Shown here piece after piece: positions 1-64,000 of a stretch of 64,000 nucleotides of DNA (position 1 is its first letter; each line of letters begins with the position of its first letter). Source of the DNA: Daucus carota subsp. sativus (taxonomy: Eukaryota; Streptophyta; Magnoliopsida; Apiales; Apiaceae); assembly GCF_001625215.2 (NCBI RefSeq), contig NC_030383.2, positions 61,122,949 through 61,186,948 on the forward strand, written 5' to 3'. The position numbers and the translations under genes were made by a program. Below the pieces are notes generated by a model. That model saw nothing but the letters and a program-made list of their open reading frames with translations. It was not told where the DNA came from and did no database searches.

Positions 1-86
1 AAGAATAACTGATTATCTTTTAAAATCATTCAACAAAAATACCTCGCGCCTTCACCAAAGACTAGGAAGTCGAATAAATTGTTACT

Positions 87-2852
87 TCATCTATAGTTAG
101 TTCTGAAAATAGTTATTTCATCCATAGTAACTTCTGATTCCAAGTTACGCGTGTAACTCCTCCTTGTCAGTACTTCCGCTACCTTCAAAATTAACCATGG
201 GTGCCTTTTGCTTATATTGGTTCCCAGAACATAACCAATTACTAGACCAGTTCCAATTCCTGTTAATATAAATGCCCAATCAGATACATTAAGAGACTCG
301 TCAGAATCATTGACATCTTCATTGTCAGGTTCAGGTGACTTTGCAGAAGCACATTTCTTAGATAACGGAAGACCACATAGTCCCAGATTTCCGATGTAAG
401 AATCCTTCTCAAATGTCCTAAATTGCGGCCCTTGTGGTATGGGGCCACTCAGAGTGTTGTAAGATACATTGAAGAATGAAAGGAAGTTTAGTTCTGCTGC
501 TATTTGGTGTGGGATGGCTCCGGACAGCTTGTTCACTGAAAGGTCCAACGACTCGAGCTGCCTTAGGCTCCCTAGGGATGGAGGAATTGGACCCGTAAGC
601 TCATTGTTTGCGAGGTTGAGCATCTGAACCTGCTTTAGGCTTCCAAGAGAATCTGGAATCTTCCCTGTGAATCTGTTACTTGAGAAATCAATGGCACATA
701 GAACATTCACATGCTTTGCGTACTCTGCTGTCACACCTTTGTTCCTAAGTGTAAGTGAGCTCGAATACGTGTCAGTCCAGTGATGTTTCCCTGATTGAAA
801 TTCTGTTCTAGTGTATGCGTATAGCTCCATGTCTGAAGGCAAAAATTTCATAGCACTCCAGTTCTTGATATATTCCAGAGGCAAATCACCAGAAAACGAG
901 TTCTGAGAGACATCAATAATCTGTAACATTGGAAACGGTGAACCAATTCCAGGACTCGAAGCAGTTGCCCCCCAAAATCTGTTGGCATGCAAAATTAGAA
1001 CTTGCAGCTGAGGAAGAGTCCCCAACCAAGAAGGAAAAGTATCTTCCAACTTGTTATCTCCTAGATCCAAAATACGGAGCATTCTACAATTTGACAAAGA
1101 TCGCGGTAGTTGACCTTCTAACCTGTTCTGGCTCAAGTCCATCACTCTCAAGTCGCATTTTTCTGAGTATGATTGAGGAATCATACCAGAAAAATTGTTG
1201 CCTCCCACATTAAACACAGACAAAGAATTACCCAAACACGAAGGAATCGGTCCAGTCATGTTATTATTGAACAAGTGCAGTATTTTAAGAGATCTGAGAC
1301 CACACATCTTGCTTGGAATTTCTCCAGTCAGTTTGTTGTTCGCGACATAGTAAGCCATTATAGTTGTTGGTGGAACTGGAAGATTCCCCTTTAGCATATT
1401 ATCTTTAATGTCTATAACTCTTAGACTAGTACCTGGAAGAACAGATAAGTTCTGTCCCATGCCTGTCAGGAAGTTACGAAAAAGGTATATTTCCACCAAA
1501 CTATCACTCGCGTTCCATAACCAAGCTGGAACCTGGCCATGAATACTGTTTCCTGTCAGCGATAGCGTCTCCAATTTATCCTGGAATTTCAGAAAATAAG
1601 GGATCTCTTTTAGATTACAAGAATCCAGTTCTAGTCCTGTAAAGTGTGAAAGAGTGGAGTTTATCAGATGGTTGGTAAGCAAGGATATGTTGTTTTGTGA
1701 TAGACTGAGAAATGTAAGCTTTTCGAGGCTCAGAAAGACGTCTGCCTCCACTATACCGCTAAAGTTATTCTTCTTCAGATTAAGATTATCTAGGTTGATG
1801 AGTTGAGAGAATGAACTTGATATTGAGCCTGTCAGTTGGTTATCGAACAGGCTCAAATTGATCAACTCAGTCATGTTAAATAACTGGAATGGGATTTCAC
1901 CGGTGAAATGGTTCATTTGAAGGTGAAGAGTAGTAAGTTTGGTCAGATTTGCAAGAGATGATGGGATTTCGCCATATAGATTGGTATACATAAGGTACAA
2001 ACTGTTCAGTTTAGTTAGCTTGTCAAGCCAAGAAAGTTTTCCTGCTTCAAACCTGGCATTAGTGAATGATAAGAAAGTGAGCTCGGTCAAGTTACCAATT
2101 GAGGCCGGAATTGATCCAGAAAAACGACATCTTCCAAGGCGCAATTTAGTCAGTGACTGCAAATTTCCAATTGAGGCTGGTATGGTACCAGAGAATTTTG
2201 TGGAATCAAGTTCCAGTGCTCTCAGGGAGCTTGTTTGGTTAAATACCGGAAGATATCCAGCAAGATTCTGATTGTAACTCACATTGAGAACAGTCAGGCT
2301 TGGGAGATCAAAAATGGCAACCGGAAAGGTACCATTCAAGAAATTGCTTGACAGATCGAGGGAAGTCAAGTCTAACGACCCTGAAAGCTCGAATGGGATT
2401 TGGCCAGAGATTGATGAGTGTGAGAGGTTTATAGAGGATAACCTCGAAAGATAAGAAATCTGAGGAGGGATTGAAGAGTTCTTGAAGTCATTGTCTGCAA
2501 GGTTTAGGTCTCGGAGATGAACAAGGCCAAACAGAGTGCTGTTGGAATGAAGGGTACCAGATATTGAACTGTTACTCAGGTCAAGACTAATGACAAAACC
2601 AGTGTCTTTGTCGCACTCAACCCCGTCCCATGAGCAGCAATCACTGCTGTTATCAGCCTTCCAGGATGCAGTCTTTGAGTAAGAAGATGAATCAGAAGAC
2701 AAAGTAAGGCTTTTCTTAAAATTCAACAGGAAGGACTTCTCATCTTCATGGCACAGTATAGGACTAGTTACTGCGTTTACAATTGTATTAACACAAGCAG
2801 AACAGAGAATATAGAAGAAAAGGGAGAATAATAAGCTACTTGGCGCTGCCAT
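87..2852 (-). CDS. LRR receptor-like protein (RLP), membrane anchored, no kinase
   Basis: Predicted 921-residue cell-surface receptor-like protein, intronless. Residues 1-27 form a hydrophobic signal peptide. An LRR N-terminal cap follows, with a CHEDE start and a CCSWDGVECD cysteine motif near residue 73. Many extracellular plant-type LRRs with LxxNxLxGxIP pattern come next, interrupted by an island around NKGVTAEYAKHV. Then come a C-terminal cap (GNLGLCGLPLSKKC), an acidic spacer (PEPDNEDVNDSDES), one membrane span at about 859-877 with GxxxG spacing, and a 44-residue basic cytoplasmic tail without kinase. This is the RLP architecture of the Cf/Ve/AtRLP group, which act in immunity or development with the co-receptors SOBIR1 and BAK1. 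The ligand cannot be inferred. The frame is unbroken and the length is normal for the family. The start is the first ATG, directly before the signal peptide. Function as an immune receptor is inferred from the family only. Confidence 0.95.
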   Translation of the reverse strand: MAAPSSLLFSLFFYILCSACVNTIVNAVTSPILCHEDEKSFLLNFKKSLTLSSDSSSYSKTASWKADNSSDCCSWDGVECDKDTGFVISLDLSNSSISGTLHSNSTLFGLVHLRDLNLADNDFKNSSIPPQISYLSRLSSINLSHSSISGQIPFELSGSLDLTSLDLSSNFLNGTFPVAIFDLPSLTVLNVSYNQNLAGYLPVFNQTSSLRALELDSTKFSGTIPASIGNLQSLTKLRLGRCRFSGSIPASIGNLTELTFLSFTNARFEAGKLSWLDKLTKLNSLYLMYTNLYGEIPSSLANLTKLTTLHLQMNHFTGEIPFQLFNMTELINLSLFDNQLTGSISSSFSQLINLDNLNLKKNNFSGIVEADVFLSLEKLTFLSLSQNNISLLTNHLINSTLSHFTGLELDSCNLKEIPYFLKFQDKLETLSLTGNSIHGQVPAWLWNASDSLVEIYLFRNFLTGMGQNLSVLPGTSLRVIDIKDNMLKGNLPVPPTTIMAYYVANNKLTGEIPSKMCGLRSLKILHLFNNNMTGPIPSCLGNSLSVFNVGGNNFSGMIPQSYSEKCDLRVMDLSQNRLEGQLPRSLSNCRMLRILDLGDNKLEDTFPSWLGTLPQLQVLILHANRFWGATASSPGIGSPFPMLQIIDVSQNSFSGDLPLEYIKNWSAMKFLPSDMELYAYTRTEFQSGKHHWTDTYSSSLTLRNKGVTAEYAKHVNVLCAIDFSSNRFTGKIPDSLGSLKQVQMLNLANNELTGPIPPSLGSLRQLESLDLSVNKLSGAIPHQIAAELNFLSFFNVSYNTLSGPIPQGPQFRTFEKDSYIGNLGLCGLPLSKKCASAKSPEPDNEDVNDSDESLNVSDWAFILTGIGTGLVIGYVLGTNISKRHPWLILKVAEVLTRRSYTRNLESEVTMDEITIFRTNYR

Positions 2853-2900
2853 TACAAGTAATGATCAAGTAGCTCTGTCTGAAATGTAGTTACCAAGTAG

Positions 2901-2910
2901 CTATTTAAAG
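2901..2910 (-). promoter_or_regulatory. Possible TATA box of the receptor-like protein gene
   Basis: On the minus strand the sequence reads CTTTAAATAG, about 50 bases upstream of the RLP start codon. Position and composition fit a TATA element giving a very short leader. AT-rich DNA makes chance matches common. Confidence 0.3.
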
Positions 2911-3093
2911 TCCATGGTTTTGTGGAAATATGATGCATTGGTGCTGGACTTGTCTTGATTTTACATTCTTTATGATTTATTAGTTTGACGTGTGAGGTTC
3001 TTTAGAAGTCTATGATTTCGTGGTAACAAGGTTTCCAGTGTTTTCAAGGAGCTTTCTGACCTCTTACTTTTCACACATAGGAGGAATTGACTC

Positions 3094-3239
3094 GTTTAAC
3101 ACATTTAAACATCTATGAACGAACCCTTCTCGTATGATGGTACCTCTTATATAACATAGAGTTTAACACATTAAAACGTCTATAGACAAATATTATAAAT
3201 GGTTCTTGCTCTCGTATGGGCTACGTCTTATATAACATA
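3094..3239. repeat. Two-unit diverged tandem repeat
   Basis: Units at about 3094-3160 and 3161-3239 share the blocks GTTTAACACATT(T/A)AAA, a CTCGTATG motif and CTTATATAACATA in the same order. The second unit is slightly longer. No function is evident. Confidence 0.5.
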
Positions 3240-5671
3240 GTTTCCTTGCTGCTGGATGAATATATAGCAGTCAAATTATAACATTCTTTTTAATACGTTT
3301 AGCGTTTTTTAAGTGTTGGAAGAGTAAAATGATTATTTAACAGTTCAACGAAATATTTTACATATTCAGCGATTTAAAAGCTGTACATGTACCCATCCAC
3401 TACTTAAAAAACGTTTGACGTGTTAAAAAAATATTATAATACTGGCCGATGAATATTCATCCCATAGCTAGGAAATTGTATGTTGCCCGGCCATGCTGCT
3501 GGACCTGTGCTGGGGCGGGGACCCATATGATATTATTTGATTTAAGAGTCTAGATCATCGTGGTCATCATTTCTGTGTGAAGTAGCTCTGTCTGAAATGT
3601 TTTGATATGTGCGGGATTATAGATGCCAAGAGCTAGTTATCATATGCTTCAGTCTCCTGCTTTTAAAAACCCAATTCTAAAACAAAATTTTTAAAAAATA
3701 ATACCAGCTCAGAACTCTGTGAATATTTACTCTAGCTTGGACAGGTCTTAATTCTAAATTCCAAGGTAGTTGAACTCGCATCCAATTTGAACATAAATAT
3801 TTGACACATGCATGACTTAGACAACCGAAGCTCCGGTATCAAATTTGATTTAGATATTTGACATCACAATTGGCGATCAAGTCAAGGAGCAAAGAACAAT
3901 TAATTTGTGCATCCAAGTAGGAGAAGAAAATAGGGGTTTCAAATTTTTCAACAAGCAGTCTACATCTCCATTATTAAACATCAGAAAGAAGAATCTGACT
4001 TAGTCAGGATATTTAAAATCATGCGTAGAAATTGGGTTAAATATCAAAATCTAAAATTACAGAGAACGAAAAAGGAGTTCAAGTAGTCAGAGAATGATAT
4101 TATATTCTGCAAGAGTCACAAATGAAAGGAGGGTAAGTAGTCTAGCAGTACTTATGCTACCTGTTTACTGCTTACCTTGAATTCTCGACTTGCCGGTTGC
4201 CATCCTTGTTCAATAGAGTATCATTCGCAGCCAAAAACAAATGGTAAGATACGTTAAAGTAAATATACACAAAAAAATTCAAAAAAAAAATATGTATATA
4301 CACAAAAGGTAGAAGAAATGTTCTTCAAAAATATAAACTACATCCCATTATTTTACAAAGTGAATATATTTTACATTTTTCTGATAACTTTCCATTTAAG
4401 TTGACCATAATTGTTAAAAATAGTTAAATTATATTTGATATCACCTGTTTATACATTCAAATATCATGTTAGAATTTATATTATTAATATAATTTTGAAA
4501 ATTTGAATATCTTTCTAAAATACAAGAATGAAATTTCCTAACTGCCATGATTCAACTGCATCACAAGGAGAATTTGTAATAAATGGAGAACACCCGTGAA
4601 CAACATTTGAAACATTTGTATACTTCTGCTTCTTGCTCTAAAAATGCAAAAAGAATGTTTATCCCTCATCATTTAACAGCAGAGACATATTTTAGTAGAA
4701 ATTTAGTGCAAGGAGTGATAAATGATGGTGCCCATTGGTAGAAAAGACGTAGAGAAGGTGCTCCCAAATAGTAGCAATCTATTTTAAGATATACTCTAAT
4801 AAGTGTACCCTTGAAGAAATCAGCATACGATACAAAATCTTCAAAAACACAAAAATTGAGGTGATAATCAGCAGCAGTAACACTTGGACCAACATTGCAG
4901 TGCAAATCAGATAACAAGTTCCACTGATACATCTCTATAGAGTAACATCTCATTTTCATATAGCAACAAGCCTTCAAGGAAATAAGAGCAGTGATTAATT
5001 TATTATCTTATCTACCTCATATAAGGGTTTAATGCAAATGGCATTATCTGAAATGCCAATACAATTAAATAATTTGAGCTCGGGCACTATGATATTATTG
5101 GGGTTATATATACTTACAAATTTGGGTAAATGGTAATGACTTTAGAGATATGGCTATGTATCGTTAATCCATGGTTTTAGAGAGAAAGAACTCAACCTGG
5201 CAAATACAAAGATCAAAATTTTAAGTCCCTGTTACATAGAAATTGCAATAAGGCACAACGAGTGATAGTGTTTGGGACAAATTTTATCAATTTCAATTGT
5301 TAAAGATGGTAAAATTTCAAAGGTTATAGATAGTGGGTTTTGATTATCTGGGAACATGGAAATATTGTTCAATGTTGAAAGATTAAAGCAAATATTGTGT
5401 ACATGTGTGTTTGTGCATTTGAAGTCCATAAAAACTGTGACGAATTACGAATATATTAAAAAAAGAGAAATTAGTATTCAGAATTCAGGATGTCTCACTA
5501 CATGGGAGGCAAAAGGACCGCAGAGCTTTTTGGGTCTCGCCATCTCCGGAAAAATACACTAGAACACTAGTTCCATTTTAGGGACCGCAACAGTTGCAGA
5601 GGTTTAGGTAATTACCCAGTAAACACAATTTCTAAATATACTTGAATCTTGAAATGCTGAACATAAGAATC

Positions 5672-6841
5672 TTAACTTTCACCTAATTCCAAAATGCCCA
5701 GATTACTTTGATATGCAGTTAATAGTTTAGGAAGCTTTTCCTCGTACTTGATTATAAACCTTTCCACAAAGCTTTGCTCGGTAATAATCAGAAACGAAAA
5801 TGAAAGTAAGCTTAAATCCTCGCTTATCAAGCCTTTCATCTGCAGAACTCTGATAACTGAACACCTCGGAATCATTCTCGATTTTAACGAGTAAGTTAAC
5901 ACGACTGGTCTTTCAGCAATAGCAATAGACTGGAAGCCGATCTTATTCACAAGGAACTCCATCCCACTCAAGATTTTTTCTTCAGATAAAGACATAATCA
6001 CTGGATTCTTCCTAAACGCTGATATAACCTCATGCTCAGTCCAACCCCACCTCTTATAAACTTCAATCTTGTGTGCCCATGTCAAGTCACTCATAGCTAA
6101 TCTTACAGGGAGTGCCGAAACAAAAAGAGCTTTGGACAGATCGAATTTCATGTCCAGAAGCTTGTAAACAACCGTCTTAAACTTGTCATAGGGTATGTTC
6201 AATAGCCTAGGTTTTCTACATAAGATCTGACCAATAAATCTCATTCCAACTCCAACTTCTTTTAGTAGTTCAACATTAGGATTATCACACACTCGCGAGT
6301 TGCTTAAAACATAAGAACCATGGTCCCTTAAAATCTTAACAATTTCTTTGTCCGAAAGAAACATACTCTTGCAAGAGTCATAAAATGGAACTAATCGCTT
6401 TTCCAAGCTGTACTCCAAAATATAAGGGTTTGCGGCAACATCATCACTTGACGCGCCAATAGACCATAAAAACTTCAGTTTCGGCAAAAGGGTCGCATTA
6501 GGATTATACGTCAGAAAGTGCGAGCGTTTAGAAATTATTTTAGATATATGACTATCACTAAATCCATGGTCTCTGAAAAGGGCTACAATAGAATCAGGTT
6601 TATCTAAAGATTCAAACTTTACTCTCTTCGACTTCGAGATAGCAACTTGTGGGGATAACCCATGATTATTTATAAGGTAAGAGACAGTAAATGAGTGATT
6701 CTTGGAACCAATTTCAGGGTTTTCAATTTGGGATGATGCATTTGTAATGGTTCTTGATACATTATCAAGAAACCTTAATTTGGAGTTGATGATATTCAGA
6801 CATGAAATAAAAGTTCTGGGTTTGTTGTATAACGCAAACAT
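5672..6841 (-). CDS. mTERF family protein, organelle-targeted (minus-strand copy 1)
   Basis: Intronless 389-residue protein of the plant mitochondrial transcription termination factor family: helical-repeat nucleic-acid-binding proteins of mitochondria and plastids that act in transcription, splicing or RNA processing. The N-terminus (MFALYNKPRTFISC...) is basic and hydroxylated with no acidic residues for about 35 residues, as in mitochondrial presequences. From about residue 55 to 355 run degenerate repeats of about 35 residues with the pattern 'LFRDHGFSDSHISKII', 'LKEVGVGMRFIGQIL', 'YKRWGWTEHEVISAFRKNP'. The start matches the conserved MFALYNKPR start of the plus-strand paralogs, and the leader is also alike (TTTGTTTCATATGCA upstream). 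It is closest to the copies at 12994, 20876 and 30209, but inverted relative to them. The frame is intact. Its RNA or DNA target is unknown. Confidence 0.93.
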   Translation of the reverse strand: MFALYNKPRTFISCLNIINSKLRFLDNVSRTITNASSQIENPEIGSKNHSFTVSYLINNHGLSPQVAISKSKRVKFESLDKPDSIVALFRDHGFSDSHISKIISKRSHFLTYNPNATLLPKLKFLWSIGASSDDVAANPYILEYSLEKRLVPFYDSCKSMFLSDKEIVKILRDHGSYVLSNSRVCDNPNVELLKEVGVGMRFIGQILCRKPRLLNIPYDKFKTVVYKLLDMKFDLSKALFVSALPVRLAMSDLTWAHKIEVYKRWGWTEHEVISAFRKNPVIMSLSEEKILSGMEFLVNKIGFQSIAIAERPVVLTYSLKSRMIPRCSVIRVLQMKGLISEDLSLLSFSFLIITEQSFVERFIIKYEEKLPKLLTAYQSNLGILELGES

Positions 6842-7433
6842 TGTGCATATGAAACAGACTGAAGGGACAGAGTTGAATAAAGAAGTGAAATCTTACAGAA
6901 CTTGTGGAAGAACAACAAGACTTGTTCAGCTGTAGACACACTTCGTCTGAACTAGGATTCTGTCGGGTCGAACCGAATTGAATTTAGGAATTTGTAAAAT
7001 GGATTTATAATTCATATAAACCTAAATTAGGACCACGGCCTCCTCCTGGTTAATTTTGTTTGTTTTTGTTTTTTTTCCCCTAATAATCTGTTTTTTATGT
7101 AATTATTTTTATCTGTTTAGTTTGTTTGGTTTGGCTTTTAAATCTCAATAATCAGAGTCTTTGATTATTTTTTTCTTTTCGATTCAAACAGTTATTTGAG
7201 GTTTGTTTTTCAGATTTATTTGAAATTTCAGAGATTTTATTATTGATATTGTAATCAGAGATTAACTATATATTTTTCAAATTTATAAATTTATAAGTTG
7301 GTTTATTTTAGAATGTTGATTTGAAAATTCTAACTTCTTTAGCTAATTTATTTTGATTTCTAAAATTTGACTTCATAAAAATATATATAGTCATTGTAAA
7401 GAAAATTTTATAATATTTTATTATTATATATTA

Positions 7434-7680
7434 CTCTCTCTGTCCCATTTTAACTGTTTTTGATTTTTTTACACATATTTTAAAGTGTTAAAAAAGTTCA
7501 TATCTAAATATAAATAATTTTTTACAAAAGTTTTATCAAGTAGAAAAATAGAATCTAAACTTTGATTTGCTATAAAAATTGGTTTTTTTTTTGTTAAGTA
7601 TAACTTATTCTTTTTCTAGACCTTAATATTATACGTCAAAAAGTCAAATATTAATAAATATGAGGACAAATGAAGACCTA
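7434..7680. repeat. Possible Stowaway-like MITE, right end unclear
   Basis: The left end reads TA then CTCTCTCTGTCCCATTTT, the usual look of a Stowaway/mariner MITE. Downstream, CAAAAAGTCAAA near 7638 could belong to the inverted arm, but no clean GGAGAGAG-TA end is visible, so the right limit is approximate. Confidence 0.3.
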
Positions 7681-8327
7681 ATAAGTTGCAAGTAACCAAT
7701 AAATAAGTAACTTCTTAACTATATACTCAATAACTTCTCACTCATGTTATATAGTCAGCTCTGCTTCTCTCCCATGTCCATCCTCATTTTTTTCAAAAGT
7801 TGCAACCTAAACATTATGTAAACTTTCTTCAAGGTTCCAAATGCACATACTATTGACTATTGAGCAATTCTTACCCTACTACTTCTGCTTCTGCATATTT
7901 GCATCATATAAGTAGTAACTTGCAAATTAGCTCGCTTTCATCCATAAATGACTAACAAGTTAACACAAGAATTTCGGAATTCAAACTCAAACTAAAAAGT
8001 GATACAAATACTAGAATTCTTCCAATATGGATCCAACTACGGCACACCCACAACCACCAACAACGAGGTTCTTAGAAACACCGTCTGGAAAACCATATCA
8101 TGCCTCAAAGTTCTTAGAAACACTCTGGGAAACTATATCAGCCAAAGACCACATGAGAACCAATTCAAGATCAAATAATTTCTCAAAGGTATTCTACAGA
8201 TGACCGCTTGATAGGAGTACAGAGACTGCACTATTTGACATTCAATCTTACAACTCATATGGCAGTACAGAGCCAATATTAACAGTTTAATACTAGAGCC
8301 ATTAGACAATAACGAAACAAGCAACAA

Positions 8328-8428
8328 AAAAATAGCAGTCTTTTTGTGCTTCACTGCCTTTGTGCAGGAAGAATGTTTAAAAAATAGCCATCTTTCTGTG
8401 CTTCACTGCCTTCGTGTAGGAAGAATAC
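8328..8428. repeat. Tandem duplication of about 50 bases
   Basis: Two adjacent units contain AAAAATAGC, TGTGCTTCACTGCCTT and GTAGGAAGAAT or GCAGGAAGAAT, with a few mismatches. It lies in the 3' flank of the mTERF gene that starts at 9972. Confidence 0.6.
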
Positions 8429-8811
8429 TAATAACACAGTTTCAGTCTTCTAAGTTCATCACAAGGACACTACAATTAGAGAATTAACCAAGGCAGTTTA
8501 TGATAATATCATAAACCAGAATTAGCAAAAAACTTCATGACAAAGTACATAGAATTAGCTCATCTACAAAGCCATGATTATACAAGCAGTCTTCTTTCTC
8601 CAATGCTAGTCAAATGGAGGAAATGATAGATGTCAAATAGGAATGCAAGAAGATAACTTATATAGTAAAAGAAATACATAAACACGACAATTGTTTCTCC
8701 TTGCATTAGCTCCTCCAATATAGCCACAACTCAAAGCTCCATTACTTCGACTTTTCGACTTGAAGATTGTTGTTGTGATCAAGTCTATCATAAATCATTT
8801 AGGAGGGAATT

Positions 8812-9972
8812 TCACAAGTTCAGGATTTCATGTTTACCTTTATAGACAGACAATAACTGAGGAAGTTGTTCTTGGTACTTGGTAATAAACTTATCGACAA
8901 ATTCATTATCTGTAAGAACCAAAAACGTGAACGCAAATGAACTTAAATCCTCACTTATCAAACCTTTCATCCGCAAAACACTAAATACTGAACACCTCGG
9001 AATTATTCTCAGTTCTAATGACAAAGATAACACCACTGGACTTCTAGCAATTGCAGTAGACTGAAATCCCATCTTATTAACAAGAAAATCCATCACACTC
9101 ATGATTTTCTTCTCGGATTTACTCATACAATGTGGATCCAATCTAAATGCTGATAACACGTCTTGCTCAGACCAACCCCACCTCTTATAAATCTCAACCT
9201 TTTGTTCCCACACCAATTTAGTCCTCGCAAACATTATAGCCAATGCACGAACAAAAACCCCCTTCGATGGATCAAATTTTAACGCCACAACCTCGTCCAC
9301 AAGTTCCTTGAACTTATGAGTCCCTAAGCCGACTATCCTAGAATTTCTACATATGAGGAAGGATATATGTTTCTGACTAACTCCAATTTCTTTCAGTAAT
9401 TTAACATTAGGGGCGACACAATGTTGCAACTTCGATGCAGAAGCCCACGAAAAATATCTCGAAATACTACCAATCTGTTTCTCCGAAAGCATCATACTCT
9501 TGAAAAAATCATAAGATGGGATCAACTTATTATCTAAACTATGCTCTAACAAATTAGGGTTTGATGCAAGTACCTCATTTGTAATACCAACAGATGCAAA
9601 AAATTTGAGCTTTGGCTCCATAATTTCATCAGCATTAACCACCAACAATTTGGGCACTCTGGTGATGATTCTTGAAAGTTGGGTACTATCAAATCCATGG
9701 GCTCTGAGGAGGGCCACAACTGAGTCTGGCCCATGTAAAGATCCAAGCTTTACCTTCAAAGAAGTTGAATTAGCAATTTCTGGGGACAACCCAAGTGTTT
9801 TTTTGAGGTAATTGACAGTAAAGTCATGGTATTTTGGTTCATTTTTGGGGGTTTTATCATCTGCTGTTGATAAAACTGCAAGGGTTCTTGATGTGTTGAA
9901 CTGAAAAAGTGTGAGATGGTTTTTAATGGTTTTGAGAAATGAGATTCTTGGTTTGTGACAGTAAGCAAGCAT
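8812..9972 (-). CDS. mTERF family protein, organelle-targeted (divergent paralog)
   Basis: Intronless 386-residue mTERF protein. The N-terminus MLAYCHKPRISFLKTIKNH is basic and suits a mitochondrial presequence. mTERF repeats cover about residues 50-350, with landmarks 'LLRAHGFDSTQLSRIITRVP', 'LKEIGVSQKHISFLICRN' and 'YKRWGWSEQDVLSAFRLDP'. It ends in YKGKHEILNL where the other copies end in YQSxLGILELGES. It is clearly the most divergent member of the local cluster and lacks the long near-identical stretches the others share, so it probably reflects an older duplication. The ATG at 9972 aligns with the starts of its paralogs. It is transcribed towards the 5672-6841 gene, and the plus-strand genes start on the other side of the 9.97-12.99 kb spacer. 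No break is visible. Confidence 0.93.
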   Translation of the reverse strand: MLAYCHKPRISFLKTIKNHLTLFQFNTSRTLAVLSTADDKTPKNEPKYHDFTVNYLKKTLGLSPEIANSTSLKVKLGSLHGPDSVVALLRAHGFDSTQLSRIITRVPKLLVVNADEIMEPKLKFFASVGITNEVLASNPNLLEHSLDNKLIPSYDFFKSMMLSEKQIGSISRYFSWASASKLQHCVAPNVKLLKEIGVSQKHISFLICRNSRIVGLGTHKFKELVDEVVALKFDPSKGVFVRALAIMFARTKLVWEQKVEIYKRWGWSEQDVLSAFRLDPHCMSKSEKKIMSVMDFLVNKMGFQSTAIARSPVVLSLSLELRIIPRCSVFSVLRMKGLISEDLSSFAFTFLVLTDNEFVDKFITKYQEQLPQLLSVYKGKHEILNL

Positions 9973-10112
9973 TGTAAATTAGGCAGAGGAACACAGTAGT
10001 TCTGGGAGGATGGATCTTATGAAGAACCCCTAGCCATCCATCAAAACCCCTTGTTTGTTGCTCCACTGTCTCCCGTCTCCACCAGGTATTGCCATTTTGA
10101 TATACCCGATTC

Positions 10113-10917
10113 TAGTGACATGGATCGGGTTCGGATCGGATCTCCCTAAATCCATATCTATATCAATTTATTTTATCAGATTTGGATTTGAATCGAATTA
10201 GGATCGGATTTTTTAAGCCCCTATCTATTAAGATCATGGATCTCGGATCAGATATCCGATCCATTTACTATATATAGTCATATAGAAATGAATGCTAAAA
10301 AATGAATTTATCATGTAGAAATGAATTTATTTCCGTATTAAATCATATAAAAATAAATTTATTATATACAATATCAAAGAATGCATTAAACAAAATAAAG
10401 AAAAATGAAAGGCCAAGTCCAGTGATCTAATCTTAAAAAACAATACCAAAATTAGAAGATAAATAACATAACAAATAAATAAATAATGTAAATATCAAAA
10501 ATAAATAAAGAAGACACTGGTGAGTGGCAGAAGACATAAGAGACTATATATTATGGACCAGCAAGCTTTAAAAGCTGCATTGGTGCATATTAGCCCCATT
10601 GTAAGTGTTTATGTTAATCAATAGTGACTGAATTAAATATAACTAACTAATAACTCACATTCTGTAAATACTATCGGGAATAAAATATATTATTATATAA
10701 TATATATATATATATATATTTAATTAATTAATTATTAACCGGATCGGGTTATAAACGGATCGGATCACACTAAATCCATATCCAACCCATTTATTATCGG
10801 ATTTTTCCTTATCGGATCGCATTTCGAATCAGATTATTTTTTGTTAAATCCATATCCGCTAAAATGACCCCGGATCGGATCGGGTCGGATCGGATTTTCG
10901 CTCCGTTGACAGGCCTA
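10113..10917. mobile_element. Non-autonomous hAT element with perfect 8-bp target duplication
   Basis: An 805-bp element flanked on both sides by CCCGATTC (10105-10112 and 10918-10925), the 8-bp target-site duplication expected of hAT transposons. Ends start TAGTGACATGG and, inverted, TAGGCCTGTCAACGG, with subterminal GGATCGGATCGGGT-type repeats at both sides. There is no transposase frame inside. The centre is AT-rich with a short TA run near 10690. It lies in the spacer where mTERF gene orientation switches. Confidence 0.85.
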
Positions 10918-10996
10918 CCCGATTCGATTGATTAATTTTCTGCAAGATTGATTTAATTATTAAAATCAGATTAATCACTCTAACTTTTATAAAATA

Positions 10997-12122
10997 CTAG
11001 CTTAGAACCCGTGCCGTGCACGGACTGTTATAATATTTGTTATTATATTGTATATATTTTAAATTTAACTAATTTTATTGTGAAAATAAAATTATGATAG
11101 AATTATGTGGTTATATAAATTTTTTATTTAACAGCAGAATAATTTTTAATAGTTAAGTCCATTGATAATTCAAAATTAGTTCGAACATATATATTTTAAT
11201 GAGATTGTTAAAATATGTTTTTTTTATATATTATAATTTAAGAACCTATAAATCCAGATATAAACCAGCTAATAAACTTTTTAATATTTCATTATAAAAA
11301 ATATAGTATAGAACATATTATAACTTAAAGAGACGCATAAACCCAAGTACTGACTCATCATACTATCCTAATTTTTAATGTTTCTGGTTAATAGATAATA
11401 AAAATATATATTATAAGCTTATCAAACTCGACTGACCGGCCGACCAACTGACAACTTTTCATGTTTCGGCTTTAACAATAAAAATAATATATATTATAGT
11501 ATGTGTTTTAATATTTTTTTTAAAGTGAGACCATTAGAGTATTTAAAACTAACGTTAATGTATATTCGTTGGAAAATATCATCGATTATATATTAATAAT
11601 TATATATAATAATATTATATTTTTATATACATATATCTCCTGTGCTAATTGTAGAAGATCGGTTTTTTTAGTTAAAACATCTAAAAAAATAATGTGTTTT
11701 AGTGGAAAAGATAATTACTATGTTGCTCGATATTATTACAGAAGATTGACTTTTTTAGTTAGAAAGTCTACAAAAGGGTAATATATTTCAGTTAAAAAGA
11801 ATAATTGATTATATAGACTGGGGTCAGGCCGTATTTTGACCCAAGTACCGACCGATCAAAATTTCAATTTTTTCCGTATTAATTGTAGAAAATCGATTTT
11901 TTTAGTTAAAAAATCTATAAAAGATAATGTGTTTTAGTGAAAAAGAGAATTACTATGTTACTCGATTTTATTATAGAAGATTGAGTTTTTTTAGTTAGTA
12001 AGATTAAAAAAGATAATATATTTAAGTTAAAAGAATATTTGGTTATATAGACAGCCCATATTTTGGCCCAAGTACCGACCAACTAAATTTTTAATGTTTC
12101 GGCTTTAATAGTATAGTATTGA
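10997..12122 (-). mobile_element. Non-autonomous Helitron, minus orientation
   Basis: Read on the minus strand, the element starts TCAATACTATACTATTAAAG and ends with a GC-rich hairpin (from CCGTGCACGGCACGGG) followed by a short spacer and CTAG. It is flanked by A and T as Helitrons require. Inside are 2-3 degenerate copies of a module containing GATCGGTTTTTTTAGTTAAA. No Rep/helicase frame is present. The same end structures mark 19297-20714 and 27522-29979. Confidence 0.7.
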
Positions 12123-12993
12123 TATTTTATAGTAATTCCATTAACAAAACATATTGTAATATTATAATATTATAATATATAGTCCGACCAATATTTATGA
12201 TATTAATCCCAGATAATTTAATTAATTTCTAATCAACACTTCGACTTGATTCGAATTTTTATAATATATATTGTTAATAATTTGTTCTATATAATATGAA
12301 AAAATTTAAATAAATTTCATTATTAAGTAATACACACTTTGCGACATGAACGAAACTTTTATCAATAATATCAAAATTAATGCATTTTATTTGTTTAAAA
12401 CATTTATATTTTAAAAATATATTGTCAAATGAATTGTACTCTATAATGAATATAAAATTTAAGAATTTTCAAATATAATATAAATTAGAATACATTTGGT
12501 TAATTATCGTATTATATTTAAGTATTTTGTTATGTTTATAATTATATTATTATTTTTTTCAAATTTAGAGATCCTTTGGTTCCAGAGTTGATATGGGTTT
12601 GAATCATGAACGAGGTAAGTCTAATACCAAGTTAAAGTATCATTTGTGATATCAAATATTTGGTTGAGTAGTATATTTTTGAGTTTTTGAGTTAATTTGC
12701 TATTAAAAATTTGTATATATAACTAAACATATATAAAAAATTTGAGTTTGAGATATGAATTTCAAAATAAAATTTTGTTAACCAAACATGGTGTCACGGT
12801 TTGGATGGAAAACCCTCGAAAACTCGAATCAAACAACCATTAAGCATCCATAAGTTCGAATCGGTTTGACCCGACAAAGTTCTCGGTTAGGGGAAGATTT
12901 GCAACTGAATCACAGTCTTGCTGTTCTTCTGCTCAAATCCCGTAAGATTTCAATTCACTCTTCTCTGTCCTTTTAGTTTGTTTCATATGCAAA

Positions 12994-14163
12994 ATGTTTG
13001 CTTTATACAACAAACCTAGAACTATCATTTCATGTCTGAATATTATCAACTCCAAATTAAGGTTTCTTGATAATGTATCAAGAACCATCACAAATGCATC
13101 ACCCAAAATTGAAAACCCTGAAATTGGTTCCAAGAATCACTCATTTACTGTCTCTTACCTTATAAATAATCATGGGTTATCCCCACAAGTTGCTATATCA
13201 AACTCGAAGAGGGTAAAGTTTGAATCTTTAGATAAACCTGAGTCTGTTGTGGCCCTCTTCAGAGACCATGGATTTAGTGATAGTCAGATATCAAATATAA
13301 TTTCTAAATGCCCGCAGCTCCTTACTTATAATCCTAAAGTGACCCTTTTGCCGAAACTGAAGTTCTTTTTCTCTATTGGCGCATCAAGTGATGATGTTGC
13401 CTCAAAACCTTATATTTTGGACCGCAGCTTGGATAAGCGACTTGTTCCGTTTCATGACTCTTGCAAGAGTATGTTTCTTTCTGACAAACAGATTTTTAAT
13501 ATTTTAAGGAAGCATGGTTCTTATATTTTAGGCATCCCGCGAGTGAGCGATAATCCTAATGTTAAACTATTAAAAGAAGTTGGAGTTGGAATGAGGTATA
13601 TTGGTCAGATCATATACAGAAAACCCAGGTTCATGAACATAAACCATGACAGATTTAAGACAGTTGTTTACGAGCTTCTGGAAATGAAATTCGATCCGTC
13701 CAGAGCTCATTTTGTCGCGGCACTCTCCGTAAGATTAGCTATGAGTAACCTGACATGGGCACACAAAATCGAAGTTTACAAGAGGTGGGGTTGGACTGAG
13801 CATGAGATTATGTCAGCTTTTAGACAGAATCCAATCTGTATGAGTTTATCCGAGGAAAATATCATGAGTGGGATGGATTTCCTTGTGAATAAAATGGGCT
13901 TCCAGTCTATGACTATTGCTAAAAGACCAGTCGCTCTAACTTACTCATTAAAATCGAGATTGATTCCAAGGTGTTCAGTTATCAAGGTTCTGCAGATGAA
14001 AGGTTTAATAAGCGAGGATTTAAGCTTACTTTCACTTTCGATTCTGATGATTACCGATCAAAGCTTTGTGAATCGGTTTATAATCAAGTATAAGAAACAG
14101 CTTCCTCAACTATTAAATGCATATCAAAGTAAGCTGGGCATTCTGGAATTAGGTGAAAGCTAA
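12994..14163 (+). CDS. mTERF family protein, organelle-targeted (plus-strand copy 1)
   Basis: Intronless 389-residue mTERF protein starting MFALYNKPRTIISC, with a basic presequence-like N-terminus to about residue 40. Repeats run from about 60 to 355, including 'LFRDHGFSDSQISNIISKCP', 'LKEVGVGMRYIGQIIYRKP' and 'YKRWGWTEHEIMSAFRQNP'. It shares most of its residues with the inverted gene at 5672-6841 and with those at 20876 and 30209. The leader is also shared (GATTTCAATTCA and TTTGTTTCATATGCA just upstream of the ATG), so promoter and leader were copied with the gene. Its 3' flank (to about 15040) matches the 3' flanks of the later plus-strand copies. It stands just left of the recent tandem duplication and is more diverged from the other two plus-strand genes than they are from each other. 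The frame is intact. Confidence 0.93.
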   Translation: MFALYNKPRTIISCLNIINSKLRFLDNVSRTITNASPKIENPEIGSKNHSFTVSYLINNHGLSPQVAISNSKRVKFESLDKPESVVALFRDHGFSDSQISNIISKCPQLLTYNPKVTLLPKLKFFFSIGASSDDVASKPYILDRSLDKRLVPFHDSCKSMFLSDKQIFNILRKHGSYILGIPRVSDNPNVKLLKEVGVGMRYIGQIIYRKPRFMNINHDRFKTVVYELLEMKFDPSRAHFVAALSVRLAMSNLTWAHKIEVYKRWGWTEHEIMSAFRQNPICMSLSEENIMSGMDFLVNKMGFQSMTIAKRPVALTYSLKSRLIPRCSVIKVLQMKGLISEDLSLLSLSILMITDQSFVNRFIIKYKKQLPQLLNAYQSKLGILELGES

Positions 14164-15045
14164 GATTCTTATGTTCAGCATTTCAGCTTTCATGTTTATT
14201 TATAAATTGTGTTTACTGGGTAGTTACTAAAACCTAGCCATCACCGGAATGTGTTTAATATTCCAGTGTGTTTTGCAAAAGCACTTAAAGCCAACAAGCT
14301 CTTTAGTTGCCTCCCATGTGGTGAGAAATCTTGAATCTTGAATATATTATGTCTCCTGTTTTTCATTTTATTGTTTGTTGAATTTGTTTCAATTCTTATA
14401 TGCTCAAATGCACGGACACATACATACACAATTTTCTGCTTTAACCTATGTACATATACAGAACATTTATTCTATGTCCCTAGATAATCAAACCCCATTA
14501 TTTTGGTTATTTTGATATTATTATTCCTCCATTGCTCCCAAACACCATCCGTGTATTAGTAATAAATGTAATAATAGGCTTTGAAGTTTGAAACTTTGAA
14601 TCTTTACATATGCCGGATTCACTTGTTGCTCATTTAAAAAACCATATATTTGATTATAACCCTCAAAGGACCAAATTTGTTAGTATGTAACCCCACTGAT
14701 ATCATCATGCCCAAGCTCAATTGTATTGCTTTTGTTGGCAGTTGGCACTTCACGTTATGCTATTTAATAAAAACTTTATATGCTGTATCAGAGGTTGGAC
14801 AATAAAAAAAATGCTAGGCTATGATTTATTCAGAAGTTTGCTTTTAATTGAAAAAGAGATAGATGGTTACTACTTGGAGGCGTATATCATGGAACTTCTA
14901 AACTATTTTGATGCACAATGTTCTTCCTTGTTATAAATTCACTTCAAAAAACCGGGGTTTCTTACGGACACATTGTGTGCTAGTTACTCCAACCTAGTGA
15001 ACTTTTGAAGAAGCCGATGGATGAAATTGTTGAATTGAAACCCCT

Positions 15046-15068
15046 GGGGGGGGGGGGGGGGGGGGGGG
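15046..15068. repeat. Poly-G homopolymer, 23 bases
   Basis: An uninterrupted run of 23 G preceded by CCCCT. The homologous sites at about 22830 and 32160 lack it. Such runs are unstable and hard to sequence, so the length is uncertain. Its reverse complement makes an artefactual proline-rich frame. Confidence 0.85.
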
Positions 15069-15101
15069 TTGGGTTTCGCCTATAAGTGACATGTGTGCTG
15101 T

Positions 15102-15340
15102 GCAGGAAGAAAATCTTGAATCTGACGGGTATCTCCGTGAATAAGATGGGATTCGAGTCTCTTGTTGTGGCTGAAAAATGAGTCCCCTCCTAACTTTGTC
15201 TGTAGAATCTAGAATCATTCGTGCTGTTCTGTTATCAGAGTTCTGCAGGAGAAGGATTTGATAGAAGTTTCCGTTTAAATGCATTTACGTTTCTCATTCT
15301 TAATAAACAGTTTGTGGATAAGCCTCCTACCAAGGTGAAG
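15102..15340 (+). pseudogene. mTERF 3'-end fragment
   Basis: Translation in broken frames gives 'VNKMGFESLVVAE', 'SVIRVLQEKDLI' and 'FLILNKQFVDK', matching the last third of the mTERF genes (compare VNKMGFQS, SVIKVLQMKGL and FLIITEQSFVERF). Stops and frame changes make it non-coding. It differs from the nearby full copies, so it derives from an older member of the family. Confidence 0.65.
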
Positions 15341-15686
15341 TGGATATCCTAGGACTGAGGGTATGTGAGGATATTGCATTGATGGAGTAAGCTTGAGATT
15401 CAGTGCCAGTGTTTAATTTTTAACAGTTTTCATTAACATAATTTGTTGCACATCAGTTTTAAAGTAATTAATTACTTTTGCTTCAACACAGTATTTCGTG
15501 TTTTTGTTTGGAAGATCTCTTATTTTGCCTATTCTATGAGCAAATTTTTTATGCGATTGAACTTCATGGAGCTTGTTTCAAATATGTCATATCATTAGGT
15601 TTCCAAGTTATGCTCTATATACCTTATGTTAGTGATTTCCCTCATCTTTTATCCACCTCCGATAACAAATATTTGCTCAATGACAG

Positions 15687-16498
15687 TTTGTTTATAAAAA
15701 AGTGTTTGGCAATGTCTGAATATCGCCAACTCCAAATTATGGTTTCTTCATGATGTAGCAAGAACCGTTACAAAAGCATCATTCCAAATTGAAAACCTGA
15801 AATTGGTTCCAAGAATCACTCATTTACTGTCTCTTACCTTATAAATAATCTTGGGTTATCCCCACAAGTTGCTATCTCGAACTCGAAGAGAGTAAAGTTT
15901 GAATCTTTGATAAACCTGATTCTTTTGTAGCCCCGTTCAGAGACCATGGATTCAGTGATAGTCATATATCTAAAATAATTTCCAAATGCCTGCAATCTCT
16001 GACATATAATCCTAATGTGACCTTTTTGCCTAAACTCAACTTTTTATGTTCTATTGGCGCGTCAAATGATGATGTTGCCTCACACCCTTATATGTTGAAA
16101 GACTGCTTGGATAAGCGATTTGTCCTGTTTTATGACTCTTGCAAGTTACAAGAATATGTTTCTTTCCTGCTAACAGATTATTAACATTTTAAGGAATCAT
16201 TCTGTATTTTATTATATCAGCTTTAAGACAGAATCCAGTCTGAATGAGTTTATCCTAGGAATATATCATGAGTGGTATGAGTTTCTTTGTGAATAAGATA
16301 GGCTTCCGGTCTATGGCTATTGCCGGAAGACCAGTCGTGCTAAGTTACTCGTTAAATTTGAGATTGATTCGTTATCAAGGTTTCGCAGATGAAAGGTTTG
16401 ATAAACCAGGATTTAAGCTTACTTTCACTAAATTTTCTGATTATTAGGGAGAAACGGTTTGTTGGTAGGTTTATTATCATGTATGAGGAAAAGCTTTT
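15687..16498 (+). pseudogene. Decayed mTERF gene, copy 1
   Basis: Homology to the intact genes begins at TGTCTGAATATC (15714; the degraded start region is just upstream) and runs through counterparts of 'GSKNHSFTVSYLINNLGLSPQ', 'DHGFSDSHISKII' and 'PKLNFLCSIGAS'. A central block of roughly 300 bases is missing: it jumps from the CKSMFL region to 'SALRQNP'. Several frame changes and stops occur. The 3' end is cut after 'IIMYEEKL', where about 470 bases present in the sister copy at 24470-25372 are gone. The breaks are largely shared with that sister, so the gene was dead before the segment duplicated. Confidence 0.88.
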
Positions 16499-16613
16499 GG
16501 GTCCTTTTTTGGGTGTTGTTTTATTAGAATTTTAATTATTATTTCTTTTAACTTTTGAGTTTTAAATTTTTCCGCTATCCTTCGTAATCCATTTTCCACC
16601 CCGGCTTTACTTT

Positions 16614-17001
16614 GAGCATCTCCAACCATAAAGATCCCTTAGCAAAAAATTTAATTGTCATACAAAAATAAAAAAAAAAAAATTATAGATAATGGCTTCA
16701 AAAATTCACGCTCCAATCATCCCACTTGTTATCTATAATTATAACCAACCTCTAATGGATGACTATATTTGTCGATCCACTACAGATATGTAAGAAATCT
16801 GTAGGAAAATTAAACATCACTTATTATCATATTAAAATGATATAGTCTATTTATAACAATCCAAAATATTAATAACATACTATTTTTAAATTATAGCCAA
16901 TACCATCGAAGCAAAATGTCTTACAAGTTCAGCAAATTTTACATAATGTCTTACATGTCCAATTTAGCTAACGATTATAGCCAACGCCGTTGGAGATGCT
17001 C
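16614..17001. mobile_element. PIF/Harbinger-type MITE (family GAGCATCTCCAAC), copy 1
   Basis: A 388-bp element with terminal inverted repeats GAGCATCTCCAAC / GTTGGAGATGCTC. TTA follows the right end, and the left TTA is changed to TTT. The sister copy at 25865-26255 sits at the same site, so it inserted before the segmental duplication. Same family as the nest at 39791-40958. Subterminal TAGCCAACG motifs and no coding capacity. Confidence 0.85.
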
Positions 17002-18300
17002 TTACTCTTTCATAATCTTTTTCTTTTCATTTATAATTTATGTTTCAAATCATTAAAAAATAAAAATAATGTGTAAATTATTTTTTAAAATAAAAAATTA
17101 TTTTAGTTTCTATAAACTAAAAAAATGATATAATTTGTACATTAATTTATAAAAAATAATGAAAATTCTAAATAAAAATTGACTCTTTTGAAATTATATA
17201 ACCTAAAAAAGTTCAGATATAAAAATAATTACATAAATTTTTATTCTTTTTCCGGATCAAAACCAATCAGATAAAATAATTCATCATCAGTCATTTTCTG
17301 TATCTTTTTCTGAATTACATTTCCTTTGTATGTTTGTTTAGAGCCTAGTTTTACCCGATCTTCAGAGTTTAAGACCGCAGCTCTGGGGCAGCAACAATAT
17401 ATGACAAGCAAGGTCCTGGTTATGTTTTACTTCTTCTTATATTACTTAAGATTTCATTTCTCTTGTATGTTATTCTTAAATCTTACCTTGTAAAATAATT
17501 TTGGTTATCCCCTCAAGTTGCAATCTCAATCTATGTTCCTTCGTTGCAAGAAAGCCTGGACTTGATTACATGCTTTATCACGGGGAAGTGGCTGAGCATA
17601 GCATAACAGACAACCATGCTTCTCATTGTATATCTCTTTTCATCGATATGGATTATTTTGTAATTTGCTCCCTAATCATTTGTTCTTGGTCTCTAACAGA
17701 ATAATATTGACTTGACTTGACTAGTACACATATCATTGTACATTTCTCGACATCGACTTGGATTTATTTTATTATTTTCTCATCACTTGTTTTAGGCGTT
17801 TAGCCCATCTTTAACGGGATAACATTGACTTGACTACTATACATCTCATTACATATTTAGTAGATCTTATTACAGATATATTAATATTACATAATATACA
17901 AGGAGGATTATTTTCACAAATCGACCAACACAAAAATACACGTATTCAACAAATATGAGTCAATATTTATATATAAATTAAAAAATATTATTAACCTAAT
18001 AAATAAATAATATATTTAATAATAAAATATAAATAAAATATGAGCTGCTCTGACCGGAACACAGTTGTAGTTTCAGTTTAGAAGGATTTTAGGGAGAACC
18101 CCTGGTCATCTGACCCAACTGACTTAGTATTATTAATTTCTTCAATGTAATATGATATATCATATATAAGTGACTGATCATATAAAATTAAATAACTTTT
18201 GACCGTAAATCTAAATTAGTATACAGTCGCTAGTTATTTTATCATGATAATAATATTATGGTTTATGACTACCTTACAGAGTATTTCGATAATCAAAAAA

Positions 18301-18576
18301 AGGGACCAGGTCCCTGGCAGCCGTATGCCAGGGACCGGTTAACCAACATCCACCTCCTCGGCCGTTGGATGCATATCCAGCGGCCAGGATCATATTAAAA
18401 ATTTAATATGTCCAGCGCTTTTTTAGCGCTGGACGGGGATTCCCATGTCCAGCGCTTTTTCGCTGGACATATTAAAATTTTAATATGATCCTGGCCGCTG
18501 GATATGCATCCAACGGTCCAGAAACTGATTGTTATATAATTCGTCCACAGCATCCGGCTGCTGTGGACCGCTACCC
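18301..18576. mobile_element. Mutator-type fold-back MITE with 9-bp target duplication
   Basis: A 276-bp element flanked by ATCAAAAAA on both sides (18292-18300 and 18577-18585). The ends are imperfect inverted repeats sharing GGTCC, GCAGCCG and ATGC. The interior is a strong fold-back, with GGATGCATATCCAGCGG and GGCCAGGATCATATTAAA opposite their complements. The other duplication copy carries the uninterrupted site near 29985-29995, so this insertion came after the duplication. Confidence 0.82.
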
Positions 18577-18636
18577 ATCAAAAAATAGCGCGTATTTTAT
18601 TATGTTTATTTTTATATATGATAAAAAATTATCAAA

Positions 18637-18756
18637 TATATAGCCTGTCGCGCTTAGGTGCGGTTTACCTTGGTTCACGTAGTTTGCAGGCTATTGCGTG
18701 AGCTCGTGGGTTTACCCAGTGCGCATCCGAAGGGTAGCGGCTGCGGGTTCCTACGT

Positions 18757-18757
<1 letters not shown>
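18637..18757 (+). mobile_element. SINE-like fragment
   Basis: GC-rich insert with GCGTGAGCTCGTGGGTTTA and GGGTAGCGGCTGCGGGTTCC near its 3' end, followed by a simple-sequence tail. A related stretch occurs at 42507-42610, also ending in an A-rich tail. The sister duplication copy lacks it. No clean box A/B pair was seen, so SINE is a tentative label. Confidence 0.4.

Positions 18758-18758
<1 letters not shown>

Positions 18759-18817
<59 letters not shown>
18759..18817. repeat. TA microsatellite, left of MITE
   Basis: A nearly pure (TA)n run of about 59 bases directly left of the inverted-repeat element at 18815-19245. A second run flanks that element on the right (about 19241-19296). Confidence 0.9.
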
Positions 18818-18818
<1 letters not shown>

Positions 18819-19236
18819 CCAACATTCAAAAGAGGGACTCCTTATATGGAGTTACATAGTGCGCCACTATAAATCATCAATTTTATTATAAATTCTGTTA
18901 TAGAATACATATAAAATGTGATTCTAATATAAAATACTATAAAATAAATCTATTTTAAGTAATTTAACACTTAAAATTTGATTAAAAAAAATATATTTTC
19001 GAAACTGATTCTACAACAGAATAATTCTGGATGATTATTATTCTGTTATAGAATCATGTTGAGATATTGCATAATTTTAGATGATCTTTGGAATAAAAAT
19101 TTGTATAACTTCATTTTCGGTTTAATAATCAAAATTTGCAATTATATTTCATAAAAAATATAATAGAATATATATTATGTATATATTTATAATGGTGTGC
19201 TACGTAACTCCATATAAGAGGGTATGCTATGGAGTG

Positions 19237-19245
<9 letters not shown>
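18815..19245. mobile_element. Inverted-repeat MITE lodged between TA microsatellites
   Basis: The left arm carries TTATATGGAGTTACATAGTG and the right arm carries its near complement (CTACGTAACTCCATATAAGA). The ends merge into (TA)n tracts on both sides, resembling Micron-type elements known to sit in TA microsatellites. The interior is AT-rich without coding capacity. It is absent from the sister duplication copy. Confidence 0.6.

Positions 19246-19296
<51 letters not shown>
19241..19296. repeat. TA microsatellite, right of MITE and abutting a Helitron end
   Basis: (TA)n of about 55 bases between the MITE and the CTAG terminus of the Helitron at 19297-20714. The Helitron thus inserted into an A/T site in the run. 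Confidence 0.9.
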
Positions 19297-19297
<1 letters not shown>

Positions 19298-20714
19298 TAG
19301 CTTAAAACCCGTGCAATGCACGGGCGGTTATAATATTTTTTATTTGATCGTATATATTTTAGATTTAACTAATTTTATTGAAAGTAAAATTATAATAGAA
19401 TAATATGATTATATAAAACTTTTATTTAACAGCTGAATAAATTCTTAAAAGTTAAATCCGTCAAATAGTTAATTTAAAATTAAGTCAAATATATATTTAA
19501 TGAGAATGTTAAAATATATTATATTTTCTTATATATTATAATTTAAGGAGACCCAAGAACCCAGATATAAACAACCCAATCAACTTTTTAATATTTAGTT
19601 ATTAATAATTAATAATGGAACCATGAAACAAAACTCATATAGTATAAAACATATTATAGGTTAAAGGCAATCGTAAACTCAAATAGTGATCCATAACACT
19701 AACCTAATTTTTAGTTTTTTGGTTTAATAGACAATAAAAAAAATATTATAATATGTTATAAATTAAGGAGGTTCATGGATCGAATATGAACCGGGTTTTC
19801 AAACTCGACCAACCAACTAAACTTTTCATATTTCTGTTTTAATAGTACAATAATATATAGTATATTATAGATTTGTAATATTACTTTCAAATTTAAATCA
19901 GTAGAGTATTTAAAAATAACGTTAATATATTTTGGTCGACAAATATCACCATTTATTTATTAATAATATTATATTTTTATATATATATGTCGTTCGTGTT
20001 AATTGTAGAAGATCGGGTTTTTTTAGTTAGTAAATCTTAAAAAAGATAACGTGTTTTAGTTAAAAATGTGATTACTATATTACCCGATGTTATTTTAGAA
20101 GATTGAGTTTTTTTAGTTAGAAAATATATAAAAGATAATATATTTTAGTTAAAAAGAATAATTAGTTATATAGATAGGCTTGTATTTCAGTCCAAAGTTA
20201 AAAAATATAATTAGTTATATAGATATACCTATCGGCCTAACTACCGACTGAGCAAATTTTCAACGTTTCGGTTTTAATAGTCTAGTAAATCTTAAAAAAG
20301 ATAACATGTTTTAGTTAAAAAGATAATAACTATATTGCTCGATTTTATTTCAAAAGATTGAGTTTTTTAGTTAGAAAATATAAGAAAATAATATATTTTA
20401 GTTAAAAAGAATAATTAGTTATATAGATAAGCCTGTATTTCGGTTCAAAGTTAAAAAGAATAATTAATTATATAGATAGGCTTTCGGCCCAAATATCGAC
20501 ATACCAAACTTTTAATATTTCGATTTTAATAGTATCTTTCAATATTTCGATTTTAATAGTATTATAGATTTGAGCCCAAAGTTTATGTTTTAACTGTATA
20601 GTATAGATCTGGGCCCAAAGTTATAAAGAATTATTAGTTATATGGACATGCCCGTATGCCCAAATATCGACCGACCAAACTTTTAATATTTCGGCTTTAA
20701 TGGTATAGTAAAGA
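19297..20714 (-). mobile_element. Non-autonomous Helitron, minus orientation
   Basis: On the minus strand it starts TCTTTACTATACCATTAAAG and ends with the hairpin CCCGTGCATTGCACGGG, seven bases and CTAG. Flanks are A (19296) and T (20715). It carries several tandem copies of a module with GTTTTTTTAGTTAG and ATTAGTTATATAGATA. Sister duplication copy 2 has an empty site near 30055 (AAATATACATAAACTCG), so the insertion is younger than the duplication. Its 5' end lies only 161 bases upstream of the mTERF ATG at 20876. Confidence 0.8.
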
Positions 20715-20875
20715 TATATACATAAACTCGAATCGGGTTGACCCGGCAAAGTCCTAGGTTAGGTGAAGTCTTGCAGTTGCAACTGAATCACAGTCTTGCT
20801 GTTCTTGCGCTCAAATCCTGTAAGATTTCAATTCATTCATTCTATTCTGTCCTTTTAGTTTGTTTCATATGCACA

Positions 20876-22042
20876 ATGTTTGCTTTATACAACAAACCTA
20901 GAAGCATTATTTCATGTCTGAATATCATCAACTCCAAATTAAGGTTTCTTGATAATGTATCAAGAACCATTACAAATGCATCACCCCAACTTGAAAAACC
21001 TGAAATTGGTTCCAAGAATCACTCATTTACTGTGTCTTACGTTATGAATAATCTTGGGTTATCCCCACAAGGTGCTATCTCGAACTCGAAGAGGGTAAAG
21101 TTTGAATCTTTAGATAAACCTGAGTCTGTTGTAGCCCTGTTCAGAGACCATGGTTTTAGTGATATTCAGATATCTAATATAATTTCTAAACGCCCGAAAT
21201 TTCTAAATTGGAATCCTAATGGGACCCTTTTGCCGAAACTTAAGTTCTTATGCTCTATCGGCGCGTCAAGTGATGATGTTGCCTCAAACCCTTATATTTT
21301 GGAACACAGCTTGGATAAGCGAATTGTCCCGTTTTATAACTCTTGCAAGCGTATGTTTCTTTCCGACAAACAGATTCTTAAGATTTTAAGGCAACACTGT
21401 TCTTATATTTTAGGCAACGCACGAGTGAGTGATAATTCTAATATTAAATTACTAAATGAAGTTGGAGTTGGAATGAGATATATTGGTCTTATCATATATA
21501 GAAGACCTAGGCTCATGAACATACACTATGACAAATTTAGGACGGTTGTTTACGAGCTTCTGGAAATGAAATTCGATCCTTCCAAAGGTCATTTTGTTCG
21601 GGCACTCTCTGTAAGATTAGATATGAGTGACCTGACATGGGCACACAAAATCGAAGTTTATAAGAGGTGGGGTTGGACTGAGCATGAGATAATATCAGCT
21701 TTTAGACAGAATCCACCCTGTATGGCTTTATCCGAGGAAAATATCATGAGTGGGATGGATTTCCTTGTAAATGAGATGGGCTGCCAGTCTATGACTATTG
21801 CTAAAAGACCAGCCGTTTTAACTTACTCGTTAAAATCGAGATTGATTCCAAGGTGTTCAGTTATCAAGGTTCTGCAGATGAAAGGTTTAATAAGCGAGGA
21901 GGATTTAAGCTTACTTTCACTTCTGATGATTACTGAGCAAAGCTTTGTGGATAGGTTTATAATCAAGTATGAGGAACAGCTTCCTCAACTATTAAATGCA
22001 TATCAAAGTAGGCTGGGCATTCTGGAATTAGGTGAAAGTTAA
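20876..22042 (+). CDS. mTERF family protein, organelle-targeted (duplication copy 1)
   Basis: Intronless 388-residue mTERF protein starting MFALYNKPRSIISC. The frame stays open upstream to 20738 but only with a non-ATG start, and all paralogs begin at MFALYNKPR, so the ATG at 20876 is chosen. The presequence-like N-terminus is followed by repeats at about 60-355 ('LFRDHGFSDIQISNIISKRP', 'LNEVGVGMRYIGLIIYRRP', 'YKRWGWTEHEIISAFRQNP'). It differs from the gene at 30209 at about seven residues plus one inserted residue (ISEEDLS against ICEDLS), i.e. a very recent duplicate. Helitron DNA ends 161 bases upstream, so its promoter was altered relative to the sister gene. The frame is intact; both copies could be active. 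Confidence 0.94.
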   Translation: MFALYNKPRSIISCLNIINSKLRFLDNVSRTITNASPQLEKPEIGSKNHSFTVSYVMNNLGLSPQGAISNSKRVKFESLDKPESVVALFRDHGFSDIQISNIISKRPKFLNWNPNGTLLPKLKFLCSIGASSDDVASNPYILEHSLDKRIVPFYNSCKRMFLSDKQILKILRQHCSYILGNARVSDNSNIKLLNEVGVGMRYIGLIIYRRPRLMNIHYDKFRTVVYELLEMKFDPSKGHFVRALSVRLDMSDLTWAHKIEVYKRWGWTEHEIISAFRQNPPCMALSEENIMSGMDFLVNEMGCQSMTIAKRPAVLTYSLKSRLIPRCSVIKVLQMKGLISEEDLSLLSLLMITEQSFVDRFIIKYEEQLPQLLNAYQSRLGILELGES

Positions 22043-24286
22043 GATTTTTACGTTCGGCATTTCAGGTTCATGTTCATTTACAAATAGTGTTTACTGGGTA
22101 GTTACTAAAACCTCTGCATCTGTTAGCCATCCCCGGAATGGGTTAAGTATTCCAATGTGTTTTGCAAAAGCACTGAAAGCCAAAAAGCTCTGTAACTGCC
22201 TCCCACATGGTGAGGATACTTGAATCTTGAATATTTATGTCTCCGGTTTTTCATTTTATTGTTTATTGAATTTGTGTTAATTTTTATTTGTTCACGCACT
22301 GATGCATATATACACATGATGCTTTAATCTATATACATAAATAGAACATTTATCCTATGTCCCTAGATAATCAAACCCCATTATTTTGGTTATCTTCCAT
22401 TCTTGATATTATCATTCCTCCATTGCTCCCAAACACCATCCGTGTACTAAACCTTATGTGATAAATGTAATAAAAGGCTTTGAAGTTTGAATCTTTGAAT
22501 CTTTACATATGCCGGATTCACTTCTTGCTCATTTAAAAAACCATGGATTTGATTATAACCCTGAAAGGACCAAATTTGTTAGCGTGCAACTCCAATGACA
22601 TCAGTGTGCCCAAGTTCAATTATATTGCTTGTGTTGGCACTTCATGCACTTCACGTTATGCCATCTAATAAAAACTATATACGTTGTATCAGAGGTTGGA
22701 CAATAAGAAAATGCTAGGCTATGATAAGTTCACTACAAAAAATTGGGGTTCCTTACAGACACATTGTGTACCAGTTACTCCAACCTAGTAAAATTTCGAA
22801 GAAGCCGATGGATGAAATTGTTGAAATCAATTGCAGTCCACATAGAAACATAAATTTGACAAAGGATCGGAGTATCCTGCGGGCTGTGTGTTTGTTGAGA
22901 GCATAGTTTCACCCGATCTTTAAACAGGAGCTTTGGGGCAGCAACATTAAGTGACAAACAAGGTCCTGGTTTGATTTTACTTATTATTTCTTATATTACT
23001 TGAGCTTTCAGTTCTTCTTTACTGTATGTTATTCTTACGTAATAAAATAAATTTGGTTTTCCTGCAAGGTGCAATCATCTATGTTCCTTCCTTAGAAGAA
23101 AGCCTGGAGTTTTGTACATGGTTAATGTTATTGGTGGTTTGACAATGTACTCGACAATCTTAACCCTTCAAGAAAAGGAAATTGTGTCCTTATCATGTGT
23201 TAACCATTAAAACTTTTTACGTAGTTTATCCTGTTCAATTTCTTTTAGGTAACTTGCTTGTGCCGATTTTTTATTAGAACATACCATTGAATCAATTTTT
23301 GTCATGCATTCAATTTAATTAAAGATATATAGTTTATCATTGGGGAAGCAGCTCAGTTGGTGGAGAATAATTGACTTTCACAAGTAAATATCTATTTTTT
23401 AAGTCATCTTTTCTCGCAGAAAATAGGTTGATTCCTCGCTTCCCCAGGATTTTTTTGAACTTTTTCTTAAACTTTAATGAATGGCCAAAAAATCGTCCTC
23501 CAAGGTATAAGGTACTATATATAAAACAAAGGGAAGGATTTCATGTTAAATTTTAGGGCTGTTTTTCACTTTCTTGAAGCTGTCCTCATTAAGTCCATTT
23601 CGTTTATTAAATTTTGATGCACATTCTGGTTTGCTGTTTAATTGTTGTTTTCAATCTTTAGAAACCTATCTAGTATATAGCTAATCTACATAACATCACA
23701 GGGAAGCTTCTTCTTTTGGCTTGTGCTGGCAAATTCTGTTGATTCTCTCGTGATCAGGTCCGTAAAGAAGGCATTGTCATTCTCAAGCTTAATCAGTGCG
23801 TAATTAAACTTGTACTTGAATTTGTTTTCTTCAGTCACGAATACTGCTATACAAATCTACGGATAATACATTTAAGGTTCTGTTTGACAAAGGTTCAGAG
23901 TATCACCGGGGTTTCGTGTATGTTTGTTGAGAGCCTTGTTTCACCTTCCACCAGAAAATCGAGAAAATTGCCCTTATGTTGTCCTATAATGGCATCACAT
24001 TATTTTTGCTATGATGAATCGCGCAATGATTTTGCGGTTATTTATGTGAAATGGTGGTTTATAGCTTGAAATCTGATTGTTGGAGTAAGATACAGAGATT
24101 TTAAATTTTTTATTGAGTATGGATCGGTGTATGCAAACAGAGCTTTTTGGCTGTTGATCTCATTGGCAGTTCGAATGGTAATTTTCTAAAATGTTGTATT
24201 ATTATTTCTGTTTTTCTGTCAAAGAAACCGGGGCTGATCTCTGGGTAATGAATAATTGCGGTGTGGAAGATAGTCTAAAATGTTGT
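22043..24286. other. 3' flank of mTERF copy 1, no protein gene
   Basis: Nearly identical to 31373-33604. Contains a tRNA-like sequence (23342-23446) and, from about 23960, a block also found downstream of F-box genes (see 42630-42960). Short open frames exist but are not conserved in a coding manner and match no family. The first 900 bases also match 14164-15040. Confidence 0.7.
23342..23446 (+). ncRNA. tRNA-like Pol III-type sequence, copy 1
   Basis: 105 bases that begin GGGGAAG and end CTTCCCC plus A, a perfect 7-bp acceptor-like stem. The D-arm/box A region is CAGCTCAGTTGG. Box B is imperfect (GGTTGATTCC). TGACTT and AAGTCA could form an anticodon-like stem around an enlarged loop, and TTTTCT-CGC-AGAAAA could form a long variable arm. 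A T7 run follows three bases after the end, as a Pol III terminator would. No standard anticodon is assigned. It may be a tRNA pseudogene, a SINE head or a tRNA-like RNA gene. Confidence 0.45.
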
Positions 24287-24469
24287 TTGGAAGATCTCTT
24301 ATTTTGCCTATTCTATGAGCAAATTTTTTATGCGATTGAACTTCACAGTTCACGGAGCTTGTTTCAAATATGTCATATCATTAGGTTTCCAAGTTATGCT
24401 CTACATACCTTATGTTAGTGATTTCCCTTATCTTCTATCCACCTCCGATAACAAATATTTGCTCAATGA

Positions 24470-25372
24470 CAGTTTGTTTATAAAAAAGTGTTTGGCAATG
24501 TCTGAATATCGCCAACTCCAAATTATGGTTTCTTCATGATGTAGCAAGAACCGTTAGAAAAGCATCATTCCAAATTGAAAACCTGAAATTGGTTCCAAGA
24601 ATCACTCATTTACTCTCTTACCTTATAAATAATCTTGGGTTATCCCCACAAGTTGCTATCTCGAACTCGAAGAGAGTAAAGTATGAATCTTTGATAAACC
24701 TGATTCTTTTGTAGCCCCGTTCAGAGACCATGGATTTAGTGATAGTCATATATCTAAAATAATTTCCAAATGCCTGCAATCTCTGACATATAATCCTAAT
24801 GTGACCTTTTTGCCTAAACTCAACTTTTTATGTTCTATTGGCGCGTCAAATGATGATGTTGCCTCACACCCTTATATGTTGAAAGACTGCTTGGATAAGC
24901 GATTTGTCCTGTTTTATGACTCTTGCAAGTTACAAGAATATGTTTCTTTCCTGCTAACAGATTATTAACATTTTAAGGAATCATTCTGTATTTTATTATA
25001 TCAGCTTTAAGACAGAATCCAGTCTGAATGAGTTTAACCTAGGAATATATCATGAGTAGTATGAGTTTCTTTGTGAATAAGATAGGCTTCCGGTCTATGG
25101 CTATTGCCAGAAGACCAGTCGTGCTAAGTTACTCGTTAAATTTGAGATTGATTCGTTATCAAGGTTTCGCAGGTGAAAGGTTTGATAAACCAGGATTTAA
25201 GCTTACTTTCACTAAATTTTCTGATTATTAGGGAGAAACGGTTTGTTGGTAGGTTTATTATCATGTATGAGGAAATGCTTCCTCTACTATTAACTGTATC
25301 TCAACATAAGCTGGGCGTTCTGGAATCAGGTATGAGCAAAGTTAGGTTAACTAATGATCCTAACTCTACATA
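24470..25372 (+). pseudogene. Decayed mTERF gene, copy 2
   Basis: Sister of 15687-16498 with the same missing central block and most of the same breaks, but with a longer 3' end: the last frame reads MKGLINQDLSLLSLNFLII and continues through IIMYEEMLPLLLTVSQHKLG, like the C-terminus of the intact genes. No plausible product. It shows that the copy at 15687 lost its 3' end after the duplication. Confidence 0.88.
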
Positions 25373-25864
25373 AACAAATTGCCCTTATGTTGTCCTGCAA
25401 TGGTGACGAATAATTTTTTCTATGATGGATCGGACGATGATTTTAAAGTATCTGGGACGCGATTTTGTGGTTATGTACTTGTGTATGTGAAATAGTGGTT
25501 TTGTAGCTAAAATTTGATTGTTGGAGAAAGATCGGAGATTATAATTATTATACATGGAGTGGTGTTTTGAAATGGAGCTTTTTATTGGGATGATGTTCTC
25601 ATTGACAGTTTGAATGGTAATTTTTTTAAACCTTGTATTGTTATTTCTCTTCGATATAAAAAGGGGAACGTATCGAGAAGTTTACTGCTATACAAATCTA
25701 AGGATGATACGTTCAGGGGCCGTTTGGTCGGGGTAGCAGAAAGGGAATGGGTCCTTTTTTGGGTGTTGTTTTATTAAAATTAAAATTATTATTTCTTTTA
25801 ACTTTTGAGTTTTAAATTTTTCCGCTATCCTTCGTAATCCATTTTCCACCCTAGTTATTACTTA

Positions 25865-26255
25865 GAGCATCTCCAACCATAAAAACCCCTTCGCTAAAAT
25901 CTTAATTTTCATACCAAAAATTAAAATTATAGCTAATGGCTTCAAAAATTCACACTCCAATCATCCCACCTGTTATCTATAATTATAGCCAACCTGCTAT
26001 GAATGACTATATTTGTCGATCCACTACAGGTTTGTAAGAAATCTGTAGGAAGATTACACATCACTCATTATCATATTAAAATGATATATTCTATTTATAA
26101 CAATCCAAAATATTAATAACATACTAGTTTTAAATTATAGCCAACCAATATAGTCAATACCATCGAAGCAAAATCTTACAGGTTGAGCAAATTTTACATA
26201 TGTTTTACAGGTCCAATTTAGCTAACGATTATAGCCACCGCCGTTGGAGATACTC
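25865..26255. mobile_element. PIF/Harbinger-type MITE (family GAGCATCTCCAAC), copy 2
   Basis: Orthologous by position to 16614-17001. Left TTA is intact and the right flank is TAA, with ends GAGCATCTCCAAC and GTTGGAGATACTC (one change). The flanking DNA downstream of the mTERF pseudogene is the same in both copies. Confidence 0.85.
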
Positions 26256-27776
26256 TAACTCTTTCATAATCTTTTTCTTTTTCATTTATAATTTATGTTT
26301 CAAATCATTAAAAAATAAAAATAATGTGTAAATTATTTTTTTAAATAAAAAATTATTTTAGTTTCTATAAACTAAAAAAATGATATGATTTGTACATTAA
26401 TTTATAAAAAATAATGAAAATTTTAAATAAAAATTGACTCTTTTGAAATTATATAACCTAGAAAAAGTTCAGATATAAAAATAATTATATAAATTTTTAT
26501 TTTTTTTCCGGATCAAAACCAATCAGATAAAATAATTCATTATCAAATCATTTGTCTGTATCTTTTTCTGAATTACATTTCCTTTGTATGTTTGTTTAGA
26601 GCCTAGTTTTACCCGATCTTCAGAGTTTAGACCGCAGCTCTGGGGCAGCAACAATATACGACAAGCAAGGTCCTGGTTATGTTTTACTTAAATTTCATTT
26701 CTCTTGTATGTTATTCTTACCTAATAAAATAATTTTGGTTATCCCAGCAAGTTGCAATCTCAATCTATGTTCCTTCGTTGCAAGAAAGCCTGGACTTAAT
26801 TACATGCTTTATCACGGGGAAGTGGCTGAGCATAGCATAACAGACAACCATGCTTCTCATTGTATATCTCTTTTCATCGATATGGATTATTTTGTAATTT
26901 GCTCCCTAATCATTTGTTCTTGGTCTCTAACAGAATAATATTGAGTTGACTTGACTAGTACACATGTCATTGTATATTTCTTGACATCGATTTGGATTTA
27001 TTTTATTACTTTCTCATCACTTGTTTTAGGCGTTTAGCCCATCTTTAACGGGATAACATTGACTTGACTACTATACATCTCATTACATATTTAGTAGATA
27101 TTTCAAAAATTACAGATATATTGAGGATTATTTTCACAAATCGATCAACACAAAAATATACATATTCAACAAATATGAGTTAATATTTATATATAAATTA
27201 AAAATATTATTAACCTAATAAATAAATAATATATTTAATAATAAAATATAAATAAAAGAATGAAAGCAGTTGATATAATAGCTAGAGGAGCTGCTCTGAC
27301 CGGAACACAGTTGTAGTTCAGTTTAGAAGGATTTTAGGGAGAACCCCTGGTCATTTAACCCAACTGACTTAGTATTATTAATTTCTTCAATGTAATATGA
27401 TATATCATATAAGTGACTGATCATATAAAATTAATAATTTTTGACCGTAAATCTAAATTAAGTATACCGTCGCTAGTTATTTTATCATGATAATAATATT
27501 GTGGTTTATGACTACCTTATACTAGCTTATAACCCGTGCAATGCACGGGCGGTTAACATATTTATTATTTTATTGTATATATTTTAAATTTATCTAATTT
27601 TATTGTAAAAATAAAATTATGATAAAATAATGTGATTAAATAGATATTTTATTTAACAATGGGATAAATTCTTCACAGTTAAGTCTGTCAAATGGCTAAT
27701 TAAAAAATTAGGTCGAACATATATATATTTTAATGAAAATGTTAAAATTTACCTTTTAACATGTTAGAGCATCTCC

Positions 27777-28514
27777 AAGAGCCTTTTTGTTGGCTCCTAA
27801 ATATAATATAAAAAATGTGGCTCTTAGTACAAAGTTAAGAGTGTAAACTCCAACAATACTCTCTACATCTCTTATCTATTTCATATTTTATTCATATATT
27901 GGGCTCCACTATAACAAAAGAGAGGGAAAGATGGAGGTTGATTGGAGGGAAGGATTTTTTTATTGTGAAAAAATAAGTTAGGAGCCATGTGGTGGCTCTT
28001 AACTTTGAGGAGAGAGGAGAGAGAAACAAGAGGCTCTTAATATTTAAGAGCCACTTAAGAGTCTCTTGGAGCAACATTTTGGTTCTCCCTCCTCAAATCT
28101 CAAGTTAGGAGCCTAAATGAATAGCCCTCTTGGAGATCTCCAAGAGGCTATTCATTTAGGCTCCTAACTTGAGATTTGAGGAGGGAGAGGAAAAATGTTG
28201 CTCCAAGAGACTCTTAAGTGGCTCTTAAATCACTAAGAGGCTCTTGTTTCTCTCTCCTCTCTCCTCAAAGTTAAGAGCCACCACATGGCTCCTAACTTAT
28301 TTTTTCACAATAAAAAAATCCTTTCCTCCAATTCACCTCCATCTTTTCCTCTCTTTTGTTATAGTGGAGCCCAATATATGAATAAAATATGAAATAGAGA
28401 AGAGATGTAGAGAGTATTGTTGGAGTTTACACTCTTAACTTTGTCCTAAATTACTAAGAGCCACATTTTTTGTATTATATTTAGGAGCCAACAAGGAGGC
28501 TCTTGGAGATGCTC
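27777..28514. mobile_element. Near-perfect palindromic MITE (Harbinger-type ends)
   Basis: A 738-bp element flanked by TTA on both sides (27774-27776 and 28515-28517), with ends GAGCATCTCCAAGAG and its complement. The two halves are inverted copies of each other across almost the whole length, meeting at TCTTGGAGATCTCCAAGA near 28137. For example GGCTCCTAACTTGAGATTTG right of the centre matches CAAATCTCAAGTTAGGAGCC left of it. A transcript would fold into a hairpin of about 370 bp. No coding capacity. It sits inside the Helitron 27522-29979. Confidence 0.88.
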
Positions 28515-28707
28515 TTATAATTTAAGGAGGCCTGTAAACTCAGATATAAACTAACCAATCAACCTTTTAATATTTCGTTATTAATAATTAATAATATGAT
28601 GTAAAACATATTATAATTTAAAGAGACGCATGAAACCAAATACCGACCCATCATACTAAACTAAATTTAATGTTTTAGTTTAATTGATAATACAAAGTAA
28701 ACTATAA

Positions 28708-29106
28708 GAGCAACTCCAACGGAACATCTCCCTTACCTATAATGAGCCTACGTGGACAAAAATAGGGGTTTGAGTAAAATTTCTTCACTCCAACCATCCT
28801 CTCCTTACCTAAAATTTTTAGGTGAGAGAAAACAAAACCCCATATTTAGGGGATAGAAAAGCAAGCCCCTATTTTTTTTTCCACCTCATCTCCCTCTCTC
28901 ATTTTCTTTCATTTTTCATTTTCCCTCTTTTTTTTATCTATCTCATCATAGTAAAAATTCTAATAAAATATTATTTTTTCAAATATAGGGATGATTATAG
29001 AGAATACCGTTGGAGGAAAACAAGTTTTTGCTTACCTATATTTTAGATAATCATTATTTTATTATATTTTAGGGGTTCAAAATAGGTAACACCATTGGGG
29101 TTGCTC
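28708..29106. mobile_element. Harbinger-type MITE (family GAGCAACTCCAACGG)
   Basis: A 399-bp element with TAA on both sides (28705-28707 and 29107-29109) and inverted ends GAGCAACTCCAACGG / CCATTGGGGTTGCTC. The interior is pyrimidine-rich with subterminal TTACCTATAATG-like motifs and no coding capacity. Inserted in the same Helitron as the palindromic MITE. Confidence 0.82.
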
Positions 29107-30208
29107 TAACATGTTATAAATTTAAGAGCTCCGTGGGTCGAATACCAACCGATTCACCAAACTCAACTAACTGATCAACTGAGTGAACATTTTATTTTCG
29201 GTTTTCATGTGTAATAGTAGAGTATATAATATAGACTAGATTTGTAATATTTCTTTTAATGTGAGATCATTAGAGTATTTAAAAATAATGTTATTAATGT
29301 ATTTTTGTTAAATAATATCACATGTTATATATTAATAATTATATATAATGATATTATATTTTATATATATCTCGCCCGTGTTAATTGTAAAAAATCGGTT
29401 TTTTAGTTAAAAATCTAAAAAAGATAATGCGTTTGATTAAAAGACGATTACTATGTTGCTTGATGTTATTTTAGAAGATGGAGTTTTTTAGCTAAAAAAT
29501 ATATAAATGATAATTTATTTTAGTTAAAAAGAATAATTGGTTATATAGATAGGCTCGTATTTCGGCCCAAGTACCGACCGCCAGACCAATATAATAATAC
29601 TCCCTCTATTTTTTATTATTTGACGTTTAGAATATTGGTACGCATCTTTAGGTATAAATATGTCGCCCATGTCCGTATTAATTGTAAAAGATTGTTTTTT
29701 TAGTTAAAAAATTTATAAAAAATTAAAAAAGTAATTATCATGTTTATCAATGTTATTTCAGAGAATGAGTTTTTTAGTCAAAAATATAAAAAGGTAATAT
29801 ATTTCAATTGAAAAGAATAATTGGTTATATAGATAGGTTTGTAATTTGGCTCAAATTAAAAATAATAATTAGTTATATAGATAGATCAGGAATAATTGAT
29901 TATATAGATAGACCCATATTTAGCCCAAATACCGACCGATCAAATTTTTAATATTTAATAGTATAGTAAGTAGTATAGATTTTGATAATCGAAAATAGCG
30001 CGTATTTTATTCTGTTTATTTTTATATATGATAAAAAAATTATAAAATAAATATACATAAACTCGAATTGGGTTGACCCGCCAAAGTCCTAGGTTAGGCG
30101 AAGTCTTGCAATTGCAACTGAACAAGTCTTGCTGTTCTTGTGCTCAAATCCTGTAAGATTTCAATTCATTCATTCTATTCTGTCCTTTTAGTTTGTTTCA
30201 TTTGCACA

Positions 30209-31372
30209 ATGTTTGCTTTATACAACAAACCTAGAAGCATTATTTCATGTCTGAATATCATCAACTCCAAATTAAGGTTTCTTGATAATGTATCAAGAAC
30301 CATTACAAATGCATCACCCCAACTTGAAAAACCTGAAATTGGTTCCAAGAATCACTCGTTTACTGTGTCTTACGTTATGAGTAATCTTGGGTTATCCCCA
30401 CAAGGTGCTATCTCGAACTCGAAGAGGGTAAAGTTTGAATCTTTAGATAAACCTGAGTCTGTTGTAGCCCTGTTCAGAGACCATGGTTTTAGTGATATTC
30501 AGATATCTAATATAATTTCTAAACGCCCGCAATTTCTAAATTGGAATCCTAATGGGACCCTTTTGCCGAAACTTAAGTTCTTATGCTCTATCGGCGCGTC
30601 AAGTGATGATGTTGCCTCAAACCCTTATATTTTGGAACACAGCTTGGATAAGCGAATTGTCCCGTTTTATAACTCTTGCAAGCGTATGTTTCTTTCCGAC
30701 AAACAGATTCTTAAGATTTTAAGGCAACACTGTTCTTATATTTTAGGCAACGCACGAGTGAGTGATAATTCTAATATTAAATTACTAAATGAAGTTGGAG
30801 TTGGAATGAGATATATTGGTCTTATCATATATAGAAGACCTAGGCTCATGAACATACACTATGACAAATTTAGGACGGTTGTTTACGAGCTTCTGGAAAT
30901 GAAATTCGATCCTTCCAAAGGTCATTTTGTTCGGGCACTCTCTGTAAGATTAGATATGAGTGACCTGACATGGGCACACAAAATCGAAGTTTATAAGAGG
31001 TGGGGTTGGACTGAGCATGAGATTATATTAGCTTTTAGACAGAATCCACCCTGTATGACTTTATCCGAGGAAAATATCATGAGTGGGATGGATTTCCTTG
31101 TAAATGAGATGGGCTGCCAGTCTATGACTATTGCTAAAAGACCAGCCGTTTTAACTTACTCGTTAAAATCGAGATTGATTCCGAGGTGTTCAGTTATCAA
31201 GGTTCTGCAGATTAAAGGTTTAATATGCGAGGATTTAAGCTTACTTTCACTTCTGATGATTACTGAGCAAAGCTTTGTGGATAGGTTTATAATCAAGTAT
31301 GAGGAACAGCTTCCTCAACTATTAAATGCATATCAAAGTAAGCTGGGCATTCTGGAATTAGGTGAAAGTTAA
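30209..31372 (+). CDS. mTERF family protein, organelle-targeted (duplication copy 2)
   Basis: Intronless 387-residue mTERF protein starting MFALYNKPRSIISC. Upstream codons to 30140 are open but lack an ATG, so the conserved ATG at 30209 is used. Same presequence and repeat layout as the 20876 gene, with substitutions at about seven positions (for example MSNLG for MNNLG, RPQFL for RPKFL, EIILAF for EIISAF, LQIKG for LQMKG) and one residue fewer near 'ICEDLS'. It is the last full mTERF gene of the cluster; the duplicated segment ends about 2.2 kb downstream. The Helitron lies 230 bases upstream (ending 29979), so both recent copies acquired Helitron DNA near the promoter independently. Intact frame. 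Confidence 0.94.
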   Translation: MFALYNKPRSIISCLNIINSKLRFLDNVSRTITNASPQLEKPEIGSKNHSFTVSYVMSNLGLSPQGAISNSKRVKFESLDKPESVVALFRDHGFSDIQISNIISKRPQFLNWNPNGTLLPKLKFLCSIGASSDDVASNPYILEHSLDKRIVPFYNSCKRMFLSDKQILKILRQHCSYILGNARVSDNSNIKLLNEVGVGMRYIGLIIYRRPRLMNIHYDKFRTVVYELLEMKFDPSKGHFVRALSVRLDMSDLTWAHKIEVYKRWGWTEHEIILAFRQNPPCMTLSEENIMSGMDFLVNEMGCQSMTIAKRPAVLTYSLKSRLIPRCSVIKVLQIKGLICEDLSLLSLLMITEQSFVDRFIIKYEEQLPQLLNAYQSKLGILELGES

Positions 31373-33604
31373 GATTTTTATGTTCAGCATTTCAGGTTCA
31401 TGTTCATTTACAAATAGTGTTTACTGGGTAGTTACTAAAACCTCTGCATCTGTTAGCCATCCCCGGAATGGGTTAAGTTTTCCAGTGTGTTTTGCAAAAG
31501 CACTGAAAGCCAAAAAGCTCTGTAGTTGCCTCCCACATGGTGAGAATTCTTGAATCTTGAATATATTATGTCTACGGTTTTTCATTTTATTGTTTATTGA
31601 ATTTGTGTTAATTTTTATTTGTTCAAATGCACTGACGCATATATACACAATGTCTGCTTTATCAATATACATAAATAGAACATTTATCCTATGTCCCTAG
31701 ATAATCAAACCCCATTATTTTGGTTATCTTGAATTCTTGATATTATTATTCCTCCATTGCTCCCAAACACCATCCGTGTACTAAACCTTATGTGATAAAT
31801 GTAATAAAAGGCTTTGAAGTTTGAATCTTTGAATCTTTACATATGCCGGATTCACTTCTTGCTCATTTAAAAAACCATGGATTTGATTATAACCCTGAAA
31901 GGACCAAATTTGTTAGCGTGTAACTCCAATGACATCAGTGTGCCCAAGCTCAATTATATTGCTTGTGTTGGCACTTCATGCACTTCACGTTATGCCATCT
32001 AATAAAAACTTTATATGTTGGATCAGAGGTTGGACAATAAGAAAATGCTAGGCTATGATAAGTTCACTACAAAAAATTAGGGTTCCTTACAGACACATTG
32101 TGTACTAGTTACTCCAACCTAGTGAAATTTTGAAGAAGCCGATGGATGAAATTGTTGAAATCAATATCAGTCCACATAGAAACATAAATTTGACAAAGGA
32201 TCGGAGTATCCTGCGGGCTGTGTGTTTGTTGAGAGCATAGTTTCACCTGATCTTTAAACAGGAGCTTTGGGGCAGCAACATTAAGTGACAAACAAGGTCC
32301 TGGTTAGATTTTACTTATTATTTCTTATATTACTTGAGCTTTCAGTTCTCCTTCACTGTATGTTATTCTTACATATTAAAATAAATTTGGTTTTCCTGCA
32401 AGGTGCAATCATCTATGTTCCTTCCTTAAAAGAAAGCCTGGAGTTTTGTACATGGTTAATGTTATTGGTGGTTTGACAATGTACTCGACAATCTTAACCC
32501 TTCAAGAAAAGCAAATTGTGTCCTTATCATGTGTTAACCATTAAAACTTTTTACGTAGTTTATCCTGTTTAATTTCTTTTAGGTAACTTGCTTGTGCCGA
32601 TTTTTTATTAGAACATACCATTGAATCAATTTTTGTGATGCGTTCAATTAAATTAAAGATATATAGTTTATCATTGGGGAAGTAGCTCAGTTGGTAGAGA
32701 ATAATTGACTTTCACAAGTAAATATCTATTCTTTAAGTCATCTTTTCTCGCAGAAAATAGGTTGATTCCTCGCTTCCCCAGGATTTTTTTTAACCTTTCT
32801 CAAACTTTAATGAGTGGCCAAAAAATCGTCCTCCAAGGTATAAGGTACTATATATAAAACAAAGGGAAGGATTTCATGCTAAATTTTAGAGCAGTTTTTC
32901 ACTTTCTTGAAGCTGTGTCCTCATTAAGTCCATTTCTTTTATTGAATTTCGATGCACATTCTGGTTTGCTGTTTAATTGTTGTTTTCAATCTTTAGAAAC
33001 CTATCTAGTATATAGCTAATCTACATAACATCACAGGGAAGCTGTTTCTTTGGCTTGTGCTGGCAAATTCTGTTGATTCTCCTCATGATCAGGTCTGTAA
33101 AGAAGGCATTGCCATTCTCAAGCTTAATCAGTGCGTAATTAAACTTGTACTTGTATTTGTTTTCTTCAGTCACGAATACTTCTATACAAATCTACGGATA
33201 ATTCATTTAAGGTTCTGTTTGACAAAGGTTCAGAGTATCACCGGGGTTTCGTGTATGTTTGTTGAGAGCCTTGTTTCACCTTCCACCAGAAAATCGAGAA
33301 AATTGCCCTTATAATGGCATCACATTATTTTTGCTATGATGAATCGCACAATGATTTTGCGGTTATTTATGTGAAATGGTGGTTTATAGCTTAAAATCTG
33401 ATTGTTGGAGTAAGATACAGAGATTTTAAATTTTTTATTGAGTATGGATCGGTGTATGCAAACGGAGCTTTTTATTGGGCTGTTGATCTCTTTGGCAGTT
33501 CGAATGGTAATTTTCTAAAATGTTGTATTATTATTTCTGTTTTTCTGTCAAAGAAACCGGGGCTGATTTCTGGGTAATGAATAATTGCGGTGTGGAAGAT
33601 AGTC
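31373..33604. other. 3' flank of mTERF copy 2, no protein gene
   Basis: Counterpart of 22043-24286. Contains the second tRNA-like sequence and the block shared with the F-box cluster. Copy-specific small indels occur (for example near 33315) but no gene is supported. Confidence 0.7.
32676..32780 (+). ncRNA. tRNA-like Pol III-type sequence, copy 2
   Basis: Same length and structure as 23342-23446, with a better box A (TAGCTCAGTTGG, and TTGGTAGAGA following). Acceptor-like GGGGAAG/CTTCCCC is perfect, and a T8 run follows after GGA. Differences from copy 1 spare the stems. Box B lacks one base of the consensus, so transcription is uncertain. Confidence 0.45.
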
Positions 33605-33749
33605 TTGGATAAAATTGTTCACAATCCCTTACGGGAATGAACTAGCATTAAACTGTTGTGTACAACCCCTTTGCACTTGTGCGAGTGGAGATGTTGTGCT
33701 GTCTTCGAAGTCGCAAATACTGCTATACAAATCTAACGAGGGTTAAATA

Positions 33750-34689
33750 TCAAGTAAGTGACTCATTGCAGCCTGATGATTCAAGTTGGCATGGCACCAA
33801 TGCTACCACCTGATATGCCAAAGAAATTAAGAGGAAGGCCTAAAAGGTTTAGAAGAAGGGAGGACTGGGTAGGAGGGAGCTAGAACAGAAGTCAATCTAA
33901 AGAGGGTGTCCAGGTTTTGCAGACGCTAACCAGTGGTAAGAAAAAGCGTTGTAGCAACTGTAGGGGGACAGGGCACAAGAAACCTACTTGCCTAGCAAAC
34001 GGCCAACTGAAGGCAAGAGGTGCCTGCTGAGGTACCAATTGAAAATGAGCAAGGACCTGCTGAGGTTCAACAAAGGCCACCTCCAGTTCACAAACAATCT
34101 GCAGCTACTAAGTTGCCAATTAGGAGGGCAATGCCAGGGGTTGTTATTAGAGAACCAGCTGTTGAAGGCTCTCAAGTTTCAACAAATTCTGGGTCATCTG
34201 AAGCCTCAAAAGGGAAGGAAAAGATTGTCTACAAGTTTGAAACAAAAAGAAAGGACAGGCCATTATGGTTACAGAACAAAAGGAAGAAACTGGTTCAAGA
34301 GAAGACAGTTGAGAGTTGAGACTGAAAAAATGGTTGAAGAAAAAGTTGCTCAACATGACAAAGCTGATGACATTGATAATTTTGTTATGGAAAAGATTGA
34401 TCATCCTGATGAAAAGGAAAGAGAAAGGTTGGGAAACTCCTGGAGCAAACTCATTGGCATTGGTTTAAGGAAGTTGTTCATGCCAACACCTGGATTCAAA
34501 AAGGTGGATTATCAACATAATGGCACTCCTGTTGCCGATACCCCTCCAGTTCAAGAAGATGCTGATGAAGAAACTGAGAGTAATGAAGAAGGGAACTTAA
34601 GTGTGAGGAGGAGCACTAAACTATCAATGAAGACAAAATTCAAATTCAGCAATACTTCAAAGTCTGTAGTTAATTTGGATGCAGATTGA
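33750..34689 (+). pseudogene. MuDR-like transposase C-terminal fragment (MULE remnant)
   Basis: Translation in changing frames gives 'PPDMPKKLRGRPKRFRRRED', then 'RCSNCRGTGHKKPTC', a CX2CX4HX4C zinc knuckle, the typical end of MuDR/MURA-type transposases. Further downstream, low-complexity coding stretches follow: one frame from about 34020 to 34319 (PIENEQGPAEVQQRPPP...), and a second from there to 34689 (ETEKMVEEKVAQHDKADD ... RRSTKLSMKTKFKFSN). At least one stop after WVGGS and a frame change near 34310 separate the parts. The catalytic DDE domain is absent. This is a broken plain DNA transposon, lying just outside the duplicated mTERF block and 0.5 kb before the first F-box gene. The extended acidic/basic tail beyond the zinc knuckle could be a captured host segment; that is speculative. 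Confidence 0.72.
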
Positions 34690-35179
34690 AGAATATTTTA
34701 TTCCAATTGTATGGCTTATGAATATTAACATGTTTAAGCTTTCGGGAATATTTGCTTTTGAACTCTGTTAGCTTTTGGGAATATTAACTCTGTTAGCTTT
34801 TGGGAATGTTAATTTTTGACAGCCTCTGTATGTGGCTTAAGGATATAAGGCTTTGTAATGGATGATAATTTTTTGGGAAATACAATGTGTTAAGCCTTGC
34901 AATTTAATAAGTTATTGTTCATAGATTGATATTAACTGCATTACATTGATACTAACTGCAGCTACAATCATGTGCTACTAGCTACATTACATACATCGAT
35001 ACAAACTGCATTTCATTGATACTAAGTGCAGCTTCATTCACTTTTGCAAACCAATCAACAACAAATGCATGAATGTAAAGACTCTTATTCAACCCATTAA
35101 TTATTATACAACTTTAAGAGTAATTTTGAAATAATATCAATATATTCACATTGAAAAAGCCGCTGCAGCAGATTCTGTC
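34690..35179. repeat. Short tandem repeats between MULE remnant and F-box gene
   Basis: Between about 34730 and 34830, three imperfect units share CTGTTAGCTTTTGGGAAT. Between about 34928 and 35035, several units share CATTGATACTAACTGCA. These may be the terminal region of the MULE or promoter repeats of the F-box gene. No gene. Confidence 0.5.
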
Positions 35180-36373
35180 ATGCATAGCGAGAAAGAAGAA
35201 GAGGATGAGAGAAGAAAGAATGCGACGACACTGCCAGAAGATTTAATCCTTGCAGAAATACTCCCTCGATTACCAGCAAAATACTTGCTTGGGCACCGCC
35301 TTGTTTGTAAGTCCTGGAACTCTGTTTTCTCCACACCCGCTTTCGTAAATTCCCAACTCACTCATCAACTCCACAACAACTCTGAAGAACAAGATCGCAT
35401 TATAGTAAAGCGGGATGGTCTTATCGAGGGAGTGGACATTCTCTCTCACATCGATTCGATTCGTGTCCGCAAAGTGCCTTGCGCTTGTGACACTTTGTGT
35501 GGTTCAGTTAATGGTTTAGTTTTAATGGTTTCTAAACCGGAAAAAAGATTTTGTCTATGGAACCCGGCTATTGGGCAAGTTAAGTTGTTTGATTTCCCCG
35601 CACCTCATCTTCATCTTAAGAATAATGGTTACTATGATTACAAGGCCTTGATGTTCTGCTATGATTCGATGTCATCTCCCGCTAGACAAATTTGTATTTA
35701 CTCAACAAATTCCGCTACTTGGACTTCTTTGTGTATCCCTCAAAATCTCATGTTGCCCGGACTACGTGATTATTTTTGGATGTTACTAGGTCACTCTACC
35801 ATTGTCAAGGGAACCCCTTACTGGAGTTGTTCTAATTCCTTGACTTTGCCCGGAGAGAAGCACGAACGTAAGTTCTTCTGGACGTTCAAGTTTGTGCCTG
35901 AAATCAACGAGTTCAGAATCCTTCCTGATTTAGATTCCCTCAAATGTTGTGGAGACACTTTTAGTATAGTCAACATCAAGGATCGTCTTGTTGGGATGAC
36001 ATATAACTCAGTAACACATGGAGGGACGAATATGGTGGATATGTATTCTTTGGACAACGAGGAATACAGTAGTGGTGTTTGGAGTAAGATGTACAGCATA
36101 GGACCGGTGTATTTTTGCTCCAACCAAAGGCTGCTGCACGCTTTTAGGAATGGTGGTGAAATATTGATCCGGGGACATTCTGGCACATTTGCTTTCTATG
36201 ATCCCAAAACCAAAGAAATTAAGAGTATTGCCGGGACGACTAGCACTAGAATTTTCTTTACAGAGTTGGTTGGACATCGTTACAGTTATACGCCTAGTTT
36301 GGTCCGTGTTCGAGGAATGAAGTCCATGCAGAACTTTTCTACAAATGGAGAACTTAAGGAATTTACTTTGTAA
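35180..36373 (+). CDS. F-box protein with F-box-associated (FBA) domain, copy 1
   Basis: Intronless 397-residue protein. The F-box at about residues 16-60 (TTLPEDLILAEILPRLPAKY ... VCKSWNSVFS) would bind SKP1 in an SCF ubiquitin ligase. The rest is an FBA-type substrate-recognition domain with GSVNGLVLM, LWNPAIGQVKLFDFP, FKFVPEINEFRILPDL and GVWSKMYSIGP. CPR1-like proteins share this layout, but the target here is unknown. The start MHSEKEEEDE differs from its paralogs: small indels in the leader moved the ancestral internal ATG (ATGAGAGAA, 35204) out of frame, and the ATG at 35180 gives the good frame. The last third is almost identical to the gene at 37690, suggesting recent duplication or gene conversion. 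The MULE remnant lies just upstream. Confidence 0.93.
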   Translation: MHSEKEEEDERRKNATTLPEDLILAEILPRLPAKYLLGHRLVCKSWNSVFSTPAFVNSQLTHQLHNNSEEQDRIIVKRDGLIEGVDILSHIDSIRVRKVPCACDTLCGSVNGLVLMVSKPEKRFCLWNPAIGQVKLFDFPAPHLHLKNNGYYDYKALMFCYDSMSSPARQICIYSTNSATWTSLCIPQNLMLPGLRDYFWMLLGHSTIVKGTPYWSCSNSLTLPGEKHERKFFWTFKFVPEINEFRILPDLDSLKCCGDTFSIVNIKDRLVGMTYNSVTHGGTNMVDMYSLDNEEYSSGVWSKMYSIGPVYFCSNQRLLHAFRNGGEILIRGHSGTFAFYDPKTKEIKSIAGTTSTRIFFTELVGHRYSYTPSLVRVRGMKSMQNFSTNGELKEFTL

Positions 36374-36724
36374 CTATTGCCTACTTATGGTAACCTACTC
36401 AACCTTGTTAATGAAATTGCCCAAAACTTTAATTACAATTTATTACGTATTGATTCCAGTTACTTGTTTGCTTCTTCATAGTTCGGCTTAATTTCAGCCA
36501 TGGATATGTTGATTTTTATCCTGTAAAACTTGAATTCTACTCTTATTGCAACGATTAATTTCAAAATTGCATGAAACTGCACAAATAAACGAAACCAAAA
36601 GGTCTCAGTCGAAAGTAGCACTATCACTAAATTTTCTAGTTATTGTGGCTGGGACTTGGGGTGTTACATGAGGCATAACAAGTGGCATCGTGATTTGGTA
36701 ATTTCATTAACAAGCCTAAGTGGC
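36374..36724. other. 3' flank of F-box copy 1
   Basis: About 350 bases. The first part resembles the 3' flank of the next F-box gene (CTACTTATGGTAACCTACTC and TTCTTCATAGTTCG motifs recur after 38886). No gene. Confidence 0.5.
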
Positions 36725-37130
36725 TTAGTAATTGCGTTTTACAAAGCGATATGCATCCTCTGCAGACAATTTCTTCACAGACTTCATGCCTGGAACAGAG
36801 ATCAAACTACGGCATTAGTTATGACAAAAAAAAAAAAAAACTACGGCATCAGCAGTTCTATTGGACACATCAAATTCCTTGATTTCTTTTGTTTTGCGGT
36901 CATATAAAGAAAATGGCTCTCCAAGTTCACGGATCAACAATTCACCACCATTCTTAAAACAATGTGAAGGCTCACGACATCTCGAGCCTAGGCACACAGG
37001 TCCGATAGTGCACATCTTCCTCCAAACCCCAGAATCGCATTCCTCATCATCCAAATAACATATATCTACCAAAGTCTTTCTACGGTTTGGTTGAATCAAA
37101 CGCCATCCCAACAAGACGATCTTAATATTT
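36725..37130 (-). pseudogene. Inverted F-box (FBA) 3'-end fragment
   Basis: On the minus strand the translation gives 'IVLLGWRLIQPN', 'VDICYLDDEECDSGVWRKM', 'CFKNGGELLIRELGE' and 'SLYDRKTKEIKEFDV', matching the last third of the FBA domain. After an A-rich interruption (poly-T on the minus strand, 36826-36840) that duplicates the phrase ACTACGGCAT, it continues as 'GMKSVKKLSAEDAYRFVKRNY' and a stop. That C-terminus differs from the local genes (GMKSMQNFSTNGELKEF) and is the more usual F-box type, so the fragment comes from an older relative. No F-box region is present. Confidence 0.8.
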
Positions 37131-37430
37131 TTTTGCGTTTGTTGGCAATTATATATAATTAGCCAAGAACCGAACTGACAGGACTTGTAAAACACTTTGT
37201 TAGGATAAAATCATCTGAGATGTGAATTTTCGAAATCAGAAGTCGACAAGAGAATTCCAAGACTTGCAAACGAGGCCATATAGCAGGCCCTAGGAATTGA
37301 GAAACAAATGAGGTGGAGTAGTTGCATCACATTCTATTTTGTATCTAAACACACGTTAATAAATTATAGGAGTATAACATTAGTAAGACAAATTACCTTT
37401 TTAATTAATAAATAAATAAATAATATCTCG

Positions 37431-37576
37431 GTTTCATATTACAATTTTGACTTGGATTTCACATTTTATTTTGTATCAAAATTAAATTTGATACCACCTG
37501 GGTTTCATATTACGATTTTGACTTGGATTCACATTCTATTTTGAACCTAAACACCTATAGTCAAATCTATAAGACC
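37431..37576. repeat. Two-unit tandem repeat upstream of F-box copy 2
   Basis: Two units of about 70 bases share TTTCATATTACGATTTTGAC and GGATTTCACATTCTATTTTG. The same repeat, again in two or more units, lies at 39548-39722 upstream of the F-box pseudogene, followed in both places by AGTCAAATCTATAAGACCTG. It was therefore copied with the gene and its promoter. Confidence 0.75.
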
Positions 37577-37689
37577 TGAATTGGATCATAAACTCCAAAA
37601 CTAGGGTTCTTTCTCAAATCAGCCAAATTGTTTGCAGCAAGGCAGCTGCAGCCAAATCATCAGATCATCAGCCGAGAAAGAAGACGAGG

Positions 37690-38886
37690 ATGGGAGAGCT
37701 AAAGAATGCCACGACACTTCCGGAAGATTTAATGTATGCAGAAATACTCCCCCGAATACCAGCAAAATATATTCTTCGATGTCGCCTCGTTTGTAAGTCC
37801 TGGAACTCTGTTTTCTCCACACCCGCTTTCGTCAATTCCCACCTCGCTCGTCAACTCCACAACAACTCTGAAGAAAATGATCGAATTATAGTACAGCCTT
37901 GTGGTTTTGACGGGGGAGTGGACGTTCTCTCCCACTCTGATTCAATTCTTGTCCGCAAAGTGCCTTGCGCTTGTGACAATTTGTGTGGTTCAATTAATGG
38001 TTTAGTTTTAATGGTTTCTAAACCGGAAAAAAGATATTGTTTATGGAACCCGGCTACTGGGCAAGTTAAGTTGTTTGATTTTCCCCCAACTCATATTGAA
38101 GGTGATGGTGGCTATGTCGGAGGATTTTGTTGGGATCATGTGCAGAACGATTACAAGGCCTTGATGTTTTGCTATGATTCGATCTTATCACCCCCTAGAC
38201 AAATTTATATTTACTCAACAAATTCGACTACTTGGACTTGTTTGTGTAACCCTCAAAATCTCATGTTGCCCGGACTACATGATAGTTTTTGGATGTTACT
38301 AGGTCACTCTACCATTGTCAAGGGAACCCCTTACTGGAGTTGTTCTAAATTCTTGACTTTGCCAGGAGAGAAGCATGTACGTGAGTTCTTCTGGACGTTC
38401 AAGTTTGTGCCTGAAATCAACGAGTTCAGAACCCTTCCTGATTTAGATTCCCTCAAATGTTGTGGAGACACTTTTAGTATAGTCAACATCAAGGATCGTC
38501 TTGTTGGGATGACATATAACTCAGTAACACATGGAGGGACGAATATGGTGGATATGTATTCTTTGGACAACGAGGAATCCAGTAGTGGTGTTTGGAGTAA
38601 GATGTACAAAATAGGACCCGTGAATTTTGGCTACAATCAAAGGCTGCTGCACGCTTTTAGGAATGGTGGTGAAATATTGATCGGGGGAGATTCTGGCACA
38701 TTTGCTTGCTATGATCCCAAAACCGAAGAAATTAAGAGTATTGCCGGGACAACTAGCACTAGATTTTCCTTTAGAAAGTTTGTTGGATATCGTTACAATT
38801 ATACGCCTAGTTTGGTCCGTGTTCGAGGAATGAAGTCCATACAGAACTTTTCTACAAAGGGAGAACTTAAGGAATTCGCTTTGTAA
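37690..38886 (+). CDS. F-box protein with FBA domain, copy 2
   Basis: Intronless 398-residue paralog of the 35180 gene. F-box at about residues 7-50 (TTLPEDLMYAEILPRIPAKY ... VCKSWNSVFS). FBA features include LWNPATGQVKLFDFPPTH, FCWDHVQNDYKALMFCYD and FKFVPEINEFRTLPDLDSLK. From about residue 200 it is nearly identical to copy 1. The frame is open upstream of the ATG and encodes a conserved stretch (QIVCSKAAAAKSSDHQ) seen also before the genes at 41050 and 44382. About 70 bases carrying the ancestral upstream ATG have been lost here (ACTAGGGTT joins TTTCTCAAATCAGCC), so the internal ATG at 37690 is taken. Predicted SCF substrate adaptor; target unknown. Confidence 0.92.
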   Translation: MGELKNATTLPEDLMYAEILPRIPAKYILRCRLVCKSWNSVFSTPAFVNSHLARQLHNNSEENDRIIVQPCGFDGGVDVLSHSDSILVRKVPCACDNLCGSINGLVLMVSKPEKRYCLWNPATGQVKLFDFPPTHIEGDGGYVGGFCWDHVQNDYKALMFCYDSILSPPRQIYIYSTNSTTWTCLCNPQNLMLPGLHDSFWMLLGHSTIVKGTPYWSCSKFLTLPGEKHVREFFWTFKFVPEINEFRTLPDLDSLKCCGDTFSIVNIKDRLVGMTYNSVTHGGTNMVDMYSLDNEESSSGVWSKMYKIGPVNFGYNQRLLHAFRNGGEILIGGDSGTFACYDPKTEEIKSIAGTTSTRFSFRKFVGYRYNYTPSLVRVRGMKSIQNFSTKGELKEFAL

Positions 38887-39422
38887 CTATTCCCTACTTA
38901 CGCTAACCTACTCAACCTTGTTATTGAAATTACCCGAAACTTTAATTACATTTTATTACATATTGATTCCAATTAGTTGTTTCCTTCTTCATAGTTCGAC
39001 TTAATTTCAGCCAGTGATATGCTACACTTCATGCTAATTGTTGTTGAAGTATCAAGTGGTAGAGAAGTGAAGATCATACACTATTTGCAGCTTCTTTCAA
39101 ATGGCTTTGCTGTTTTTGATCGTGGCAGATAAAATATTGGTTTTAAATATTTTTGTGTTCGAAGTCTAAATTTGAGATGTAGCACGTTCTGAATATATTT
39201 GAATTTATTGTTTTTTCTATTTGAAAATTTTTATTTTAAATTATTTGGCATTCTTTTCAATTTTTAAAATATACTTCTTGTCTAATTCAGAATTAAAAAG
39301 TGTTTTTCTAGTAAAAAAATACAAAATAAATACTACTAATTCAATTTAAAACATTTGATTCAAAAAAAATTATAAAATTTAATGAAAATCAAATAAATCA
39401 AGAAAAGTGTCTTTATCCTATA

Positions 39423-39514
39423 CTAGACTATAAACCATGAGCGGTTATTATATTTGTTATTTGACTGTATATATATTTTAACTTTAACTACTTTTATTAT
39501 GAAAATATAGTGTT
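39423..39514 (-). mobile_element. Truncated Helitron 3' end
   Basis: CTAG followed by TATAAACCATGAGCGGTTAT, then sequence like the subterminal part of the Helitrons at 10997, 19297 and 27522. The hairpin is degraded and the rest of the element is missing. Confidence 0.5.
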
Positions 39515-39547
39515 AGGTTCTATGGAGTACATAAAAACATTGGAGTA

Positions 39548-39722
39548 TTAAATTAAATTTGATACTAGCTCGATTTCATATTACGATTTTGACTTGGATT
39601 TCATATCTATTTTGTACCTAAACTAAATTTGATACTATCTGGGTTTCATATCACGATTCTGACTTGAATTTCACATTCTATTTTATACCTAAACATCCAT
39701 AGTCAAATCTATAAGACCTGAA
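39548..39722. repeat. Tandem repeat upstream of F-box pseudogene
   Basis: Same units as 37431-37576, containing AAATTTGATACTA, TTTCATATTACGATTTTGAC and CACATTCTATTTT. Ends in the same AGTCAAATCTATAAGACCTG. Confidence 0.75.
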
Positions 39723-39755
39723 ATTTGGGTAGGAAATTTTCTGAGATCGGCACAT

Positions 39756-39787
39756 ATGGCATCAACATCAGGGAAACCTTTAACACC
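39756..39787 (+). pseudogene. Orphaned start of the F-box copy 3 coding region
   Basis: Reads MASTSGKPLTP, matching the MAATSGKAKTP start of the intact F-box gene at 44382. The frame is cut exactly where the MITE nest 39791-40958 inserted. It resumes beyond the nest as CGACGATCAAAAATCAGCC, as in the 44382 gene. The insertion therefore lies within coding sequence. Confidence 0.75.
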
Positions 39788-40137
39788 TTGGAGCATCTCC
39801 AACCATACATAGCCCTTGGCTAAAAAATGAGTTAGACATTCCAAAATTAAAAAATATAGCCAACGTCATGAAAAAATAGCACTCCAACTACGTGAACCTG
39901 TTGTCTATAATTTTAGCCAACCTCTTATGGATGGCTAAATTTGTCGAACCTCTACAGGTCTGTAAGAAATCTGTAGGAAGATTGCACATCATTTATTACT
40001 ATATTAAACTGATATATTCTATTTTAACAATCTAAAATATTAATAACATACTATTTTTAAATTATAGCCAACCAATATAGCCAATACCATTGAAGCAAAA
40101 TGTATTACAGGTTCAGCAAATTTTACATAATGTCTTA

Positions 40138-40907
40138 GAGCATCTCCAACGGCATTGGTTATAATCGTTGGCTAAATAGGATCTGTAAGAGCATCTCCAA
40201 CGGCGTTGGCTATAATCGTTGGCTAAATTGGACCTGTAAGACATTATGTAAAATTTGCTGAACCTGTAGGACATTTTGCTTCAATGGTACTGGCTATATT
40301 GGCTGGCTATAATTTAAAAATAGTATGTTATTAATATTTTAAATTATTAAAATAGAATATATTAGTTCAATATGGTAATAAATGATGTACAATCTTCCTA
40401 CAGATTTTCTTACAGACCTGTAGAGGTTCGACAAATTTAGCCATCCATAGGAGGTTGGCTAAATTTATAGATAACAGCTGATCATGGTTGGAGTTCAGTT
40501 TTTGAAGCTGTTGGCTATATCTTTTTATTTTAAGTATGCCAACTCATTTTTTAGCCAAGGGGTTTAGATGGTTGGAGATGCTCTAAGACATTATGTAAAA
40601 TTTGCTGAACCTGTAAGACATTTTGCTTCAATGGTATTGGCTATATTGGTTGGCTATAATTTAAAAAGAGTATGTTATTAATATTTTAGTTGTTATAAAT
40701 AGAATATATCAGTTTAATATGGTAATAAATGATGTGTAATCATCCTACAGAATTCTTACATTAGCCATCCATAGGAGGTTGGCTAAATTTATAGACAACA
40801 GGTCACTATGGTTGGAGTGTGAAATTTTGAAGTGGTTGGCTAAATTTTTTATTTTTGGTATGATTATTCACTTTTTAGCTAAGGGGTCTCCATGGTTGGA
40901 GATGCTC
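40138..40907. mobile_element. Middle MITE of the nest
   Basis: Same family and ends. TTA precedes (40135-40137) and follows (40908-40910) it. The interrupted outer sequence (AATGTCTTACAGGTCC) is restored across it and matches the intact relative at about 16942-16958. Minus the inner element it is about 372 bp. Confidence 0.9.
40189..40583. mobile_element. Inner MITE of the nest
   Basis: A 395-bp member of the same family, flanked by TAA on both sides (40186-40188 and 40584-40586). The middle element's sequence (GATCTGTAAGACATTATG) is interrupted at exactly this point. Youngest insertion of the three. Confidence 0.9.
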
Positions 40908-41049
40908 TTACAGGTCCAATTTAGCCAACGATTATAGCCAACACCGTTGGAGATGCTCTTATACGCGACGATCAAAAATCAGCCAAATTGTTCACAACCA
41001 GGCGGCTGCAGCAAAATCATCAGATCATCAGCCGAGAAAGAAGACGAGG

Positions 41050-42266
41050 ATGGGAGAGCGAAAGAATGCGACACTGCCGGAAGATTTAATCCAATCAGAA
41101 ATACTCCCTCGAATACCAGCAAAATACATTCTTCGATGTCGCCTGGTTTGTAAGTCCTGGAACTCTGTTTTCTCCACACCTGCTTTCGTAAATTCCCACC
41201 TCACTTATCAACTCCACAACAACTCTGAAGAAAATGATCGGATTATAGTAAAGCGTTATGGGTTTAACGAGGAAGTGGACATTCTCTCCCTCACCGATTC
41301 AATTCGTGTTCCTAAAGTGCCTTGCGCTATTGACACCTTGTTCGGTTCAATTAATGGTTTAATTGCAATGGCTTCTACACGGGGAAAAAAATTTTGTTTG
41401 TGGAACCCGGCTCTCGGGCAAGTTAAGTTGTTTGATTTCCCCCCACTTGATGGTCACTATGCCGGCGGATTCTGTTGGGATCATGTGCACAACGATTACA
41501 AGGTCTTGATGTTCTGCCACAGCATCTCTTCGCGGCTTAGACAAATTTGTATTTACTCAACAAATTCGGCTACTTGGGCTTCGTTGGGCATCCCTCAAAA
41601 TCTCGTGTTGCCAGGATTTATGCGGTGGACGTCACCAGGTCCATCTACCATTGTGAATGGAACGCCTTACTGGAGTTATCCTAAATCCTTGACTTTGCCC
41701 GGAGAGATTCGTAAACGTCAGTTCTTCTCTACGTTCAAGTTTGTGCCTGAAATCATGAGTTCAGGCTCCTTCCTGATTTAGATTCGCTCAATTGTCGTGG
41801 AAACAATTTCAACTTAGCCAACATTAAGGATCGTCTTGTTGGGATGACATATAAATTAAAAGAACGTAGAGAAAATAATACTATGGTGGATATGTATTAT
41901 TTGGACGACGAGGAATCTAGTAGTGGTGTTTGGAGTAAGATGTACAGTATCGGACCCGTATTCTTGGACTCCACTCAATGGCTGTCAAAGGCTTTTAGGA
42001 ATGGTGGTGAAATACTGATCCTGGGACATTTTGGCCCGTGTGGTTTCTATGATCCCAAAACCAAAGAAATTAAGAGTATTGCCGGGACGGCCGGGACGAC
42101 TAGCACTTTCTTAAGAGAGTTGGATAGACACTGTTACAGTTATATGCCTAGTTTGGTCCTTGTTAGAGGAATGGAGTCCATGCAGAATTTTTCTACATAT
42201 GGAGTACTCAAGCAACTCCGGTTTGGCCCACTTACTCCCGGAGTGTCCGGAAAATCGAACTCGTGA
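41050..42266 (+). pseudogene. F-box/FBA gene copy 3, broken
   Basis: Paralog of the neighbouring F-box genes: F-box at MGERKNATLPEDLIQSEILP ... VCKSWNSVFS, then LWNPALGQVKLFDFPPLD and FCWDHVHNDYKVLMFC. A one-base loss near 41755 (AAATCATGAGTT where relatives have AAATCAATGAGTT) ends the first frame at 41781 after 243 codons from this ATG. The second frame, from about 41780, continues the FBA domain (VDMYYLDDEESSSGVWSKMY, GMESMQNFSTYGVL) to a stop at 42266. Its last 18 codons run into an inserted SINE-like element. The original start lies at 39756, split off by the MITE nest. With three separate lesions it is a pseudogene, though a truncated F-box-only peptide could still be made from 41050. 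Confidence 0.88.
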
Positions 42267-42306
42267 CCTTAAGACATCAAGCCTTAAGCGTCACTGGGAC
42301 ACCACG
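42213..42306 (-). mobile_element. SINE-like element, minus orientation
   Basis: On the minus strand it reads GCGTGGTGTCCCAGTGACGC (box A-like), then GGTCACGAGTTCGATTTTCC (box B-like), and CCGGACACTCCGGGAG. Inserted at the 3' end of the F-box pseudogene, where paralogs continue differently (GAACTTAAGGAATT). No poly-A tail was confirmed. Confidence 0.5.
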
Positions 42307-42506
42307 CAGGGGTTTTAGGTTCTCTTTCATTCATCTTTTTCACTATTCTGACAATGATGCTCTTGTCCTAGTTTCTTTTGTCCTCTTTTGAGAATATCTA
42401 AATTTCTTGCATGTAGCTAGTAAAAATATAAAATAAAAGGCAGCGCTACAGAAAATGCACATTAAATAATCCACTCGCATCAATCACGATCAATATTTAC
42501 CTCTTC

Positions 42507-42610
42507 TGCATCTCCCAACGACGTTTCCTTTGCGTGAGCTCGTGAATTTATCGAGGGTAGTGTCTACGGGTTCTTACGATAAAAGAAAGAAAAAGAAAAA
42601 GAAAAAAAGA
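42507..42610 (+). mobile_element. SINE-like fragment with A-rich tail
   Basis: Contains TTGCGTGAGCTCGTGAATTTA and GGGTAGTGTCTACGGGTTC, related to 18637-18757, and ends in an AGAAAAAGAAAAAG tail. Tentative SINE 3' part. Confidence 0.42.
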
Positions 42611-42629
42611 CAGTAGTATATCTCGTATC

Positions 42630-42960
42630 ATTTTTGCTTGATGAATGGGACGACGACTTTAAAGTATTTGGGACATGATTTTGCTGTTATTTATGTGAAA
42701 TGGTGGTTCATAGCGTAAAATCTGATTGTTGGAGGAGGATCGGAGATTTTAATTTTTTATGAGTATGGTGTGGTGTATGCAAACGGAGCTTTTTTATTGG
42801 ACCGTTGATCTCAATGACAATCTGCATTGTAATTTTCTAAAATCTTGTATTGTTATTTCTCTTGATATAAAAACGGGAACGTATTCATAAAATTTGAGTT
42901 TCAGCACGTTAGGCAAAAGCCTTTGTGTCTGTTATTGTGTCAGAAGTTCAGGTTTTAAAT
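42630..42960 (+). repeat. Block shared by mTERF and F-box 3' flanks
   Basis: Homologous to 45602-46140 (interrupted by a Stowaway MITE), about 25390-25690, about 23990-24240 and about 33310-33590. Common phrases are TTATGTGAAATGGTGG, AAAATCTGATTGTTGGAG, GTGTATGCAAACGGAGCTTT and TGTAATTTTCTAAAATCTTG. No stable reading frame. Either an uncharacterised interspersed repeat or a remnant of a common ancestral flank. Confidence 0.7.
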
Positions 42961-43199
42961 CATTTTCAACTTAAAGTTAAAAAATTATTTGATTGTGTAA
43001 TAAGTCAAAAGTCCGCTTCAAATAAGCAAAATAAGTCAGAAATCAATTTAAAATCGGAAGTTGGTAGGATAATTTAAAATTCCAATTGAATACCTGAAGA
43101 TTTTAATGGATTTCAAACAATCCCAATCGAATACCCTCGGATTTCATGAATGCAAAAAAATGCTTTAAAATGCTTTAAAATCCCAATCCAATACACCCC

Positions 43200-44303
43200 T
43201 CTAAGCCTTCGCTTTACGGCTTAAGCGCTAGGATCTCCTTCCGCTGCTCAATGAGGCCGGGATGACGTGAGTTGGACGAGTCGTGAGTTTGGCGAGTTGG
43301 ACGAGTCGTGATTTTTTTTCTCTGCTGTGCAGTTGGCGAGTTGGTCTGCGAGCTGGTCTGCGAGGCTGCGAGCTTGTCTAGTTGTCTGTATGTTTATTTA
43401 CTTTGTAGTCGTAGACTTGTGAGTTCTGTGACTATATTAATACTCCTGCTGCAAAGCAATGATTGAGCAGAGGACAAAAGTAGCTACACTCCTGCTCGAA
43501 CGAGACGAGTTCGGACGTCTCGGGCCAGACGAGTCCACGAGCCCAGGCAGTTCCCTTATGCTAGCCCAGTAAACTTTTTTGATTCACAAAGAAACAAGAA
43601 TTAGCTGCAGTTGTATATTCTATTATTGTTGGTGTCAAAAGACCGTAAGTCTGTAACTATAAATCAGTTTAAACTTTTCCCCTTCTGATTTAGGACGTAT
43701 TTGTTCTCTAATTTATAATTAGATTATTATATAATTCATTTTACATATATTAATATACACATTTGTTATTAGTTACACATTTGTTACATAAAAATTGATC
43801 CCAAATAATTAATTTTACTATTTAGACAAAGTATCTAAAATTGTGTGTCAAAAATCAATTATCAAATAAAAATAATTAAGAAATAAATTTGAAATTGAAT
43901 AAATAAAAATATTTTTCTAAAAATAGATAATCAGAATATATTATAACTACAAATGAAATATGGAAGTTTTATTTTACAGTTTCTTAAATTAGCACTGGCC
44001 AATGGATGATATCACTGAACAGCCAGCCGGGTGTGTTTTGATGTCTGGGTCCGCCCTTGGTCAGACGAGTCGAGACGAGTCCACGAGGCGAGACACTCCG
44101 AGACGAGGCGTGCGTGCGTGCCGATACGTCCGAGCCGAGACGAGACGTGCGCGTTTTCTCAAACCCAGACTCGTGATCGTCTCGTATAGATTAACGAGAT
44201 GTGGCGAGTTATAACTCGTCTCGCGGCGTACCGGTATTCAACGAGTTAAAAGGCGAGCCGAGACGAGTCGAGCCGTTCAAACTCGTTCGTTTGGCCACCT
44301 CTA
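43200..44303. mobile_element. GC-rich GACGAGT-repeat region, possible hAT-type termini
   Basis: Two GC-rich patches (43250-43545 and 44050-44290) are filled with GACGAGT / CGAGACGAG repeats, separated by AT-rich DNA. The segment from 43990 (TAGCACTGGCCAATGG) to 44303 (inverted TAGAGGTGGCCAAACG) has hAT-like ends, but the flanks (TCTTAAAT and GACGTGAC) do not match, so no target duplication supports it. No transposase frame. Confidence 0.35.
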
Positions 44304-44381
44304 GACGTGACTGGTAAGATCGATCATGCATAAACTTTAAAACTAGGGTTTCAGACTTTTCTGTTAGTAGTATATGCATAA

Positions 44382-45611
44382 ATGGCAGCGACATCAGGCA
44401 AAGCTAAAACACCTTATGAGCGACGATCAAAAATCAGCCAAATTGTTTGCAACCAGGCGGCTGCAGCAGAATCATCAGATCATCAGAAGAGGATGAGAGA
44501 GCGAAAGAATGCGACGACACTGCCAGAAGATTTAATCCTTGCAGAAATACTCCCTCGAATACCAGCAAAATACATTCTTCGATGTCGCCTGGTTTGTAAG
44601 TCCTGGAACTCTGTTTTCTCCACACCCGCTTTCGTAAATTCCCACCTCACTCATCAACTCCACAACTCCGAAGAAAATGATCGTATCATAATAAAGCGTT
44701 ATGGGTTTAACGAGCAAGTGGACATTCTCTCCCTCACCAATTCAATTCGTGTTCCTAAAGTGCCTTGCGCTTGTGACAAATTGTGTGGGTCAATTAATGG
44801 TTTAGTTTTAATCGTTTCTACACCGAGACGAAGATTTTGTTTATGGAACCCGGCTATCGGGCAAGTTAGGTTGTTTGATTTCCCCCCACTTGATGTTCAC
44901 TATGCCGGATTTTGTTGGGATCATGTGCAGAACGATTACAAGGTCTTGATGTTCTGCCATGCCATCTCTAGACAAATTTTTATTTACTCAACAAATTCTG
45001 CCACGTGGACTTCGTTGCCAGGATTTATGCTGTGGATGTCACCAGGTCCCTCTACCATTGTGAAGGGCACGCCTTACTGGAGTTATCCTATATCCTTGAC
45101 TTTGCCCGGAGAGAAACTTAAACGTAAGTTCTTCTCTACGTTCAAGTTTGTACCTGAAATCAATGAGTTCAGGATCCTTCCTGATTTAGATTCGCTCAAA
45201 TGCCGTGGAAACAATTTCAATATAGCCAACATCAGGGATCGTCTTGTTGGGATGGCGTATAAATTAGTAAATCGTGGAGAGAGTAATACTATGGTGGATA
45301 TGTATAGTTTGGACGACGAGGAATCTAGTAGCGGTGTTTGGAGTAAGATGTACAGTATTGGACCCGTATGCTTGGACTCCACTCAATGGCTGTCACAGGC
45401 TTTTAGGAATGGTGGTGAGATATTGATCCGGGGAGATTCTGGCCCGTGTGCTTTCTATGATCCCAAAACCAAGGAAATTAAGAGTATTGCTGGGACGACT
45501 AGCACTTTCTTAAGAGAGTTTGGTGGACGGTGTTACAGTTATATGCCTAGTTTGGTCCGTGTTCGAGGAATGGAGTCCATGCAGAATTTTTCTACAAATG
45601 GTGTTTCATAG
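44382..45611 (+). CDS. F-box protein with FBA domain, copy 4
   Basis: Intronless 409-residue protein. F-box at about residues 44-88 (TTLPEDLILAEILPRIPAKY ... VCKSWNSVFS). The FBA region includes LWNPAIGQVRLFDFPPLD, FCWDHVQNDYKVLMFC and FKFVPEINEFRILPDLDSLK. The upstream ATG at 44382 is preferred over the internal one at 44493, because the extension (MAATSGKAKTP ... QIVCNQAAAAESSDHQ) is matched by the orphaned start at 39756 and by open, conserved codons upstream of 37690 and 41050. The C-terminus ends early in FSTNGVS: the coding sequence joins the shared flank block (TTTCATAGC) where paralogs read GELKEF. The domain core is complete, so it may function. Predicted SCF adaptor, unknown target. 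Confidence 0.9.
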   Translation: MAATSGKAKTPYERRSKISQIVCNQAAAAESSDHQKRMRERKNATTLPEDLILAEILPRIPAKYILRCRLVCKSWNSVFSTPAFVNSHLTHQLHNSEENDRIIIKRYGFNEQVDILSLTNSIRVPKVPCACDKLCGSINGLVLIVSTPRRRFCLWNPAIGQVRLFDFPPLDVHYAGFCWDHVQNDYKVLMFCHAISRQIFIYSTNSATWTSLPGFMLWMSPGPSTIVKGTPYWSYPISLTLPGEKLKRKFFSTFKFVPEINEFRILPDLDSLKCRGNNFNIANIRDRLVGMAYKLVNRGESNTMVDMYSLDDEESSSGVWSKMYSIGPVCLDSTQWLSQAFRNGGEILIRGDSGPCAFYDPKTKEIKSIAGTTSTFLREFGGRCYSYMPSLVRVRGMESMQNFSTNGVS

Positions 45612-46140
45612 CTTAAAATTTGATTGCTGGAGAAAGATTGGAGATTTTCAATTTTTATGAGTATGGTGGTGGTGTATGCAAACGGAACTTTTTATTGGGC
45701 TGTTGATCACGATGACAGTGCATTGTAATTTTCTAAAATCTTGTACTCCCTCCATTCCTTTTTAAGTGTCGTTTTTTGACCAGGTTTGAATTTCAAATTA
45801 AGTGTCACATTTATATTTACAAGACAATTACTTATGTTTTCAATACAAGTGTATATTCTTTTTACCTCAATACCCTTATCTTTGAACTCTCATTAATGGT
45901 AGTTTGATGGACAAAATTGGAAAATAAAACTTACATTAATGATATTATAGCCTAATAAGTGCACATCTTAATAGTTGTGCCAAGTCAAAAAATGACACTT
46001 AAAATGAAATGGAGGGAGTATTGTTATTTTCTCTTGATATAAAAAAACGGAAACGTATTCATAAAATTTGAGTTTCAGCACGTTAGCCAAAGCCTTTTGT
46101 GTCTGTTATTGTGTCAAAAGTTAGGGTTTTAAATCATTTT
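45602..46140 (+). repeat. Shared 3'-flank block, copy with MITE insertion
   Basis: Matches 42630-42960 phrase by phrase (GGTGTATGCAAACGGA, GTAATTTTCTAAAATCTTGTA, TTTGAGTTTCAGCACGTTAG) and is split by the Stowaway MITE 45746-46018. It supplies the stop codon of the F-box gene at 44382. Confidence 0.75.
45746..46018. mobile_element. Stowaway-type MITE
   Basis: A 273-bp element with ends CTCCCTCCATTCC / ATGGAGGGAG and a TA duplication (45744-45745 and 46019-46020). The homologous block at about 42850 has the empty site CTTGTATTG, which confirms both ends. Interior TIR-like arms contain TTAAGTGTC / GACACTTAA. Confidence 0.92.
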
Positions 46141-46644
46141 CGACTTTAAGTTGAAAATTGTCAATTTGTGTTCAAATGTCGGCTTAAAGTCAGAAAAATA
46201 AGTCTGTTTGTGAAATCAATGATCAGTCATAATTTTAAGCACCCAAATTAAACTGTAATGGTTGTGTGCTAAATAATCAAGCAAGAACCCGCACTTCTTG
46301 AAGGTTTGTCCTCATCAAGTTCATTTCTTGCATTACATATTCTATGCACAGTCTGGTTTGCTCACTGGCAAATTTCAATAAGATAATTTTTTTTAAGGCC
46401 CGGCATAAAAACCAAGATTTGTCTAAATTTGATAAGTTTATAATAAATTGGCTGAGACAGTCGAGATTATTAATTTATAAAAGTTCAAGGGTACATGAAA
46501 AGGAAGAACACGGCTGTCCATCCTATGTTACTCATCAGACTCGTCTAGAGTTTTTGGGCTAAAATAAGTGTTCTAGTATAAGTATCCATGTCTGAGTTTT
46601 GAGTGTTCGATACTGGTACTTCGATATGAAATAAAGAGTCTGAG

Positions 46645-46867
46645 GGCCTGTTTGGTTGAGAGAAGCAGAAGCTGCTTCTGGCTTCTGCTTCTCTTGACTC
46701 GTTTGTGTAAAGAAGTAGAAGCACTTTTAAGAAGATGAGAATGGTAGCTTCTCTCCTACAGCTTCTGCTTCTTTTCCAAACACTTTATTAACTTATTTAC
46801 TTTCACTTCTACTCCACTTGTTTATTATAAGCAAGAAGTCACTTCTTTTAAGTTAACCCAAACGGCC
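46645..46867. mobile_element. hAT-like MITE
   Basis: A 223-bp element with ends GGCCTGTTTGGTT and, inverted, GGCCGTTTGGGTT, with AAGCAGAAGC / GCTTCTGCTT repeats inside. TCTGAG flanks it on both sides; six bases is shorter than the usual eight for hAT, so the superfamily is uncertain. Confidence 0.6.
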
Positions 46868-48458
46868 TCTGAGTCACATAAAGCATATTAGCTAATTATC
46901 TCGGTTAATATATCACCACTACAACGGATAGCCTGTACATTTTATGCACTCAAAACGGATTTATGCAGCTCACGTTTCTACTCGATTGCTTCATACTTTG
47001 CACGGGGTACAACATCATATGCATGACTAGTCATTCCATGAGTACCTCTCAAGTATGTTTTTCACTCCCTAGTTAAGTTATTCGAGTTTCACTGTGTTTG
47101 CGTATAATGATCCTTGAAGTTTTACGAGAATTGGTTACTTAACATGTTATCAGCTCAGGGTAGCTCAGGACGACGGTAGAGACTCGAGTTCAACTTCTTG
47201 TCACCCCAATATTCTCATAATTTATTATGGACACGAAAGACATGTATTTTTAGAATATAATACGACGTTTAAGGAAAACCGGTCACTTAACATAGTACAA
47301 AATTTGCATATATGCATGCAGATTTAAATTTGTCGATTTGAGAATTTAAATATGCTAGCAACTTGACTTGGCCAACACAGTAACTACATGTTGTCTGTTT
47401 ATTTTGTGAGTTTAGACGATAAGCCAGAAAACTTAGGTTTAATTAATACCATAAGTTGGCTACTGTTATCTGTATGATGAGAAAAGACCCCATATGCCAT
47501 AATTTACACAAGTAATGTCCAAAATAAAAGAGTTAGAAGAAATGAACCAAAATACTATTTATTAACGCCGGGTAATCTGACGTTTTGATTTTTGGGAAAA
47601 AAACTCTAGATTGTGTTGCGTTTAGGTATGAAAATCACTACAAAACATAACACGGTCTGATGTTTTAGGAGTAAACTGTTACATGAAATAGCGTTTAGGG
47701 CCTCAAAATGCTAAATCCTGTAGCGTTAAGAAGAGAAAGAGGATAAACGATGCACGATCTAGCGTTTTTAATTGCAAAGTGGTAGGTGAGGCCCATTTTG
47801 GGGTCTTTCTCTTGAAAATTGTGGCGGTGAGGGCCAACACCTAATTCTACCTTCATGTGTGCAAATCTTGCTGGTTGACAATGGCCTAATTGAAGTAACT
47901 TTTTAAGCCAGGGAACGCAGAGCTGTAATAGAACCACAAGTGCCTAATCTTTACTTTAATGATCATTGTTTACACATAATTATATGAATTTTAATGGATT
48001 TAATCTTTATGTTGAGTAACTTTGAGTAGGTATCCATGATTACAGACCCCAAAAGCACTGCAACTCATCTCGAATCATGCTATCTAGAGAACAGAAACAG
48101 AACACTATTGTGAAAAAGCACCGAAAAGCAGCTCATGGTCCACCTGCATAATAATACTCTTGACTTTATGTGCATACTTGATATAAATTAATTACCCCAC
48201 TAATTAAAGTTTAATCACCCCCCCTTAATCTTGCATGGTTTATGTGAAATTCTACTTGCTCTTCCTTTTCATTTCCTTTGCTGCACAGAGTTCACACACA
48301 TAAAACACAGAGAGAAAAGGGAAGTTCCCACACATAAAGTCGGATATTTGGTTTGTTGCTGCACGGTGGGGAGCTGAATCAAATTTTACGTATGTTATGA
48401 GATGGAGATTCCAGGTTTCAGAGTTTAAATTTTGTTGGTTTTCTTGCTAGAAGATAAT
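46868..48458. other. Spacer upstream of the NPH3-like gene
   Basis: No gene supported. CACTACAAAACATAACAC at 47636 looks like a CACTA transposon terminus without a visible partner. GGTAGCTCAGGACG ... GAGTTCAACTTC at about 47160-47215 is a weak SINE-like box A/B pair. The last 180 bases (from about 48280, CACAGAG and AGAGAAAAGG) are the probable leader of the gene that starts at 48459. Confidence 0.5.
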
Positions 48459-51400
48459 ATGGGAGTTGCTACAATTGCTGAATTGAAGCCAAGCATGTCA
48501 GGGAGAAGGACTCTTCGTTCTAGTGCAAGCACACGACATTTTGTGGAATGGTATTATTTATCCTGCAAATTGTGTTATGTTTTGTTATTTAAGTTCAAGC
48601 TTTGAAATTTAAAATGACTCTACATCTATAAAATTCATATATTTCAAATTTTGAATGTCTGTGCAACTGAAATTTTAGAATTGGAATAGTGTTGTTAAAC
48701 ACGATGTTAGTACATCTTAGCAAGCCGAAAAGTATCTAAAAGACTCACCAGAATGTTCTAAAGGTGTTGTTTTCAGACCAAAGTTTCGGTTGATGCCTAA
48801 CATTGCAGGCAATTAGTCTATATAATATATATTTGAATTACCAAGGCAACTTTGCATCAAGAAGTTTAGCTCTATCTTCAACAGTGTTTCAAGATTTGTC
48901 CGTAATCCCTACAGATTTTGTTGTTGCCTGATGCTTGGTTTTCATCATGGCCCTTTCATCTATTTTAAATTGTGACAAAATGGATTACAGTATCTGTAGG
49001 TGTTAATTGCTCTAAATATGAATAATGGGCATGATTTTGCAAAAGAAACATAGTTGTCTTCAGAGATTTTCTGTTTCTGTATAATTGGTTTAAACTTGGA
49101 AGAAGAAGCTCCTCAAGTACTATCAATAGTAAATGTATAAAATTAACACGGATGTTGGTCATCAAGCTTACAGTTGTTCTTAATGCAGGCCAATCTCTGA
49201 TGTTTCCAGCGACCTTACAGTTGAAGTAGGGACATCCAGTTTTGCTCTTCACAAAGTAAGAAGATAAATTTTTCCATATTTCAATGTACAGCCTGGTGAT
49301 TTTAAGATTTTCCATGTAAACCCGCGTTCAATATTAACATGCTATCATAATATGAACTTGAATCCTTTGCAGTTCCTTTTAATTTCTTGGAGTGGAAGAA
49401 TCCAGAGGCTTTTACAGGAAGCGAAGGATGCAAAAATCTGTAGATTGATTGTCACAGGAGTTCCAGGTGGAGCAGAGGCGTTTGAGCTGGCTGCTAAATT
49501 CTGTTATGGAGTAAACATTGATATAAATCTATCAAACGTTGCTATGCTACGCTGTGCTGCTCATTTCCTTGAAATGACTGAGGATTTTTCAGATAAGAAC
49601 CTAATACCCCGAACTGAATCATATATAAAGGAGACTGTCCTCCCAAGCATACCAAACTCGATAGCTATTCTTCACTGTTGTGAAACTCTACGACCACTAT
49701 CAGAAGAGATCAACCTGGTGAGTAGGGTTATCAGTGCAATAGCAAATAATGTATGTAAAGAGCAGCTCACATCTGGCTTGTCCAAATTAGATCACAACTT
49801 CTCTACAAAATCAATATCGAGCATGGAAACAGAAAATCCTTCTGACTGGTGGGGAAAATCATTGACAGTCTTAGGTCTTGATTTCTTCCATAGAGTCCTT
49901 ACTGCAGTAAAAGCAAAGGGTCTAAACCAAGATACAATCAGCCGAATTCTGATAAACTATGCTCAAAGTTCCCTTCAAGGCCTTGTTCTGAGGGATCCAC
50001 AATCAGTCAGAGGAAGTTTATCTAACATAGAGCTGCAGAAGAAACAAAGGGTTGCTGTCGAGGCAATAGTTGGTTTATTACCAACGCAATCAAGGAAGAG
50101 CACAGTTCCAATGGCATTTCTTTCGAGTCTTCTAAAATCTGCAATAACAGCATCAGCAATTATATCTTGCAGAGCAGATCTAGAGAGGAGAATTGGATTG
50201 CAACTGGACCAAGCAATTCTTGAAGATATCCTGATTCCTGTAAACTCACATGGAAGCGTTTATAGTCCCATCTACGACACAGAAGTAATCATGAGGATCT
50301 TCTCTATTTTCTTAAATTTGGACGAGGATGATGATGAGGACAGTCATATGAGAGACGATACTGAAATGATGTATGATTTTGATATCCCTCGATCTCCAAA
50401 ACAAAGTGCAATCATCAAAGTGTCAAAATTATTAGACAACTTTCTAGCAGAAGTTGCACTAGATTCAAATTTAAGTCCATCGAAGTTTATAGCATTGGCA
50501 GAATTACTCCCTGACCACGCTCGTCTAGCAAGTGATGAATTGTACAGAGCAGTAGATATCTTCCTCAAGGTAAATCAATTGCATCAAGCATTTTAAGCCT
50601 TAATAGTATATCAAACAGGAAAGCTTCTAACAGTCTGTTCAGGAGTGCTGTTAAAAGTTGCTCTGCTGTCGGAAAAAGTATGGCTAAAAAAAGTGCTGTT
50701 GTAGAAATCAGATAAATGTTTGGTAATTTTTTGATATTTGCATATTTTGAGCTATAATATAAGGAAATAATGTTTTTGGTGAGGTTTGATAGTGAAATCT
50801 GTGACAGCTTCCTGCAAAAGCTGAAACGCAGCTTTTTTCAAAAGCACGAGATGACCTGCTCTTTCGAAAAACAGTTTTACAGCTAAAAGCTGCTTTTAGA
50901 TTTAGGAAACAGTTTTTCGCCAGCTTTTTAACAAAAAGCTACTGTTACTGTCTGCAACAACAATGTCAAACGGTACCTAAGAATTTCTGTTTCCTTGGAC
51001 AGGTTCATCCAAACATGAAGGACTCTGAGCGCTATCGCCTCTGCAAAACCATAGACTGCCAGAAACTATCTCAAGAAGCCTGCAGCCACGCAGCTCAAAA
51101 CGAACGACTGCCAGTGCAGACAGCAGTCCAAGTCCTGTACTTTGAACAAATCAGGCTTCGCAATGCTATGACTGGGGGGCACAACCAATTCTTTTTCGGC
51201 TCAATGCATGGCCAGTTCCCTCCGCGTTCAGGCAGTGGTGCAGCAAGTGGCTGCATGTCTCCTCGAGACAACTATGCATCAGTGAGAAGGGAAAACAGAG
51301 AACTCAAACTCGAAGTAGGCCGAATGAGAATGAGACTAACTGACTTGGAAAAAGACCATGTTTCGATGAAACAGGAACTTGTGAAGCCACATTCTGCAAA

Positions 51401-51539
51401 CAGGCTACTGAGATCAGTTACCAGGAGATTAAGCAAGCTGCATTTCATGTTTAAAGTTAAAAATGTCAAGAATCTGAGTGAAAGGACCAATTCAGAGAGC
51501 AGATTTTTCTTTCAGAAAAGGTGTTACTCTGTTTCATAA
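48459..51539 (+). CDS. NPH3/RPT2-like (NRL) BTB domain protein, four exons
   Basis: Spliced gene reconstructed from conserved GT-AG sites: exons 48459-48550, 49189-49255, 49373-50569 and 51003-51539, giving about 630 residues in one frame. N-terminal BTB domain ([23 protein letters not shown] at the exon 1/2/3 joins, then [13 protein letters not shown]). The NPH3 domain follows with [19 protein letters not shown] and the signature region [21 protein letters not shown] predicted coiled coil ([22 protein letters not shown]) lies near the C-terminus. The family supplies CUL3 ubiquitin-ligase adaptors and membrane scaffolds of phototropin and auxin-transport signalling. The start [12 protein letters not shown] resembles the At1g03010-type clade. 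The C-terminus RCYSVS places a serine third from the end, as in the 14-3-3-binding tail of NPH3. In the [12 protein letters not shown] has W where relatives usually have R. Intron 3 carries a MITE-like insert. Confidence 0.92.
50630..50985. mobile_element. Probable MITE in intron 3 of the NRL gene
   Basis: The intron is mostly a sequence rich in AAAGCTG / CAGCTTTT inverted pairs (AGTGCTGTTAAAAG against CTTTTTAACAAAAAGC; AAACAGTTTT repeated), typical of small hAT-like MITEs. Ends are not certain (TGTTCAGGAG on the left, CAAACGGTACC on the right) and no target duplication was confirmed. Confidence 0.4.
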
Positions 51540-52932
51540 ACCTTAAGCAAGCACATGTATGCTCAATTGCTCAGGTAGGACATGTTTCCATATGTTATCT
51601 GTTACATGGAAAATAATATAAAAATATTTATTATAAATTTTGGCTTTTCCATTTTATTGCCTCTCTAGTTCATAATTTTCATGAAATTTTTTTTGGAAAA
51701 AAATTCAAGACAAAATTTCAAGGAAATTTCTGTGACAATTTAGCGAGAAAAATTCCCGATAATAGGGAAAATTTTAAAATATGAAAATATGAAAAACATT
51801 GATCAAGTTAATTTTGAAAAATATTTGCCATTCAGACATTTTCCTAAAATTTATCATTGAAAAAATATCTTCTCTCGAAAAAAATTTATTTTACAAAAAA
51901 TTAAATAAACATAAGAAAATTTTAAAATATTTTCAAAAAATTCAAACAAACACATAAAAATTATTCTTATAGAAAATATATTTCAGAGTTTAAACAAACG
52001 TCTTCGGAAAATATTATTCTGCAAAAGCAAATAAAGGGGCATGTTTAATAAAATACATGTATACAGTTTCACATTTACAAACTTATATATTAATATTATA
52101 TTGAAGAATAATTTTACATAATCTAATTTATATTTCTAAATATTTTTCTCAAAATATACAGATAATAATAAAACCAATCACAGATTACTAACTTGAACCT
52201 AACCTGACGGGAAGCTTTGTAGTCCACTGTAGGAAGCTATCAGCTATACAAATTTCTTAGAAATTAATTTGAGCTATAATATTTGATTTCATGATTTCTT
52301 TTCCCAGCTGTAAAGTAAATTGTGGTTACTAAGAAACATAAAAAGAAGCAAACGAATAAAAACATTCTAACATTTTTTTCTTTCTTTTTTAAATAAAAAG
52401 CTCTTCTGACAATTATACAAATCTCTCTGGACGCCATGCAAAAAGTTCACCAGCTCTCTAAATTCTATCCAATAATTAGGAGTTAAAGACTTGAAGTTAA
52501 TAAATTCCAAGTAACGTGAAAGGATCATGCATGTTTCTGTCAATAGAAAAAGTGGATCATGTTCAAATCTAAGTTGTTCGAGTTAATTAAACTCATTACT
52601 GGAGCATAACCTAGCGGTGGGTTTATCCTCTGTTCTCCCCGGACATCCGGTTTGATTCTGACTCACCCCAATAGTAAAGCTTACGGATATTAGAGTATGC
52701 TTAAACAAGTAATATCATATTGGTTGCAGGTGACAGGAATAGTAGAAGTAGGTGGGACTTGGGAGGGGAGCAATGCCCCGCGAAAATGGTCGGCAACGAA
52801 ATTGATTTCCGATATTCCCGATGCCTCGAAATTTTTTATTTATTTTAAAAATTTGTTCTTGAAATCAATGTGCTTCTCGCCTTGAGTTCCGACTAATCTC
52901 GAAAAATCAGTAATTAGTTGTTGTTGTTGTTC

Positions 52933-52979
<47 letters not shown>

Positions 52980-53718
52980 TTTTATGAAATAAGTAATTAG
53001 TTATTATTTTAGACTTTAGTTCCGATTATTTTGACTCCCCAATAATCCAATATGCTAAGAACCTCACATGTACATGAATTAAAAGGATGATATATTCAAT
53101 TGTGATTTTGATAGATTATATATAATTTATGAATTTTAATGTATTGATTTCATATGGATTGTAAATAAAATGTCACAGAATTGATAAAAGCATTTAGAAT
53201 TTAAATATAATATTTCAAAATCTCGTGAATTTCGCTGGGATTTCAAAAAAATTAAAATATATTTAACAATCTTACAAAATCCATCAATTTATAAAGTTCA
53301 AAAACTTCATCAATATTTGAATATTATCACACTCTAATATATTTTAAATAATCCTAATTGAATGTCATCAAAATTTCAAGTATAACTTAAAATCTCGATT
53401 AAATATCATAAAATATCATAAGATTATATAATATAATTTAAAATTCTAATTATATATTACAAGATTTCTGATATATTTTCTTAAATTCAAAGTAAATATT
53501 TTTAAATTTAAAGATGATTTTTTTTTTTGAAATTCCGATTAAATAACGTGGTTCGTATTTTGGATTCTGATCCAAGACCAGGTGTAAAGAAGTGGTAGGT
53601 AGCGGGTCAGTGTGCATGGCCACGAGATGTCTTTGGATTATGCATGCTTCTTTGGCACAATTATTTCTTTCACGACACAAATTACCAGCAAAGCATCGTA
53701 CCGTTGGTCAATATTATA
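51540..53718. other. AT-rich spacer downstream of the NRL gene
   Basis: No gene supported. Contains a weak SINE-like segment at about 52605-52680 (AACCTAGCGGTGGG, then CCGGTTTGATTCTGACTC), an ATT microsatellite at about 52931-52975, and A/T-rich sequence with AAAATTT motifs. Frames at 52697 and 53450 match nothing. Confidence 0.5.
52931..52975. repeat. (ATT)n microsatellite
   Basis: About 15 near-perfect ATT units preceded by a short GTT run. Confidence 0.9.
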
Positions 53719-53974
53719 CTCCCTCCGTCCTATTTTGTTTGTCACATTTTTATTTTTATTGATCAAATTGACAAAATTTGGATCAAAAATTATGAATCAT
53801 TCTTTCATTATTTTAAAAAACTGAAAATTACATCTTAAAGTAGATTAAAAATTATTTTTGATATATATTTTTTTAATTTTATCAATTAATAAAATATTAA
53901 TAAATTTTAGTTAAACTTTAGTCAATTTGATCGGCACAAAACCAAATGTGACAATTAAAATGATACGGTGAGAG
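53719..53974. mobile_element. Stowaway-type MITE
   Basis: A 256-bp element flanked by TA, with left end CTCCCTCCGTCCTATTTTG and right end ATGATACGGTGAGAG, a diverged inverted copy. GTCACATTTT / AAATGTGAC form an inner inverted pair. No coding capacity. Confidence 0.82.
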
Positions 53975-54669
53975 TATGTTCATCCAGACTTCCGTATGGG
54001 TTTCATTTTTATAACATGAAAAAAACAAAATCAGAAGCATCTATGTTTTAGGTGTATTTTATTGAAAACGCTTTTTTACTTTTGCATAAAATATGAAAAT
54101 GAAAATACAAGGCTTTGCATTTAGAATTTATCAGTGTTGAGTTGGCTTGAAGAATAAAAAAACTATAGATATATCTATATAAAATATATATTTCCAGCCT
54201 GTTATATTCTCTTTCTAAGTTTCTATATTTCTATATCTCGTAATTAGGTACGTAGTTATTGAATATTAAAAATATATGCCATGTGCTTAAATTCTGAGAC
54301 ACACAAATTATTTAATGCAATGAACAAACTTTATAAATGATAATTTAAATGCAATTATGAGTGTCAATTTAAGTGTCAGGTTGAAGTTCAAGTCAGAAAG
54401 TCAGAGGTGTTTTTGTTTTATCATCAGTGCTACGAGCAGAGGCGGAGAGCGAATTTAGAATTATTTTTTTATAGAATATTATATATTATTGAAAAATATC
54501 GATATATTTTCAGTTTTTATAAAAATATATCTAATATTTTATAAAATTTAAAATAATGAAAATGTTTCAATATTTTTTTAGAAGACAGGTACTTTTTATT
54601 CTATACATGTATAAACATTTCTATAATTTTCTAGAAAAGCTGGATAAAGAAGATAGATGAGAACATAAC

Positions 54670-54915
54670 GGGGCCGTTTGAGTGAGTTTAAATAAGTGCT
54701 TTTTGCTTAAAATAAAAAAGTGGAGTAGAATTTAGAAGCAAGTTAAGACTTATAAGTGATTAAAGTGTTTGGGAAAGAAGTAGAAGTCGTGAAACAAAAG
54801 CTAGCATTTCTAGTTTTTTATAAGTGCTTTTTAACTTTTTACACAAACGATATAAATAAGTGCTTATAACTTATAAACCAAAAGCTGGGCTTTTAAGCTC
54901 TAAACAAACACCACC
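54670..54915. mobile_element. hAT-like MITE
   Basis: Left GGGGCCGTTTGAGTG, right inverted GGTGGTGTTTGTTTAG. The interior is an imperfect fold-back of AAGTGCTTTTTGC / AAAAGCTGGGC type. Similar in design to 46645-46867. No target duplication found. Confidence 0.5.
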
Positions 54916-55339
54916 AATATTCACTACTACAATGTTGGAATAGAGATATACCCAAAACGACAATCATCTTCAAGTTCAATAATTTCACATGCATTCGTCA
55001 TTTTGGGATCAGTGGAGAAAGTTAAAAAACATAGTATACCATACGTGTTTGCGAATTTGACATTGATTGATACATCTTTGTTTTCCTTTTTGTTGAAGAC
55101 TGTCTATCTTTGTAGAGGTAACCGTAGCCGGAAACTTCAAACAAAATCAAGAGCATTGAGTAAAGAAAATAGCGTAAAAATAAGTTTCTTATCATTTTTA
55201 ATTCAAGTTACTCGTATAATGTAGACCTGAGCATAATTATCCGAAACCGGCCGATTCAAACCGTTCAAACTGAACCGTACTCACCCCTAATATAGAGTGT
55301 AAAATTATAGATACAGATAAAAATTTCATATCTGATATC

Positions 55340-55625
55340 TACGTTATAAGACGTTGATTTGGATCGGTGATCATTGCTTAAAAAGTTCATAAATTACCAA
55401 AATGAACTCGAGCTCGAGCAATTTGAATAATATATCAAAATGAAATTAAGTTCTAGATTATTCACTCGTTACAAGACTTCGATTTGGATCAGTGATGATT
55501 GCTCAAATAATTCATAAATTACTCAAATTCAATAATAATGGAGTCGAGCTCGATCTCAAGCCCTTTGGATAATTCAACAAAAAAATTTTAAATTTTAAAT
55601 TGTTCGCTCTGTGAAACTTGTGAGC
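55340..55625. repeat. Diverged tandem duplication upstream of BBE-like gene
   Basis: Two units of about 140 bases share ATAAGACGTTGATTTGGATC (first) and ACAAGACTTCGATTTGGATC (second), then GTGATNATTGCT, TTCATAAATTAC and CGAGCTCGA. A hAT-like end (TAGACCTGAGCATAATTATC, 55223) precedes it. No gene. Confidence 0.55.
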
Positions 55626-55945
55626 CTAATTGAATCAATATATTATATATAATATTAATATTATATTATATATTTTGTAGAGTAAAACTCGAGCCGAATT
55701 TGTTACATTAGCCTGTCTCGATTAGTAAAATAGATGTGTACTTTTAAGCTAAACTCAAACATACAGAACTTTAAAGAACTCGAGTTCTATAATATATTTG
55801 ACCCGATTAATCTCAAACTACTCGTAGAACACAAGCCCAAATCAGTTAATTCAATTCAAACTCGAACTCAAGAAGTGGACTGGTTCGGCTTATTTATATA
55901 GCAAAAACAACTTTTTATACATAATATTAGGTAGACCTCGTTTCC

Positions 55946-55953
55946 TATAAATA
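55946..55953 (+). promoter_or_regulatory. TATA box of the BBE-like gene
   Basis: TATAAATA lies 48 bases before the ATG at 55994, consistent with a short leader (ACAAGCACAATCATTACACG). Confidence 0.6.
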
Positions 55954-55993
55954 ACAAGCACAATCATTACACGAACTCATCTCATATTCAAAA

Positions 55994-57565
55994 ATGACCA
56001 TACCATCTCACATCTTACTTCCCATTCTTTCTCTTCTTTTCTTCTCTAAAATCACCTGGTCAGTTTCATCAGATGATTTCCTCCGCTGCTTCTCACATTC
56101 TCACGGAACTTCAAATATTATTTTCACCCCGAAAAACTCCTCCTACTCCTCCATCCTCCTCGCAAGAATCGATAACTTGCGTTTCGCCTCCCCATCTACC
56201 CCGAAACCTGTACTCATTGTCACACCACTAGACGAATCCCAAATCCAAACCGTCATTTATTGCGCCAAAAAAACCAACATTCAAATTCGAATCCGTGACG
56301 GCGGTCACGACTTCGAGGGCCAATCATATCGAGCAACAGAACGGTTTCTGTTGCTCGATTTGATCAACTTCCGATCCGTAAAAATAAATACCAAAAATAA
56401 AGTTGCATGGATCGGAGCGGGCCTAACACTAGGAGAACTTTACTATAAAATTTCGCAAAAAAGTTCTACTCTAGGTTTCCCCGCGGGCCTTTGGTCCACC
56501 GTTGGAGTTAGCGGCTTCTTAGGTGGCGGAGGCTACGGCATGATGAAGCGAAAATTCGGCCTCGCTGCTGATAACACCCTCGACGCTCGTTTCATCGATG
56601 TTAATGGAAGAATTCTTAATAGAAAATCAATGGGAGAAGATCTTTTCTGGGCCATCAGAGGAGGCGGAATTTCCAGCTATGGAATCGTCACTCTGTGGAA
56701 AATCAAACTCGTTCCTGTCCCGAAACTTGTGACAATTTTTGGAGTCGTGAGAACTCTGGAACAGAACGGATCAGAACTTTTTCAAGAATGGCAAACAATC
56801 TCCCCCAACTTCGAGAGCAGGGATCTAGATGTTCGAGTCGTCGTAGACACTATCCAGAGCAATTCAAGTCCTCGGACAGATAAAAAGACTGTGAGATTCA
56901 TTTTCCAGTCTTTATTCCTCGGTAGAATTAATAAACTTCTCCCGATCATGCAAAAAAGCTTCCCTCAATTAGGCCTAACGCGACGAGACTGCACCGAGCT
57001 GAGCTGGATTCAATCAGCCCCATTCTTCTCAAACTTCTCAATCAACACTCCCCCTGAAATTCTACTCAACAGGAGTGCCATTCCAAGGTTCCCTTACAAA
57101 GGCAAATCCAGCTTCGTCGATCATCCCATTTCGTCAAAAGGCCTAAAGGGTGTCTGGAACAGAATGCTCCAGCTCCCCACACAAGTAGTCTTGATCCAGT
57201 ACACGCCCTTTGGAGGGATCATGAACGAGTTTTCGGAGTCCTCCCTGCCCTTCCCTCACAGGCCTGGAGTCCTGTACATGATCAACATTGGGATCACTAT
57301 CGATAATAATGTGAAACAAAGGCTTCGATGGATCGATGAGCTGTTTAGGTACTATGGTCCATTTGTTACCAAGAATCCGAGGACTTCTTATGTGAATTAT
57401 CTTGATCTTGATCTTGGAACAGGGAACTCCAGCTATGAAGAAGCTAGTGCTTGGGGAAAAATGTACTTTAAGGATAATTTTGACAGGTTGATTAAGGTGA
57501 AAACTGCTGTGGATCCTGATAATTTCTTCAGGCATGAGCAGAGCATCCCTGCTCTTTTCATATGA
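55994..57565 (+). CDS. Berberine bridge enzyme-like FAD oxidoreductase, missing flavin-link cysteine
   Basis: Intronless 523-residue secreted protein of the plant BBE-like family (FAD-binding PCMH domain plus C-terminal BBE domain). Signal peptide at 1-23; C32 and C90 suit the conserved N-terminal disulfide. GGHDFEG holds H105, the histidine that binds FAD. The second covalent site, normally a cysteine in FPAGxC, is W167 (GFPAGLWSTVGV), so only a single covalent link is expected. V170 fills the oxygen gate position where valine favours oxidase activity. F175 replaces the usual GGH histidine. The C-terminal part has FGGIMNEFSESSLPFPHRPG and YVNYLDLDLG, and ends in the usual FFRxEQSIP. N431 stands where many members have a catalytic-site glutamine (LYxIQ). 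Members oxidise alkaloids, monolignols or oligosaccharides; this substrate is unknown. The frame is full length and intact; no second BBE copy is nearby. Confidence 0.94.
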   Translation: MTIPSHILLPILSLLFFSKITWSVSSDDFLRCFSHSHGTSNIIFTPKNSSYSSILLARIDNLRFASPSTPKPVLIVTPLDESQIQTVIYCAKKTNIQIRIRDGGHDFEGQSYRATERFLLLDLINFRSVKINTKNKVAWIGAGLTLGELYYKISQKSSTLGFPAGLWSTVGVSGFLGGGGYGMMKRKFGLAADNTLDARFIDVNGRILNRKSMGEDLFWAIRGGGISSYGIVTLWKIKLVPVPKLVTIFGVVRTLEQNGSELFQEWQTISPNFESRDLDVRVVVDTIQSNSSPRTDKKTVRFIFQSLFLGRINKLLPIMQKSFPQLGLTRRDCTELSWIQSAPFFSNFSINTPPEILLNRSAIPRFPYKGKSSFVDHPISSKGLKGVWNRMLQLPTQVVLIQYTPFGGIMNEFSESSLPFPHRPGVLYMINIGITIDNNVKQRLRWIDELFRYYGPFVTKNPRTSYVNYLDLDLGTGNSSYEEASAWGKMYFKDNFDRLIKVKTAVDPDNFFRHEQSIPALFI

Positions 57566-58083
57566 TCAGTTCAATCTCCTTTTTTCTGATAATTTATTAA
57601 TAAGTTGCCTTTGTTTTGTTCAAACTAATACTTCCTCCTTTGTTTAAGTGTACATTTGGGCAAAACTTGAGGAAACTTGTTTAACATTGAATGTAATTCT
57701 ATAAGTTACTGGTTTATAATTTTCTAAATGATATTTTACTGAAAAGATTATTTTCAAGAAATGACTCTGAGCGGCTGACGAGTGAGTGTTTCCTGGAACG
57801 GTAAAGTCGAGGTCATTACCTATAATTCCATTTTAAAATGTAGAAAAGGTTAAATATTCTGAAATTTATTTTCAATTTTTTTTCAAAATTTAATTGTTAA
57901 TGTCTGAGTAAACCCCATTAAGTTTAATGACTAATTTGATACCAATCCTTCGGCCATTCACATTCACTTCAGTGAGCACATTTAGATTTAACCCTTAATA
58001 ATAAAAGAATATGTAAGCACATTGACCATCTAATTAAAATTGTTCATCTAATTAAAAATAAAAATTTAACAATATTTGTAATA

Positions 58084-58126
<43 letters not shown>

Positions 58127-58191
58127 TTGTAAGGAGGATTATTTTGTTGTTTATAGGTGAATAATGAAAATTTTACTGGAGGCCCTAAAAC
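57566..58191. other. 3' flank of BBE-like gene
   Basis: A Stowaway-like left end (TACTTCCTCCTTTGTTTAAG, about 57629) without a clear partner, and an ATT microsatellite at about 58085-58127. No gene. Confidence 0.5.
58085..58127. repeat. (ATT)n microsatellite
   Basis: About 14 ATT units, 65 bases before the hAT element. Confidence 0.9.
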
Positions 58192-58911
58192 TAGGGATGA
58201 CAACGGGTCGGATCGGGTCGGGTTTCTTAAGATCCATATCCGATTTATTATATTTCGGGTCGGTTCGGGTTCAGGTCCGGGTATCTAAAATGAAGATCCA
58301 AATCCGATTCATCGGGTTTTTTCAGGTTTCGGTTCGGGTTCGGGTCTAATTCAGGTTTAATTCAAATACTTAATAAAATAAAATTAAAATTAAAATTTAT
58401 GTACCTATAAAAAATATGATGATTTTTTTATAAAATTTAGGAATATTAAAAGGGGGTTTCACATGCTTCATTTAGTATAATAAACGTGAAACATGCTAAT
58501 TTAATTGTTTACAATCATTCAACTTATCGTTCATATTTTTATTATATTTTGATTATTTAATGCATAATAATTAAGAAAAATGCAATATTGGTGAAATGAA
58601 TATAAATTTTGTTAAATTTAAGTAAAATGTTAATATACATTACTAATAATTCATAATATTTCAATATATATACTATATATTTATCACACACATATATAAT
58701 ATTTTGTATCGGGTTTCAGATTTCGATTGGGTTTGAATTGAGTTTTGGGTCGGGTCTCTGTTTGGAATACTTAAGATTCAAATCCAGAACCAAACTTTTT
58801 CGGGTCTAAAAATAAGATCCATATCCAGATCCAGATAAAAAAAGTACGAATGGATCCAATCGGGCTGGAACGGGTCGAGTATCCATCGGTCGAGTAAAAC
58901 GGTCATCCCTA
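58192..58911. mobile_element. Non-autonomous hAT element with perfect 8-bp target duplication
   Basis: A 720-bp element flanked by CCTAAAAC on both sides (58184-58191 and 58912-58919). Ends are TAGGGATGACAACGGGTCGG and, inverted, TAGGGATGACCGTTTTACTC, with GGGTCGGGTT-type subterminal repeats. The interior is AT-rich, without transposase. Short frames at 58164-58349 are translations of the subterminal repeats. Confidence 0.9.
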
Positions 58912-58919
58912 CCTAAAAC

Positions 58920-60212
58920 CTAAATTTATGTGGATCAGGGGTTTGTTACTTTGTTTAACCATTTCTTTTCTCTTGAACGCTGTACTAAAATAAGGGATCC
59001 CTTCTCTCAAGCCAACTATTTCCTTCCTCTTCAACACTGTAATGAAACAAGGGATCTGTTGGGCCAAAGCCCGAGTACTAATCTTACCCCAACAGGACCA
59101 AGTACAAAGAGAATGTCCAGCAAATCAGCTATAAATACAGAAAGAAAAACAAAGCAAAGGTTGAAAATTGTGAAATTGAGCAACCCTAGAATCTCAAATT
59201 CTATTTCAAATTTTTTCTCAAATGATTAATTTTAATGGGATGGTTTATGTATATACATGATTTCATTATTATATTGTCAATTAAATTTGAGAAAAAAATT
59301 TGAAAACACCGATTGAGATATGTAACATTTTTCATTTTGAAATAAAACTATTCTTGTAAAATCTGACATAGGTGAGGATATACTGACATACTCTAAATTT
59401 TTGATATATATACATACATACAGGGTGTTATATATCACTCCGCGAAAAATTATGCAAATGATTTTTCAAGTTCTTCAATTTTTTCCGCTGGTATGGTACT
59501 CGTATGCTGTGGACCAGCGTCTAAATATAGAGATTCCCTTCCTCTCTTTTCCATGTCAGCGACTCAGCGTCCCTCCTCTCTCTCTCATGTCACCGGGTCA
59601 CTAAATTAATCATCTTTTTAAGTTGATCTGTGTGAATTTGATTCTGTCTTGTGGGCATAGTCCCAACTATCGCACACCTCAATTCTGAAAGAAAAGAAAA
59701 ATCTCTACTTCTGAATATTTGAAATTGTACACTTCTGATGACTCTTGTATGATTGTTAAGTAAGTGTAAAACATTATGGTACGGTTCATCACGAATCAGT
59801 TTGCTTATAGAATGTTATGGTTCGTGCTTCCTCTGTTGCTGACGGTTTGACCTCCTCCTATACAAAAAATGGTCAGTATTTCGTTGGGTAATTGTAACAG
59901 GATTGTTTCCGTGGGAAATTTCGTTGGTGATTCTGGGATATTTTGTAGTGTTAAGTTGGTCCTTATCATACGTGTCAACGACACAGTAGTAAGGGCTTAC
60001 TTCTCTCGTTCTAAGGTTTGGGTTTGATTCCTGTTCATCTCGAGATTTATTAGAAGTTAATCACAGTATACAATTTTATACCAGTTGTTATTACAAATCA
60101 AGTTACACAAAGTAGTTTTAAATCAAACATAACTCAGTCACCGAACTACAAAACAGGGGAGCTAGCGCCCTTGTCGTAGAACGGACTGCATTGTATCATA
60201 TAATTGTTTTTA
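58920..60212. other. Spacer before the first glutaredoxin gene
   Basis: No gene supported. 59850-59955 ends in ATTTTGTAGTG with TTTCGTTGG repeats upstream, like the right terminus of a CACTA transposon. About 59985-60060 (GTTTGGGTTTGATTCCTGTT) is a weak SINE-like box B. The frame at 58930-59229 matches no family. Confidence 0.45.
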
Positions 60213-60521
60213 CTACAGCCATATCGCGTTGGCGTTCAACAGAAGTGGGACTAGTTTGCCTTCTACATGGAGTGTCATGACTTCATTAGCTCCGCCGATT
60301 AGTTCCTTTCCTATGAACACAGCTGGAGTGCATTTTTTACGGCCTAATGCCTTGAGTTCCCTCTCCAGCTGCTGCCCATTTGGATGCTCATCGAGCTCGT
60401 GGACTCTTGGATTTGCCCCGAATGTTTGGATTAGTTTTATGATGCTGTGGGACATGCAGCAAGATGTTTTGCTGAAGATCACTACTGGTGTTTCTGCTCC
60501 CAGACTCATGACCATAGCCAT
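60213..60521 (-). CDS. CC-type (ROXY-class) glutaredoxin, copy 1
   Basis: Intronless 102-residue glutaredoxin of the land-plant CC class. Active site SCCMS near residues 20-24, glutathione-site elements CTPAVFIG and GGANEVM, and the C-terminus NAIWL, close to the ALWL motif used by many ROXY proteins to reach TGA/TOPLESS repressor complexes. AtGRXS1-type relatives have the same CCMS and a -AIWx end. They act in the nucleus and cytosol with TGA bZIP factors, often in nitrate or cytokinin responses. The ATG at 60521 is chosen; the codon before it is GTG, so a start at 60524 is not real. The leader is a long GA/CT simple repeat. The next glutaredoxin gene starts 3.2 kb upstream on the same strand: a tandem pair. 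Confidence 0.95.
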   Translation of the reverse strand: MAMVMSLGAETPVVIFSKTSCCMSHSIIKLIQTFGANPRVHELDEHPNGQQLERELKALGRKKCTPAVFIGKELIGGANEVMTLHVEGKLVPLLLNANAIWL

Positions 60522-60530
60522 CACTGATGT

Positions 60531-60613
60531 TAATGAGAGAGAGAGAGATCGGGAGAGATGGGAGAGGGGGAGAGAGAGAGATATGAGAGAGAGAGAGAGA
60601 TGAGAGAGTGTGC

Positions 60614-60651
<38 letters not shown>

Positions 60652-60690
60652 TGAGAGAGTGTGTGAGAGAGAGAGAGAGAGAGATGAGGC
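60531..60690. repeat. GA-rich microsatellite in the glutaredoxin leader
   Basis: GAGAGA tracts with GAGAGATG and GTGTGAGAG interruptions, i.e. CT-rich on the coding strand, between the TATA box and the ATG at 60521. CT-rich leaders and GAGA-type elements are common in plant promoters; here the length is unusual. Confidence 0.85.
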
Positions 60691-60775
60691 TCTGTTAAGG
60701 TAGGAAAGTATGCTTTGTTAAGTGAGGAAAGTCTGTGTTTGATTTTGTTTGAGGAATTTGAGATGTCTTGAGAGA

Positions 60776-60785
60776 CTATATATAG
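60776..60785 (-). promoter_or_regulatory. TATA box of glutaredoxin copy 1
   Basis: CTATATATAG, about 255 bases upstream of the ATG at 60521, giving a leader that spans the GA repeat. It parallels the CTATATAAGG element of the second glutaredoxin gene. Confidence 0.6.
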
Positions 60786-61736
60786 GGAGAGGGCATGGTT
60801 ATGCTAATAAATTGTTGAGGTTGATGTTGATAAATACATGTATGGACCTTATAAGTCTATCTTTGATAATGACAAGTTGACATGGAATCACAAATCAAAT
60901 ATCTATCTGCAAAAGTATCTTCATGGTAAGTTTGCACATCTCAAGTAGTGAAATGGCCCGAATCGCCTCAGGAATTTCCGGCTTTTCCATTAACTTATCA
61001 GACGCCTAGGCAAATTCGATGCTACAACGACCTAGATCCAAATTTTCAACCCACGCACTCCACATAAAATTAAGACTTTTCCCACTTACATAAGCCTAAA
61101 TGATGATTACACCGAGATGAAAAGCAAGCGAGTAGCAAGTTAAGGTCAGTTTGGTAATACGAGTACATAGATTTTTGTAATGGCTCGTGTTGTAGGTATA
61201 GCATCAACTGTGGTGGAGAAATGTTTATCCAAATGGTTAGCTTTTTCTTTATGATTAGTACAAGATGCGCATATAGTTGAGTTCAATAAAACACCGAAAG
61301 GCTTAATCCCAGTGACGAGGAAAGTGAGAATTTGGATAACAGATAAAGAAGATATAACTTAATCACATGCCACTTGTTGACGCCAAGAATTCAGATGCAT
61401 CGACAAGCCTGCCCTACCACCACATTCCGCATTCCTATTTTCTACGTGCCACTGCAGCATTAACAATGTGCGCAATCAGTCGTATAATGTTAATATTCCT
61501 TTCCTGGGCTGATTCCATATTGTGCGAAATATGCACTTTCTGGCATCATTCTGTCGGTCACCAAGTTGGAAAGCTGCAATTTGTGCGTGGCATTCCTACC
61601 TGTTTCGTTTAAATTATAATACGTCTGTCGTGTTTATGCAGCCAGTACTGTTCCAAGTATCTCATTCTGAAACAAACTTTTTCTCGAGTGTAGAAATTTA
61701 GATGTTCACACACACGATTCGTCTAAGAGCATCTTG

Positions 61737-61945
61737 GGTTGACTAAAATTGGTTGGTTGTGCTTCGATGGAGCCTGCCGAGATTCAACAAATATAGTCAA
61801 TATCAGGAGGTTGGCTGTATTTATAGACAAGAGGAATATATCATTGGAGTTGAATTTTTTTTTTTTTTACATAATCTCTATATTTTTTATTTATAGTATA
61901 TATTAATGATTTTTAGTTGTGGGTTCTAGATGGTTGGAGATGCTT
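61737..61945. mobile_element. Degraded GAGCATC-type MITE
   Basis: Left end TAA-GAGCATCTTGGGTT, right end GGTTGGAGATGCTTT, with the subterminal words GGAGGTTGGCTG and ATTTATAGACAA known from the copies at 16614 and 39791. At about 209 bp it is internally shortened. It is an older member of the family. Confidence 0.65.
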
Positions 61946-62921
61946 TGACGATATCCACGTATACTTCCACTGATGACTCCAGGATACCAGAACTACTGCA
62001 TTACTTTGAAAATAATCTTAAAGCACTAATTCCATTTTAGGTAGTTATGATTGCAAGAATTATGCTGCTAAATTTAATATTTAGACTTTGTTAATATACT
62101 CTAGGTAGGGAATCATCTTGCCTATAATCGTTTCGGAACCTAATTTGTTTAAGAAAAGTGACATGTAAAAAATCGAAGTGTTCTTCTTTCCAGATTATCT
62201 GCATTTGAAAAGTAGTTCTGCAAAGTTCAGCTGAGTCCTTCCATGTAACTTTCATCCAAATATTCTTTTTGACTTTCGAGTAATCCGAATTTTCCACCTC
62301 CTCACTGTGAATCTCTGATGTGATTATCTGCAGTTAACTGATAATTAACTCTTCATTATTCCAATATTTTTTTATCCTAAATGACTAAATCTTTGGAGTA
62401 TCATTTTCAGGCTTATGAGCTTCTGGTTTACGAGTTCGTAGAATATGTGCATATACCATTGTTCTATCTTGATTTGGAAGCACTGATGAAACTTGAATGT
62501 GTCTGGAGCAATATTTTTCGTGTTTGGCTCAAGTACCATGTGTAGAACTATGTGATAGTATAGATTCTTTTGCATTTCATCTTTAGTGCCAAGAAACGTA
62601 AATCTTAACAAGAATCGATGACATTGTCATCAAATTTAAGAGAATATTGTGTTGTCTTAAGCAGAAATCAACCACCCATATATCTTTCAGCTGGCAGGGC
62701 GGAACCAGAAGGGCTAACCTAGACTGAATCCTCGATTGTTGAGGACAAATTAATTTTTATTTATATTTTTTGTTCATGTTAGCTAAAAATGGGAAGACGT
62801 TTTATTTTGAGCCCGGGTTGATTCATCTGAATTATTTTTTTTATAAAATATTTTAGTCCCATGTCATCCTGAATCCTAGTTTCCTCACTTGCTTCATATG
62901 ACTCCGGCATTGCAATCATTC

Positions 62922-63122
62922 ACAGTGGCGACCGCCCTGAAATTTGAGGGCCATAGTCAAATTTAGTTTTTGGGGCCCTAATCTATGTATACTGGGCCCC
63001 TAATATATGTATGCTCCGCATATTTAATACATTTACATATAAAGAATTCAAAAATATTGGACTCTTAAGAGTAGGGGCCTAGACGCAAGTTTTGTCCGTC
63101 TATAGTCAGGACCACCCTTGCA
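62922..63122. mobile_element. Possible hAT-like MITE
   Basis: Left CAGTGGCGACCGCCCTGA, right inverted CAAGGGTGGTCCTGACTATA, with GGGGCC motifs inside. Target duplication unclear. Confidence 0.35.
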
Positions 63123-63415
63123 CATCAATCTACAATACTTGATGCGGATTATACTAATGCGAAGATGCGTTCGACAATGCGTCTTCATTGAGAGGATACC
63201 AAGTCACAAGACAACTGTAAGTCTGTAACTCATTTATTAAACAAAAAGAGTTTACATGTCTATATAGCTAGGTTTCTTGCCCGATAGTAGCAGAAAGGAT
63301 TAAGTATAAAATCTCAGCTCTGAGGTAATCTCGTACTTAACCAAAATTTGTCCTTCATATTACAGGATTGATGCAAATTATTAAAGCCTCATTATCTTCA
63401 TTGCATTACTATAAG

Positions 63416-63724
63416 CTATATCCATATAGCTTTAGCCTTTAGGAGCATTGGCACCAGCTTGCCTTTGACATGGAGGCTCATGATCTCATTAGGCCCGCCG
63501 ATTAGTTCCTTACCTATGTAAACCACAGGCACACTTGGCTTATGTCCTAATGCCTTGAGTTCCTTCTCCATTTGCTGTCCATTTGGAAGTTCATCGAGTT
63601 CGTACACCATTGGATTGGCTCCAAAACTGTATATCAGTGTCTTGATGCTGTGGCTCATGCAGCAGGAGTTTTTGCTGAAGATCACCACTGGATATTCTTC
63701 GCCCAACTTTGTGACCATGGCCAT
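63416..63724 (-). CDS. CC-type (ROXY-class) glutaredoxin, copy 2
   Basis: Intronless 102-residue CC-type glutaredoxin starting MAMVTKLGEE. The active site SCCMS is near residues 20-24, then VVYIG with SVP before it (the TVP-loop position), GGPNEIM and the end KAIWI. It is collinear with copy 1 without gaps (same 102 residues), so they are tandem duplicates; the differences are spread over the whole length, so the duplication is not recent. Probable role as a co-regulator of TGA transcription factors, as for AtGRXS1-type proteins. The leader lacks the GA repeat of copy 1. The 8-residue N-terminus before the TPVV/YPVV strand is shared, supporting the chosen ATG. Confidence 0.95.
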   Translation of the reverse strand: MAMVTKLGEEYPVVIFSKNSCCMSHSIKTLIYSFGANPMVYELDELPNGQQMEKELKALGHKPSVPVVYIGKELIGGPNEIMSLHVKGKLVPMLLKAKAIWI

Positions 63725-64000
63725 TGCTTCAAATTAGTAGATTGAGTTAAATGATAGAGAGGTCTGGAGTCGAAACAAATGTAAGATCTTTAGGTCTGTA
63801 TTGGACTTGTGAATTTGTTGTGATGAACTTAAGGTCCTGCAATGACCTTATATAGAGAGTCTAGCCAGTGTCAAAATCGCACCGCCTACTCGCCTAGTAG
63901 ATGTGTGCCTAGTGAAAAGGAGAGAAAGTTGATGGTTACAAGATCAGCATATCATTGGATGACAATGATAGATTATATGGAATATAAATCTTTGTTGCAG
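63725..64000. other. Promoter and leader of glutaredoxin copy 2 to window edge
   Basis: Contains the TATA element and AT-rich upstream sequence. No other feature seen before the window ends. Confidence 0.5.
63846..63855 (-). promoter_or_regulatory. TATA box of glutaredoxin copy 2
   Basis: CTATATAAGG, about 122 bases upstream of the ATG at 63724. Good match to the plant TATA consensus. Confidence 0.6.

Follow-up and report, generated by a model that had tools for sequence, protein, structure and literature searches.

A three-deep nest of one Tourist-like MITE family at a carrot F-box gene copy, and the sites of self-insertion across the genome

The window (64,000 nt of the carrot genome, C3:61122949-61186948) contains, close to the beginning of one copy of an F-box gene, three nested members of one Tourist/PIF-Harbinger-like family of miniature inverted-repeat transposable elements (MITEs) of approximately 395 bp (Table 1). 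The outer element entered at the TTA at the end of codon 11 and, as an earlier note on this DNA had claimed, split MASTSGKPLTP (ATG 39756) from the rest of the gene; the F-box domain lies entirely downstream of the nest, where an in-frame ATG occurs at 41050. The F-box paralog at 44382 carries no insertion and retains the intact site to which the same note had pointed (CACCTTATGAG). When the two flanks of the nest were joined and aligned with the paralog, 1132 of 1255 positions were identical, and the copy adjoining the nest had one base less than the paralog near 41760 (41751-41781), which causes a frameshift. At the insertion site the paralog reads ACACCTTATGAGCGACG; thus, the outer element originally entered a TTA, and its left target-site duplication (TSD) later changed to TTG.

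Table 1. Positions of the nest, its target-site duplications, the F-box copies and the single family members in the window.
Feature	Position	Strand	Remarks
Outer MITE	39791..40958	-	395 bp without the middle element; orientation opposite to inner
Middle MITE	40138..40907	+	372 bp without the inner element
Inner MITE	40189..40583	+	395 bp, complete
Outer left TSD	39788..39790	.	TTG, originally TTA
Outer right TSD	40959..40961	.	TTA
Middle left TSD	40135..40137	.	TTA = outer element position 49-51
Middle right TSD	40908..40910	.	TTA
Inner left TSD	40186..40188	.	TAA = middle element position 49-51
Inner right TSD	40584..40586	.	TAA
F-box copy, first 11 codons (MASTSGKPLTP; ATG 39756)	39756..39788	+	cut off by the outer element
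Rest of the F-box frame 3' of the nest	41050..41778	+	F-box domain, then frameshift near 41760
F-box paralog, open frame	44382..45608	+	uninterrupted insertion site CACCTTATGAG
Single family member	25865..26255	-	end-to-end alignment
Single family member	16614..17001	-	end-to-end alignment

The 13-bp sequence GAGCATCTCCAAC forms the terminal inverted repeat at both ends of the element. Six of these ends were found at 39791-40958, three facing inward on each side, and the coordinates of the three-deep nest, its TSDs (TTG/TTA, TTA/TTA and TAA/TAA) and the order of insertion, which is given by the topology and the TSDs, were all as the earlier note had described them. The window as a whole contained 14 matches to GAGCATCTCCAAC with at most two mismatches, compared with a mean of 0.88 and a largest value of 3 in 100 shuffles. 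After subtraction of each nested insert and one TSD copy, the outer, middle and inner elements aligned over their full length, both among themselves and with the two single copies (25865-26255 and 16614-17001); the alignment of the three showed a deletion of approximately 22 bp and small indels in the middle element. Pairwise substitutions among the three ranged from 9.4 to 10.5%. Distances from a 37-copy consensus were 4.1% for the inner, 8.1% for the outer and 9.4% for the middle element, which makes the inner element the youngest and does not place the middle and outer elements in nesting order. We also observed what the earlier note had not described: the middle and the inner element both inserted at TAA 49-51 of the element, between ACCTGTAA and GACATT, and did so in opposite relative orientations (outer -, middle +, inner +). 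Each copy in the nest has 28-30 TWA sites, so that a repeated hit would occur by chance in approximately 1 of 28 cases.

Family elements in the window carry the 3-bp TTA/TAA target duplications of Tourist-like MITEs. All 27 single insertions in one TSD set had matching TTA or TAA; locus L024 (TAA/TTA) had been left out of that set beforehand because its TSD was unequal. Among other insertions, a minority had TCA or mutated TSDs, TCA taking the place of TTA/TAA at L057, L064, L108 and L110. The single copies at 16614 and 25865 share the right flank ctctttcataat and therefore probably represent one insertion that was duplicated together with a surrounding repeated gene segment. Another type of element occupies 27767-28514; it has GAGCATCTCCAAG ends and TTA/TTA flanks, and its body of approximately 748 bp reads as a long foldback. 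A diverged short relative of approximately 219 bp (start GAGCATCTTGGGT, end AAGCATCTCCAAC, flanks TAA/TGA) lies at 61727-61945.

In the genome searched (441,086,747 bases, 11 contigs), exact ends were found 1449 times on the forward and 1406 times on the reverse strand, compared with 4 and 0 times for the reversed-pattern control. The resulting 2855 exact ends, an upper figure for this family given that the end is also found in other families, together with the length of approximately 395 bp, represent the small size and high copy number typical of MITEs. The genome-wide scan for nested members that the earlier note had proposed was performed for two same-strand ends 14-205 bp apart, in six offset ranges (offsets of 45-50 bp fell outside them); with both strands searched, each of the 28 TWA sites of the consensus could be read from one end or the other. 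This yielded 64 end pairs (6 at offsets 14-44, 32 at 51-81, 8 at 82-112, 7 at 113-143, 6 at 144-174 and 5 at 175-205) and no pair in any range for the reversed pattern. The 64 include the window's own two, and L049 and L050 represent one duplicated locus. A family host was assigned automatically by alignment (threshold, 0.45) for 55 of the 64; nine of the 58 pairs at offsets 51-205 were below the threshold (L059, L079, L082, L083, L109, L114, L115, L120 and L121).

The 55 family-in-family junctions were concentrated at three positions of the element: 17 at site 49, 10 at site 79 and 6 at site 222. The remaining junctions were distributed over site 56 (3), sites 97 and 376 (2 each) and 15 positions hit once each. 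Thus, 33 of 55 junctions fell at 3 of 28 TWA sites (binomial, P of at least 33 under equal use, 1e-18), and an earlier test without offsets 14-44 gave a similar result (32 of 49 at 3 of 24 sites, P = 9e-18). Duplicated or nested host ends led us to move four loci (L059, L109, L107 and L113) to site 49 by hand; the automatic labels were retained for the tests.

The consensus contains the sequence ACCTGTAAGACATT twice, and these two copies define sites 49 and 79; site 222 has TCTTACAG in common with them. In total, TCTTACAG occurs three times, with its TTA on the reverse strand for sites 49 and 79 and on the forward strand for site 222. The target consensus of PIF is CWCTTAGWG, which the hot word matches at 7 of 9 positions. 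Target preference was modeled on outside insertions, that is, those whose TTA/TAA TSDs match and which lack family sequence within 60 bp on either side. The loci examined provided 54 of these, 52 with distinct contexts, and some of the 52 lie at loci that had been selected because they contain nests. Across the 52 sites the preference extended beyond the TSD: the bases beside TTA departed from background (p = 1e-6 and 1e-8), C being most favored before and G after, and all other tested positions gave p of 0.06 or more. The outside model ranked sites 79, 49 and 222 first to third among the 28 TWA sites of the element; relative to the TTA sites in the window, their scores were at the 98.9-99.8 percentile. 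The model attributed 72% of nests to these three sites, compared with 60% observed. Sites ranked fourth to eighth received no hits in the automatic count, site 56 was ranked 19th yet had 3 hits, and TCTTACAG itself was absent from all 52 outside insertion sites. The preference of the family for its own TWA sites, which the earlier note had suggested from the window, was therefore borne out genome-wide, and the results support a preference for the target word rather than for any TWA.

The amount of self-insertion was much higher than sequence preference predicts. For approximately 1430 elements, approximately 0.9 nests were expected by random insertion and approximately 1.5 by the target model, so that the 55 seen represent an approximately 35-fold excess over the latter and sequence preference alone does not explain them. 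Expectation and detection both scale with copy number squared; hence, we infer that decayed ends affect this excess little. The rest of it could result from open gene-rich chromatin, from tolerated insertion in neutral DNA or from tethering. Under tethering, transposase that occupies the subterminal repeats (TTGGCTA/TAGCCAA) of copies already in place would steer insertion to nearby sites and target sequence would be secondary, which we consider possible but unlikely as the main cause. It is favored by the size of the excess over the target model, by the position of two of the three hot sites near the left end of the element and by the number of motifs in the nest (5 in the inner, 5 in the middle and 7 in the outer element, compared with approximately 0.04 in single-base shuffles); the two single window copies have only 2 motifs each. 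Against it, site 222 is also hot although it lies in the middle of the element, the TWA sites 56, 61 and 122 nearer the left end had 3, 1 and 0 hits, and it was a model built outside the family that put the hot three first.

Repeated use of one site could also reflect descent instead of target choice, if a single composite arose once and then spread as a unit. A composite that retains its outer ends and TSDs might in principle move, and some nests do sit as a unit inside a further family copy (L064 and L077). The flank comparison, which left out the six loci of offsets 14-44, detected family sequence in the upstream flanks of 14 of 58 nests (offsets 51-205), because these nests are located within or next to additional family copies; several of the 14 matched in register, as would be expected either from same-site composites or from separate hits at one hot site. 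Outside family sequence, however, the only in-register match was L049/L050, the duplicated locus, of which uninterrupted versions exist at L016 and L045. Inner elements of the nests examined in detail differed by a median of 9% and were found in both orientations and in three different words, and the two nested insertions in the window have opposite relative orientations. Considering flanks and orientations, we regard a spreading composite as very improbable. Deeper nests were also found beyond the window (L058, L064, L075/L084, L077/L118 and L113). In L113 (C9:34417956), both insertions were at site 51, as in the window, and the flanks were unrelated to those of the window; despite these unrelated flanks, both nests have TTG as the left and TTA as the right outer TSD. 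L109 has the same site-51-within-site-51 architecture in decayed form, and L011 contains two copies with one TAA between them inside site 51 of a third copy.

An origin of the inner parts by tandem duplication, template switching or gene conversion, without transposition, would be compatible with the similarity of the elements, with inverted arms lying close together (I1, 190 nt, 94%) and with the chain at L114, in which single TTAs lie between the copies, but it is extremely improbable given that the element ends are exact and bordered on each side by 3-bp duplications, that the inner element lacks the deletion of the middle element, and that the inner element is no closer to the middle (10.5% substitutions) than to the outer one (9.4%). 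Matching TTA or TAA flanked the inner element in 20 of the 24 nests examined in detail at sites 49 and 79, which is at odds with the tandem duplication lacking target duplications that the earlier note had set against insertion; the four misses were L052, whose right end had been placed incorrectly, and three loci in which one copy differs (L059, L067 and L075). The chain in L114 (1694-3206) comprises approximately four family copies with TTA between them, the first junction being imperfect, and looks as if each copy had entered the target duplication of its predecessor.

The nest very probably arose by three successive insertions of a MITE with 3-bp TSDs and an extended target preference into an element that itself carries three good targets. 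This reading builds on direct observations, namely the structure, the TSDs, the uninterrupted site, the genome-wide hot sites and the ranking by the outside model. The family would be non-autonomous and would move by cut-and-paste with a 3-bp TSD, the transposase and its superfamily being putative. The first insertion would have been into a TTA within the 5' coding sequence of the F-box gene copy; the second would have entered TAA 49-51 of the first element, and the third the same TAA 49-51, now of the second element. Site 49-51 would recur because the putative transposase prefers a C/G-flanked TTA and the consensus holds TCTTACAG three times; with three good target words in the element, each copy may serve as a landing pad for the next. 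That the three best-fitting target words, two of which lie in a 30-bp direct repeat near one end, have been kept as self-landing pads is a further idea that we regard as quite unlikely. If so, new copies would be diverted into old copies instead of genes, further nesting would follow, and the approximately 35-fold excess would reflect either selection for a sink or tethering by resident copies.

Since the middle element is antiparallel to the outer one, a transcript of the nest could fold into a long hairpin. Predicted folding of the 1168-nt nest gave -588.8 kcal/mol, compared with -259.8 (sd 6.9) in 20 shuffles and -252.5 kcal/mol when the middle and inner elements were reversed. Antiparallel nesting may thus place long potential hairpins beside genes. 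The hairpin of the window nest might give rise to small RNAs or silence the F-box cluster. The approximately 1400 copies estimated from exact ends and the 55 self-insertion junctions provide a test bed for target choice, safe haven and tethering.

Literature searches with GAGCATCTCCAA, GAGCATCTC and CWCTTAGWG returned nothing on this MITE family by title or abstract start, and searches on nested or self-inserting MITEs returned related work only, none matching. Krak/DcMaster is a Tourist-like MITE group of carrot, like the present family, and Krak has 333 copies according to the available parts of the reports (PMC8227079, PMC2213677 and PMC3224100), compared with the 2855 exact ends counted here, a total to which other families having this end contribute. 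Identity with this group was considered and rejected: the Master-type terminal motif, given as G(N)5GTT in the part of PMC2213677 available, is absent, GAGCATCTCCAAC having CTC at positions 7-9; Krak was compared by its description only. For carrot, a 2021 survey lists, in the sections available, 81 Tourist families, of which the largest has 1353 copies (PMC8227079). The DcSto elements of carrot resemble the present family in MITE-in-MITE nesting and in alternative insertions at exactly one position; they differ in being Stowaway elements with a TA TSD, and, as far as the accessible text of that report extends, a three-deep same-site nest is found only on our side (PMC3695323). Maize PIF and rice mPing, for which 9-bp target preferences are described in the excerpt available, share with the carrot family the 3-bp TSD and a preference beyond it (PMC2836001), although only the two bases beside TTA were significant in our 52 sites. 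MITEs of maize and rice are reported to insert commonly into members of their own family (Jiang and Wessler 2001, as cited in the available part of PMC3695323), which is what the carrot family does as well. Because self-inserting MITEs were already known, the window nest represents a well-resolved new example. What is added is a quantified link between self-insertion and target preference within one family, which turns an anecdotal nested MITE into a case in which a preference measured elsewhere ranks the self-insertion sites first: in the carrot family, unlike the maize and rice examples as far as they are cited in that part of PMC3695323, the preferred internal words were located genome-wide and compared with outside insertions.
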